Origin: Kalaharituber pfeilii
Lineage: Eukaryota; Ascomycota; Pezizomycetes; Pezizales; Pezizaceae
Direction: 5' to 3'
DNA length: 64,000 bases
Assembly: GCA_015179045.1 (NCBI GenBank)
Contig: WHUZ01000038.1
Location: 434,001 to 498,000, forward strand
Shown: positions 1 through 64,000 of the stretch, in pieces
Layout: each line of letters begins with the position of its first letter
Position numbering within the stretch: the first letter of the stretch is position 1
Made by a program: the position numbers and the translations under genes
Notes under the pieces: generated by a model
What the model saw: the letters and a program-made list of their open reading frames with translations, nothing else
Database searches by the model: none
Told to the model about the DNA's origin: nothing

Positions 1-1009
1 TTGTTCCTTCGTAGAGAGAGTAGCCAAAGTAATACACCTATATACATAGAGCATGAGGTTGCTCTCGGGCCCTTACTGTAATTCACCACCAAGCGGGCCA
101 CACCGGCAATCGGGACACCTTCGTCACCAAAACTGCACAACTTTCGCACTCAATATCTCAACAACCACAACAGCATTTGTTAATGTGCTTTATGTAGATA
201 GCAATCAAAGGGTCATTCTTGGGATCTAGCACTTGTGCCTGCTCAAAAAGTGTAGATGTGAAGGAATTATGGCTTGTCGCATTTCCATAAGAAGGCTTGG
301 CATTTATTTGCATGGGATGCCCATGCAAAATGTTCGCAAGACTAGAATGTAGTCCTACTCTTCAACGCTAATTACATTACGTATAATATTATATGTCAAG
401 AGTCATCTGAAGAGCCATAGTAAGGTGGTGTATTAATTTGGCTTAATCTGTTGAACTGTAGATTTGGCAACACAATTTATCTACTATGGGGGGTTGTTCT
501 CATACAAACGCTCTCTATGGGAGTATGCTATTGTGAAAAATCTCACAATCACTACAGGTATTACCTAATTATGTTGCCCATATATTCCTAATAAGCGATC
601 CTGTTGCATGTGAGTGTCAGGATTTTTTTAATGTATTTATTGCAGGTGTAGCATACAGAATTCGATACCGGTGGCACTTGTATGGGCATCCCATACAAAT
701 AAATGCCAAGCCTTCTTATGGAAATGCGACAAGCCATAATTCCTTCGCACCTACAATTTTTGAGCAGGCAAAAGTGCTAGATTGCAAGAATGGCCTTTTG
801 GTTAATACCTACATAAAGCACATTAAGAAATGCTGGTGTGGTTGTTGAGATATTCAGTGCGAAAGTTGTGCAGTTTTGGTGAGGAAGGTGTCCCGATTGC
901 CGGTGTGGCCCGCTTGGTGGTGAATTACAGTACCACCCTTTATCACGGACCTCTCTGATATCCGACACCTCCGACACTCCGACATTACTGTAGATCTCTA
1001 ACAAAAACA
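1..1009. repeat. Short LTR-like repeat split by a MITE
   Basis: The outer parts (1-75 and 931-1009) match, in inverted orientation, one continuous 148-bp stretch at 56304-56451. The copy runs from TGTTCC to CTCTAACA, so it has LTR-like TG...CA ends. No target-site duplication can be checked because the left flank is cut by the window edge. The other copy shows no 5-bp duplication, so LTR identity is only a possibility. It may be a short LTR (TRIM-like) or another repeat type. Confidence 0.6.
76..930. mobile_element. Foldback MITE, TA target site, mariner-like
   Basis: The element starts CTGTAATTCACCACC and ends with its reverse complement. Inverted arms of about 245 bp (76-321 and about 680-930) agree at roughly nine in ten positions. 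A TA dinucleotide sits on each side (74-75 and 931-932). The uninterrupted paralogue at 56304-56451 has a single TA at the corresponding place, which is direct evidence of insertion. The middle 350 bp is AT-rich and carries no transposase. TA duplication points to Tc1/mariner mobilisation; that assignment is an inference from target choice. Confidence 0.85.
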
Positions 1010-1039
1010 ACTACCACTCACCATTCCGATGAAGAGGAT

Positions 1040-1745
1040 GAAGAAGAGCTACCTCTTGTTTCTGTAATACCAAACCCTCTCAGGAGTACTGCGCGCTCGT
1101 CCCCTGTGACCTCCTACTCCTCGAACTTCAATCCTCTTCCCTCTACCTGGTCCAATAAATGTCTAAATCAACTCGAAGTTTGCCAGGCCCTCCATAACAT
1201 TGTGTCGCCTCCTGAAGATGCCCCCGTGATGGCCTGGCCACTACCACTACGTACTACCATTTCTCCAATTTTTCTCAGCTAGAGCACTGGCCTCGCCCCC
1301 CTGGCGTACTGCATGCATTCCCCCCCACAGCACATGCTTGGGCAGGAGATGGCGGTGTAGATTTGCCTCCATTTTGCAGTCCCGATACTTGTTAGCCTGC
1401 TCGACACGTCCCTACGAGATTAGGCCTTTTCCGAAAATATGTGTTCAGTTCATCTCCCAGTCCACCTGTAACCATCCCAGTTGGTACTCTGGCCTCTTGA
1501 CCCCTGATACCAACACTTCTCTTTTCCCTTTGTCCGGACTGTATCCCTCTTTTCTTTCCTCATCCTTTAATCTCCCATAATCGTTGCTTGCTGTTTTTCT
1601 GCGCTTCGCGAAGGATGTGTCTGATATGACTTTGTGCATATCATCTCCATATGGTCACCTCATCTCCCTATGACAGCTGCATCTACAACTGGCTTGATTC
1701 CCATCAAGAAGACGACTGGCGATAGGGTGAGCTTTCAGGTGTCTC
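1040..1745 (-). pseudogene. Reverse-transcriptase remnant, minus strand
   Basis: Read on the minus strand, several frames carry LINE reverse-transcriptase-like pieces. A segment LSPVVFLMGIKPVV at about 1735-1690 resembles the conserved region just before the catalytic YxDD. A later segment EERKEGYSPDKGKREVL (about 1570-1520) resembles the A-x-x-x-G-Y...K-R-E motif also visible at 49210-49260 in LINE-A. The frames are broken by stops and shifts, and no poly(A) or target duplication was found. This is weak homology by eye, so treat it as a probable old LINE fragment. Confidence 0.4.
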
Positions 1746-1822
1746 ATCTGTCATTGTAGCACCGTCTCTGTTCCTCCCGTCCCAGCTCTGGCTGGTGGTA
1801 GGCGGTGGAAACCGTCTATGAA

Positions 1823-1885
1823 GTCTAATACTTGAGTAATCCAACGTTTTCTCAACTCCAAGGTTGGATTACTCAAGTATTAGAC
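1823..1885. repeat. Perfect 22-bp inverted repeat, 19-nt loop
   Basis: The arm at 1823-1844 (GTCTAATACTTGAGTAATCC plus AA) is exactly reverse-complemented at 1864-1885. The loop sequence with its flank (TCCAACGTTTTCTCAACTCC...) is then repeated directly at 1888-1912. It looks like a foldback duplication. The neighbouring LINE-A tail inserted into the repeated part. Confidence 0.9.
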
Positions 1886-1912
1886 TATCCAACGTTTTCT
1901 CAACTCCAAGGT

Positions 1913-1972
1913 ACCTCGCCATAGCCCATAGGGCGGCATGCGAGTAATGAAATTAAAAAAAAAAAAAAAAAA
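1913..1972 (+). mobile_element. LINE-A hairpin-only insertion
   Basis: The insert is only about 40 nt of the LINE-A 3' end (CCTCGCCATAGCCC...GCGAGTAATG) followed by poly(A). It is flanked by a perfect 13-bp duplication TCAACTCCAAGGT (1900-1912 and 1973-1985). The 5' end falls next to the base of the CTCGC/GCGAG stem. Confidence 0.92.
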
Positions 1973-2165
1973 TCAACTCCAAGGTTGTGAGGGGCTTTCT
2001 TATCCAGTGATGCTTGGTAGGTGATACGCTCTATGATTGAAGGAGTTAAACATTTAATCGTTACATGAAAGGCTTGTTTGAGTATTACCTAACGCTCCTC
2101 GAATGTTAAAGTTGTTCTCAATGCGTAGCTTTTCGCTGACGGTGATACGTGCCCGTGTCTACCAG

Positions 2166-3690
2166 AAGAGGAAGGAGGTGGAGAGAGTGAAGTGGCTGGG
2201 AGTAATCTTTGATTCGACTCTAGACTTCGACTTCCATTGGAAGGCGAGGATAGAGAAGGCGAGAAAGCTCACGGGAGCCATGATGGGGGTGGGCGCGGGG
2301 CAGTGGGGAATGAGCCCACGGAGCTGGCGACAGTTGTACACGGGGATGATCAGAGCGGTGATGATGTGGGGTTCGGAGATAGGATGGAGGGGGCAGAAAG
2401 AGTGGAGGAGGGAAATGGAAAAGATTCAGTACCAGGTATTGAAAAAGGCCACGGGAGCAGTCCACGGAGCAGCGATGCAGAAAGTCAACTGGATCGCCGG
2501 AGTGGAGAGTGCGGAGACAGCATTAGACGCTGCACAGGCGCGGTTTGTAGCGAGGAGTATGAGGGACCCGGAGGGCTGTGGAGACATCTGGACCGCGGAC
2601 TTCAGGGGGGAGGGGGACGTGGAGGAGCGGGGTCGGGACTGGAAGGATTGGAGCGCGGGGTGGGTGACGCAGAAGAAGGATGGTTTCGAGTCGGTAGCGG
2701 GGAGGGTACAGAGCACAGTGAGCTTCGTAATGCCGGAGGGGGTAGACGAAGTGTCATGGGGAGGGAGATGTGCGAAAGTGGAGATAGAAGAGGCCAATAG
2801 CGAAGGTCGCAAAGGGGGGGGGGCGGAGGAGTGGGAGTCAGCGATCTTCTGGGCAACACAGGGGGCAGGGGCCGTCTATACGGACGGCAGCATGAATGAG
2901 AAGGGGAGAGTAGGAGGGGGTTTTTGGAAGTGGGACGGCGGGGAGGAGAAGAGATGGGGACGGGGGCGACGGTGTGGGACGGGGAGGTGAAGGGGATGAG
3001 AAGGGGGTTGGAAAGAGCAGTACCGGCACCGGCGAACGTAGTCGTCCTAACTGACTCACAGGCAGCAATCGCGGCAGTGAAGAAGGCGGGGAGACTAGGG
3101 AAAGCACGAACCGGAGACCTAAGGAGGGTGGTAGATGAAATCGCAGAAAGAAGGAGAAGGGGGGGGACGTCAAGCTGATGTGGGTCAAGGCACACATTGG
3201 TGTCGCCGGCAACGAGGCGGCGGACGTCGAAGCAAAGAAGGCGGCGGACAGGATAGGGAGGTCGGTGGTGACAGAAGGAGGGCTGCGGCAGAAATGGAAG
3301 CGACTGCGCGTGGCGGAAAGAAAAGAAAGGGGGTACGGGGGAGGCGCAGTGATGGAGTGGAGAAGGGGGGCTGCAACGGCATTCACGAGGTTGAGAACTG
3401 GAAAGGGGATGGGGAAGGAGTGGGAAATAAGGATCGGGAAAGTGATGGAGGGGAGTGTATGTGGATGCGGGAAAAGGCAAACGGCGGACCACCTGGCGTT
3501 CGGGTGTGAGGAGGTGGAGTACCTGGAAGGATGGGGAAGGTGGGAGGATATTGACGACAAGAAATGGATGGTGGAACAGGAGAATGGGGAGATGGTGAAT
3601 GCGCTGGGAGAGTTTTTTTGGTTCGCTGAAGGTGTAGGGGGAGGGGCGAATTTCCGTTTGTTAGTAGGTGGCGGGGGAAGAAAGACGTAG
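2166..3690 (+). pseudogene. LINE-B ORF2 remnant: RT C-terminus, RNase H, zinc motif
   Basis: This would have encoded the replication polyprotein of a Tad-like LINE. The first frame (to about 2990) gives the RT thumb region (VKWLGVIFDSTLDF...) and then the RNase H start AVYTDGS. A frame change near 2930-2950 leads to VWDGEVKG and VVLTDSQAAI, which supply the second and third acidic RNase H residues. A second break near 3175 leads to WVKAHIGVAGNEAAD, the last RNase H motif. The terminal domain has the cysteine/histidine motif CGCGKRQTADHLAFGC. At least two frameshifts make it non-functional. The ATG at 2103 lies outside the element and is not its start. Confidence 0.88.
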
Positions 3691-3876
3691 CTATTTTTAA
3701 GTGCCTCGGGGAAGTGGGGCGGGGAGGGGTTGATGTTTTCGTTTGTAGAGATGGCGGTGGAAGATTTAGGTAGATAAGCCTGCCTCCGGGCTTTGAGGGT
3801 CTAGACCCAGGGGCCCTGCCATGGCGAACAGCTACAAGCGGGGTCACGTGAAAAAAAAAAAAAAAAAAAAAAAAGA
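2166..3876 (+). mobile_element. 5'-truncated LINE-B copy
   Basis: A non-LTR retrotransposon copy begins inside the reverse-transcriptase domain and ends in poly(A). It is bounded by the 11-bp duplication GTGTCTACCAG (2155-2165 and 3877-3887). The 3' untranslated part (3690-3850) ends in the family-B hairpin CCCTGC...GCGGGG and a GTCACGTG box. Its clean duplication suggests a recent insertion, although the coding part already has frame breaks. Confidence 0.93.
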
Positions 3877-3887
3877 GTGTCTACCAG

Positions 3888-4455
3888 CAGTACTTGTTAA
3901 AATATATCAAACCTACAACGTACGCTGGAAAGCTTTAAATATGCGAGGTCTACAGCGACATTCTGATAATTTGGGACTTCTCCTCAAGCACAGTCAGAAG
4001 CAGGGTGAGATGTTGCTGCCTTTCTCTCTTGGACTCCTCTCTCTCCTCTCTGAGAAAGTCGATCATTGTGGCTAAGTCGGTAGGATTCTGGTTGATGCTA
4101 TAACATACGGCGCACTTCGGTTTCTGCACCAGAATGAGAGAATTCCTAACTCTTTCACATCGATTTAGAGGGATCTGAACATTTCTGATGTGCTCCTTTA
4201 GTTGTGATAGTCTTGCAGTGAGAGAGGGCCATGAGGAGGACTTCAGGTGACGTGGGTTGCGGGGAGGGTGGTAATTTAAGCTTTCAGTAGCAGAGTTCAG
4301 AGAACTAGTGTAGTAGAGGTCTGCCAAGAGCAAAGATTTATACCAGACTAACTCAAACCGACCACGGTTCCGAAGGGAAACCCTAATCCTTTAACTTCTG
4401 CCCCTGGTCAGCCGCGAGCTGGCTGCAATCCGCCAGGAGGATAGCCTTACAACCC
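3888..4455. other. Non-repeat stretch, one weak minus-strand ORF
   Basis: A 127-codon minus-strand frame (4333-3950) has one CxxC pair (KCAVCYS) and a Glu/Arg-rich stretch REEREESKRERQ. No domain is recognised and codon use is unremarkable. It could be a real small gene or chance. Confidence 0.3.
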
Positions 4456-4467
4456 CTCGCTGGTCGG

Positions 4468-4524
4468 CGCCTTTTCTTTTTTTTTTTCACGTAACCCCGC
4501 TTGCAGCTGTTCGCCACGGCAGGG
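4468..4524 (-). mobile_element. LINE-B hairpin-only insertion
   Basis: A 57-bp insert consists of poly(T) then the reverse complement of the family-B hairpin. The flanks carry the 12-bp duplication CTCGCTGGTCGG (4456-4467 and 4525-4536). On the minus strand the insert starts at CCCTGCC, the hairpin base. Confidence 0.9.
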
Positions 4525-5515
4525 CTCGCTGGTCGGTTGGGGCTAGCCTCGTCCCAAAGCAACTAGGATTGAGCACTGGTGAGTATTCCAACAGGCCTTC
4601 GCAAGCTGGAAACTCATATATATATATATAGCTCTATAGCCCGAGCAATGCAGCATGAAAGCTCACTATTCTCAATCCAGAATCTCACCATACCATGGAT
4701 CCCAAGAAACAAGCAGCAACGGCTAGCAATAATCTCCCGCCTATCCACCTCTCAATGACAACTGCTGTCAGTTTCGCGGGGCAAATCGCGTTGCCCAAAA
4801 CTGCAATATCGACCCTGTTCAGCGACCCATCCTCATTCGATCCAATTTTCCGTTCAATGGCATCTCTTCCCGAAAGCGTATAGCATCATCCGCGGTCCTC
4901 CTACCAATTCCGAACCCCACTTCCCTCACGACGTCTGGTCGGAACGTTCGACCACTGACCGCGCTATTTCTCCCATGGAGAACCAACCAACAACTCGTTT
5001 CCTTCATCTCGGGTGGCAGGCTCCGCAATGGAGCTACAAGTCGACCCCCCAAGCAAGTCAACAGGATACAGATCGGGCGGGAAGTGACAGACTGACAGTT
5101 GAACCTGCCTCAGTCTGGTTGCACAATTGCGGTACATGGAATTGCAACAACCAGAAAGGTGGGAAAGGTTAGGGACTGGATGGAGAAGGCGAACCCATGG
5201 ATGGGGGGCATAGTTGCAGCCTGATGGTTGTAGAAGGAGAGGAGGAAGGAAAGAAGACCAGCGAAGGTAAGGTTGTTGGGGAGATGGCTGCACTCGGAAT
5301 TATACCAGTGGAACAGAGTGGGTACAAAGGAAAAGGGAAAAGCACCCGAGGACAGGATGGAAGTGGATGGTCAAGGAGGAAGGGCAGCTGAAGAGGAGTT
5401 GCTGGTGTCGCATTGGTAAAACCTGTTGGCTGCCATGATGCTTCCTACGCTCAGCACAATGTCTTGGCTCGGGCCTGTAAGAGGATACAGAGTTTGTTTT
5501 TGTTTTTGTTCTAGT

Positions 5516-6863
5516 TACATTGGGGACGTTGGTCCACACTTTCACAGCCAACAAAGCAACCCAAGTCGAAGCCAGGTCTCTGAGATTCCAAATCGAGGAG
5601 ACATTACAGAGAGAGGAGGACGCCTGATGCCTCAGAGGCTCACTAGAGTGGAAGGAATCCATCCCGCTGGCGGCTCTCGACACACTGGACGCTGAAGCAG
5701 GAAAGAACGAATGGGAGAAAAAGATCGAAGAAGAGGAAAAGCAGGGCTCGAAAGCAAGCGACCTTCACCGATGGCAGCAAGATCACAGGGAGAACGGGGG
5801 CTGGTCTCAGAAGGGCCAAGAACAAGTCGACTTCAATGTACCTAGGAACCAGAGCCACGGTGAGCGATGCGGAGCTAACCGCCATGGCCAATGCACTGGA
5901 AACCGGGGAGGAAGAGATCTTGCTGATAACGGACTCCAGAGTTGTTACGGGTTCACCGCAACCGTAGGGCGGGCGGTCGGTGGATGCGAAATGCGCATCT
6001 GCGCAAGCGACATGCGACAGCTGGAAAGGCGCCGCAATCGCATAAATGAGTACTATATGAGCTACGCAGAGGACTAGCGAGTATCGCTAGTCAAGTGTCT
6101 TTTTGGCCTGGCGGATGGTAACTCTCTGCGTTTACCACCTCCGTAACAAGAGTGGTCATCCAGAAGCTGAGAGCCATTTCCGAAGGCCGCCCAACCCCCG
6201 AAGAAGCAGCACATCTAGTCTGGAAAGCCTGGGAAGACAGAATCAGGAGGGGGGACTAGATGTATCAGTGATGTAGGTCAAGGCACACAAGGGCGTGGAA
6301 GGCAACGAGAAGGCAGACAGGGCGGCCAAAATTGGGGCCCTACTCCCGTACCAGAACGAGTGGATCACGGAAGCCGGCATACGCATGGGGGGGAGAACCC
6401 TACGGGCTGAAGAAAGGAACCGACTGGGGCTGAGCTACAGACCACTCCGACGACTGGGAAGGTTAACGGCCACCCTAGGGGGGCTGTTGGGGGAGAAAGG
6501 CCTCAGGACCTGGAGGTTCAGAACCAACAAGGCGGAAAGCCCAGAGTACCGGTGGTGCGGGGAAAGGGAGGAGACAGCGACACACATATGGGAGCAGTGC
6601 AGAGTATGGAGACAGAAGTGGCCCGGGGGTCTGGAGGCGGTGAGAGTACCCCTGGAGACGAAAGAGGGGGTGAGAGACACCTTAGTGGCGATGCTAGCGT
6701 GGGCGGGAAGGGAGTAGACTATAATCGGGAAGCCGAAATTTTTCCCTTCGCCTTTTCTTTTCTTTTGTTTTGTTTCCTTTTCCTTCTTTTCATATGTAAC
6801 TAGCCTCGCCATAGCCCTTAGGGCGACACGCGAGTAATGATATTATTTTTGTTTTAAAAAAAA
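5516..6863 (+). pseudogene. LINE-A ORF2 remnant with RNase H, split by a solo LTR
   Basis: Several frames together give a degraded RT C-terminal tail, then RNase H: TFTDGSKITGRTGAG, VSDAELTAMANAL and LITDSRVV (about 5770-5942), supplying the three acidic residues. After the LTR insertion the sequence continues with VIQKLRAISEGRPTP and VKAHKGVEGNEKAD. The last frame (6295-6717) ends in CGEREETATHIWEQC and LVAMLAWAGRE. The 3' UTR is T-rich and ends in the family-A hairpin and a short poly(A) (6803-6863). Frameshifts are present before the LTR and a stop lies at about 6259. No target-site duplication was found. Confidence 0.85.
5943..6148 (+). mobile_element. Solo LTR (TGTTACGG...CCGTAACA)
   Basis: A 206-bp insert has LTR-type ends TGTTACGG and CCGTAACA and is flanked by the 5-bp duplication AGAGT (5938-5942 and 6149-6153). 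Removing the insert and one duplication restores the RNase H reading D-S-R-V-V-I-Q-K without a gap. An ACTATATGAGC box inside may be the LTR TATA element. Five-base duplication and TG...CA ends fit a Ty3/Gypsy-type LTR. A truncated relative lies at 29431. Confidence 0.9.
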
Positions 6864-6865
6864 GG

Positions 6866-6993
6866 GGGGACGTTTATGTAGGTAGTTGCACAGGTGCTTG
6901 TCTCCTGGCCATAAGGACTTTGGTCCAGGGGGCCTGCCATAGCGAATAGCGGTAAGCGGGGTTACATGACATTGCAAAAAAAAAAAAAAAAAA
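6866..6993 (+). mobile_element. Divergent LINE-B 3' tail
   Basis: Directly after the LINE-A tail comes about 110 bp resembling the LINE-B 3' UTR (CCTGCCATAGCGAATAGC...GCGGGGTTACATGAC) and an 18-nt poly(A). It differs from other B copies at many positions. No convincing target-site duplication was seen. Confidence 0.7.
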
Positions 6994-7499
6994 GGCAGCA
7001 AACACACAAACAACACAGGTTATTCCTAGAAGCGTGGCGTTTACGAAATCTGGCGGGATACTTACGATTCAGGTGGCGTGCTCCCAGTGTCACTGTATGT
7101 GCGAGTTCCAGTTAGATGACGTGACAGCCACTTTTGTCAAAGCCTTTTGTTTCGTATAATATTCCGGATTCCGGCCTCCATTAATGACGTAAGTACTAAA
7201 TTACCATTGTGCTGATGTAGAAGATAGAACATTTTGCTTTTGTGCTCACGAAACCACGCTATCATTTGTTGCCATCTACGCAATCCTGCCTGGCCGTCTC
7301 CCGCAAGCCCTTCGCAACGGCACAACACAACAACTATCGTCCAGTGCATGGCAAATACTCTCCCACGGCAATCGTCCCCATTCTCCGGCCGCAAACCTCA
7401 ACCACAACAAACGCCACTTCCGCAATCTTTCCCAAATCAAACCCTACCAGACCACATCGCAATTCAATTCGCTCACGAATTACAAGCCAACTTTCAATA

Positions 7500-8750
7500 A
7501 TGTTGCAACGGTTACGCCCACGTGCTCTCAGAACCTCCCCCGCGGTTTGGCCTAGCCAGCTATCGGCAGCGCAGGAAAGGAAGCCGCGTTCCCCGGGACG
7601 CAGTACGCTGGGGTCTAGGGATAGAATTAGGACACGCAGTCGTACGTTTCAATTGCAAGAGAAGGGGGACAGCGGCGATGCCGAGATTACCGTAGGTACC
7701 ACGCTCTCCATTACAGAAGAAGGACCAAGCGAGGAGAAGGACTGTACAAGTGCATCGAGCCCTACGACAGATAGCCTACTGCCGCTTGGAGAGCATAACA
7801 GTAATTGCGGCAGGGCGCGGTCAGTAAAATTTGCATACTCCGAGGACAAGGAGAATGCAAGTCCCTGCTGCAAGTCGACTGGCGCCCAGGAACGTAAACA
7901 GACAGGCTCTACATCGGTCTTGGGCAGTGTGTGGGAGGATGGAGACGAGGACTCCGCCACAATGGATATGAGCAGCACTCTAGGAGAACTAGACGTGAAC
8001 AGGTTCAGCAGTCCTGCAAAACCGCAGAGGAAGAAAAAGGCCAGTAGACTATGTAGCACAACAGAATCGGACAACGGCTTCCGGAACAAGAGTTCTCGTA
8101 TGAACCACAATCTAGCGTCTGCTCCTTCCTACATATCCCTTAAGAAGCACGAAACATTTCTGCAGTCTCCATCGTCAGCAGACAGCCCGGAATATAGCGA
8201 ATGCAGCCTTACGTCACCTCCCACGCTCCAGGGTGCACAAACGTCAATCCCCAGTAAGACCCGCCGAAGGTACCCCTCTGAACAAAGAAAAGAAAAACGG
8301 TCCGATTACGTCGACACGTCCGCCCGCCGCATCACCCACCCCGTCAAGACTGGAATAGGTCTGGAACGCGCCTACCGCGAGCACGCTCCCTCCCCACCCT
8401 CCAGATTCTACGCTGACGAGGAGGTACATGCAAAGGTGTTGAAAGTGAAACAGGAAATCCGGGAGGATCTATTGAAGAGCAGGGTGGAGGTGTTAAGGGG
8501 GCAAAGGAAGGCGGTGTTGAGGTTGGCAGAGGAGACCGAGTTGGGGACGAATTTAGCAGGAAGGATTGTGAAGAATTGGAGCAGGCTAGGAGGAATGATG
8601 TGGAATGTGGAGAAGGAGGAGGAAAAGGGGGTCGACGGTGTTAGGGGAGAGAAACGAAGATTGGGGGAATTGGAAGGAGTGGTTACAGGGGTTTCGGATG
8701 GGGAGGTGACGGGAAGTGGTGAGAGGGAGTCGAAGAGAAGACGAGTGTAA
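7500..8750 (+). CDS. Uncharacterised 416-aa Ser/Arg/Glu-rich protein
   Basis: The function is not recognised. The chosen start MLQRLRPRALRTSP follows an in-frame open stretch back to 7242 that reads like 5' untranslated sequence (Thr/Pro/His-rich), so the true start could be up to 86 codons earlier. The protein is low-complexity: an Arg/Ser-rich N-terminus, acidic Ser-rich middle with SEDKENASP, then a more ordered, charged C-terminal third with HAKVLKVKQEIREDLLKSR and VLRLAEETELG, likely helical and perhaps coiled coil. It ends in the basic run ESKRRRV, a possible nuclear signal. No introns are needed. It faces the gene at 9254-10438 tail to tail, about 500 bp apart. The long intact frame in a decayed neighbourhood argues that it is a real gene. 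Confidence 0.7.
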   Translation: MLQRLRPRALRTSPAVWPSQLSAAQERKPRSPGRSTLGSRDRIRTRSRTFQLQEKGDSGDAEITVGTTLSITEEGPSEEKDCTSASSPTTDSLLPLGEHNSNCGRARSVKFAYSEDKENASPCCKSTGAQERKQTGSTSVLGSVWEDGDEDSATMDMSSTLGELDVNRFSSPAKPQRKKKASRLCSTTESDNGFRNKSSRMNHNLASAPSYISLKKHETFLQSPSSADSPEYSECSLTSPPTLQGAQTSIPSKTRRRYPSEQRKEKRSDYVDTSARRITHPVKTGIGLERAYREHAPSPPSRFYADEEVHAKVLKVKQEIREDLLKSRVEVLRGQRKAVLRLAEETELGTNLAGRIVKNWSRLGGMMWNVEKEEEKGVDGVRGEKRRLGELEGVVTGVSDGEVTGSGERESKRRRV

Positions 8751-9253
8751 TGAATGATGTGTTGCAAGGAGAACACCCATGTTTTCAGGGTGGACCGCAT
8801 TTCATCTCAGCTCCTGATTTGGCTCCTGAGTTTGTTATTCTCGCGAGGGGCTTCGGATTGAACCAGAACTTGTTTACTGCTTGATTTTTTATTTTTTACT
8901 AGTATTATTATTATTATTATTATTTTTCACCTTTGCTGATATGTTCCTAAGTGCCTGTGCGATGATACTCTTGGCCACTCTTTCGCAGTTGCTAATAGGG
9001 CTTGATTTGAAATAGGTATGTTTGTAGCTAGACTGGTAAAGTATGTACATTACTGTATATATGAACATCATTATTTTCTTTGCTTAGGATTGTGGTATAT
9101 GGGTATCAATAAACCAATTTCTGCTATAACTGTTGAATATCTTTTCAAGCACAGAGATTTATAAAAGAAAAATGTTGCAAATAAAGAAATAAAATCAATA
9201 ATTACAGTGGATCAAAATTCAAATCCCCGGTATCTCAACACACAAGACGCACT

Positions 9254-10438
9254 CTATAGCTCCAAAAAGTCCTCACCCGGCACCCACAAGCTCGCTTTCG
9301 CATCCCAAAATGATCTCTCCCTCTTAGGCAATCTCAATGTCGCCTTCACCGCCCGCTTCCCAAATCTGAATTCCTCTTCTTCCGGCTCGTCCGCCTCCGT
9401 TCGCACATTATCACACTCCGTCACCGGCGTCGGCGGTGTCACCATGATCGATAAGCGGTCCACTTGAGTAATTTGCCTCAATCTGGCCATTTTGTTTAAA
9501 CGCTGCACCTCTAATTTCCGTGCCGTTAACCTATCGTTCCACGGTGCGGGCATGGTATTCCTGTGCGGCATAGGGTGAAGCAGGGTGGGCGTGTAGGCAG
9601 CCAACGGGGCATCTGAGTGCAATCTTGAACTAGGCTCTGTGTCACTCCGCGGGGCCTGTGACTGCACGCCCTGGCCATTGTGCTGCATGAGTTTTCGGCG
9701 AGGATCCTCAGATGGCGTCACGCACAATCTGCCATATCTCGCCAGCACCGAGTCAATTGCCTCCAATAGCGGTCTTTGCGCATTTTCACTCGCCTCCTCT
9801 TCCTCCTCCTGCTCAAATCCAACTCCAAAATCCGGACTGCTCTCCTCTCCTTCCTCGTCTGCCCACCTAAGAACCTTAATATCAAATGAAGCCTCCATCA
9901 TCGCTGCCTCCATCTCAAGCATCTCCACATCCGCAAGTACCAACGGCATTCCGTTCAACCTATGCTCGCTTTCCCATACCGGTCTAGGCGGAATCACTGT
10001 CGGCTTGAAGCCCATCTTCCCCACCTCAAATCCCAGCCCTGGAATCGCAGGGAGCGGGGGTAGAGGGGGAATATTTGTCTCGGCCGGGAAAGCAGGCACA
10101 GGACGGGTGTAGTCGTACTTACGGGTGGGATTTTCATTGCGGAAGTTCGCAGATAGACGGGCAATTGGCGGGAGGTACAAGTAATGTTCTATATCTGCAT
10201 TTGGAATGCCCGGAGGTGGAGTAACCGGACGCTCCTCGCAAGGACTGGGATCTGAAACGCTAGTATTGTCTGTATCTATCCCTGGACCCCCCTCAAGCAT
10301 GGAGTGATTGTCATTGATATCGGGAGTGCTAGTTTGTGTATCGGTGTTCTCATTGCATTCCTCGGGAGAGTCGGTTGCGAGAGTGGTGTAGAGATCCCTC
10401 ATGTGATCTGAGCTCGCGAAGTTAGCGGGAGCAAACAT
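9254..10438 (-). CDS. Uncharacterised 394-aa acidic/proline-rich protein
   Basis: The function is not recognised. The start MFAPANFASSDHMRDL is the first ATG of a single uninterrupted frame. Features visible: a Pro-rich segment IPPLPPLPAIPG near residue 130, acidic run EQEEEEEASE near residue 215, and a positively charged segment DRLTARKLEVQRLNKMARLR near residue 310. The C-terminus FGKRAVKATLRLPKRERSFW followed by a short acidic tail may be the conserved part. No signal peptide or membrane segment is seen. It is intron-free as read. Expression is not shown by the sequence; the open frame of this length with strong Pro/Glu bias is the main support. Confidence 0.7.
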   Translation of the reverse strand: MFAPANFASSDHMRDLYTTLATDSPEECNENTDTQTSTPDINDNHSMLEGGPGIDTDNTSVSDPSPCEERPVTPPPGIPNADIEHYLYLPPIARLSANFRNENPTRKYDYTRPVPAFPAETNIPPLPPLPAIPGLGFEVGKMGFKPTVIPPRPVWESEHRLNGMPLVLADVEMLEMEAAMMEASFDIKVLRWADEEGEESSPDFGVGFEQEEEEEASENAQRPLLEAIDSVLARYGRLCVTPSEDPRRKLMQHNGQGVQSQAPRSDTEPSSRLHSDAPLAAYTPTLLHPMPHRNTMPAPWNDRLTARKLEVQRLNKMARLRQITQVDRLSIMVTPPTPVTECDNVRTEADEPEEEEFRFGKRAVKATLRLPKRERSFWDAKASLWVPGEDFLEL

Positions 10439-10831
10439 ACTTTGGCACCAGGGCCAATATGCTATGTTGGATGCGATGTTGAGGGTAAGAGTCGATATCC
10501 TGTATCAGCAATAGATGTTATAGTCCAGATACTTCTAACTAATAAGTCTCGAGGATCCAATCCTCCGGTCGTGTGCCCGTATCCGGCAGAGTTCAAATAG
10601 CAGCTCTTGGTGGTGGCCATCTAGGCGTATGCTGCTTCGGCCATAACAGATAGTCGCGAACTGATCTTTGAAACAGCAGCTGCGACACATGGCCATCGCA
10701 TACAGATTCTCCCTAATACGCAGGAACCTAATCTTGCTAGGAAGGCCAAGTAGGTCAGCACTGCAGCTATTCTATTCTTTGCGTGTAAACAGGAGTGAAA
10801 ACTTACCTTAGCAGCCGTCAATTTCTATCTT

Positions 10832-11462
10832 TTTTTTTTTTTTTTTTTTATATATCAATACTCGCAGGCCGCCCTACGAGCTATGGCGAGGGTCTTTATT
10901 AAAGAAAGTGAAGAAAAGAAAAGCCTCAACTAAATACATGTAGTACCCGCGGTGATCCTACGTGATGCGGGACAATAACTCCCTCAGAGGGCCAGTCTGT
11001 CCGTCCTACTTCCGTCCCCTGTCCCATTCGTACTGGTCCGCTCTCAACCAACGTCCTCCAAGTCTCACTTTCTCCACCTCAGTCGGCTCCTCCAGGTAAA
11101 CAACCACCGAACTGGTCTTCTTTCCTTCCTCGACCAGTCTTGTCTTCGGTCTGAGCCAGCGAATCCCTACCGTCTTCCCTATCTTGTTGCTTGCCTCCAA
11201 CCACTTTCGAACCTTGCCCAAGTCCTTCCTTAGGGCAATGCCGTGTACGACGATGCCATGTACGGGGGTGGTGGCATCGGGAGTGGTGGATTTTGTCTTG
11301 GGGATTCGGGGAGGGGCGCTGGAGTTTTTGGTGGGGCCTGGGGATGGGCCGGGGGTCTGTGGGCTTGTGGGGGGTTGGGGGTTTTTCCCCTTTAATTGAC
11401 TTTCGAAGGCTGCTTCTTGACTCGGCAGCCTTTGTCTCTTCGAGGTGGGGGGGGGGGGTTTT
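10832..11462 (-). mobile_element. Gag-only LINE-A derivative (half-LINE)
   Basis: The 631-bp insert is bounded by the 12-bp duplication AATTTCTATCTT (10820-10831 and 11463-11474). Read on the minus strand it encodes part of a LINE ORF1 (gag): PVHGIVVHGIALRKDLGKV, then VGIRWLRPKTRLVEEGKK and TSSVVVYLEE, ending LGGRWLRADQYEWDRGRK (best frame 11221-11006 and upstream). It then passes straight into a roughly 110-bp 3' UTR, the A hairpin (10853-10890) and poly(A). There is no endonuclease, RT or RNase H. A second copy with the same gag-to-UTR junction type lies at 28814. This resembles the mammalian HAL1 design, an inference from structure only. Confidence 0.85.
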
Positions 11463-11963
11463 AATTTCTATCTTGGAACGCAACGGGAGAGTTAATACCG
11501 TGTTAGGAATAGGGAGGTGAGTTGAGATATACCCGAAATGGGTTCTTTCATCTTGTGCATCCAATTCCTCTGGCATTTTAATCTAGTCAATGTCCGAAAT
11601 CAGCCAGAGACTCTTCAAGTTTGTGGAAATTATCAAGTTTGTTTACTTTTTTCTGCCTCTTGTTCTTCGTGCTTTTCAGTTTCTTATTTTTTTATTTCTT
11701 TTTCGTTTTTGCGTTTCTGTTACTGTATTTTATGGCGAGAAAGTACGTAATAAGCGGTCACTTAGGGTAGTTCGAGACTGGCAAGCGCAACACATCCAGA
11801 TTAACTGAGCATCCGAAAGCAGTACACCGAAAGCATGATAGACAAACTTACTGATACTTGTGAAATATTCAATCATGACTTCTTGAGCAGATTGATTTAT
11901 CGTGGACGAGGAAAGCAGTTTCCACATTACCGCCATACTATTTGATAGATTCCTACCTTGACC

Positions 11964-12141
11964 CAGTGTTCCCAACCGGCCAGGCCTGAAACCGCCAGGG
12001 GCGGCCCCGGCGGAGCTTTTGATGGCCTGGGCCGGACTGAAACATTCAAGGGGCCTGGACCGCCCAGGCCTAGATTTTTACGGTCCAGGCCGGCCCCGGC
12101 CGTAACCTTGGCCGAGCCTGGCCAGCCCGTTGGGAACACCG
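11964..12141. mobile_element. GC-rich hAT-type MITE
   Basis: The 178-bp element has inverted ends CAGTGTTCCCAAC and its near-complement GTTGGGAACACCG. It is flanked by the 8-bp duplication CCTTGACC (11956-11963 and 12142-12149). Eight-base duplications and CA-GTG...TTCCCAA ends are typical of hAT elements. The interior is unusually GC-rich and itself palindromic (GGCC-rich), with no coding capacity. Confidence 0.88.
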
Positions 12142-12150
12142 CCTTGACCC

Positions 12151-12240
12151 GGGTATATGGGTCCCGGCTTTAGATCGGTAGCCTGTATGCGGGGTTACGT
12201 GACTTCCTACCTCCCCGCAAAAAGGAAAGAAAGAAAGAAA
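12151..12240 (+). repeat. Family-D tail repeat
   Basis: The stretch ATATGGGTCC...TAGCCTGTATGCGGGGTTACGTGAC followed by a purine-rich end recurs at 39877 and 40664. Its last part (GCGGGGTTACGTGA) is shared with LINE-B tails, so D may be a LINE-B relative with a different hairpin. Confidence 0.6.
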
Positions 12241-12932
12241 GCAGCATAGCACGTCCGGGCTGCTAGTCCCAAAGTACTGAATTGTCAAGTTCTAATCTGA
12301 CCGCTAAATAAGCTAGGACTCTTTGTTCCTAGTGTGCCGAGAGTCGAAACCATAATTATCTGTAGGTATATTGAGTAGCAGCATATCAGTCACAACTGTT
12401 CCCATGAACCCCATGCAAACATCAAGCGCGGGAAATGTTACCACTTGGTGCCAAATCAACCCAACTGAACATGCACCTTTGCGCAGTAGAGGGACCCTTA
12501 TTGTTGCTTATTTTTCTGTATCTCTCGACTTTTTGAGTGGAACCAGTGTCAACGTTGAAATATTCTTTATCATGAGCATTGCCGCTATGCCCGGACCGAC
12601 GGAGATACCTCTCTTTGTGATTTCTTAACCTTCATCTTCCTCCCCTCAAAACTTATCTCCTTCCTGCTCCTCGCTCTGCAGCCTCGCCCAAAATATCCAC
12701 ATTCGAACCTGTAAGAAAATTTCGTTTTGGCGTGTCCCGTCATTAGATCTTCTGCGTTCACCATCCTCTCTTTCTTTGCTCGTATCATCTGCAATTGCGA
12801 TATGGAATCATGTTTGGCGTGTTGGAGGTTCTGCGCTGGCGGATTGTAGGATTGCATCGAGCTGGGGGGTTAGAAAGGACGGGGGTGCCCCGGTTGGGTG
12901 CAGGAGGCAGCGCAGGCGTACCCGGAGTATCC

Positions 12933-13241
12933 TGTTGGAAACCATGACTAGCTAAGGTGTACGACCCGAGAGCTCAGCAGAAACGTCCAGTTGGATATCA
13001 AATAACCGATCGGACATGATGGGTCGATCTCATCGAAGTTGACTTATACTGCCAATTGTCAGTGGGGGGCCGTGCATCCTCCATACACTTAGCTATCACG
13101 GTATATTGCCTTGTATGCAATTTCGTGTTTTGTATTTCTCTGTGTATTTATATGGGTCTGGAAGCGTGGTCTTGTATTAGATGATTCATCAAGGAATTCA
13201 ACCTTACCGTATGCCTTATTACCACCCTATATTATACCACA
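12933..13241 (+). mobile_element. Solo LTR, TGTTGGAAACCA type
   Basis: The 309-bp element runs from TGTTGGAAACCA to ATTATACCACA and is flanked by TATCC on both sides (12928-12932 and 13242-13246). A diverged relative starts at 34951 and shares the block GACCGATCGGACATGAT. The internal region of the element was not found, so this is a solo LTR. Confidence 0.72.
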
Positions 13242-13359
13242 TATCCAGAGCTATTAAACTTGACGATCCGGAGAGCGTGGCGAAAACGTATGAAACTGCC
13301 GACTAAAAAATGATGTAGCTGCAGATTAGCATAACAGAGAAGGAGATAGCCAGGCGGAC

Positions 13360-13594
13360 TGGAGGCGCTATCCCGACCACCGGGGACCAACGAAGGAGAA
13401 GGGGACCCAGTGGCGGAGCTCATGAGGTGGATGGAACGCTAGGGGGTTTCTTACCCGCGCCATTTAGACTCATATTTTCATTTTAATTCTATCTCTCTTA
13501 GCTTTCCCTCTTTTCTCCTTTCCCTTTTATTTTCTTTGCACCTAATCTCGCTTTAGCCCATAGGGCGGCACACGAGTAATGATTAAAAAAAAAA
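13360..13594 (+). mobile_element. LINE-A 3' fragment
   Basis: The frame GDPVAELMRWMER then stop (about 13402-13442) parallels the LINE-A C-terminus VRDTLVAMLAWAGRE at 6670-6717. A T-rich 3' UTR follows, then the A hairpin (CTCGCTTTAGCCC...CACGAG) and poly(A) at 13541-13594. The 5' boundary is estimated. Confidence 0.65.
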
Positions 13595-14421
13595 CAAAGA
13601 AGGTTAGTATAACCTAGGGGCGTTAGTATATTGATGACGGCAATAGCGGATGATGTGCATACTGTATTATTATTAGCAATAGTAACTTATGTCTTCACCA
13701 GCTTGCGGTGGAAAATGGACCTTGAATGCTGTGTTTTGCATAGAAAATCAGCATTCGGTTTGGTGGCTGTTAATTCACTTGGAACTAAGGCCACCCCCGT
13801 ATAGTAATTTTCAGAACAATTGCAAATCGCGGACAACCCTCAGGAAGGCATCGCCGCTTTAGGAAGAATTGAAATTCAGCTGCGATTCGCGAGATACGGG
13901 CAAGAATATCTTTTGAGGTTGCATTATGAGATAGTGGTGCGGGTCCAGTGGAGGTCAAGGTTGCCTTTTTGGCCATCGGGTTGAGCCGAGACGAGGCTCT
14001 GCCAAGACCCTACGCAAGAGCATGATATGTAGCCTGCCCGGAGTCATCCCGATCTAATCATGTTGACTGAAAAGGTACGTTTAGTCCTTTTACCCACCTG
14101 AGCAACAGTTTCCGAGAAGATGCTGACTTCTGCCATACAAATATCGCTTTCACCGGATTCTGAAATCTCTCCCGAGTTCACGCTCTCGTGAACTGTACTC
14201 AGGATCAACCGAACCGAAAGGGTGGCAACATAAAGTCAGATCAGATGCGGTCGCACAAAATCCTATGGCCTGCCAATACTCCTCCTTTGCTTGAGAGCGC
14301 CTTGGCGAAAACCTTATAAGGCTTCTAAAGCTACCAAAGAGGTAAACTTGCCCGGTCATAAAAAAGCCATGTGCGACATATACTGCACATAATTGACAAG
14401 GAAAAAATTAAGCGTTGGCTT

Positions 14422-14474
14422 GGCATGCGCAATATCCTCACAGGGGCAGTCTCCCCAAGAATATTGCGCATGCC
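14422..14474. repeat. Inverted repeat, 14-bp arms
   Basis: GGCATGCGCAATAT at 14422 is reverse-complemented at the right end, with a loop of about 25 nt that itself contains GGGG...CCCC. No duplication or homologous copy is seen elsewhere in the window. Confidence 0.75.
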
Positions 14475-14776
14475 CTTCGTCGCCTTTCAGACAATGTTGA
14501 AAATTAAGGCTTCAATAAACTTGTCATAACAACAGCTATGAGTTCTTCAATTTACTGGAGTTGCGCCCAAATCAGTCTTGTTTCTGTCGCAAAGACGCCT
14601 GGGGGATGGTTCCCCTTGACGTCGCCTGGCTACTTTCTATTAGGATACATTACTGGTGAGCTCCAATGAAAACGGCATATGTTTACAAGGTACTAATTCT
14701 TCCGATGAAATATTTATTTGGTTTTTTGATTGCGCGCACGCGTTAACAGTTGCGGATGTTCTCTTGAAATGATCGC

Positions 14777-15650
14777 TTGGATTTACTTGGAAGCCGGATT
14801 ACATATCACTCGAAAATAAAATGCTTTTTTCGCTGCAGTGTCCCGTCGTGGCTTGAGACTACGTCGGTGCTATATTTGGGTTGTGCTGTACTGAGGGTCG
14901 AAAGGATGCTTGGGCCGATTGGCAGAATGCCACGTGATGAGGCTGTAGAGACTGCTATAGGGAAGGTTGAGCGGACAGACAGTGGAGAGATGGACAGCCT
15001 GTACATAACTCAAAGACAAGCTTCACCAAATTCAACGAAGCAAGGATTGTGGACGCCGGACGACAGGGATCAGTTGCAGCCCATGACGAAGAATGCGACT
15101 CGTTCCCCAGATTACGCACCATCTGCTCCATGCGAGATGCGGATGCGCATTTCGGCTCAGCGATGCATATGAGCTGCCGAATCTTTTTATTTTGCGTGGC
15201 TTGCTTGTCACAGCCACATGCCTTCCCGGTGACGCGCCGGCACAACACGCAAGTACGCTTCCGCTTTGGTCGGTGCTGTGTGACTCCCACCTGCTGTAGT
15301 TAATGACTCTTCAGATCCCTGCCCGCTGCACCTGACATCCTTGGCGAGGTCATTCCAGCGTATCACGGCTGTAGCCCTGTGACCCCGCTCCGAGGAATGA
15401 TGACCGCGCCTTGGCGTACATGATGCGCCGATGCGAGATGGTTATCTTGCGGCGATGCCCCGCTGAATTTGTGCTCTTTATCTCTTGCGCTTTCTTTCTC
15501 CGCTGCTTGATTGCTTTTCAGTGGAATACGTGCGCGAAACCATCTAGGACGGAAGAACGCAAAAACGACGATTGTATAACCTTGGAAGACATTTAGAAAT
15601 ATAAACACCCGTACTCTCCCGACAAGAATCGCAAAGTTCAATTCACTTAA
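14777..15650. other. Intergenic, no supported gene
   Basis: Overlapping frames on both strands (longest 131 codons) have no recognisable domain. A minus-strand frame with RTCVLCRRVTGKACGCD is Cys-rich but short. The stretch may hold the promoter of the gene starting at 15737. Confidence 0.4.
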
Positions 15651-15736
15651 AGGCCTATTTTAATCACAATTACCCAAACCGCCTAACCCGCACGGGAAGA
15701 ATCGCAGACCTTAACCATTGGTGCGTACAACTGGAA

Positions 15737-17344
15737 ATGTCACCTGCTCACCGCACAGCCTCGCGCACTCGTGCAAGTCTTCGCTCCCGCGATCCGACGA
15801 CTGGACGATTTTTACCTTCGACGCCGACGCACTCACGGAAGAACTCCAGCGCGTGGGACCTCAACAACGATAACGACGATAACGACGATAACGACTGGGC
15901 GAGCGGTACAGGTTCGTGCGCGTGGGATTTAGGCAGCGGGTGGAAACTCGAGGGAGGCGATAGTCAGGCGGACCGCGAAGGGGAGGATCATCACATTGGT
16001 ATGGACAGTTTTGCGAGTACGCAAGACACGCAATCGAGCGTATACGAAACGCCTTCTGAGACACCGAGAAGCTCGTTTCCACCAAGACTTGGCTGGTGGC
16101 AGAGTCCTTCGAGTTCGCAAAACTGGGACGACGACCTTTGTGCGACTCAGAAGGATGCAGAGGACGATTATGACGAGGGGGAGAAGTCGGAGTTGGAGGA
16201 AGGCGAAGTGGAAGAAAGTGATACCCCGAGTGTGAGGTTGCGAAGGAAGATGCAGATTGCTCGAGAGGAGCAGGAGGCCACGTGGGCGTGGGGGCCGGCA
16301 GTGAAAGTGAAAGAAGAGCCTGGGTCCTACGAAGGTGGCTCTGTGGCTGGTAGCTGGTTTGGAGATGTTGACTTGAGGATCGGGACTCAAGAGGAGAGTC
16401 AGGTTCAGAGCGTGTACGGAACTGGTGCTAGCTTGTTTTTGCCTACACCAGACTCGTCAATGTCGCAAGAATCGTTTTATGCCGGTAGGATGCGGTACAG
16501 GGCTGGGCAAGCAAGGGATCACGGATTTGATGGGACGAGAACACCGACAAGAGAAGACTATGCTCGGGGGCGGGGACGCCAAATCACGAGGGGGCGCAGG
16601 AGGTGGCGCGAGAGGCATGAATGTCAATGCGATTACTGTGCAGCTAGAATATGGGTGCGGGTGAGAAGGTGGATTGGGAGGGGCCTGGATGCGGTGAGAT
16701 GGGTGGGTGGTACGTTAATGATGCGTGTAGATGAGAGAGGGGAGATGGGAAAAGTGGTAGCGGGGCTGCGGGTCGGGATGTTGGGCGTTGCGATGTGTTT
16801 GGTAATGTAAGTCTTTCTCTGCGTTTTGAACTTTCGTTCATGATTAATTTTTGGGACTAATATGTGGTATAGAATGTTACTTCTTACGGTGATGCACAAC
16901 AACTATCTACACCTCGCACAACAAGCCAAGCTCCGGTCCCAGCTCCCCGAAGGCTTCGAAGCCTACAAAATCCAAGCCCAGAAACAGCACCTCTTTGCGC
17001 AGTTCCAGCAGGCGGTTGAAAAGGATCCCGACACACAGCCGTACATTGTCAAGACGCAGATAGAGCGCGAAACGGGGTACGAGATAGACAGAGAGCGGGA
17101 AGAGGCGGTGGCCGGCAAGGGCGGGTGGAGAGGGTGGTTGGGGAGGACAGAGAGAAGGCTGGCGAGGTGGATGAGGGATTGGGGCATGGAGTGGGACGGG
17201 GATGAGAGGACGACGAAGGAGATTTTGGAGGATATAATATATGGGAGGAGGAGGCGGAGGTGGAGGGGTATTGTGGATCTAGAAGATAGAGAGATGGGCG
17301 AGGAGGGCGAAACAGTTAGGGTGGAGATGGCAAGGATGGAATGA
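15737..17344 (+). CDS. Uncharacterised 513-aa protein, two exons
   Basis: Exons 15737-16806 and 16873-17344 join in frame across a 66-bp intron (GTAAGT donor, GGTATAG acceptor), giving 513 residues. Function unknown. The N-terminal half is Ser/Arg/Asp-rich and includes an NDDNDDNDW repeat coded by a GATAACGAC microsatellite (about 15865-15895). A stretch of acidic residues EGEKSELEEGEVEESD lies near residue 155. Around the exon junction a hydrophobic segment VGMLGVAMCLVIMLLLTV could be one membrane helix. The C-terminal exon is ordered and charged: EGFEAYKIQAQKQHLFAQF, then Arg-rich GRRRRRWRGIVDLED. Just before the putative membrane segment lies CQCDYCAARIWV. The two-exon model rests on reading-frame continuity, not on transcript data. 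Confidence 0.75.
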
Positions 17345-18962
17345 GCGTGGGTATGCGGTATTACATTTTTTTGTTCTTTCTTTTTTTGCTTTTATTTTAC
17401 AGCTCCTTTTTCTATTTACCCCGACGTTTTTCTTGCATGCCTGCAGTATGTTCTGATACTATCTATTCTCGTCCCCACATCAATCTTAGAACCCTTTTTC
17501 GAGATTTCGGAACATTTAACTTTTCATTTGGTCTCTTTTCCCCCCTTTCTTTTGCTTACTTAGCCCATATAGTTCTTTCCTATATATAGTTTTTGTTATT
17601 TAGTATATATCACAACGTAGCTTTTATTTTTCTTTCCCCTAGCTTTTTCTAGCTTTTGTAACACTGCATCTCCTATCTTCGATTTTTTTTTTTTTCGCCT
17701 TCTGCATAAAGCTAAACAGATAAAAAAAAAAAACTGCCCCGAAAAAGGTCTCAAGTTTCATCGTTTTTTTTTGTTTTTTTTTAAGAAACGCAAATATCCT
17801 AATTAGCGTGGGCTGTATTCCAAAAAAAAATTTTTAGCTTTTTTTTGCACTCTGGCTTATAAAGTATATACATAGCACGTCGGGGTTTCTTGAATATAAA
17901 AAGGTTGGTATAGCTCCCACGAGTACGTTCATAACCTTTATACCGTCTGAGGCCCGCATATATGGCGTAAGCTTAGAAGAGTACCCCCTCCGTCCTTCCA
18001 TAAACGGAAATATCGAGGCTATACAGCAGGACTTACTGCAAAGCTCACTGCTCTCCTCCTCCTCCTCCGACATCTCCTCTTGTGCCTGTTTCTAATTTCT
18101 CGCTCAGCTTTGGGTCCCTATGCTCATGAACTTTCGAATCAAATGTTCCTCCTGTCCTTCATGTGTGGCCGTCACCCGAGAGCCCAAAGGCTATAGCCTG
18201 GTGTTCTTACAGAAAATACGACCGATAGACGCTCTATAGAGCTGGCATACGTTGACTAAGTCTGACCTTTGCTTTCCACAAAACGGGACATATGGTTCCG
18301 AGAGATAGTCTCGGACAAGACAGCTTGCACACCTCCCCTCAAAATAATATGGAACTATGACCTGCTTGGTTATGAGGCACGAAGAGCTATAGCTCACTGT
18401 CTTCATAGCTTACTGTTCACGGATTCAGGGGAAGTTTCCAGTATTTCAAGCAAAAAATAAAAGTTGATTGAGGCTAGAGCCAAATTCAGAAACGACAACT
18501 ATTTATCTCGGAACGACAAGAAAAAAGAAACTCAAGACCATGTTGTGATGGCTGGGACCAGGGTAGTAAACCTAAAAAGAAACAGTACAAATGGGTCAAG
18601 GAAGAGCCATGGTGTTGAACCATGAAGAACACAGACCGTGTGAAGAGGGTATTTGACATGCAGGCTAAGATACAAGACATTCAGATATACCACCTATCAC
18701 GATCGTCGACACCTGGAACGCTGAATTATAAAGACAGAAACCGAGAAACATGCACACCGGGTAACCTATGAAGATGAAACGACTTTTGAGGGAGAGAAAT
18801 GCAAAGATGACAAGGGGAGGAATTAAAAAGCTAAGCCAATTATTAGAAAAATTCATAAAACAAAACAGAAACTTTTTGTTTTTCCGAAACAACTTTCCAC
18901 CACTTCAAACCGTTAAGATACAACCGTTTTTACTGATAGAAAAGAGAGATAGCAGGCAAGGC
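17345..18962. other. Intergenic, T-rich then mixed, no gene
   Basis: From 17345 to 17830 the plus strand is rich in T runs, consistent with a 3' UTR and terminator region. The remaining 1.1 kb has only short frames (under 116 codons) without recognisable domains. No LINE tail was found. Confidence 0.5.
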
Positions 18963-20748
18963 CTATCCCTCGTACTCCTCGTCATCATCGTCAAAGGTCT
19001 TGCTCATCCTCTTCACCCAGGCCTTCATTTTGTACTTGGCGTTCTTCATATCTCCTTTTGTCGGGCTTGGAGGTCCTCGCTGAGCATTTGTTTTCACTGC
19101 GGTACCGTAAGATGAATAAGTCGTAGCTGGAGTATCACTGAATCTATATGTATTGGGTTCAGGCATATGTGAAGGGAATGACGGCTTTGCGGGGCTATGC
19201 GCAGGATTGTTGGCCCTGATATTTTCGGCTGCTGAACGCGGCGGCGTAAGAGGTTCGTTAACTTCAAGACTGATATTGTCGGTATCAGAGATAGCATTCT
19301 CAACGGAAGAGCGGGGTGTATCCGCTTCCTTTTCTCGCTCTGGCCTCTCGAAAGCGGCATTGCTCAGAATAAAGATTTTTTCACCAGTAACAGAGTCTCT
19401 GCGACGGAAATCAGGAACAGGTTTCCAGATAAGCCCGACGGATTCAGCTGCCCCGGGGGCAAGAATAAACCACGGCTTTTCTGTAGCAGGATTTTCTTCC
19501 TCGGGCGCATCCTTGGCCTGAGTTTCATCTTGGACACCAGCCTGGTTGCTTTGAACATCATTGTCTCCAACCTCTGATCGAAGCGGGGAAGCTCCAATGT
19601 CTGCCTCCAATACATCGTCTCCATCGGAGAAACTGAATTTTCTACCTGTTGCTTGATTACCAGGAGGCGTTCTCAATACACGTGTATCAACATTGGTATT
19701 TGCAGCTTCATTGCAATTAGCTTTATCCAAGGTTATCAACGACAGTCCAGGGATGGATGGAGTACTTACAGTGAATGGTTTCAAGTGCAGGAAACATAAC
19801 TGGGCTTTCATTCTTTTTGCATGGAGACTCGTTACGTTTAACAGGGCTAGCACTTCGGCTGCGAGATTTAATTGACTCCGAATCTTTCTCTGCAACCACA
19901 CCCTTCTTGGACACGATGCCAACCAAAGCTGCTTTCATTCTCCTCAAAGGCGGTATTCGTTCTTCGTTCATCCTGGACACATTACCTGCTGTCCTGAAGG
20001 CAGGAACAAGCTGAGCCCTCTTGGCTGGACTTCCTTGTGCACTGCCGTCGTTTGTATTCAAAGTGGTAACGGTGCTGCCGGTAGCCGCTGGTGTCAGCTG
20101 AGCAAGCAGACTTGGTGTCAAAGACGTTACTGGGTGGATGGGATCATGGTCAGAATATGCAAAGTTCGGGGGCGGAAGCGGATAATGACTGGCAAAATCA
20201 GAAGGCTTAATTGGAGTTCTGCGCCTATGAAGGCTGCGGGGCCCCGTGCTGTTATTACCAGGAGATGTTATAGAAGCCGTAGTGGGGCAACCGGTATTTG
20301 TATCACACTTAACTGGGGACCTAGAACGTGAAGTAGCAGAGAAGTGGGTTCGGCGAAGCTGTGGAGTGGCCGGGAGTCCAGCCGAAGCTGTTTGAACTGT
20401 GGATTGAGTGCCAGAGTTACTGGAGGAAGCTTGGGAACGCAAAGAAGCGGGTTCAGTCATTGCAGCAACAGTGCAAGGGTCAGAAAGCCCGGACTGCTCA
20501 TGCACATTATGATTTGACTGTGCTGGTCCCACTGCAGCTGCTGGAGGAACATTCGGAGGTGCTTGGACTTCATCTTCTCTCACTGGAGTCGCAGGACGAA
20601 GTTCGGAAACATTATTGTCATCAACTTCTTCTCCAGGAGTCGCAGGACGAATTTCAGAAACATAATTGTCATCAACTTCTCCTCCAGGACGGTTCTGTTG
20701 TCTGTTTGCATCAAGCCGCTCCCGCAATCTTTCTTGAATCCTTTGCAT
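18963..20748 (-). CDS. Ser/Thr/Pro-rich protein of unknown function, two or more exons
   Basis: The two exons seen are 20748-19770 and 19720-18963, joined by a 49-bp intron (GTAAGT donor, branch-like TTGATAAC, ATAAAG acceptor) that keeps frame. The 5' end is unresolved: the frame stays open to about 21075 and an upstream exon is likely; 20748 is the first Met in the confident part. Residues near the start carry a tandem 17-residue repeat (EVDDN-Y/N-VSE-I/L-RPATP). The middle is Ser/Pro-rich with HYPLPPPNFAYSDHDP and RSRSRSASPVKR. The C-terminal exon contains PWFILAPGAAESVGLIW and FILSNAAFERPER, and ends MKAWVKRMSKTFDDDDEEY, a basic helix followed by an acidic tail. Probably cytosolic or nuclear; no signal peptide is seen. 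Confidence 0.7.
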
Positions 20749-21420
20749 AGCGATGCTCGCCTCGCTCTCGTTTGAAGCATTTGTGTAAAAGCTATAAACG
20801 TCGTTACTTGCATTGGTGGCAGCTCCATCCGCAGTGTCCCGTTGACCTTGTCCAAAACGTTGACGGATCTTACAGCGTTGGAGGACATAACAGCATCTAA
20901 GTAATTTGGGAGAGGGAATTGTTAGCTGGTTTCTCAAATACGAATGTATTTTAACTTGGAAAGAAATGGCATTTGAAGCAGTAGGATTTAGGTATTTTGA
21001 ACGTGCAATGTGCGTATACTGCATATAGCAACAAATTGATCTCGAAGGCCACAGAGACAAAGCATCGTACTCCAATCAGCAAGACAAAGCCGAGATATTT
21101 GTAAGCGCACGTACTCCAAGATGGGTTGTATAAAACTGGGTCAGAGGAGAAAATTTTTTCTCTTCTTCTCCATTCTTCTTCCCCTCTTTTCTTCACACCA
21201 CACAAGAGTGAGGACCGAATACTATAGTCTCAGCGCCCACAACATGATATTCCCAATGCCCCAAGAACACGAAGAACACAAACATATATCCACATAAAGG
21301 ATATCGAAGTACATGTATACCACTGCATGCACCCGAACTCCAATGCCTGGGGCGCAAGGTATGATTCCTGTTACGACTCTCAGGAATGAAGAAGCAAACC
21401 ATCACCCTCATCCTTTACCC

Positions 21421-21660
21421 CTCTTGCCTCCTTGTGAGTTTGCGGTCTTCCACTGCAAATTCATGAGGATGACGACGCCTTCCTCCGACTCATTCGTCGT
21501 TCCACCTGCCTCCTCATGAGTTTGCGGTCTTCCACTGCAAATTCATCAGGAGGACGGTGCCTGCGTCCGAACAATGCTTTGTCCCTCTTGCCTCTCATGA
21601 GTTTGCGGTCTTCCACTGCAAATTCATGAGGAGGACGACGCCTCCAATCGAATCAGGTGG
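21421..21660. repeat. Three-copy 82-bp minisatellite
   Basis: The core GAGTTTGCGGTCTTCCACTG followed by CAAATTCATGAGG starts at 21436, 21518 and 21599. Each core is an imperfect hairpin (ATGAGTTTGC pairing with GCAAATTCAT). The third copy overlaps the coding 3' end of the membrane protein gene. Confidence 0.9.
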
Positions 21661-22326
21661 GTTAGGGGTCTGGAGCACACAAGATCTCCTGCCTCTGCTT
21701 CGTGACACGAACTCGACGGAAAAAAAGTTTTCTTCTGTGTGTTGAAGGCCTGAACTGCGTGGTACGCACATCGCAAAAGGTGCACCAGCAGCAGCAAAGC
21801 CAACAACATCGACGACCACACTCACAATACAAAACATAATGAAGGTATGTAAACTGATCAAGATTTTCCAAGTCGTTTGATGAAAAACAGAATTAAAATC
21901 AAGACAGGACAGCAAAAAAGAGAAAAAAAATTTCACTTACAACGCGAGCCCTGAACCCACCAGGAGCAAGACCCCAAAGATAATGCCAACAATCTTGGCA
22001 CGTTGGGCTTCATGTGGTAAGTAAGTCACATCGTAATTGTTCCCATGTTCAGCTCTGATTCCAAGTGTAGGGCGGAGTGAGGCAGAAACGGTCATGGCGA
22101 CTGTGCCCGTTTCGGAAGAAGTGGGTTTGTAGTGGATGCTTGTGGGGGAGAGAGTTGGACGGACGTGTTTCTGTGAGGTATGTGATAGTGATAAGTATTA
22201 GCGAATGTTTCTTCTAATTGAAAGTGAGTATAGGGGAAAACTTACGGCCACGAAGGCAGTTACTGTCGTGGCTACCTGAGTACGAGTTGGCGTTTCAAGG
22301 CCAGAGACCAAAGGTCCAGGTGCCAT
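21595..22326 (-). CDS. Single-pass membrane protein, 178 aa, three exons
   Basis: Exons 22326-22246, 22170-21941 and 21820-21595 add to 179 codons and keep frame. Introns are 75 bp (GTAAGT, CACAG) and 120 bp (GTAAGT, GTGAG). The product starts MAPGPLVSGLETPTRTQ, has a Ser/Thr-rich presumed outer region (TLSPTSIHYKPTSSETG), then a hydrophobic helix IVGIIFGVLLLVGSGLAL near residue 85-102. This layout recalls fungal single-pass surface or cell-wall-sensing proteins, but no family is recognised. If the second intron is retained, translation stops right after the helix, giving about 103 aa. The last residues (VVLLMNLQWKTANS) are coded by a minisatellite unit. The second acceptor is the least certain part. 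Confidence 0.6.
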
Positions 22327-25300
22327 GATGATTGAGGTGAGTAAAGTGTTGATGATTCTTTGTCTCTTCTTGTTTTCAATTGTGATTCAGGTTCAAGATG
22401 AGAAATGCTAATGGAGATTGAGTGTCAATAGTTGAACAAGAGAATAAGTCTCGGGATTTCAGAGAAATCACTTACAACTTTTGTGTGGGTGCGGAGGAAA
22501 AGGAGATGAAAGTGATTCGATGAAGTCTGCACAAAAGATATAGCAAAGCCAGTTGGTACTGGCGTGATGTGAAGTACCCAGTGATGATTAGATCACAATG
22601 CTCCAGTTGGTATGACCATGCGTATTTCTGGAACTGCAGTGCCTGCTTGGTGACTACTAAGGCAAACAAAAACCAGGTAAGATACACTTCCTTGTTTTTC
22701 ATTGCACAAAGGTTTTATGATTTTACTAATACACACAAAAGAATAGACTGATGTCGGCCCCAAGACCACTGCAGGTTTGGCTTCCTACCAAAGTCGATGC
22801 CAAACAGTTACGATAGACACGGAGGCACTGCAGCCCCCAACTAATTGTTGGGGAGACACCGCAGGCGCCAACTAATGGTTGAGGGAGCCATCGCAACCCC
22901 CAACTAATGGTTGGGTGGCCCTGCAAAATGTGCATTCAATACAGCAGATCCTTATCTGGCATCAAGTGATGTCGGATATTGGATACTGAATCTATCATTC
23001 CCTTGGGTCACTGGAAGTTCAGCACAAGGGACATTTGTTTGCTCTTGCTACTGCTGATGAGCATGTTTGGAGTCTTGCCCAGGAGGTCGATACCAGATAT
23101 ACGTTTTGCAGCACAACACGTGATGGGTATTCCTTGTGGCAAGTGGAGTCGCAGGAGAACGGGTTGGAGGTGGCGAAGGAGGGAGCAGGAATATTGTGGT
23201 GGAGTATCATGTATGCTAATCATATCACTGCTGTTTTGATTCATGTACGAAAAAGGGGTGGATCCACACCCACCCACTGGTGGTGAAAGAGTAGCTACTG
23301 GTGGGTTGGGCGGTGGAGGAGCTGAGGGAGGAGAGGGAGATGGAAAAGGGGTTGACGATGGAGAGGAAGATGGAAAAGGAGTTGAAGAAGCCGGTGGGGG
23401 GGGCCTGGGGGACATTGGGAAACGAGCAATGGGGTGTGTAACTTACAGGCAGTAGCAGAGAGAGTTACGATTGTGCAGCGTAATTTTGATTCCTAGATTG
23501 AGTCTCCTACAGTTCTGTTTGTAGAATATCAAACATCATAGCAAAGCAATTTCTGCAACCAAGTCAATAACTCTGTGCTGCGATGTTCAGGATGATGCTC
23601 CTTGATAGTATACCAACGCCGACTCCGCCCTGCTATACACTAGAACAGCCGCTGAGGGAAGTAACCTACACGATACACCTTGCTCCTCTTGGTCAGTACT
23701 CACATGTGGCCCTGAAAACTCGGATTACCACACCTTCCCCTTCCTAACCACCTCTTTGCTACCCCTCCGCCACCGCCTCTTCTGCAACATCCGCTCCCTT
23801 CAGTGCAATGCGCATCTTCCTTGAAAATAACACCCAGCGCGCATGTGCATCACTAAGTTCATCTACAGCAGCGATCGCAGCATTTATCGTGAGGGGTTGT
23901 TAGTTACTACGGTACTTCTTTTCGCGTTCCATTTATCCAAACTTGTATACGTTGTACGTTTTGTACTAAGTGCCCATGCCCAAATCTAGATCTACGGTCT
24001 TTATGCTTCGTCGAATTCAGTTACCCTCCTAAAGCGTCATCAAACATTGGAGTGAGCGCCAACTGGTTTATCGATCTTAGCTTGCTGGTGGACGTATAAC
24101 CTCCTGACTATATACGAGAGATGGTAATCGAGCAGCCGGGTACACAATAGTTCAGGAGCGAACGCGGTCGGGACCAATGCCCATGCGGAAGAGTACTACA
24201 TGGACACAATTACAAACAGGCACTCTTTCCTGCGGCGAAATACAGAACGATCGAAAGGATCATGGAAAGCAATTGGATAGTACTGTTGTAGAGCCACAAT
24301 GGCAAGGTATAGGGTAAGTGTGGAAAGCAGAAGATGAGTAGACGGTTGGGGTGGAGGGTGGGGGGGGGGTAAGGTGAGGGTAGGTACTGATTCCCCTACA
24401 AGATTTCCCAATTATGTGTATACCGTTATGAGTACTTACTTTGCAATGGGCTGGACTACAGTGCTTCTATCAATTTGCTGCCGGTTGCAGTGCAAGAGCG
24501 GTACTTGGGGACGGAAGATGATGATAACTGCCATACACAAAATCCAAGAAAGCAGTCAATACATACATACGTTTTTGGTTCCAGCAATACATTCTTCGCT
24601 AAAGATCTATACAAAAACTACTATCCCTCCGGGTTTCAATAACAGTACTAAATGTCTTCAAAGTAGGTCAACTATTCCTCCGCCAGCCCAACAATATGTT
24701 GACATCTCTCCTCCTGCTAATGATATCTAGGAATACACCGCCTTGTCCGACGCAATGATGACTCTGGTAGTGCTACTGTACCTCCTCAAGCTGCTACCTT
24801 CATTACTTCTCGAACTCAGCTCCTGCTTTCCTCAACGATGACGGGACTAGTGGGAGGCATTTCACAATGCACGAGGCCTTAAATGAGGATAGTGATTTAT
24901 ATACTGAACGGGGTAGCTACAGGAGCGCTATATGGACGCAGAAAGGGTGCTATCTGAACGTTGGCGGAAAGCACCCATAGTATTTCCACGGCACACGGTA
25001 ACAAAATAACACGTTCTGAAAGAATTAAACATTCCAAAAAGTAGTGCCAGATAAGATAAGGAACAAATAACCGAATTCAGGCTCTTTATTTCCTCACCTT
25101 GTCCTGCCCGTCGCTTCCCAAGGGGACCGCGAAACTGCTTCTGGAACCTGGAAACATGGCTGAGAGATATTAGTTCTTGCACCCCAAACGTCCGAAGAGG
25201 CTATCGCTTGCATTCATTGGGAAAAATGATATTACTATTATTGAAGAGCATCAGTCTGTTAAAGGTGCACCTGGAGGGTAACAGGATATGTCAGACTCAT

Positions 25301-26350
25301 CTATAGGACGAGGGACAATCCATAGGCAATAGATCCTCAAGATTAGGTTGAATGTTATCAACCTTTTGAGCACTACACGGCTAGAATCGCAAAGGGTATT
25401 CACGAATAGTTGATATCTTTATAAAGAGATGTTTGTGCAGTAACATGGTACGATTACCTCCATCTTCGTTGTTAAAACGCAGCTAGACGAACACAGATCC
25501 GGAGAGCACAAACTACTTACACAGTCTTACAGTCTCAACCTCGCACACGGCACAATTCAGGTGAAGGGTTGTGGCTAGACGAAAAGATTTAGTCTCAAAT
25601 ATGCGCAAATGGAGAGACAACAATAACCGGAGTCATGCACTGTACCATAGGTCAGATGCACGAAGGGATAAACGACCAACATCCTAATACCGAAACATGT
25701 ATGCCATAACATGATAGGCTATGCTTATTTCCACCCCATACTCATTTCGGATGCATATTCATGCACATCCCCGGGCGACTTTTCTTGAACCGGGAAACCG
25801 CAGAAAGAGTAGGATGCCGTGGTTCAGGGTAAGCCCTGGACCCAGTGTTGGCTTTTTTTTCGGCTTTTTCTGTGGGGCCCCATAATCCCGCTACCCAGAT
25901 TATGGGAGGGAATAATCCGCGTCAGGTTGATTTTTTTGAGAGGAGTGTCCGGTACTTCGTGGTGAACTATGACAAGGAACGGGCTAAAGTGTGACATAAT
26001 TAAGTACAATATAAGTGAGAAGGCTCCTCCCTCCACAACTTCTGCAAACTTCCATCATCGCAACCTTCTATCCTGCCCATCCCTTTCCCAACCACCGTTG
26101 CGGTTACGAGTTAAGCTGCTATGAACGTTGGGGGGGAGGGGGGAAGCACCCTTGACAGTAAGCAAAAGCTAGCAGTCGGAGTTATTTTTATTCCTTAGCG
26201 ATGTTCGTTTTGTAGTCAACAGGTATACTCAAAGTTGACCTTGAGAACTTTTTTTCTGCAGGATATCACAACATTCAGCGAAGCTGGAACGTTTCAAGCA
26301 ACACAAATCGATAGAAGAATTGAGGAATATTTAATGGTATTAATTTTGTT
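22327..26350. other. 4-kb intergenic region, no convincing gene
   Basis: Frames are short. A plus-strand frame at 23035-23286 and an overlapping minus-strand proline-rich frame at 23415-23008 (SSTPFPSPSPPSAPPPP) could belong to an eroded gene, but neither has a recognised domain. Features seen are a palindromic minisatellite (22829-22924) and a G-run at 24359-24370. No LINE tail occurs here. Confidence 0.45.
22829..22924. repeat. Three-copy palindromic 31-32 bp minisatellite
   Basis: Units centred on CCCCAACTAATTGTTGGGG start their AACTAA cores at about 22839, 22870 and 22902. Each unit is a near-perfect palindrome. Confidence 0.8.
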
Positions 26351-26358
26351 GGTGTTTG

Positions 26359-26414
26359 CTCTGCTATGGTGAATAGCTGTAAGTGGGGTTATGTGATATA
26401 AAAAAAAAAAAAAA
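26359..26414 (+). mobile_element. Old LINE-B tail insertion
   Basis: CTCTGCTATGGTGAATAGC...GTGGGGTTATGTGATATA plus 15 A. All six stem positions still pair, several as G-U, although many bases changed. No clear target-site duplication. Confidence 0.7.
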
Positions 26415-28730
26415 CCCGTTGGCGGTGAAACCCTCCCTATATGAAAGGAAAATTGTGGATTGTTAAGTGATCGTTGAATATCCTAATCTTTTTAGCTAAT
26501 CTCGTCGCAGCGGCGCAGCCTGAAGAGGGGTATACGAATAACGATATTAAAACGAAAAGAAAAGAAAACCCTAATTATGAAGATGCTCTTCAGCCATGTT
26601 GTCTCGTCCTTATTTCCTTAGCCCTTCGCCTCCTTATTTATTCAAAACTTTGATAACTATTCCGCAATACGAGACACAGGACGGGAATTTTTGCAGTCGC
26701 CCCACGCTGTGGAACTGAAATCAGATCAAGCCAAATTTCTGAGATCAGGGATATAACAACTTTTACAGTCAATACACACCTCATGGAAATAACGAAATAT
26801 CTACGTTCATCCGAGTGGCTATTCAGATAACCAATTCTTCAAGATGGAGTCCCCCATATCGTCCTCTACCAGGCCCTCATGCAGAGCATTACCGTTGCCT
26901 CTCATGGATTCGCTAGATTTATGCAATAAGTATCGTGTTTTCAATCCAGGGATATCCAAGTCAGTGGAACCTCCTGGTGATCCATGTTTGCCGCTCGTCA
27001 ACATATACTTCACAGAAGGGGAGAAAGCGAGTATCCTATCCAGGGGAGCTGAAGTTCGCACTCAAAAGCTCATTGGCAAGATGGCGCATCCAAATATAGA
27101 GCAGCTAAAGATCTGGACATTACTAACACTATACTCTCTGGGTGGATCACCAACTATCTAGGGAATCGAATAGTGACATCGATAGCTGTCACTCAATATG
27201 CTCTACAAAAGCCCAGGTTGGAGATTAAGTTATAATCTATCTATTTCTAATATTGCTAACAGACTACTAGGCATCATGGGATCCAAATTTCAAGAAACCT
27301 CTATTGAAAGGATTACCAGTTCGTTAGTGGTGGTTCAAACCAAAGAGCGGGAGCGTTTGAATTTATATACCCAGATTCTGTTAGAAAGAATCCTTCTGAT
27401 CGGGTCCTATAGGACAACCTCCGATTCTCAAAACCTTGGCTGCATGGTTTTCAACAGACATATCATATTAGTCGATGACATGCAACCTTTTGAGGTCAAC
27501 AGATTCCCCGAGACTTCGTGACAGAGATCCAAGCAATGCATCAGGTCCTCCGACACAAACACAACTGCAGCCACTCTTGTGAAATGAAAAGCATGATACA
27601 GGGCTTCTACTAAAAGCTTTCGAGCATGTGCTATTGCACTACCAATTGATGGGAGTGCAGAAAACGAGATTTCTGTTTGAGGTATTGATGAGTTCTTGAT
27701 AGGCGATTGGCGTGAAGCGAGTGCTCGGGAACAAGAGGTTATACACTGTTCTACTGTACCTGGGAAGAAAGAGCGGGATCATGGGTCAAAGGATTGCTTT
27801 ACAAATGGGACGTTTAATTCAGATTCCAATGAGAGTGATGACAACGAGGAGTGACATTACACTGTTGATCAGGAGGTTGGCGGGGTGCTATCTAGACAAT
27901 CAAATTGGCCCTTGCAGTATTGCGGACAAGGAAACGAGTCCTTCCAGTGTTTTTCGAAGGCTGGTTCCATTGATTAGAGTTTAAATTTCCTTAGGCGAGG
28001 AAATCATGTCTTTAGAGTCACTCAGTCCAGGATTTGGCATGTTATTCAAGTTGTATGAAATCACTTTTTTTTCTAAGGCACTAACAGCGGGGGGTTACCG
28101 GTCCCCGCACAGCTCAACGTTGAATCAGGTTCTATTGTAGGAGCCTAAAGCAAACCTAACCAGTCTGTTGGTCAACCATGAATAATGTTTTTTTACCCGA
28201 ATGAATATATATTAAGCTATGTGTATACCATCAATCAGGAACAGTTATCTCATTTGCAGTATCATACAGCAAAGCTGTCACGCGCGGGGGGCGGGCGTTG
28301 CTAAGGGATACGACCAGTTCAGGGTAACAGTAGTCTCTCAAGCACTGAATACCAGAGGCTTGATAAACTTGACAGAAGAAGGCTTGACAGGAGAGGCTCG
28401 TGAGTGGCAGTTCAGCGGTTCCAGTTCAGCCGGTTCAACGGTGCCGGTTCAGCGGCGATGGCAGGCTTGGTGAAAAAGGAAGAGAGGAAGATCAGACGCA
28501 GAGAGGAAGATCAGATACTGAATAAGATTTAGTGGTTGGCAAGAATAACAAGAACATTGGACTGCGAGGAGCCATATGGGTCTATTAAGAAGGCAACAGA
28601 CAAGGAGAGGAAGAACTATATACATGAGGGCCAGATGGGGCCTTTATATACGATAGGCCCATTAGCCAAGAAACATAATACAAACATAGGCCTACTTTGG
28701 CAGGTAGGCGGGCTGTACTGGCAGCTGGCT
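26415..28730. other. Degenerate AT-rich region, small frames only
   Basis: Three consecutive plus-strand frames (26844-27161, 27198-27521, 27712-27984) might be remnants of one gene, for instance SNIANRLLGIMGSKFQETS. No domain was recognised and frames differ. No repeat tails were found. Confidence 0.35.
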
Positions 28731-28734
28731 AGCT

Positions 28735-29190
28735 ACCTATGGCTGGCCGGTTCCAATGAGCTTGCTGGCTGTCGGCAGGAGGACTGTAACTGACGGCTGG
28801 CTAGCTACCTATATAGTAGGGATCCGATGGCTTCGGAAAAAAGACATCCTCATCGGAGAAGGCAAGAAGACCAGCTCCGTCGTGGTCTACTTGGAGGACC
28901 TCAAGACATCGACAGGGTGCGACTTGGAGGGAGATGGCTCAAGGCGAGCCAGTACGAGACAGAGAGAGGAAGGAGATGAGACAGATGCTGGCCGCTCCCC
29001 CGCAATACACATATAGACCCGCGGGCCCCACATGTATTTAGTCGTTTAGTTAGTTTTTCCTTTGAAATAAACCCTCGCCATAGCCCGTAGGGCGGCATGC
29101 GAGTAATGAAATTAAAAAAAAAAAAAAAAAATAGCTACCTATAGCTAGCTGGTTCTATGAGCTTGTCGGCTGCCTGCAGGAGGGCTGTAA
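28735..29190. repeat. Two-copy about 65-bp tandem repeat, interrupted
   Basis: The unit TAGCTACCTATGGCTGGCCGG...GACTGTAA at 28733-28792 recurs after the LINE insertion at 29132-29190 with about 85% similarity by eye. The LINE-A derivative inserted at the start of the second unit. Confidence 0.65.
28814..29131 (+). mobile_element. Gag-only LINE-A derivative, second copy
   Basis: The 318-bp insert lies between copies of TAGCTACCTATA (28802-28813 and 29132-29143). It encodes GIRWLRKKDILIGEGKKTSS and VVVYLEDLK, then frame-broken gag, then directly a 3' UTR with ACATGTATTTAGT (also in the copy at 10832) and the A hairpin plus 18 A. As in that copy, RT coding sequence is absent between gag and UTR. 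Confidence 0.85.
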
Positions 29191-29199
29191 GGTACGGGC

Positions 29200-29407
29200 C
29201 CGGGGGAGGAGGAAATACGGAAACCCCCCAAAGACGGAGACAGAGACAGGGATACACTGGCAAAACTACTTGAATGGGTTGGATGGTCATAGGTGCGCGT
29301 GACACTTATTTTCCTGTTTACATTTCTTTCACATCTTATGTACCTAAACCTCGCCATAGCCCATAGGGCGGCACGCGAATAATGATATATATAAAAAAAA
29401 AAAAAAA
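29200..29407 (+). mobile_element. 5'-truncated LINE-A tail, 208 bp
   Basis: Flanked by the 9-bp duplication GGTACGGGC (29191-29199 and 29408-29416). It contains LINE-A 3' UTR, the hairpin CTCGCCATAGCCC...GCGAA and poly(A). Confidence 0.85.
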
Positions 29408-29430
29408 GGTACGGGCTGTGACAAAAGCTT

Positions 29431-29583
29431 TGTTACGGGTTCACCGCAACCGTAGGGCGGGCGGTCGGTGGATATACATATGCAAGCGATATGCGACGGA
29501 ATTGCAGTCACATAAATGTGCTATATAAGCTACGCAGAGGACTAGCAAGGATCGGCACGCGATTAATGAAATAAAAAAAAAAA
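29431..29583 (+). mobile_element. LTR fragment fused to LINE-A tail
   Basis: Bases 29431-29546 match the solo LTR at 5943 (TGTTACGGGTTCACCGCAAC through GCTACGCAGAGGACTAGC). The sequence then changes directly into ATCGGCACGCGATTAATGAA plus poly(A), the 3' edge of LINE-A. LTR sequence does not resume after the poly(A). This is consistent with a template-switch product, but a deletion after insertion is also possible. Confidence 0.65.
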
Positions 29584-29916
29584 TTTGCGAAAATCATATG
29601 TTACCTCTAGTGACATTCCTAGGAGCGGTGCCGTCGGTAATGTCATAATATGCATGTTGGCGCGCCGCAGTAGAAGTGCATGTGACAGTGGTGTCCCCTT
29701 AGTCCCGTGGAATTCAACTTCACTCGTGGCCATTATCTGACATTCATCATATCTTCTGCACTGTTCGTCAGATCAAATACACCGCCTTGAGTGCTAGCCG
29801 AACTTACCATGAACCCACCACCCACACAATTGGGCAATTGCCATATCAATATCCAACGTGAGTCCAGATTGCAGTCGCAACCCTGTTCGCGCTTATTGTC
29901 CTTATATATGCGAGTC

Positions 29917-29978
29917 TTTTTTTTTTTTTTTTTTTTTTTCACGTGACCCCGCTTGTAGCGGTTCGCCATGGCAGGGCG
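29917..29978 (-). mobile_element. LINE-B hairpin-only insertion
   Basis: A 62-bp insert (poly(T), CACGTGACCCCGC...GGCAGGG) between copies of TATATGCGAGTC (29905-29916 and 29979-29990). Its 5' end lies at the CCCTGCC hairpin base, with two extra bases. Confidence 0.9.
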
Positions 29979-30570
29979 TATATGCGAGTCACCTCAGTTC
30001 CAACATTACAGAGACGTATCGCCACCACTCCCTGTAGCCTGCCCAGAGTAAGAAAAGTCGTTAGTATCGTCCCCTGTTCCTCGCCGATTCCTCTATTGGA
30101 TCAAATGTGCCCCAACTGGCTGGGAGCATGCAAAGATACCAAGTGAAAATACCCAAGGAAACAAACATAAATTGATCGCACAATATATATATATTTCCCT
30201 CCCTTCTTTCGAACGCGGAAAATGATTGGCGGACTGTCGATATCAGGTCCGTTCTGGCCACTACACCCAAAGGATACGATTGGCCAATATGGTAAGCTGA
30301 CACTAGACCTATATACCGGATTGAGTAATAATTAGATCCCGGAAGTGAATTGTCATGATCTCTATGTCACTACTCATGTACGCATTCTCAAGTCGCCTCT
30401 TTGTTGTAGTAAAAAGCGAAAGCAAATTTTATCTTCAATCGAGTTCAAATGGTCTATGAATGCTAAACGGACCTCAGGTGCAAGGTCTATCGATTTCTTA
30501 GCACTTCCTGCACTTTCAAAATTTCGGTGACTGCTTTTGAGGCTACGGGAATCCACACCAACTTTATTCC

Positions 30571-30917
30571 TGTTGTAAGAACCAAGTTGATTGATTAAAG
30601 TTCAACCTACGTACAGGAGGAAATTCGAGACCTATTTATAATTGAGGTCTCGAGTACAAAGAAAATGTAGATATTTCCAAATAAGGAATGAAGAAGCAAG
30701 TCACGTGTATGTAACGTGATGCTCACATGACTTTAGAAATATCTAGAAGTGTCAAGAGTAAAGAACGCAGAGACAGAAATATCTAGAATGCATGATGCAT
30801 GACAAATGAATACATGACGTATAAGAGAAAACTAGAAAGTAGTAGAATATTAGAGAATGATATAGAAGAACAGAACCGGGTGGAAAGACTGAACGTTGTA
30901 CTATACCATTTTCAACA
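30571..30917 (+). mobile_element. Solo LTR, TGTTGTAAGAA type
   Basis: The 347-bp element runs from TGTTGTAAGAACC to CCATTTTCAACA and is flanked by ATTCC (30566-30570 and 30918-30922). A relative in opposite orientation lies at 36908-37360. Five-base duplication and TG...CA ends identify it as an LTR; the family is not assigned. Confidence 0.88.
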
Positions 30918-31178
30918 ATTCCGTCACCATTTAACTTAGCTACCTTTTTCTATATTCATTTGAGAGTGCAAAGAGCTTAGTCTCATACCAAAGGGCTATA
31001 GTTGAGGATAGTGATGTAGTATTTAGTGTATGTGATCCTTTGCTATGTAAGAGGGGGATTGAATGCTATACTTTCCCTACATATCATTGAAAACGGTGTA
31101 GCCATCAAATATTCTCCAAATATTCAGGCACATCTGCTGTATATTCCGCAATTTACCTGATGTTGCTAGCATGCCTTA

Positions 31179-31443
31179 GCCTCGTCCCCAGGCGGTTGCC
31201 CTGCCATGGCGAACAGCTACAAGCGGGGTCATGTGACATAAAAAAAAAAAAAAAAAGTCCCCAGGCGGTTGTAGAAGCCTGAGATTAGCTAATCGGGTGA
31301 TCACGTGAGTGCCAAGAACTGTAAATGTAATAAAAACATACAACCATTTAAATGACAGTTTTTATTACATTTACAGTTCTTGGCACTCACGTGATCACCC
31401 GATTAGCTAATCTCAGGCTTCTACAAACGCCTGGGGACGAGGC
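31179..31443. mobile_element. Near-perfect foldback MITE, mariner-like
   Basis: The element starts GCCTCGTCCCCAGGC, ends with the complement, and has TA on both sides (31177-31178 and 31444-31445). Without its LINE-B insert it is 192 bp, with arms of about 85 bp differing at one position (GGCGGTTG versus GGCGTTTG). The spacer is only about 20 bp. TA duplication suggests Tc1/mariner mobilisation. Confidence 0.9.
31199..31256 (+). mobile_element. LINE-B hairpin-only insertion inside the MITE
   Basis: 58 bp, starting exactly at CCCTGCCATGGCGAAC and ending in poly(A). It is flanked by the 15-bp duplication GTCCCCAGGCGGTTG (31184-31198 and 31257-31271), so it postdates the MITE. Confidence 0.95.
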
Positions 31444-31906
31444 TACCCCCCCACGTACTACATCAACAAATACCATAATTCGGATTCGCTCCACCAGCCA
31501 AAAGAGACAGCAAGAAAATTCGAAGGAAAACAGTGCGCTTTTCGCCGCTATTGGTATTACGGACCAATTGAGCTTTCACGTCACCTGCGACGACCATTTG
31601 CAACTCCAATTCCCACGGATACTCGGAGGTTTATTGTTTTTCGTTTAGAGTGGGAGAAAAATTCAATTTACCCAAGAAGCAACGTGGTGAGTCGGCAAAC
31701 TTGGCTGCGGAGAAATGTCACTAGAATACTGATTTCAATGCAAGCTTTGCCTTTTTCCAGCAGGTCAAACAGCATCTCGACATCGGAATCGGCAGCGGGA
31801 AGGCCTACGGTCTATCTCGCCTTGACACATACTTCCCCACAACCTCATCCCCATTCTCCTCCCGCTATAACGGCATTTCCTCCAGCGCTCACCCTACAAA
31901 TACACC

Positions 31907-33489
31907 ATGGCCCCTTTCCTCCCACCCGAACTCATCTCAGAAATCCTTAGCTCAACCCCTCCCCTCCCCCGCAGTACCCTGCTCGCTGTCTGCAACACCA
32001 ACAAGTTCCTCCGCAGCCTTGCGCTCCCGCATCTCTACCATACCATCTCCTTCACCTGGTCTGACCCGCGGCTCGACCACTTCCACCGTCCGCTGAATTA
32101 TCTTCTCCGTTCTCTTGTCAACTGTCCCTCTCTAGCCCGGTACATACGTCATCTCGAGCTAGTGCGATGGAACCTAGAGGATCCAGGCGCTGGGATCACA
32201 GCGGGAGAGTCCAAGATATTCATCAAGTCCGAAGTCAAAAGATTGCGGAGGTTGCTAGTGAAGGAGGGATTAGATGCCGAGTGGTGGATTGAGAAACTGA
32301 GAAAGGGTCACTGGACGCGAGCGCCGCGGTGATATTGCTTCTTGTGGCGATTTCGAATAGGGAGGGTGCACAAGCCGGCGGCGGTCTTCGCGAGCTCAGG
32401 TTGACGCTGGACCATGTGACGCTGGACTATGGGGGTGGGCGGACGCAGCCTGAATGTATGTGGAAGATGCTGTCGCATCTTCTTGAGCCTTCCCAGAGAT
32501 CCTGCTCCCTAAGTTTATCGGACATCCAAGTGCACGGCCAAGCATTCCCGTTCCTGAAGAAGGCCATGATAAAGGCAACCCGGTACCCGAACCCAATGCG
32601 ATTGCAGGATTATGACTGCGACCTGAAAGATTTTGCAGTCCCATTCCTTTTCCATTCTGGCCTAGAAGACCTAGAACTGTCGGCCTTAGATAAAGGCCCT
32701 CTCATTTGGGACGAGGCACTCTACACTATCCCAAACTCAGAAACCGTTGTGCATTTATCACTTACCAATGCGCACCTTCCAACCCTGAAATCATTGCTAG
32801 CCTGCACACCAAACCTATCCACACTCTGTTACACTCACCTCCGAAACATCATTATCACCGAGCACCGGTGGGTTGATTACTTCGTTCTTGGCTCCGCACT
32901 CAGCCACGTCAAGGATACCTTGACAACGCTTACCCTCCGCACTTTCATGTTCGGCTCATTGGACCTAAGCACGATGATACTAGGGACTGAATGTGGCTTC
33001 AGGGGCGATGCTCGGGCTCTCTCGCTGTCGGGATTCACCAAGCTGCGGGACCTGACCACCAACTTGAGTCTTCTGCTGGGCCTCAATAATGAGAGCGGAA
33101 TGAGTTTATCCCAGGCGCTCCCGGAGGGGCTAGAGGTTCTGAGACTTGTTGACGAGCTCCAGCCGCTGGATGGGTGTTGGTGGGAGCTAGAGCAGGCTGC
33201 GAACATCGTGGGGCAGTACATGCGGGAGAGGGGCAAGGGGACGTTCGGTGGCAAGGGCAGGCTTGAGAAGGTGGTGTTTGTATCGGATTGGGAGAGATGG
33301 CAGGACCCAGATGTTCCGGGATGGTACGGCATGGACCCGTCAAATGACATCGCGAGGGTGGCAAATGAGACGGGAGTGGTTGTGCAGTATGCATGGACAT
33401 ACGAGCACTGTAACTGGTATTCTTCGTTTGTTGGGAAGGATGATCATGACTGGATGACACAGGCAGGGGCCAGTGTGTATTTGTTGTAA
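31907..33489 (+). CDS. F-box protein, interrupted by a frameshift
   Basis: The N-terminal frame (31907-32332) begins MAPFLPPELISEILSSTPPL and continues ...LLAVCNTNKFLRSLALPHLY, the F-box helix pattern at residues 3-45. F-box proteins recruit substrates to SCF ubiquitin ligases through Skp1. The second frame, open from 32293, continues AVILLLVAISNREG and runs to 33489 with irregular leucine-rich stretches (LRELRLTLDHVTL, LEDLELSALDKG, TVVHLSLTNAHLP, LEVLRLVDELQP), the expected substrate-binding part. Together they would give about 527 residues. The frames overlap and differ by one base near 32293-32328 in a purine-rich tract, so a one-base indel (mutation or sequencing error) is likely; no intron signals lie there. 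The region is intron-free and otherwise intact. Confidence 0.8.
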
Positions 33490-34950
33490 AACGAGATGGT
33501 AATAGATCTGTATAGTCTGCTGGCTTAATTGATACTGAACATGAGAGAGAAAAACAATGATTTATATACAGGAGAGTCATTAAAATATATGACATAGTTA
33601 TCAGACTTATGACGTTGTCACGAGCATGAGTTTGCCAAAGTAGCTGAGCCAAGACATGAGGCTGTGTTGCTGCAATATGATGAGAGCTGAAGATGACGAC
33701 ATATGCAGTGGTAACAACAGCTGAACATAGTGACAGCATCAGCTTGTCTTGTATCAGCTTAACTCGTGCATTGTATGCACACCTCAGCTCGTATCTTTCA
33801 ACAGTATTGATGTGTTGTTCTAGGAGCAGGAACGTGAGAACAGCCTGTTTGTCACAGTACGTTATGGATTGGTCATGAAAAGGTAGAATATAGAAAGTGC
33901 ATATTTCCGTTAGGCCGTGAAAACTGGAACTTTTGGGGCCATGAATCAGAAGGCGTTTTTAATTGACTCTGTGTATCCCGTATGCTCCTGCACAGTGTTC
34001 AGCCCTCAGACCCTCAGGTGAATGTGGTTACTCTACATGTGTGTCTTCAGGCCCGGTTCTGTCATGGTCTACCCGAAGGAGGATATTGCCGTGTTGATCA
34101 ACCCGAAAGTATGCTAGTGATGATTCTGCCTGGTTAATCGATCGCTACGGCACGGTAAAGACAATGAGGTACAGGTCGGGCACGTGCGGAGGTGTAATAC
34201 AACGACTGACGGCATGGTCCCTAGCAGCGCATAGCAAACACCAGATCATGCCAATATCTCGACCGAAACCATTGAGCGCTGAACTTCCGGTCCTCACGTT
34301 AGAGCATGATGGCCCTCCCCATCAACCCTTACCCTGAACTCTTTCTCCGCGGACCATTTTTTGTTTTAAAGCACATACCCCTGCGTACACCTGTTGGCGA
34401 TGGCAGTGCAAAGAATAGTCGGAGTAGATATAATAATGTCCTAATGGGGATTGAGGACAATACATTTTACCATTAATTGATTGAACTTTTGGAATTTTAT
34501 CTGTAATTCTAATTTGGTGGTATCAAATTAACCTAATAGCATATAGTGATGTAGTAGTGCCATATACCTGCAATGAGTATTATTCTGAGAGCATGCGTAA
34601 GCAGGAGCATTAAGAGAACATATCAGTACCGGTTCTCATACAATTGCCCTATCTGTTTTAGTACCTACTCGCAGCCAGCATCAATACTGAGACCAAAATA
34701 ACAAACAAAAGAAAAAGGAAACAAAGATTTTTTGGAAAAAAAAAATATCTACGGCACCAAAGATTCCCACGTGGTCACCCACCGTAGTACTAGCTTGGCG
34801 ATCTGAAGGTTAGATATGGCAGAGCGGACGGGATGCCTCGTTTTCTTCAGTCTATGGCTGTAGATGCTTCTGTGTTCACCAGTAGTCTTCATAAACACAG
34901 ACAGAAGTTGGTAGTGGTACCCACAGACAGTATCCCGTCACGGTGGTATT
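33490..34950. other. Intergenic, no supported gene
   Basis: Only frames of up to 61 codons occur outside the complement of the F-box gene. The sequence is mixed in composition, with a run of A at 34738-34746. No known repeat tail is seen. Confidence 0.5.
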
Positions 34951-35533
34951 TGTTGGAAACCATCACTATCTAAAGTTCACGGGCTGCACCCTAGCAGTCC
35001 GAGAGATCTGCGTCAATGTATAGACATATAATGACCGATCGGACATGATTAGTCGATCTGGTCGGAGTTTACTTACACGGTTGGATGCCAGTGGGAACCA
35101 TGATCGAGTCCGAACATATGAGGCGGGCCGTGTCCCCTCCAAACTTGTCAGACCGAACCCTTAGCCATCATAGGTTCATTGTTTTTGTTTACTACTTCAT
35201 GTTATACATTTGTCGTATGTATATATATATTCACGCGATGGGGCGGCCTCCGGCCGGTGTGTCTTGGCGTAATGTGCGCGCTAGCTGCATCTGTAGTTTC
35301 GCGTGCACTTTCGCCTGCACTCCTGCCAGCACTTCCGCCTTTACTTCCTATAAAACTGATCCCTACAGCGCCGCTTTTAACAGTACCACTTTACACCACG
35401 GTTCGCACTGCCCTTTATACCACAGTACGCGTCGTTTTCCTACATTGCGGTTCGCCCTGCTTACACATTACGATTCGTACTGCATAGTACTGTGACCGGT
35501 CTGCACACCAGTGGTACAGTAACCATACCACAT
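34951..35533 (+). repeat. Diverged relative of the TGTTGGAAACCA LTR
   Basis: It starts TGTTGGAAACCATCACTATC and shares GACCGATCGGACATGAT and a GCCGTG-TCCTCC segment with the LTR at 12933. A possible end is ATACCACA at about 35533. The flanking five bases do not match, so the right boundary is uncertain and extra sequence may be inserted. Confidence 0.5.
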
Positions 35534-35759
35534 CTACCCCCTTTTGGCACCATCGTATTGTACTTGGCTGTCCTGCTTTGATACTTGTGTATTTATAGCT
35601 AACTGTTTATGCTATAGTATATCCGGCTGGCATACATCCTACTGGCACAGGATGCTTAGTACTACTGCTGCTGCTTGATTTTACTATACAATATCCTGGA
35701 TACTACTGGCTACTACCATCCGTACAAGATCACTGTGCTTGATAGTAGTAGTACAATTT

Positions 35760-36895
35760 GTCTAGTGGACTATCTATAAAGGATTTCTCGCAGCAGTGGG
35801 AGGTACCTCGTATCACTGAGTCTACTTTGGATGCTGTCGAGAGGCTGCTATGCAGGGCCTTACAGGATTTTTTCTGCAGGCAGGATATCTCATCGCCATA
35901 GCCCATAGGGCGGCATGCGATTCATGAAATAAAAAAAAAAAAAAAAAAAAAAAAGGCAGGATATCTAGAAGTACCGGCGGGACCTTTTTACATATTTGCA
36001 GAAGGATGGGATTCCTTTGCGGTATAGTGCTGCAAAGGATTTTGTTATTATTCTGAAAAGATTGAAGGAGGAAGCGCATGCACCGAGGGAGGAGGGGGGT
36101 ACTCAAGAGTGCAGGTATTGGTAGTAGAACTACTTCTACTGCAGTAGCTTTTTATTATTTGAAGCGCCTGAAAGTACCCTATCCTGCTATTGATACCTGG
36201 GTTGCCGAAACCTCTACTACATTTACAAATTGGGCACACTATATGGAAACTTATACTCTTGCTGATGAGCGGCGTAAGCACTATCCAGTGGGGTTCCTTG
36301 ATATAAACCAGCTGCAGTTAGTACTTAATGCTACTGATAATATAGTAGTTTATGATACAGATACCCTTGAAGTTGGGAAATCGTTTTGGGTGAGTATATA
36401 TATATATTTTTGTTTATTTACTGGGACTAATATTTGTAGCTGGACAATCCCGGAAAAATGGTTCTTCAGGGCTATACGACTGGAAATCTTTCGAAACCAG
36501 CCTTTGAATGGGTGAAAAATCATCAGGCCAAATATTCGGATAGTGATAAGAAGGAGTACTATCAGCAAGTATCAGCCGCATTTGCGATTTTCTGGAATCT
36601 CATGTGCGAGAAGCTGCCTGAGCCTATTATTTCGGATTTCGAGGAATTCCTTACAGATACTGGTATTCCACGCATGCATTACCCTGATACTCCCCCTATA
36701 TTTTCGGTTACCCATACATTTTCCCAGCAACCTCTTGCACCTCCTTCAGGACAAACGACTACGAATTATGTCCGTTATATACATCGTGAAAAAAATGCAA
36801 CGATGTATCTATCGTTTTGGACTACAGGCAGGAATTGGAAATGTGTAAGAGAAGGAATTTGGGGGAAATATAGATATATGGCTCTGGAACGTTGA
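35760..36895 (+). pseudogene. Degenerate unknown gene with one intron
   Basis: A first part reads ESTLDAVERLLCRALQDFF, is interrupted by a LINE-A tail (35891-35954) and an in-frame TAG, and resumes KYRRDLFTYLQKDG and KDFVIILKRLKEE. Further stops occur near 36120. The frame at 36078-36389 then gives AVAFYYLKRLKVPYPAIDTW and ERRKHYPVGFLDINQLQLVL. A 50-bp intron (36390-36439, GTGAGT to TGTAG) joins it in frame to 36440-36895: LDNPGKMVLQGYTTGNL and CEKLPEPIISDFEEFLTDTG. No family is recognised. It could be a host gene family or a retroelement-associated protein. It abuts an LTR-like sequence at 36908 in opposite orientation. Confidence 0.5.
35891..35954 (+). mobile_element. LINE-A hairpin-only insertion
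   Basis: A 64-bp insert with a 24-nt poly(A), between copies of GGCAGGATATCT (35879-35890 and 35955-35966). The outer stem pair is A-T (ATCGC...GCGAT) instead of the usual C-G. Confidence 0.93.
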
Positions 36896-36907
36896 TCCTG
36901 TACTTAT

Positions 36908-37360
36908 TGTCGAAAATGGTATAGTACAACGTGCAGTATTTCCACTACCTTCTGTTTCTATATTTGCCTCCGAGCATTAAGGGTCCAGGCCCAGGGGCCC
37001 TGCCATGGCGAACAGCTGCAAGCGGGGTTACGCGAAATAAATAGAAAAAAAAAAAAAACCTTCTGTTTCTTCTATTTCTTTATATCATTCTGTAATGTTC
37101 CATCACTTTCTGTTCTATTTCTAGTTCTCTCATACGTCATGTATTCTGGATGTTTCTGTCTCTTCGTTCTTTACTCTTGATACGTCTAGATATCTTTAAA
37201 CTCAGGAGGATCAAGTTACACACACTTGACTTACATATTCTAATCCTTTGGGAATATCTACATTCTCTTTGTACCCGAGATCTCAATTTTAAATAGGTCT
37301 CGAACTTCCACCTGTACGTTGGTCGAACTCTAATCAGTCGACTTTGTCCTTCCTCTAACG
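36908..37360 (-). mobile_element. Degenerate LTR, relative of the 30571 copy
   Basis: In reverse complement it matches the solo LTR at 30571 along most of its length (GTTCGAGACCTATTTA, GTTGTACTATACCATTTTC). It contains a LINE-B insertion at 36960-37058. The outer right end is degraded. Confidence 0.75.
36960..37058 (+). mobile_element. Short LINE-B tail inside an LTR
   Basis: A 99-bp insert between copies of CCTTCTGTTTCT (36948-36959 and 37059-37070). It extends about 40 bp upstream of the hairpin, so not every B insert starts at the stem base. Confidence 0.92.
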
Positions 37361-37802
37361 TAAATGAGATCAGCAATATCTGAGAGATCAACACTAGCGG
37401 TGCGCGTTGCGTGTGTTTGCACGCTTATAAGGAATTCAGGCTTGTCGTATCCAATGTTTCCCTCTATTTTTCTACAGTATTCGTCATTCAAATCTTCATG
37501 TTGCCGGAGAGATTGGTTCAAGTGTGAAGAACCTCTAAATAGGGTAGGGTACTTCGTGGGGATTAGGAAGTGGCATCCAGTTTGCTTCTAGCTTCCGCCC
37601 TGGGGCTAATGTCCCTGTAAATAGGAATAAAATAATTATCCTGAGACGTACATACCCGCGTAAACAGAAGGGATAATACTTCACAGCTAGCACCTAGCTC
37701 GGCGTCAGATTATGAATGGCTCTTGACCCCAGGGTCTTCCGAACATCAATCAACAACAACAACTAGGAGGAGGGACTCGACAAGCAGAGCAAAAAGAAAG
37801 CG

Positions 37803-37875
37803 CACCCCACGCGAGACTTGAACTCGCAACCTTAAGATTAGAAGTCTTATGCGCTACCGATTGCGCCAGCAGGGC
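37803..37875 (-). tRNA. tRNA-Arg (anticodon TCT)
   Basis: The minus-strand sequence folds as a standard cloverleaf of 73 nt: acceptor GCCCTGC with GTGGGGT (G-U pairs included), D arm GCGC/GCGC, anticodon stem TAAGA/TCTTA with loop CTTCTAA, and T arm GCGAG/CTCGC with loop TTCAAGT. The anticodon TCT reads AGA arginine codons. There is no intron. The discriminator base is G and the CCA end is not encoded, as in eukaryotes. Confidence 0.93.
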
Positions 37876-38210
37876 AGAATGATACGTTTTCAAATATAGT
37901 TTTTCTCATTGATTGTTTTCATGAGATCATGACCTCAAACCTGCCCTTCCTTGACTTGTCTAAGGTCCGGGCACTGGACCGCCATAAGACTACGTAGTCT
38001 TATTCCACCGTGAGGCTGCTCGAAGCATGGCACTTAAGCTACAAAATGTAGCACCTGCCATACTTACCTTTCATTTCCTGGGTGACAGCACTAAAGTAGC
38101 TTTGATCGTCAAGAGCATCTTAGGAAACAATCTACGTAATCTGATTGGCACCGGTCTATATTCGTACACGTTCCATCTACTGTATCCTGCCACCTTGTCA
38201 CAAGCTTCCG

Positions 38211-38254
38211 GCTATTCGCCATAGCCCATAGGGCGGCACGCGAACAATGATATC

Positions 38255-38283
<29 letters not shown>
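38211..38283 (+). mobile_element. LINE-A hairpin-only insertion
   Basis: Hairpin plus a 30-nt poly(A), between copies of CTTCCG (38205-38210 and 38284-38289). The outer stem pair is T-A (TTCGC...GCGAA), a paired change relative to the consensus C-G. Confidence 0.8.
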
Positions 38284-38285
<2 letters not shown>

Positions 38286-38861
38286 TCCGTCTCCTGTACT
38301 CTATACAGCAAAAAATAAGAAGAGGGAAGAACATTGTGAGATACTATATATACTTATAGTCCTGTGATGGATCTTCGTGACGGCTACTTGGAGCCTTGTC
38401 TGCCATAGTTTATTGTCCAATATTTGCACAAAGTTTGGTGTCTTTTACGTTGTAACTTCCAAACCTAGTCTTTACGTGATCTGTATTCTTATCATATTTT
38501 TGTTATCTCTTTAGTAATATTACAGTCGTTCTTCCTTTCGCGGTGTAGTATATATAGTACCTCAAATTCCACCTTGGTTGATTGAACTGAGTAGTATTCC
38601 TCCACCAGGCAGAACTCTGGAAAAGGTTATGAGCTGGGGTTCACCGCCGACTTCTCGATAGTTAACTGGTCGAGTCTATGTACTGAGCAATTAAAGGATA
38701 TCGACATGTCAACCGCCCCGTCCCCTTCTGCGTCCGGCCCTGGCATATGCAACCTATGAAAGACCAGCCAAACTACAAGCCCGTTAGCCTCGACCTAGGT
38801 TACCCATAAAGCAGTACGACAGGAATGGCTTGTTTGTAGTGTACGTAGGTAATTTCCATGG

Positions 38862-39866
38862 GGAGGGGAGTGCGAGAAGGTGAAGGTGGAGATAGCGGTG
38901 AGGCTGGGGAGAAAGGGGGGGGGGGGTAGAGAAGAGTGGGAAACCTCAGTGGAGGAGGCCGGAAGAGAGAGAGCAATACTCTACTCAGATGGCAGTAAGA
39001 TGGAAGAGAGCAAGATTGGGGCGGGAGTGTGGGGGGGTTCGGCAGTAGTGGCAGAGGTGGTGGGGAAGACTGCGACGGTGTTTGACGGTGAGGTGAGAGG
39101 GGTGAGAAGAGCACTGGAATCAGTGGAGGAGGAGGAGGAGGTGCTGGTGTGCCTGGACTCGGAGGCGGCTATTATGGCGATCCAGAAAGCAGGCAGAGAA
39201 GGGAAGGGGCAGATGGAGGATGTAAGAAGGGCAGCGGATATCCTGGCGAGGAGAAAGAAGAAGGGGGGAGATGCGAGGCTGATGTGGGAAATGAAGAAGC
39301 GGATAAACAGGCGAAGAAGGGGACGAAGCAGAAAGGGAGGGAAGTGGCCACAGGGAGTGGAGTGCGCCAGAGGCTCAAAGCGTAGAGGAAAGAGAAGAAA
39401 GAGGTGAAGGGGTATTGGGGGGGAAAGGTCATGGAGTGGAACAGAATAGCGGCGTCTAACTTAACATCCATGCGCCTGGAGAGGGGCAGGTGTAAGGCAT
39501 GGTTGAAGAGACTGGGGGTGGCAGAATCGGAGAGGTGCGGGTGTGGGGAGGTCCATACTGGGGAGCACTTAGCTTTCCGGTGCTGTCAGCAAAGATTTCG
39601 TCCAGAAGGCTTCAGAGAATGGGGAGATATGGAGAAGAACTGGAAACGGATAGCAGAGAATGGAGAGGAATCGGATGAGCTGGAGAGGTTCTTTTCCGGA
39701 ATCAGGTTTTAGAAGAGCAGGGGGGGTGGAGAACACGGGGGTGAGGTCATGTACTTAGAAATTTTCTTTCAGTCTGTCTCCGGGCTATGAGGGCTTGCCC
39801 AGGGACCCTGCCATGGCTTCGTGCTGCAAGCGGGGTTATGTGATTATGTTTTTGAAAAAAAAAAAT
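38862..39866 (+). pseudogene. LINE-B RNase H fragment with 3' tail
   Basis: Frames give RNase H motifs ILYSDGSKMEESKIGAG, VFDGEVRGVRRALE and VCLDSEAAI (about 38970-39180). A frameshift then leads to VGNEEADKQAKKG, and a third frame (39404-39712) has the zinc motif CGCGEVHTGEHLAFRC and C-terminus SDELERFFSGIRF. The 3' UTR ends in the B hairpin and poly(A) at 39787-39866. It is truncated upstream of RNase H. No clear target-site duplication was found. Confidence 0.85.
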
Positions 39867-39876
39867 ATGGGTCCTT

Positions 39877-39938
39877 CTCTAGGCTGATAGCCTGTATGCG
39901 GAAGTACGTGACCCCCCTCCCCCTAGAAGAAGAAAAAA
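39877..39938 (+). repeat. Family-D tail repeat
   Basis: TAGCCTGTATGCGGAAGTACGTGAC and a purine-rich end, matching 12151-12240. It directly follows the LINE-B poly(A). Confidence 0.55.
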
Positions 39939-40352
39939 ATTATAAGTCGTGGAGAGATGATATTTAGGTTATCTCGACTTACCAGTGCCACCGTCCCATA
40001 TATGCAGATACTCGAGATAGATCTGGACATCGTCTCTCCACAATCAATCATTTGACTGCTGTAGGTTTTCAGTCACCTCTCCGTAGCCATCAAGGTACTT
40101 TTAAGTAATGATAAAAAAAAACATAGCCTTCCAGTGGCTGGATTGGAGCACGAGGCGGTGGTCGACATCTATAACCCAAAAATCCCTCAATAGCCTAGAC
40201 ACACCAGTTATTTCGAAGTCTGCGCTGACCCCAGTTGTCCGCGTGTTACTTGCTTACTCAAACGGCACTCCGTTCAATTCGATTCCATCCCCACTCCTGT
40301 ACGTAGCTTAATATGTTTCCCACTAGTGAGGGTCGTAGGCCATAACGTTTGT

Positions 40353-40357
<5 letters not shown>

Positions 40358-40400
<43 letters not shown>
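40358..40400. repeat. Poly(T) run of about 43 bases
   Basis: A long homopolymer T tract. The sequence right of it (GTGGTTTTGACTTTTGTCC) is not a known tail family, so it may be the poly(A) of an unrelated minus-strand retroinsertion or a slippage-expanded tract. Confidence 0.7.
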
Positions 40401-40401
<1 letters not shown>

Positions 40402-40477
40402 TGGTTTTGACTTTTGTCCGTGCGTACTGAGCTTCCTTGACGACGGGGAATCATTCATGCCCCGTCATAGCCCAGCA

Positions 40478-40533
40478 GGTTTTTTTGATTTTTTTTATAT
40501 CATTAGTCGCGTGCCGCCCTGTGGGCTATTCAC
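40478..40533 (-). mobile_element. LINE-A tail-only insertion
   Basis: A 56-bp insert between copies of CATAGCCCAGCAG (40465-40477 and 40534-40546). On the minus strand it starts TGAATAGCCCACAGGG, slightly inside the hairpin. Confidence 0.85.
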
Positions 40534-40663
40534 CATAGCCCAGCAGTGTGCGGGCCCGTGGAGGAGGAGAGGCCCTTTCCCTAGGGAAAATATATGCGTA
40601 AATGAGTGGGGTATCTGGTAGCCTGGTTGCAATGCCCCCCCGTAGGGAGGTATATGGATAGTC

Positions 40664-40735
40664 TTGTATATGTGGACCTGCCGTGGGCTTGCTGTATGCG
40701 GGTTTCGTGACTTGACAGTTAAAAATAACAAAAAA
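40664..40735 (+). repeat. Divergent family-D tail
   Basis: TATATGTGGACC...GCTGTATGCGGGTTTCGTGACTTGAC resembles the family-D repeats at 12151 and 39877. Confidence 0.4.
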
Positions 40736-40739
40736 CGAA

Positions 40740-42570
40740 GATTTCTCTATTAGGGGTGTGTAAACGAACAAATAAATGAACAAATAAACAATACAGACTC
40801 TCTTCTACATACCTCAATCGATCAAAACCGAGCCACGTTCTGCCAAATATAACGTAGTGCTCTCAGGTTGCTCATTCCTCGCTCCCTCGTTAGGGAGGAA
40901 CATTGGTAATATATTTAGGTAATGAACGGGTCTGAGCTATCCTGGTCTGGCCTCGCTGCCCGGGTCTCTGACAGTTATGAATGACTTTCATAATTACTAG
41001 TCTCCTGACGCAAGGGGGCTAATAGCCTTTATAACATTAGCGGCCCGTATATTGACGACTGAGAACGTGGATGTACCTTTTCTTCTGTCGTTCACCGGCA
41101 TCGCCGAACGTTCCTTGGTGTCCCTTAAGATCCCCTATTCAAGTTACTATCACTACTCCACTGGCGCCAAAGCCACCCCGATAATGACAGTGAGCGCCAC
41201 CAATCTCCCGCTCACGTGACAGCCCACTGCCACCCAACATTCCATTATCTTTACGTAAACACCTCGGCCAAGGCCGACGCGGATAAGCCCTGTGCCCTAC
41301 GCGCACATAAAATCGCGCAAACAGACGCCCTTTAAATACCCATGTCTCCTATCCCTTCTCTTCTCTTTCGTTCCCTCTTCAGACTCCATCGAGACACCAG
41401 ACTTAATCCCCGAAGCATGCATGAGCTTTATACCCATTCCCCATGATGATGTACACCAGAGGTAATGTACACAACCACAGGGCAGCTGGAAAAAGATGGA
41501 ATCCGACGCTAGTCTTCCAGCCTTTCTCTGCTCAATTCATCCTCCGATCCCCCTCCAATTCCTCATCGAGGAGCCTCCAATACCAATAGAAAGACCATTG
41601 CGGTCTGCGTCGTGGTCTTCATCGAACGTCAGCGCTAGAGGAGTTAAATCAGAACTTCTCTTCGACTCCGGTCCCGTCGAACTTTCTCTCACGTGGCGCG
41701 TGGTTTATTCGAAAACCTAATCACCGCCTCATCTTCATCCTTCCCTTTTTTCCTGCGACTTGGAAGTCAATGGTGAGTTTTATCCTACTGTTTTTTTTTT
41801 CTATTTTTTGCAAGAGACTGACAGGGTATATGAACTGCAGCTATAGCAGACGTTCCTTTCGCAATTCCATGATGTCTTTGGAATCTCGCATACGACAAGC
41901 CTAAGGTTTAACACAAGCACAAGAGCCGCCTCTTGGGGTATGTGTTTCTCTGTGTAAGGGACACGGGCTCTGTTTGCTGGATACCCACCAGCAACATCCT
42001 GTACAAACCTCGCACAAAATGAGTCTGCCAAAGATATTCGTAAGTGTTCCTTTCATATCCTGTTTTTCTTTTTGAAACTTGTGAATTGACCAATTTAACA
42101 ATTTGACTAACAATGTGTCTGTTCACTTGTGCAGTCGGGGTGCCCCTGGGGTCGTGAGCCCTAGGGAATATCTCCGAGAAATCTGCTTGCCTCCTGCCCT
42201 GCCTGCTTCTGCGCCGCCAGAAGTGTCTCCGGCTGAAGCTTGCAGGACTCTGAGGTTCGCGGTACTTTAGAAAATGAAGATCGGTGGGAAGGCTTGTATC
42301 AATCTTGTTTTGAGTTTCCTTTGACATTTCTCCTTTGTTCGTCTCTCTTGCCTTCAAGTTGCCTCATGTACCCTGTACTATCTTTGTTCATGTCCTCTGC
42401 TCTATGCGAAGTTCATGGATCTGGCTTCTCCTCCAACAACAACAACAGGCTCCATCCCACTGTGCTCCTGTGATTGTGGGGTGGAGTGGAGGAGGTTGCC
42501 AGAAAACGACGATGGCGACGGCGACAGGAGTGTGGATGGTAGAGGACAAAGATGATTTGAGTGTGGTGCT
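40740..42570. other. Intergenic, possible small gene not resolved
   Basis: A TTTAAATACC promoter-like box (41333) and a clear spliceable intron (GTAAGTGTTCC at 42040 to TTGTGCAG at 42135) suggest a transcript on the plus strand. The coding potential is poor: a 74-codon frame at 41496-41720 (MESDASLPAFLCSIHPP...) or a tiny MSLPKIF product from 42019. It could be a non-coding RNA. No domain recognised. Confidence 0.35.
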
Positions 42571-42755
42571 GTGCTGAACTGGGGATGAGGTATAGATGAG
42601 CTTGTAGGAGGTTTCTTTTTTTTATATCACATAACCCCGCTTGCAGCTTGTGCTGAGCTGGGGATGAGGTATAGATGTGCTTGTAGGAGGTTTCTTTTTT
42701 TTTATATCACATAACCCCGCTTGCAGCTGTTCTCCATGGCACGGCTGGTGATGTG
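42571..42755 (-). repeat. 79-bp tandem duplication containing LINE-B tail
   Basis: Units 42571-42649 and 42650-42729 are nearly identical and each contains poly(T) plus part of a minus-strand B tail (ATAACCCCGCTTGCAGCT). Only the second copy continues into the rest of the hairpin (GTTCTCCATGGCACGG), so the duplication arose after the insertion. Confidence 0.8.
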
Positions 42756-43078
42756 GATGTGGGTGCACATATATATACATGTCTCTATTGGTCTGTATAT
42801 AGCTACTTTAGCCCAGACGTGTATGAACTCTCGAGAGGAACAGGCAGCGAGGATGGTATAGTCCAGAATTGGGATAAGAATGAGGATTCGGTTGGGTGAA
42901 TTGAAATGAGTCAGTGTCGTCGGTGGTCAGTGAGATGGTGATATACTTAGCTTTACTTGTTGAAAATATTTCCTTCGAATATAGTGTCTCATTTGAAGTC
43001 GGGGCTGCTGTGTACGTGATGATGCAGCTTCACCGCTCGCTGTGTGTCGTGTAGCCGACGACAACTGCCAAGCCTACG

Positions 43079-43517
43079 ATGCCTCTGATCACTCCCGCAT
43101 GCGTCGCGGCATCCATCCAAGGTTCCAGCACTGAGGCACCAACTTACGTCTTACACCAGCTAACGCGTCGAATTTTCATTCGCGAAACGAGGCAGCTGAA
43201 GAAGCGAGCGGATGAGGGAGGATACACGTCAGCAGCTTTCGAAATCGGGGAGGACAGAACGATGGGAGGAGATCAGCGGAATATCGCAGAGGTCGCCAAT
43301 GCAGACGAGCAGAGCGGGGGAGCACGACCAGATGACACGACACACGGTCGGTAAACAAGAGAATCCCCTTCAGCCCGTCTTCTTTTCATTCTTTCCCAAC
43401 TAACCAAAGTTTTGTGTCTAGGGGACGAAGCACAACATGATTGCCTAAGACAAGAACGACACGAGACTAGCCGAAGAAGACTTCTTGAGAATGGAGCAAG
43501 CATTACTGGAATTTGAA
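43079..43517 (+). other. Tentative small gene, unresolved
   Basis: A 91-codon frame (MPLITPACVAASIQGSSTEA...) ends at 43354. A possible acceptor (GTGTCTAG at 43422) leads to DEAQHDCLRQERHETSRRRL and a stop at 43517, but the donor that keeps frame is a poor GTCGGT. No domain recognised. Confidence 0.25.
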
Positions 43518-43994
43518 TGCTCTGGGGGGCTCTCGCTCAACTGCTTCGATCTGACGTACACATAAGGACGTATTCCCTGACCAAGGAACGGGGCTCGTCA
43601 TACATATGACAGCTATCCAGATGAGTTCCGGTACGGCTTTACATTTACGTTGCTATGGACTGCACGATAACTTTATGGGGGAGACAGCGAGCTAGGTGAG
43701 TCTGCGTGGCTTGGATTTGGCCATCTGATTGATGGGCTTCGAATTTTCATTTATTTATAATGTCATACTCCAAGAGACTGACTTCCGGGAATTCCTCCAA
43801 TTGAAGAACATGTATATATTTCCCTCGAGGCATTCTCCTTCGTCCCGGAAATTCACTTAGCCCCCTCGCACGCTACCGCGGTAGTGGACACTCTCCGCTC
43901 TCTACATCCTCGTTCCACCACGGTTACCTGGATGTTGAGACCTTCTTCCTCTTCCCCAGGTTCTCCAGGTACTCCTTACCTACCCAGGGATTTA

Positions 43995-44059
43995 CCTCGC
44001 CATAGCCCATAGGGCGGCACGCGAGTAATGATATAAAAAAAAAAAAAATAAAAAAAAAG
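43995..44059 (+). mobile_element. LINE-A hairpin-only insertion
   Basis: A 65-bp insert between copies of CCCAGGGATTTA (43983-43994 and 44060-44071), starting CCTCGCC at the hairpin base. It lies about 100 bp past the stop codon of the minus-strand membrane protein gene, probably in its 3' UTR. Confidence 0.92.
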
Positions 44060-44153
44060 CCCAGGGATTTATCCCACCTTCCTCCGCCGGCCTGCCTCCA
44101 GCGATCTCCGACCTCCAAACACCCCCCAGCACCCCCAGCCGAGCCACGAATGC

Positions 44154-45377
44154 TCAACCCTCGCCCCCTCGGCCCGGCTTTTCTGCCGCCTTTCCCTTCC
44201 CCTTGCCTCTTCCCCGCAGAACTCCGCTGCCGCGAGGGCCGAACCAGACAGGGGAAGGGGAGCGCAACAAAACCACGGGGACTTCCTCCACTTCCAGGTC
44301 CCCCGCCATCGTCCGCTCCAGATCGATCTGGAACTCCGGCCCGGAGTCTATTTCCAGGTCGATCTGTGGCGGCTCGGCGGAGGATATTCGGTGGGTGGAG
44401 GCCCACCAGTTCTCGAGAGCCCCTGAGCTCCTCCTGGAGGCGACAAGCGGACCGGGCCAGGGAACAGTCACGTCGGTGCTCGGGGGAGGAAAGGGAGTGT
44501 GGTGAGGCGAGGGCGTTATATAAGCGACCGTTTCGTCAACCGCCGCGCTGGGAATTCCCGCTTCTCTCCTGATACCACCCTCCTGAGGGGGAGCCGCCTG
44601 AGCTCGGAAGTTCGAGGCATGTGAACTCCGGCCTCCTCTCCACGGCCCGGTACTTGACCTCCGATAGAGGTGAGTGTGGTTATGGTAGTGCCGGTGGTGG
44701 TGGTAGACGTGTCCCACCGGCCCAACAGGAGCAGAGAGCGAGTAGCGGAGGTACGCTGGAGGTGGTGTCTCTGTTTTCACTTCCTCCCATTCAGGTGCTG
44801 TGGTCTGGGGAGGAAGAAATCCCTCCAGCTGCTGTAACGCCGCCATCCGCTCCCTGTGCCTGCGCAAGAGGTCAGTATTCTGGAGTTCCAGGACCTCAAG
44901 CGCGATTTCCTCGTCGACAGGGGAGCGGCGGCGGGGGCGGTTGGCAGCGGGCGTGCGGGTGGCCACGGATGGGCCGCCAGGGGACATCGAGGTGAGCTCG
45001 ATGGCAGCTGATTGTGAGGGAGAGGGGTGCGGATTGTGGGTGGTGGTGATGTTGACGTCCGATGGGAGGCGGAGGTGTCCTTGCCGGCTATGGGGAAGAA
45101 GGTGGAACCGGCTATGATACCTATGGCGGAGCCGCCGGCCGATGAGGGAGAAGCTGGGGGAGGAGAGGATGTTAGCGGGGGCCTTATATACTGGTGACAG
45201 ACACCCACTAACAAGGCGAGGTCCTCGCGGCGCTATACGAGTAGTGATAAAAAAATGGGAGAGGGAGGGGAGGGGTGAGGCAGGTCGGTGAATCGGAATG
45301 CGAGCTTACCCTATTGCTGCCACGATGATCACTGCGAATGGGATGACCACAATCAGCCAGAGGACCAGACCGCCCAT
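44154..45377 (-). CDS. Single-pass membrane protein, 355 aa, two exons
   Basis: Exon 1 is 45377-45310, exon 2 is 45153-44154; they sum to 356 codons in frame across a 156-bp intron (GTAAGC to CCCCCAG). Exon 1 encodes MGGLVLWLIVVIPFAVIIVA, an N-terminal membrane anchor, and exon 2 continues FSLIGRRLRHRYHSRFH, so positive residues follow the helix and the body is probably cytosolic. Other visible parts: DEEIALEVLELQNTDLLRR and MAALQQLEGFLPP (helical), a His-rich stretch HVYHHHRHYHNHTHLY near residue 195, acidic PPQIDLEIDSGPEFQIDLER, and a Gly/Arg-rich C-terminus. No family recognised. The intron holds an old LINE-A tail. A TATATATATA box lies about 185 bp upstream of the start. Confidence 0.72.
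45211..45252 (+). repeat. Degenerate LINE-A tail inside an intron
   Basis: CCTCGCGGCGCTATACGAGTAGTGA followed by seven A resembles the A tail with several changes. It lies within the intron of the membrane protein gene, on the antisense strand. Confidence 0.5.
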
Positions 45378-45558
45378 TGTTGGTGCTTATAGCTAAAACA
45401 AAAACAGGACGCAGGCAAAGCCGGGATGAAGTTGGCAATAAGTCGGGAGGGGTTGATACGGATTCAGAGGCACAGCGGAGCAAATCAAGAGTTGCAGATG
45501 CGCTTTAAATCTGAAGAGGAACCGGCAGAATGAGAAGGAACGGGATGAGTCGACCTAC

Positions 45559-45570
45559 ATATATATATAC
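45559..45570 (-). promoter_or_regulatory. TATA box of the membrane protein gene
   Basis: A run of alternating TA 185 bp upstream of the ATG at 45377, followed on the minus strand by a C/T-rich leader with CTCTTCAG. Placement suggests a promoter; this is an inference. Confidence 0.45.
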
Positions 45571-45574
45571 GTGC

Positions 45575-46960
45575 AAGAACTTGTTCCACGTCCTGCTGAG
45601 TTAAATTTTCTGATCCTCAGCAATTGGTGGTACCGGCTGGGCGTCATCATCGATTTGCCGCTTGCAATCGGTACGACCTCCGAGAGGGATATTGGGCTTC
45701 TAGCAAGGTTTGGAGGCGCAAACCTTCGCAGGCCGAAATTTGGACTCGTGTGAAACCTAAAGCCACAGTATTCTGCGTGCGACTGCACAGCGGATGTGAG
45801 GTAAATCTATTCTTGGAAACAGGAAAAAGAATAACAAGAGGGAGAAGTAAAGAGAGAGGAAACTAGGAAACATAATAAACCAAAAAGGCAGCGAATAGGG
45901 TGGGAGAGATGAAATGATGCAAAAAAGTGCTAAGAGGTCGTGCAAAGGTTCATGGTCTTATATCAACTGTTGGAAGGTTACAGGTATCCCGCTGCGTTTC
46001 ATGTGGTAGTGGCGTGTGTAACCGTGAAACAGGTACGATCGATACTACTGTGATGCACAGAGATGGAGGTCAGCGGAGTTGGGTGATGCGGGAAGAGGGG
46101 GCTATGAGAGGCCTAAATGATGTTCAATGAAGGATTAAAAAGATAGGTCGATTTTCGAAGGGCATGTACTCAGACGACAGCCAGAGATACCAATATCCCA
46201 AGATACCAATGAAAACATGCGCGTGAAGCTGCATTTGAAACTCCGGATACCTCTTTCCCCTGGACCTGGAGTACGAGTAGCTCCTTGAGATACGCGGTGA
46301 CGGCACATGAATACAAAACAAAAAATACTTCTCTATGGTTTCTAATACCTTCGCACCCTATGCCCTGCCGGGCAAACCGGTATCAAGCATGTGTGAGAGC
46401 GAAACTGAGTTTTTGTGCTCTCCAAACAAATCCCTCATATAATGAGTTGATATGTTCGTCTTCGCAATTGTTGCACAGCATTAGGCCCAGTTGGGTGTCA
46501 GGGAGTACGAAGGTTAGATCCTGCGCTTTGGTTAAGCCGTGTCGATGATGGAATGTGGATAGGTCGATAAGGTTTTCTTTCTTTTTGCGCGGGCTAGGTG
46601 AGAGGGAGGCGTTTTATATACTTCATGCGGGTGTACGATGGTCTCGTTTGGGAGGGAGAATTTACTACCAGGGGGAGGTCATGAGATCCTGCCGCTAGTG
46701 GTGCTGTGATTGGGAAAGTTGGTAGACGCAGTTAGTGGGAGTGTGGCTACGGCTTTCTCAAGTATTGGAGTCAAGGGCTAAGAAGAATTCGACTGTCGGG
46801 AGCGGACCTCAACTCGCAGGATGGAGCTGTCGTGGGAGGGCAGTTCAATCACTCGCGAAGAAGCTATATGGAGGAGACGGGCTCTAAAAGGTGATTTCTT
46901 TGCGCCTCCATTGTACCAGCAACGGAGGACACCGTTTCGAGCTTCCGCTTAGTGATGGTT
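45575..46960. other. Intergenic, no supported gene
   Basis: Only short frames (up to 87 codons) without domains. A second TATATA-like box lies at 46614. No repeat tails. Confidence 0.45.
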
Positions 46961-47534
46961 ATTGGTACATTCTCTCCCATCACTAGGACGAAGAAAGGTG
47001 GAACGCCACCCATTAACACAACCAGCCACACCGACACCGGCCATCACACCGGCCATCGTTGACCTAACAATACGAAGCAGCGAAGGAGCCCCAGAGAGGA
47101 TGGAAGGCATCAGTTACAACAATACGAGATTGGGAGATCACAACACCACCTAAAGGACCCAAAGGTAGAGCGAGAGCCAACAAAAAGGCCATGCCAAGGG
47201 TGGCAAAGAAGGGCGGTGAAAGCGCTCCCCAGCATAACACCGCGCCTCCACAGAGCGGCGAGAAAGCCGTAACAGCCGTCACACCAGTTCAGCAGACACC
47301 ACAACAGCAGAATGACAAGAAAGAGGATTCGGCCACCGTGAACATCCCCAGCAACACGCACCCCCAGCACTGACAACGACCGAAAAGAACCCGCAAACAG
47401 GCCCCAAGACAAAAGAATCAGCACCTCCACCGGACGCGAGCAAGTTGGGAGGAAACCAGCAAAAGACAGAGAACAATAAACCGCCACTGGCAAAGAGAAT
47501 ATGGCAAGCCAGGGTCTTCGGCGGGAAGGAGATT

Positions 47535-47586
47535 TTTTTTTTTTTTCACGTGACCCCGCATGCAGCTTTCCGCCATGGCAGGGCCT
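47535..47586 (-). mobile_element. LINE-B hairpin-only insertion in gag
   Basis: A 52-bp insert, the smallest in the window, between copies of GGAAGGAGATT (47524-47534 and 47587-47597). Removing it restores the gag frame ...GGKEIDEDP. Confidence 0.93.
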
Positions 47587-48786
47587 GGAAGGAGATTGAC
47601 GAGGACCCGGCGGCGAGGAGCCTCACCGAACACAAGATGATGAGAGACAGGATAAACAAAAACCTAGGGTCAGAAGCCCCATACAAAGTGAGATTCACGG
47701 CGCTGGACCCGAACTTCCCCAAGGAGAGGATTCTACTCATGGAGGATACGTCACACAAGACAGGCCCTCGGAAGATGGCGCCGCTGGAAAAGGCCCAAAT
47801 GGAGGGACACCAGCAACTAGCGGTGGATCAGGACTACAGGATGGTCGTGCTGGTCACGTTGACATTAACACGAAGGAGTCACTACAAAGAATCGGGAAAG
47901 ACCTGAGAATCGAGAATCCCGGGAGTCATATCGGCAAGAACGATAAGACAGCTGACAGATCAGCAGATACCAGTAAAAGCCTCAAACAAGGCGGTATCAG
48001 TTTTCGTGACGGATGGTGTAGTGGAAACGCTAAAGTCGGGTCTGCTCTCTCGAGGAACAAAGGTCAAAATATAGCTCAGGGAAGGCCTAGGAAAGGAGAA
48101 CTCTGGCAAGGCAAGAAGATATATATACATAGCACCAGACGGATTCTGCCGGCATTTGGTCGTAGGACAGGTGATCGAATGGGTGCCCAAACAGGAATTT
48201 GCCGAAACATCTCAAAAGCTCACCCAGAAGACACTAGTTCCATGGGGAGCTAGTAAACCTCAACGAGAAACCGTTTGCCAAATCGTGCCAATGCTGTGGC
48301 AAGAAAAGAGGACACGAAAGTGGCTGCGAAAGAGCAGAAAAGGCGGGCAACCGAGATACAACTAACACTACAACGTCCCCAAGGGCACCAGGGAAAGGAG
48401 TAACGTCATGTTAAGGGTCGCCTACCGGAACGTTGGGAGATCGGTAATAAGCACCGATCTGGCGTTACAGGAGGCAGCGGACAGCAAGGTAGGCATTTTG
48501 TTCACTGGCATAGGCGAGGGGAACGACTTTTCACCCGGAGTTCTCGACAGTTTACACAGCACAACAGGAGAGAAGGATCGCAGCTTACGTTCGGAAGGAT
48601 AAACTAGAAGGGGTGACGGCGACAGGAGCAGGAGAGCACGCAGTAGTGGAAATGAAGGGCAGAAGAATAGCAGGAGTGTACTGGAGCCAGGACGCCGACA
48701 TGGACACGGATCGTCGAAGGCAGAGCCAGGAAAGCACTCCTAGATTTCATCTTCACCAGGACCGGGACTGGATCGGAACGAAGATG

Positions 48787-49195
48787 ACTTTTTTTTTTTT
48801 TTTTTTTTTAGACGTAACCCCGCTTGCAGCTGCTTGCCATGGCAGGGCCCCTGGGTCTAAACCCTCGATGCTCGGAGGCAAGCATGTATACCTACTCCTC
48901 CACCGCCTACTCTACATACGAGAGTCGCGCCCCCTCCTCGCCGCACCTCCACGCGGCGCTTGATAGTAACTACATCATTCTTCCGCCGCCACCTCTACAA
49001 ACGAAAAATCCTTCCCTCCCCGCCGCTCCCGCGGAAATTCCTTCGTCTCCACCCCACGAAGACCCCCTCCCTCTCTACGCTTTCAGTGAGTGGAACAGTT
49101 GTTCCAGGGTATCCACCTCCTCCCCGTTCTCCTGGTGCTCTACCCACTTTTGCTTCTCAAAATCTTTCCATTCCCGCCACCCACCGGGAACAGCT
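48787..49195 (-). mobile_element. LINE-B 3' fragment inserted in LINE-A
   Basis: Poly(T), the B hairpin and 3' UTR are followed on the minus strand by the LINE-B C-terminus, EKQKWVEHQENGEEVDTLEQ (about 49150-49090), which parallels KKWMVEQENGEMVNALGEFF of the copy at 2166. The 5' end is near 49195. No duplication is visible, and LINE-A RT sequence is missing at the junction. Confidence 0.8.
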
Positions 49196-49980
49196 GGAGA
49201 ACGAGGCCAGGCAGGAAGGCTATGAGATGGACCCAACAAAGAGAGAGACCATTACCATCGGGATAAAGGGACCAGAATACAGCATAGCGGTGCTACACGT
49301 CGACCACACTTCAACAAAAGGCTAAACCTGGCCAAAGCCGCGTGGGGAGTGGTAGGGAGACTAGGTCACCTCGAGCCAGCAAAAAAGAGACAACTATACA
49401 CGAGCATCGCCAGAACAATCGCCACCTGGGGGTGCTGGGCGTGGATAGACTACGCGAGGGGCGCACCGCCAGAGCACAAGCTAGACAAACTGGAAAATGG
49501 CAATACACGATAGCACAGCGCATCATTGGGAGGAAGACACAAAGTGCCTCCACGTGTGAGGTTACTTCTTCGGGTAGTAGCGAGATGTTACCTCTTGGGG
49601 TAGTAGCGATAGCGAGATGGCATGGAGGGTCCTTCCAGGGAAGGGGGAACTCCTGGACTTTTCTTTCTCTAGACTTCAATATACATCTCACTCTGCCTCG
49701 TGCTCTTCGCCTCGTGCTCTCGGCCTCGAGCCCATTGCATACGAGGAGCCAGACGCAAGTCCCCTCACACCATGGTTCCCTGGAATGGAAGGACCCAATA
49801 CTGTTGGCGGCACCCAACACCTTGGATGCAAAGGCCGAGAGACGAATTGCAAGAGCGCATAGAAGAAGAGGAAGACCAAGGCTGGAAGGCAACATACACC
49901 GACGGGAGCCGGATCGATGGGCGAACGGGCCTAGGAGTGTGGAAGGAGAACGCCACCCCGACATCAGCCTACCTCGGGGA

Positions 49981-50040
49981 CCCTGCCATGGCGAACAGCT
50001 GCAAGCGGGGTTACGTGAAATAAAAAAAAAAAAAAAAAAA
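49981..50040 (+). mobile_element. LINE-B hairpin-only insertion in RNase H
   Basis: 60 bp, starting exactly at CCCTGCCATGGCGAAC, between copies of GCCTACCTCGGGGA (49967-49980 and 50041-50054). Confidence 0.95.
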
Positions 50041-50253
50041 GCCTACCTCGGGGAGAGGCCCAAGTGGCCATAAAAGCTCCAGAGCATATCCGAAGGCAAA
50101 CCGACCCCGGAAGCGGCAGCACAGGCAGTAAGGAAAGCATGGGAGGACTCCTGTGCGGCAAAGGTCTCTACTCCTAGAAATTCCAGATACAAAAAGCAGA
50201 AAGCCCAGAGTGCCGGTGGTGCGGGGAGGAAGAAGAGACGACAACAATGAGAG

Positions 50254-50352
50254 TTTTATTTTTTATTTTTTATTTTTTATTTTATTTTATTTTATTTTTT
50301 TTTTTTTTATATCAGTACTCGCATGCCGCCCTATGGGCTATGGCGAGGGATG
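50254..50352 (-). mobile_element. LINE-A tail-only insertion in LINE-A
   Basis: A 99-bp insert with an interrupted TTTTA-rich tail and the reverse-complement A hairpin, between copies of ATGAGAG (50247-50253 and 50353-50359). The tail looks like a lengthened (TTTTA)n microsatellite. Confidence 0.85.
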
Positions 50353-50789
50353 ATGAGAGAGAAGTTTGTTAATTACCACTCAATGTTAAATAGAATAATG
50401 AATAACCGACACGCTGGACGCCTATATATAGAGGCCTCCACGGCCTCTATACAAAGGTCAAGTTCCAAGCGTTGTCCTAAGTTACGCCTACATTTCGCTG
50501 CAATTGCAGACACCGTAACAGTCGGGCGGCGGTGGAAGCCCCTCCAGAAGAGAAGGAACAGGGGGGTACGTTGGCGGCCATGCTGACATGGGCAAGAGGA
50601 GGCTAACAGATGCATCACCAAATAGGGGAAGAACGGGGCAGTCTTGCACATTTTAATCCGTTGATTTCTCATCATATAGGGGAGGAACGAAGCAGTCTGT
50701 CACATCTTATTTTTAACTATTTCCTATGTACCTAATTTCGCCATAGCCCACAGGACGGCAAGCGAGTAATGATATTTAAAAAAAACAAC

Positions 50790-53700
50790 ATTCTCTCCCA
50801 TCTCTCTGTCTTCTACCTGAACAGTCTTCTATATCTAATATATTTATAACCTCTAGATTTTTTTTTCTTTTAACTCCTGAGGTTCAACTTTCATCTAGTA
50901 TTGGCCCTCATGCTAAAGTAACATAAACCCACTCTCCGCGTGTCCAAATCAAACATATTTAGTTGTCACATTTAGTCCCCCAATAAACCCCGGCACATGA
51001 TTATATTCTAACTCCGTATTCCCCAGCCCACAGAACAAAACAAACAACCTAGGGAAAATTCCCTGCGAGGTGTCCGATCCGTCCAGCCTCGCATATCAGC
51101 TACCCCATCAAGCATTCGGTGCTAAGTGCTCATATATCGCCCCGCTGTCAGGATAAACAGTCCCGTTGGGATTCATGTTGCGATGCCTTTCCGGCGCATC
51201 TATACAATACTCTCCTGCAGGGACCGAACGAACACTAGCATTTCCAAATTCACCGCGTTACAAGGCAGATGCACTTCTCCACCTCACCGCGATGCTCGCG
51301 TGTCCGGTGATGTTGGCAGCTAGGCATGGGGGTTGTCGTCCGGCCTCATGCCGCGCCGCGGAGATGCATTGGCATATGAGGGGGCCACAGAAGATTGTCC
51401 CTATGACCCAAGCCCATGAGCCGGAGAAAATCGTGGCCTCCGGTGCGCGGTACGAGATAGAAGAGAAAGATACTCTTATATCCCGGAACGTTTTTGGAGG
51501 GTATATATTTCATCGATTATTTTGTCGGCCGGCACTTTGCCCTTGCATCCCCCCATCCTCCTTGACGACGGTTGATACGATCCGCAATCCTTTCGAACTG
51601 AATTTTCGAACATGGCCAGGGAAGACCAAGTAGTGTAAGCGTTGCTTTATCGTTTTTGATTTGTGCGTTCCCCAGGGTGGTAGGTAGTCGTAGAGAGACG
51701 AAAAACCTCCTCTCTACGGTCCCGCTCCCTAACATCCCCTGAGAGTAAAAGGGGAAGTTACCCTCCATCTCCAACCCACAGAATGGAACAGGAGGAGCAG
51801 AGGAGGGACTGCTGGTGGAGGGAGGGCAAGTCTGCCTTTCTCGAACTGGGCTTGGAGCGGGTCCAGAATCGTTGAGGCGGGTGGTAGACACAGTGGGCGT
51901 TGGATATATATTATGTAGAGTAAACTTCGACTAAGCTGCATCCGCGTGACAAGCCAGCGCCGTCAACAAATACCACGTGCGCGCCTCTCCAGTCGCACCT
52001 TCGTCCTGGCCGTTCCTCCGCTTTTTCTCAACAATACTTGCTAGCATTCATGGCGTCCCAACTAACGCAATCTTTGTCAGAGTCCAGAAAATCGAAAAGT
52101 AAGCAATCATGACCAAGGGCCCTCCGTCTCTCTTCCCACGTGTTCACTTGCAAGCTTCTGGAGTATGAACTTCAAAACTCTCTCTGCAGGAACATATCAA
52201 AACCAAGAATGAAGGCTGGTTGGGGAAGGGCCGCATGGATTCTTCTCACAACTTCCATTGTCTGGACTCTTCGACACGTGCGGCGCTCAGCACAAAAGTC
52301 TTCGAAGGGCTCCCAGGCTGAACCAATTGTCCTCCACACTCGGAACGCCGGAAATGGGCATTCTATTGGCTGACGTTGTTTGCTGCGGCGTGCTTTGCTC
52401 CGTTTTGCTCTGTGTCTCCGGGGGGGAGGGTCCAAAATTCTCTTTTCCTCCTTGGAGTATGCAGAGGCCTGGGATGGGGTCTGGCTGACACTGTTAGGGG
52501 TATGCCTCTTGATCGTACGCCCGCGCCTCCTCTGCAATTGCTCACGAGGAATGAGCAAGCGGAAAGGGAGAAGGCGGTCCATTACTAGGGGCAAGCTCTG
52601 GCCCTTTGTTGATCTGGGGTTGCTCGTCCCATAACCCTTCCTCCCCGCCCCGGAAAACCGCCCCCACCTGATGGACAAGGTGAGGGTACAGCAAGCGGCC
52701 TTTATTGGCTGGAGTGGAGGTGGTAGAGGGTGGAAATTATTTGCTGCAATGTTCGCCAGTGGGCGAGAACATTTGCCGCCTTCCTCCCGGCCCCACAGTG
52801 CATCAGCCGGAACCGCACCATTCAGCCCGATCCTTCCCGATCCAGCAGCCGGGGTGCAGTCGAGATGCCTTGATGCACTGTCGAAGCAAGTGTGGGTGTC
52901 TATATATATAAAAAGCTGGAGACTTGGTGTGTAATGCCGGAAGGAACCCAAGCGATCGCTTGCCGTCCTTGCTTCTGCTCAGGGCCTTGCCTCTGCCCCC
53001 ACCCAACCGCCCTCGCCGATATCGTCTCCATGGTCATGCTTCGGCTGAGCCTGCGTCTGACCTGCGCCCCCTCAGGATTCTCCACCAGCGCTTGGACCAC
53101 CCCAGCAGCCCTCCTACGGCAGCTCCACATCCTCACCCGGTACGGCGTCATCACCGGCAGCGACGGTGCGCAACTTCGTCGTCGTTATCAGCCGGTTGTT
53201 AAGACGCGCTGCATTTGTGTCTGTGTTTGGGGCTGTATGGGCGTTTGCTGCACGTGGAGCTCTCCTAGTTGTGACGGTGAGGCGCCGCCAGAGGGAGGGG
53301 GTTGTTCGGGGGTGACGAAGCAACGGCTTTAGCGACTCGAACGCCCCGCGTGGCACTGGATGAGATGGGATAGGAGTGCTCCGCGGAAAGAGTTGCGGGG
53401 AAGAGAGAGAGCTAAAGAAACTCCTCAGGAGGCGCAGGTTGTGATGGAGATGCCAGTGGTAAGCTGGCTGACCCAGGCTAGGGAACACCGACTTATCGTC
53501 GTGGTCGCCGGCATCGCAAAGCAACGCAACAGCACAATCAAGAGCACCATGCCAAAGTGATGCTCCCCCACCCCGCGCATGCTGTAGTTGGTGCAGCTGC
53601 TGATGGAGTGCTAGTGGTATATATAACCCCGCAGGCGGAAGGGCAATGCAGGAGCCAGCTGCAACATTCCCCATTCCCAGAGTGAATGGGAAGGGGGCGA

Positions 53701-56300
53701 AGGGACCGAGCATGAATCACCAGCTGCCCCCGCCGAAAATGCTCCTCCAAATCAGCAGGGACGCAACCAGCGGGGCCTTCGAGGTTGACGTGGGTCCACC
53801 CAGGGTGAATGAGTTCCTGGGGTCAGGAGGGACCCATGGCATGCCCTGTCCCACAAAAACGGGACTCTGTGGTCGAGCTGGTTCCCCGTCTCTGGGCGGC
53901 CAGGGGAGAGATGCTTGCACCCTTGCCGGTGTTGACGAAGGGCACACCACTTATAGCATCTCTGCCAGACGGCGGACATTCGAGGACGCGGGGACAGAGC
54001 AATACACGCTCTATCAAATTTCCTGCACTCTCATCCGCACCCAGTAACCCATCCCGCACCGATATATATATGTCATCGTTTTACAATCCTACCACAGAAC
54101 CCCCCGAGGTTTGGATTGCCTTCGTCGCCCATTTTGCCCTCCAACCCTCTTGTTAACCTCGGCCTTCTCCGCAGGCAGAACTATGCCATGCGCCTTCCAC
54201 ACCAAAGCCAGATGCACTCCCGGTGGGGACAGAAGGGGCGGTTGCCGCATGGGCGCCCCATCCATCTTGTGCAGCGGAGCTCTCGGATCAGGGTGACAGC
54301 TTGCAAGCGTGGGACCTCGATTGAGGGAGCTGTGCTGTCCGACGGAGTATTGTGGGGGAGGTTTCCGCGCGATTTGCACCAGCCAGCCAATCTTGACCGA
54401 TTTAGTTTTGGTCCAGTGGCGAGAAGCGGATGCTGTTGATGGTAAGGAAGACGTGTAGGACGCGAGCAACCCTGTACTAGAGATTTCAGGGGACTAGCAA
54501 ACATTTGATCCTCCGGTTTCCAGCGCGGAAGAAGCAACTAGGACGCGGCGGAGGAAACCTTCACTATCGCCATCCCCGCGCCCAAACACACCCCAATCCC
54601 AACAAGCGGTTATCCCAGGATGGTGTGTGTCCCATAGCCATCATTTGCGGAGGTTGATCGCGATCGAACGGCGAGCAAGTGGGACGGCGCAGGCGAGTAT
54701 TGCCGCAGAAGAAATCTAATGTGCTCGAGGCCGACGGCGTTGGGAGCGGTGGTGAAGGGAAAGCCTTGCGGAATCAGAGGATCCGCGAAATGTATATATA
54801 GAAGGCGTGGCAGGCCCACGACTTCGAAGGAGGGCAAATACCAACCCTGGCCGCACAGCGCGGGAGGCATTAATCCAAAGGTGATGCAGGCGCACAGAGT
54901 AGAAGCCCTGCGGGATCATTTCATGAAATTGTGTTTTCGCCGTGTTCCCAACAATGTGAAGGTTGCCGGTTTCAGTTCGGCTCGCAGTTGCATTGTACGT
55001 AAATGGGGACTTATGCCTTGCCACAGTTGCCGCGGGCAAACCACTGCTAGACAGCTGTGGAAGGTACCTTTAGAAGTAACGCCCTCGCTGGACGACCCGC
55101 TTTTTGAATGAGAGTTGAACGAGCGGCTGTTAATGAGGGTGTGAAGATGGGAGTGTGCTGCAGTGCCATGGGCGCTGATGTTTTGCGGTGAGGGATGTCG
55201 AGCTTGAATCCGGCTTGCCAGAGAGTTATTTATACCGTTGTTAGGTGGCAGGTTTTCTGGTGACTGGGAGCTTGCGGGGAAAAAAAAAAAATAGAAAAAC
55301 TTCTTGCCTTCTTTCTGCACATGCGTGTAGATAGACAATCAAAACAAATCCCGCATACATGTCTGCACTTGCGGCAAGTGCGTTTAGGGCCCGTCTGGAG
55401 GAACATGTATAGCCGCGCATCGAAGCGTTTTGCTGAGGCCTTTTCGGTCATATATAGCTCATTAGCTCATTTATGGACGGTGTTATTGGTGTCTTTTCAA
55501 GACGTAAGTGTCACTATATTCACTATCGTCCTTCTGATTAGTACGGGCACTAGAATTGCTTGTATCACAACATTTAGCTGATAGGGTATACATTTCGCTG
55601 CATTCAATAGTATTCCTGCTGGTTCGATGCAGGAATTCTAGTGATACCGCCTTTTCTGGCAATACAACCACCAGAGTTTTCAGCTTGCCTTCAATACAAT
55701 GCCTGTCGTCCCGCAAACAGGAATATTGGTCAACTCCAGAGATGGTAGAGGATTCCGGATAGCTCTGCATAGAAAAGAACACAACTTCAAAACTTTCGCT
55801 CAGAGCAAGAATAACACAAGAAAAATTTGGTAATTTTCCTAGAGTAACGGTGTTGACGAAAAACTCTATTTGTGCTTACAGAACTGTATTCGTAGCGCAT
55901 AGCGATCTAGGAGCACAGCAGATTAATTACATCAAAACCGCATTATCTCCTGTTGTGTAGGTTGGGGGGTCGCAATTTACCAGCTTCACCATTGGCAGAA
56001 ACTTGCAAGTGACACCTTGTTAGTGCGATAGCGCTGTGGTAGTGAAGAGTAACTGGCTCATCAATTATATCCACAGTAGCACAACGTAGAACAGAGCAAC
56101 AGCCAAGTGAGGATTAATTGTGCGACTGAGGCAATAATTGCCTTCTTGCCTTACGACCATCGTTCATCCTGTGCATGTCGCTGCCTTTAGTTAAGCTAAG
56201 TTAGGTGTGTGTATGTCAACATAGTGCGCTCCTATGTTCTCAAGAAGCACATCCACTTCATGTTAACATATGTCGATAATGTCAAGTTCGCTTTTGGTGT
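50790..56300. other. 5.5-kb GC-rich region without supported gene
   Basis: Many overlapping frames on both strands are typical of GC-rich non-coding DNA. The largest (minus strand 52951-52172, 259 codons; 53713-53114, 199 codons) have no recognised domain. TATATA boxes recur at about 51500, 51905, 52905, 53625, 54063, 54790 and 55450. A few short frames contain hydrophobic helices, for example MVLLIVLLRCFAMPATTTIS on the minus strand from 53552, 76 bp past a TATA box, and GVWLTLLGVCLLIV on the plus strand near 52480. These might be first exons of small membrane proteins like the gene at 44154, but no complete model could be built. Confidence 0.4.
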
Positions 56301-56303
56301 TTC

Positions 56304-56451
56304 TGTTAGAGATCTACAGTAATGTCGGAGTGTCGGAGGTGTCGGATATCAGAGAGGTCCGTGATAAAGGGTGGTAAGGGCCCGAGAGCAACCTCATGCT
56401 CTATTTCTATAGGTGTATTACTTTGGCTACTCTCTCTACGAAGGAATAACA
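56304..56451. repeat. Uninterrupted copy of the window-start repeat
   Basis: 148 bp from TGTTAGAGATCTACAG to AAGGAATAACA, matching 1-75 and 931-1009 in inverted orientation. It lacks the MITE and so marks a related empty site. Flanks GTTTC and ATCAT do not match. Confidence 0.8.
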
Positions 56452-57162
56452 ATCATCTCTTTCTACCCAAAGCTCAACAGTTTCCTTTGGGAGCGGTCGA
56501 AGGAAACGAAAGGGGAGTGGCAGTGGAATTAGACAGGTGTTGAGGTTCTTTCAGGAATCCGGTCGCCCCAGAGACGGGCCAGGAGGGGTTTATTAGTCTG
56601 AGCTGCGGATTCCCGCCTTACCCCTGGCTACGAGAACAGCCTTACCCATACTATCTGCATTTTGTCTCAACACTATTGTCAGGGATCTTGGACGTTGAGG
56701 TGTTTGCTCGCACCAACCCTACTGTATTCAAAAAAAAGGCCGGAAAAATCACATCTATCGAAGCACGCACGAAAAGATCTACAAAACGGTTCTTCAGGTT
56801 AGATATTTCTGCAAACCCGAAGGTTAGTCTATGGTAATTTATATTCACAAATTTGCACGCGGTAACATATAACACAATGCACGTAGTGACCTTCGCTGCC
56901 GAAATAATTCCTTCTTTCATTCCCACGCTAGACTATGGTGAGCATAAATAATATTGCACTACAAAAGCAAGTAGACTAAACCAGCAAGCAATAGAAATGG
57001 ACTGCCAAAACACGTAACCACCCTCTTTTCCCAACCACCCCTTTCTCAAAGCCTCCGCCCCTGCCTCTACGAGCGCCTGAATCCTGTCACCTTGATCCTC
57101 CTTTGTTGCATGAGATGGATATATATGTATAGAGAGGCAAAGTTTTGGAATAGAACTAGAGT
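56452..57162. other. Downstream flank of the NLR gene
   Basis: Two minus-strand frames occur: 56926-56651 (91 codons, SAAKVTTCIVLYVTACKFVN) and 57196-56933 (87 codons, with a hydrophobic C-terminus ISIACWFSLLAFVVQYYLC) that overlaps the NLR stop in another frame. Neither has a recognised domain; an alternative 3' exon of the NLR is possible. Confidence 0.3.
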
Positions 57163-60100
57163 CTAGCTGCGAGGCGATTTCGACCTCCGATGGCACACCA
57201 GGTCTGCACTTACGCTCAGTTTTCGCTTCTGTCCAGGTGAAGGTGTGGTCGGCGAGGGGTTCAATTGTGCACCACGATCACGGAGCAGCTTGACTATTGG
57301 GTGGTATTGCCTGTCAATCGCTATAGAGAGGGGTGTTCTGCCACGTCTATCCGGTAAGTTAATGTCAAGTTCTGGTCGTCCGAGCAACAGGCGGACTACA
57401 GCCTCATGTCCATATTTGGCTGCCCTGGACAATGGTGTTTGGCCGTCTGAATCCGCCATATTGACATCGACATCGGCTCGCTCAAGCAACAAGCGGACTA
57501 CAGCCCCACGTCCACGTACGGCTGCCTCGGATAATGGTGTTAGGCCGTTTGAATCTGCCATATTGACCTCGACATCGGCTCGCTCAAGCAACAAGCGGAC
57601 TACAGCCTTATCTCCATGTTGGACTGCCCACGCCAATGGCGTGTAGCCGTGGTCATCCGTCATATTGATATCGACATTGGCTCGCTCAAGCAACAAGCGG
57701 ACTACAGCCTCATGTCCACCTACGGCTGCCCAGGATAATGGTGTTAGGCCGTTTGATCTCGTTATATTGACATCGATATCAGCTCGCTCAAGCAACAAGC
57801 GGACTACAGCCTCATGTCCGTGTTCAGCTGCGTAGGACAATGGTGTTCGGTTGGTGTATCTGCCTGCCATATTGACATTGACATCGGCTCGCTCAAGCAA
57901 CAAGCGGACTACAGCCTCATGTCCGTGTTCAGCTGCGTAGGACAATGGTGTTCGGTTGCCTGCCATATTGACATCGACATCGGCTCGCTCAAGCAACAAG
58001 CGGACTACAGCCTCATGTCCATGTGCGGCTGCCCAGGATAATAGTGTTCGGCCGTCTGAATCCGCCATATTGACATCGCCATCGGCCCGCTCAAGCAACA
58101 AGCGGACTACAGCCTCATTCCCATGTGCGGCTGCCCAGGATAATGGTGTTCGGCCGTCTGAATCCGCCATATTGACATCGACATCGGCCTGCTCAAGCAA
58201 CAAGCGGACTACAGCCTCATGTCCACCTTCAGCTGCGTAGGACAATGGTGTTGGGCCCAAACCCGCCATATTGACATCGACATCGGCTCGCTCAAGCAAC
58301 AAGCGGACTACAGCCTCATGTCCGTGTTCAGCTGCGTAGGACAATGGTGTTCGGCTGTTTGAATCTGCCATATTGATATTGACATCGGCTCGCTCAAGCA
58401 ACAAGCGGAATACAGCCTCATGTCCATGTTCGGCTGCCCAGGATAATGGTGTTCGGCCGTTTGAGCCTGCCATATTGACATCGACATCGGCTCGCTCAAG
58501 TAACAAGCGGACTACAGCGTCATGTCCACGTTTGGCTGCCCAGGACAATGGTGTTGTGCTGAAACCCGCCATATTGACATCGACATCGGCTCGCTCAAGC
58601 AACAAGCGGACTACAGCCTCATGTCCACGTTCGGCTGCCCAGGATAATGGTGTTCGGCCCAGTTCGTCTGCTATATTGACATCCACATCAGCTCGCTTAA
58701 GCAACAAGCGGAATACAGCCTCATGTCCACATTTAACTGCGTAGGACAATGGTGCTCGGCCGCAAGCCGCCATATTGACATCGACATCGGCTCGCTCAAG
58801 CAACAAGCGGACTACAGCCTCATGTCTACGTTCGGCTGCCCAGGATAATGGTGTTCGGCCCAGTTCGTCTGCTATATTGACATCCACATCAGCTCGCTTA
58901 AGCAACAAGCGGAATACAGCCTCATGTCCACATTTAACTGCGTAGGACAATGGTGTTCGGCCGCAAGCCGCCATATTGACATCGACATCGGCTCGCTCAA
59001 GCAACAAGCGGACTACAGCCTCATGTCCACGTTCCGCTGCCCAGGATAATGGTGTTCGGCCCCGTTCGTCTGCAATATTGACATCCACATCAGCTCGCTC
59101 AAGCAACAAGCGGACTACAGCTTCATACCCACATTTAACTGCGTAGGACAATGGTGTTCGGCCGCAAGCCGCCATATTGACATCGACATCGGCTCGCTCA
59201 AGCAACAAGCAGACTATAGCTTCGTGACCCTGTGCAGCAGCGTAGTGCAACGCCGTGCTGCCGCAGCTAGCTTTTTCATTCGGATCCACAATTTTCTTCA
59301 GCAGAACACGGAGGATACACTCAACCCCGAACGAGGCGACAGCATGCAAGCTCATAAATTTGCACTCATAATCCCAAATCCATCTGCTGAACCAACACTC
59401 CAGTTCCATAACAGCTGGGCAGCATTCACGTTGAAGCATTGTAACAGCAAGGTTGCAAGTAGTTTCATCACACTGCTTTCGCGCATGATGGCCCCATTGA
59501 GAACATGCGTACCGAAACAAAGCGTAGCCGTCATTTAGTATCTGATACTTATTAGTTGAACGATAGTAGGTAATTAGGTCGGAGAAGTCCAGGTAGGTAA
59601 TACAGGTCCTTGCAATCAGGTTATGGCCGGTTGGAAAGTATTTCTCATAGTAGGATTTGAGATACTCCTGGAGTGTGTAATGTACTAGACGAACTGTTGA
59701 CGTTTCATCATCTATTGTCACTAGCCCACAGCAACAGCGCAGTATTATGTTTGCAGAGGGAATGTTGTTGCGATGCAGAGCCTTATCCCCATCTTTTACC
59801 GAGAGTGCATGGCGCAGCTCTATGACTTTCAATGGTCGCTCTGCTAGGTATGTCCACATGAGAGCTCTCATGCCTAGATCATATCGGGATTGACTCTGTG
59901 ACTCTCGCATCCTCACTATGGTTCCATTATATGCCGCATGAAGACCCGGAGGAAGGCTGTGAAGAGCAAATCTTCTCATAGCCACAGTTACCTCATCTAA
60001 GATCATGTCGATGTGCAAGACTGAGAGCAAGAACCTAGATTTGACGTTTAGTTATCATGTTCATACAATGTTTATCAGGATTTGGAATAGATCATACATT

Positions 60101-61748
60101 CCCTGTGCTTTCGTTGGCAGCAGCTTCAGTATTTCGTTTTTGAGCTCGCTATTCATGGCATCTTCACCGTTCTCAATGATATCCCTGTCAATGCGGTGGT
60201 TGAGGTATGCTTGAATGTCTTCCTCCTGAGCTACTATTCTCAACGTACTGGGATCACATAGGCAGCGATTAACCTGGTCTTGGACATGTGGACGCGCGGT
60301 AAAAAATAAATGCACATTAAGGTTCGTGGATCGGTTTTCCGAACTGGGAATATGCGAGTGCAGCATCTCATGTACTGCCTTCAGGAAGTCTAACCTTGTC
60401 TGATCCTGTAGCTCATCAAGTGCGTCAAGCAGAATGAAGATTTCATCCAGCTCTGCACAAAGATGTTTCAGCATCAAATGTGCTTTGTCAATGGCTAAAC
60501 TTTCTCTCTTCTCATAAGCGGATTTGAAGTGATCGTGAATTGACTGGGGTAATCGAGTTCCAGAGGATATAAACTGCAAGACTAATTGTTTGACAAAACT
60601 GCCAATAATGTGGACCAGATTCTGTTCTCTTCGGTCTCGATAGTCACAGTATAGATATACATCACTTGTTCGCTGTCTTATTAAATTGGCAGAGATGTAG
60701 TCAATGACAATTGAGCTTTATATACTTCTTCAGCCTCATTGTCCGTGGTGCAGAAATGGTAGGTATACTTACGCAATCACAGTCTTCCCGACCCCTGGCT
60801 CACCATAACAGCCCAAAACCTGATTGCTTTCACTCTTTGATTGGCCTTTTATCCATTCTTGAAACTGGTCACTCTGGAGGATCCATTTTCCGGTATTCTC
60901 TAGCCTACTATTCTTGATATCCTGATGTCTTTTTTGTGGCTCAAGGGGCGATAACCAGGCAAGAAGTTTTTCCACTAATACCAAGCAAGCCGGAAGTTAG
61001 CACGTGCAGTATAGTTCAAGCAAGAATGAAAGAAGAGATTTAGGAACTCCATACCATCCATATTTTGCTGTATAATCTGAACCCCACTCTTGATTTCCTG
61101 CAGCTCCCCAGCTAACTTGTCAATTTCCGAGACAAAGTCTAAAACCTCCCTTATGCTGACGCTCATTTTCTTCATCTCAGCTGCAGCTGCAGTAGATGCA
61201 TCTTGAAACAATGGTAGCAGAGAGTCGACCTTCTGTTTTTGCTCTGATAGTGCCATCATTACTTCTTCCGAGGTCTGTGAAAGTAATTCACTATTAAATA
61301 TTAACTAACATGTTTAGAACAATTTATGGTGTGAAACTTACCAATTTGCAATAGTAAGCGAAAACTCGATTATTTGGGCACAGTTATGCAAGGTTGAGGC
61401 TACCTCAAGGTACTCTTGCTTATGAAATGGCCACCTGAGTCGGTCTTTGAAACCTGCGGACTGAAACTTGATGAGAGTTGAGTGTAAATGTTCGATTTTG
61501 CCCTTGCAGATACTCATGACGTTGCATAGGATTGAAGTAGGTTGAAAAGTCCCCTTCTTATCCTCCTTTGTCAAAAATGTAGTTAGCTGTCGAAGAACAT
61601 GGCTCAAAGCACTGATCTCCACTAGCAACGTTTGCGCATCCTTCGGGGCAGATTGGACTTGGCTAGTGTATTCCTTGAGGATGTTTGTGATCTCGATAGC
61701 AAGTGAGAGCAAGCCGGCAATTCCGGTTGCAATTGTGAAGGGATCCAT
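57163..61748 (-). CDS. NLR-like receptor: fungal N-domain, NACHT, about 20 ankyrin repeats
   Basis: Five exons (61748-61342, 61290-61055, 60974-60773, 60715-60098, 60034-57163) total 4335 bases, coding 1444 aa in frame; introns of 51, 80, 57 and 63 bp have GTAAGT or GTATG donors. The start MDPFTIATGIAGLLSLAI is the hallmark of the fungal STAND N-terminal domain; 38 earlier codons in the same frame are taken as leader. Then come WLSPLEPQKRHQDIKNSR, Walker A GEPGVGKTVIA (residues about 275-285), Walker B IFILLDALDEL, FFTARPH, and KAQGMFLLSVLHID spanning the last intron. The winged-helix-like region ends near HYTLQEYL. About 20 ankyrin units (RTPLSWAAERGHEAVVRLLL type) fill 59270-57240. The tail PGQKRKLSVSADLV is basic. 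Such proteins act as cytosolic non-self or stress sensors by nucleotide-dependent oligomerisation; the role of this one is inferred. No gene for a partner effector is recognised next to it. Confidence 0.93.
57240..59270 (-). repeat. Coding tandem array of about 20 ankyrin units
   Basis: Units of 33-35 codons share near-identical DNA; LLLERADVDVN and GHEAVV recur almost unchanged. Units 2-3, 4-5 and 6-7 form a two-unit block (RTPLSYAVKCG... then RTPLSWAAER...) repeated three times. The first and last units are the most divergent. Confidence 0.93.
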
Positions 61749-64000
61749 CAATGCAGTACTGTTAATAGACCAACAACAGTAAGACTGCAATATTGCAAGA
61801 TCAATGCCGATAGTATGAGGTATCACCGTCGTTGTTAGGTCTATAATTACACAGAGCGTCAAGTTGCCAATGCATCAACCCCGCACCAAGAGCCAATCAG
61901 AGCGCTCAATACGCAAACCACGGATCTATAGGTATGCAGAAGGGAAAGAGAATACAGAAGAGCCTTTCGGCCTTTCTCCTAAAATATTCACACAATTCAT
62001 CATCTGCCGCTGAAAAGGAGAAAAGAAAAAGAAAAACAAAAAAATTAGAAAACCGTCTCCAACGCTGCGCGGAGCGCTGAATTCGTTAGAGGGCTGGATT
62101 CGCGAGCGAGACAAAAATACTCCATCACAGTGCTACTCTCGAGCTTACAGTAAATCCGGTTGAGGTCTGGAAGAGTATAAATTATACGTTATTATGGTTC
62201 CATATTTGAACAAGAATCATACTTGCTATCCCTCGTTTGCGCAACGTAAAACTACTCTGACTAGCGCATAATTAGTCAGTCATTCCAATACTTTCCAAAC
62301 GAGCGAGTGAGTACACACCGTCTGTCTATGCCAAGCTGCTGCCGGTTGAAATCTTGAGGGCATGCGCCATCTGTCCGCCACACTGATACCTCTCTCATAG
62401 TCCACGTGGCTGGAGTTACAGAGCGCAGCGCTGCTGGCATTCATGTGACAGGTTTTATAACGTATGGCACCTGACTATGCCAGCCGCATTAGGCAGCGAA
62501 GGTGGGAGAGTTTGAACGGCAGTAGTGAAGTCGTTGCGCTGGGGGAGGGGACGAATAGTAGAGCAGTTAGGGGAATGCATGGAGTTTCCTTGTCATGCAC
62601 ATCAGCCGCATTATTAGTTGTGCTCCATCCCGCCCATCTATAGCTCCTTTAAAAATGGTTTTTGGATTCGTTTGTTGCAATTTCGCGCATTTCACACAGT
62701 TGAATCTTCCGATGGATATTTATGTGGAACTAAATCGCTCACCAAAGTTAATGTGAATTTAGCATCCTAAAGGTAGCTAGCCGTCCGGGTCCATCTGCGG
62801 GCGATGCGGGTAGTAGTAAGTAGGCCCCTTGGTTGACTTTGTGCCGTGGTTCTAGACTTGGTGATAAATGGTAGGGCGGTAGTGACATGAAGCTACGCAG
62901 AACGCGATTACGCAAAATCTGCGCACGGAAAGCATACGTTGAAAAACAAGGATATGAAGAAATAAAAGTAACCATGAAAATCAAAATAAAAAGTAAAAAA
63001 TAACAAAAAATACTACCGGCAAGTATTAGAGTAGCAAAACAAAGCCAGTATGGTAGTGCTCCGAAAATGCGAGGGTATTGCTGGTTCAGTACTACAAGTA
63101 AGTTCTACTTGGTACGTATCGGGGAAATCAATGAACCCGGTGCATTCGTAGGCGAAAAGCAAGATAATGCGGGATTTGAAAATTGAGGCAACAATGCTCC
63201 TGGCAATGCTCCGGTGTGGAGACGACGACGGAACAGGTGAAGTAAGCTTGGCATGGAGGGCATGTGGCAGTACTTGAGGCGATACCATATGTATATAGAC
63301 CATCTGTACTACAGCACGTATACTCAACAACCTTGTCTTCTCTTCTTTTTCGCACCTACGCTTTCGCCGTCGTACTCGCATTTTGTCGTACGTTCGTTCC
63401 GCCAGTTCTCACTGCTCCGGTCCCTCGAAAGGCAATAGTGGATACTATCTGTCTGTCTTACTCCGGGTACCTTATTGCAATCGGAGCCGATTGACCCGTC
63501 GCAGGTCTATCGATAACCCTGGGGTTGCTCTTTCTGCGTTTAGCGTCGTGGAGTAAGGAAGTGCCGCATCGATGTGGCATGCATCTTCATACCGAGGATA
63601 GTGACCTGCCTCACTCGAGTTAGCTTGGGGGTTACGTTTAACATGTGCAGTGACATTTTCTTCTCCTGGTAGCCTTGCACGAGAAGTGATATAATTTTTT
63701 TTTTGCGCCCATTGAACTCTCGAGTACTTTTTGCCTTCGCCATTTGATTGAATATATCGGTTTCATTCATAATTGTATCGAACATTCCTTAGAACATGTC
63801 GACGGAGATATAGTTAGCAAATGGAGATATTCAATGTCTATAGAGGCCTGTACTTACTTCACTTCAATATCAAGGGTTGGTCATGTGAAATCCTAAGCCG
63901 AAGCCACGCCTGCAACTGTATTCCAATGGAAAATTGCAGCCATTGCAGAGCATTCCATATGCAACACTTGCGTTGTAAGCTGATAATGCTGGAGTCTGAA
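61749..64000. other. Upstream NLR flank and window end, no gene
   Basis: The minus-strand NLR promoter should lie just above 61748. Remaining frames are under 123 codons and have no domain. The last minus-strand frame (63785-63540, MFDTIMNETDIFNQMAKAK) could be a small gene but is unsupported. No repeat tails were found. Confidence 0.4.

Follow-up and report, generated by a model that had tools for sequence, protein, structure and literature searches.

Short hairpin-only inserts with 5' ends at the stem base of two LINE 3' tails in Kalaharituber pfeilii

At position 31199 of the window, i.e., the whole 64,000-nucleotide stretch of Kalaharituber pfeilii DNA analysed here (C293:434001-498000; genome of 78 Mb in 360 contigs), a B-type insert consists of a single hairpin and a run of A between target-site duplications (TSDs), and it begins at the foot of the hairpin stem. 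The preliminary description had named seven such inserts with two unrelated tails, A and B, and the question they raise is what fixes the 5' end at the stem. Three answers had been offered, namely a small processed RNA as the template, a block to reverse transcription just past the hairpin, or an autonomous micro-SINE.

All seven inserts named earlier were found in the window, each with its hairpin, A run and target duplication, and the TSDs are 11-15 bp long (those of inserts 4468 and 1913 established partly by eye). The entries of the earlier list are real, but the list was incomplete, as an A insert at 35891 and a double-hairpin B insert at 36960 were missing from it (Table 1). The 31199 insert interrupts one of the two arms of an inverted-repeat element; in the opposite arm, which reaches to about 31443, the empty site is preserved with one difference. 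The element itself (about 31180-31443) is MITE-like with long arms, and a query with 31170-31430 gave 85 genome matches. In another copy of this element, a hairpin-only insert of the B4 subfamily occupies the same site (L006, C332:189944-190103; TSD GTCCCCAGGCGTTTG). Since this second insert lies at the identical position, the arm at 31184-31271 may be a recurrent nick site. Elsewhere in the window, the longest run of A or T is a 44-nt T run at 40357-40400, near an A-type tail, and a large ORF on the reverse strand (57163-60030) encodes a GPIID_WHD domain and many ankyrin repeats, as in an NLR-like fungal gene.

Table 1. Inserts and related features of the window (positions are those of the window).
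Feature	Position	Strand	Remarks
Left TSD of the 31199 insert	31184..31198	+	GTCCCCAGGCGGTTG, 15 bp
B hairpin-only insert body	31199..31239	+	41 nt (42 counting the last G of the TSD as insert)
Poly(A) tail of the 31199 insert	31240..31256	+	17 A
Right TSD of the 31199 insert	31257..31271	+	
B hairpin-only insert (named 4468) with A run	4477..4524	-	TSD 12 bp, by eye; the script made no call
B hairpin-only insert with poly(A)	29917..29978	-	TSD GACTCGCATATA, 12 bp; CG (two bases) precede CCCTGC
B hairpin-only insert (named 47535) with poly(A)	47533..47586	-	TSD AATCTCCTTCC, 11 bp; AGG (three bases) precede CCCTGC
B hairpin-only insert with poly(A)	49981..50040	+	TSD 15 bp
A hairpin-only insert with poly(A)	1913..1972	+	TSD 13 bp, by eye; repetitive target, in which the script chose a remoter copy of a local repeat as TSD
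A hairpin-only insert with poly(A)	43995..44058	+	TSD CCCAGGGATTTA, 12 bp
A hairpin-only insert, stem variant ATCGC/GCGAT	35891..35954	+	TSD AGGCAGGATATCT
B double-hairpin insert (hairpins I and II) with tail	36960..37058	+	TSD ACCTTCTGTTTCT
3' end of a longer B2 copy	3814..3874	+	Hairpin I directly upstream of hairpin II; parental context

The A and B units form stem-loops at the 3' end of fungal LINEs that encode RNase H and end in poly(A), with parentage shown for A and B2. An RNase H domain (PF00075) was found upstream of A tails (L102, L117) and of a B2 tail (L142), with frames that stop about 110-500 nt before the tail, which confirms the earlier label of LINE. The same hairpins also form the 3' tails of shorter elements that appear ORF1-like. 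Long B1 copies are 1.4-kb elements with a retained 3' UTR and a single frame, which we take to be ORF1-like. Four of them (L028, L036, L038 and L019) have nearly identical 5' ends, and these 1.4-kb elements probably constitute a non-autonomous family of their own. A Pfam search with the B1-element frame matched no family, and the six protein matches of the L028 frame are all hypothetical proteins of K. pfeilii. Genome-wide, 150 RVT_1 matches were scored, and pairing them by eye with the tail lists left one plausible pair (C4), too few to use.

The A tail folds into an outer stem, CTCGC/GCGAG, and an inner stem, GCCC/GGGC. The closing pair covaries: among 79 distinct sequences it is paired in 69, being C-G in 44 and A-T in 15. 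The B tail folds as R-CCCTGC/GCGGGG-U with a purine-U closing pair. A conserved, covarying 3' stem-loop, characteristic of stringent-type LINEs, is therefore present. Directly upstream of the B hairpin (hairpin II) adjoins hairpin I, with a predicted energy of about -13 kcal/mol in B1 and in B2. The 50 nt upstream of the A hairpin are unstructured (62 copies; median MFE -2.0 kcal/mol, median z +0.4, 2 of 62 below -10). The motif CATGGCGAAC in the B loop resembles the HDV catalytic strand; an HDV-like ribozyme was rejected, as an Rfam search of six loci yielded just three weak matches, all to two miRNA models and below gathering scores.

Hairpin-only inserts bear the marks of target-primed reverse transcription, i.e., a 3' poly(A) and a TSD at an endonuclease-like nick, and for A and B2 their 3' end is common to an element with an ORF2 domain, as the RNase H matches indicate. 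The nick preference (pyrimidine before, A-rich after) and the TSD length, mostly 11-15 bp, are alike in 71 hairpin-only and 16 long B copies.

The 5' junctions were studied in samples of copies from the genome as a whole. Exact 3' ends numbered 332 for B (with A8) and 1138 for A, and reversed control patterns gave 0. Copies were chosen by their 3' end only. For B, the first 90 of the 332 places in listing order were examined, 30 as 3-kb loci and 60 as stretches of about 650 bases, with junctions defined by exact duplications of at least 9 bp. Inserts of 39-46 nt made up 44 of the 90 (43 independent, since L075 and L081 have one duplication in common), 3 measured 78-164 nt and 12 measured 371-1482 nt, while 31 showed no duplication. 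For A, the first 30 of the 1138 places comprised one insert of 22 nt, seven of 37-42 nt, 13 of 114-1239 nt and nine without a duplication.

With looser anchors applied to every retrieved stretch, duplications were obtained for 66 of 109 A tails and 101 of 164 B tails. For the pile-up test, one insert per distinct TSD was kept and the 20 B loci fetched because they looked hairpin-only were left aside, giving 66 A and 92 B inserts, with expected counts taken from the 40-300 nt background. Within six positions round the stem base fell 19 of 66 A ends against 0.48 expected (39-fold; Poisson p about 5e-24) and 58 of 92 B ends against 0.42 expected (139-fold). The fixed end at the stem base, proposed earlier for two unrelated tails from a handful of inserts, thus extends far beyond the window, and the genome-wide junctions show an excess at the hairpin base in place of a smooth series of truncation points. 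This 5'-end rule in two LINE tails is real, strong and unusual.

A second pile-up of B ends is observed at the foot of hairpin I, with 9 inserts at 73-80 nt versus 4 at 81-300 nt; 8 of the 9 come from loci fetched for GGGG before hairpin II, so that this class is over-sampled relative to the 42-nt class, but not relative to other extended lengths. The junction anchors need the 3' strand of the stem, and ends downstream of the stem were therefore sought in a separate search. One clear case of an end before the 3' strand was found among 122 B tails, and no clear case among 59 A tails. In L126, at about 2364, a poly(A) insert with a duplication contains just the final bases of the B tail (TCACGTGA), i.e., a truncation ahead of the hairpin. 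Seven A inserts with poly(A) and TSD (L128, L106, L125, L135, L140, L018 and L122) have their 5' ends within the hairpin itself, next to the inner stem or immediately before the outer one and 12-18 nt away from the anchor end; such ends look like stalling of the reverse transcriptase. Both families also contain ordinary truncations, whose lengths scatter between about 85 and 1,200 nt.

The junctions themselves were compared in a set of hairpin-only B inserts from which the 20 loci selected on their 5' side were left out. Position -1 holds a purine in 60 of the 62 independent inserts (G 53, A 7, C 1, T 1). As this purine can pair with the U that follows GCGGGG, the modal 42-nt insert begins at the first base of the folded stem. 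When 3 rows whose stems are aberrant are dropped as well, 59 junctions remain; 26 of these end flush at -1, 15 have an untemplated base at -2, and microhomology would fit 12. The 42 B2 junctions include 20 flush at the templated G (7 more when a shared G is counted), 1 that extends as far as the second templated G and 12 with a non-template base at -2. Ordinary truncations were represented by the 11 of 20 alignments that had a template of about 98% identity or more, lower identity and T-run cases being dropped. Microhomology was found in 7 of these 11 versus 12 of 59 hairpin-only ends (Fisher p 0.007), and untemplated bases in 0 of 11 versus 15 of 59 (p 0.10). ZfL2-2 elements, mostly truncated, often have extra bases, according to PMC2666801, and this contrast between junctions is therefore suggestive only.

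These observations can be explained if the LINE machinery copies RNAs already shortened from the 5' side, with ends flush at a stem through processing or protection, a reading based on sequence to which we give an even chance. The LINE protein would take up an RNA as template through the 3' stem-loop of A or B. The parental LINE RNA would frequently lose its 5' part as far as the foot of a stable stem, either through trimming by nucleases that follow the structure or because the stem-loop and poly(A) are shielded by bound LINE protein. The protein would then carry out ordinary target-primed reverse transcription on the remnant. The cDNA would reach the end of the shortened RNA, now and then with a stray base added. 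The resulting insert would be a unit of 42 nt (hairpin II) or, in fewer cases, one of about 78 nt (hairpins I and II). Human LINE-1 ORF2p grips a stem-loop of its template together with the single-stranded A tract of about 15 nt that comes after it (PMC10830416). A protein that holds a stem-loop and an A tract in this way would find a natural template in a shielded stem-loop remnant.

We infer that the end of the insert is determined by the RNA and not by the reverse transcriptase, with trimming or protection as the presumed cause. A template-set end is favoured because ends are flush at three stem feet, because A has no block upstream and because the junctions are unlike those of ordinary truncations. 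Points that speak against it are the seven A ends within the hairpin, the unequal hairpin-only shares of B1 and B2 and the prevalence of G at -1 in B1-type copies, both described below. Among the three mechanisms offered earlier, the small processed RNA is accordingly the one that the junctions appear to favour. In a wider version, the LINE lineages concerned would have as their main mobile unit a stem-defined processed RNA of about 42 nt with its poly(A), a minimal template shed in several successive subfamilies that inserts several times more often than the LINE, i.e., a parasite recut again and again from the 3' UTR and not inherited as a gene. We put this forward tentatively, as possible and not as probable.

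In an alternative that we regard as unlikely, the LINE RNA is intact, reverse transcription ends on leaving the hairpin and the cDNA end is then joined to the target. The hairpins of RNA and cDNA might re-form and strip the hybrid, or, in B, hairpin I might lie ahead as an obstacle. The position of ends at the 5' foot of all three stems examined would be expected from this, and the adjoining, stable hairpin I of B1 and B2 and the A inserts that stop within the hairpin are also in its favour. However, A reaches an equivalent end position with no stable structure upstream, and a hairpin should block at its own 3' side, where almost no ends occur. Hairpin-only ends show microhomology only at chance level, in contrast to its frequent occurrence at ordinary truncations. 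In addition, the hairpin-only shares of B1 and B2 differ despite the similar strength of their hairpins I. The block just past the hairpin that had been proposed consequently fails for A, whose upstream 50 nt are unstructured, and is viable for B, where a second hairpin is directly upstream.

The difference between B1 and B2 emerges from exact genome counts. B2 (GCTAC, TCACG) has 140 exact copies, with GGGG in front in 16 and absent in 124, the latter being counted as hairpin-only from the missing GGGG and not by individual reading. The 16 GGGG-fronted copies comprise eight of 73-80 nt, one of 90 nt with a T run, three of 154-164 nt, one of 370 nt, one hairpin-only insert behind a chance GGGG (L133) and two that gave no duplication. 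The three of 154-164 nt (L132, L138 and L141) end no more than 10 nt apart, beside a T run of the 3' UTR. The B1/B3 pattern (GCTGC, TTA) is preceded by GGGA in 225 copies and by GGGG in 10, and 135 copies have a non-G base at -2. Of these hairpin-like copies, 20 were fetched; the script found a TSD in 13, and LINE upstream sequence was seen by eye in none. The share of hairpin-only copies differs greatly between B2, with its 124 of 140, and B1, whose 225 GGGA-fronted copies compare with only 23 hairpin-like copies, among the first 100 listed, that have the B1 base A at -1. The two have a nearly identical hairpin II, and the ratio is rough since the search patterns differ in length. Something beyond hairpin II must then set the rate, and as hairpin I is about equally stable in both, RNA abundance or decay is the likelier cause.

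A headless micro-SINE, in which dedicated genes transcribe the 42-nt hairpin RNA as a true mobile family that evolves apart from the LINE, is decidedly improbable. Its precise 5' end and the predominance of copies without upstream sequence (124 versus 16 in B2, 98 versus 26 in B4) would suit such a family. B4 (TTGG, GCATGC) has 124 exact copies, 39 of them with GG; 26 of the 39 coincide, by eye and among the matches listed, with exact CCAGGGG places, which leaves 98 without CCAGGGG, at least one of which (C68) looks like a mutated CCAGGGG context. All four exact B4 copies in retrieved DNA are without upstream LINE sequence, a further point for the micro-SINE. Yet 29 exact B4 copies stand in CCAGGGG context (among the matches listed, first 100 of 121), which refutes an independent B4 lineage devoid of upstream-bearing copies. 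Every B subtype tested, B1 to B4, has copies with upstream sequence, for B4 by the seven bases CCAGGGG alone, and those of B2 reach the RNase H gene (L142). The varied loops of A hairpin-only copies also recur in longer A copies. The autonomous micro-SINE is in this way weakened and less likely.

The micro-SINE would also accommodate the base at -1, which in the first 100 of the 135 B1-type hairpin-like copies is G in 72, A in 23, T in 4 and C in 1, G being rare among the parents: upstream-bearing B1/B3 copies have A in 225 of 235. Copies in G context with a B1 core (B3) number 17 among the first 100 of 121 listed, 8 of them already within the 10 with GGGG. With so few G-context parents (10), the G of most B1-type hairpin-only copies would call for an older parent that had G or for an untemplated G, of which a cap G is a possible source. 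Finally, random 5' truncation viewed with bias, which would account for the scattered ordinary truncations of both families, has a negligible probability, since ends at the stem base exceed the background 39-fold in A and 139-fold in B.

If the processed-RNA reading is true, this genome would be a natural record of the smallest RNA that a LINE accepts, i.e., a stem-loop, about 11 single-stranded bases and poly(A), and the hundreds of insertions would allow template recognition to be mapped. LINE 5' ends would prove to be set by RNA decay or protection, and a route would be suggested by which a SINE tail arises while no head is yet present. Repeat annotation may also easily overlook inserts of 42 bp. 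No report of hairpin-only LINE inserts was found among titles and the beginnings of abstracts, a coverage outside which most subscription papers lie.

Hairpin-only inserts are similar to 5'-truncated LINE copies in their poly(A), TSDs, nick site and LINE 3' end; unlike the scattered ends of such randomly truncated copies, theirs are fixed within 1-2 nt at stem bases. As SINEs do, they form a short, non-autonomous, many-copied group with a LINE-like tail, and no head derived from tRNA, 5S or 7SL is present, the 42-nt unit being wholly common to the LINE 3' end. The SINE partners of stringent LINEs have a transcribed head, whereas the hairpin and tail described here are mobilised without any preceding sequence. 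Alu, a Pol III gene, measures about 300 nt, in contrast to a 42-nt piece of the LINE's own 3' UTR. The 1.4-kb B1 elements, with one ORF1-like frame and a 3' UTR, are presumably comparable to HAL1-like ORF1-only elements; their frame matched no Pfam family. The recognition of Alu and LINE-1 templates, in which ORF2p holds a stem-loop and a single-stranded A tract, offers a close parallel (PMC10830416). Tailless retropseudogenes are likewise short truncated RNAs inserted by LINE machinery (PMC3747384); they have no poly(A), the feature through which the hairpin-only copies were found. According to PMC3747384, 3' stem-loops are common among 'stringent' LINEs, and SART1, of the stringent type, ends in poly(A). 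The A and B lineages resemble such LINEs (SART1, plant ME1 and others) in that compensatory changes mark the 3' stem-loop, which in A and B precedes poly(A), and in that one tail is common to several genome elements (PMC3747384).
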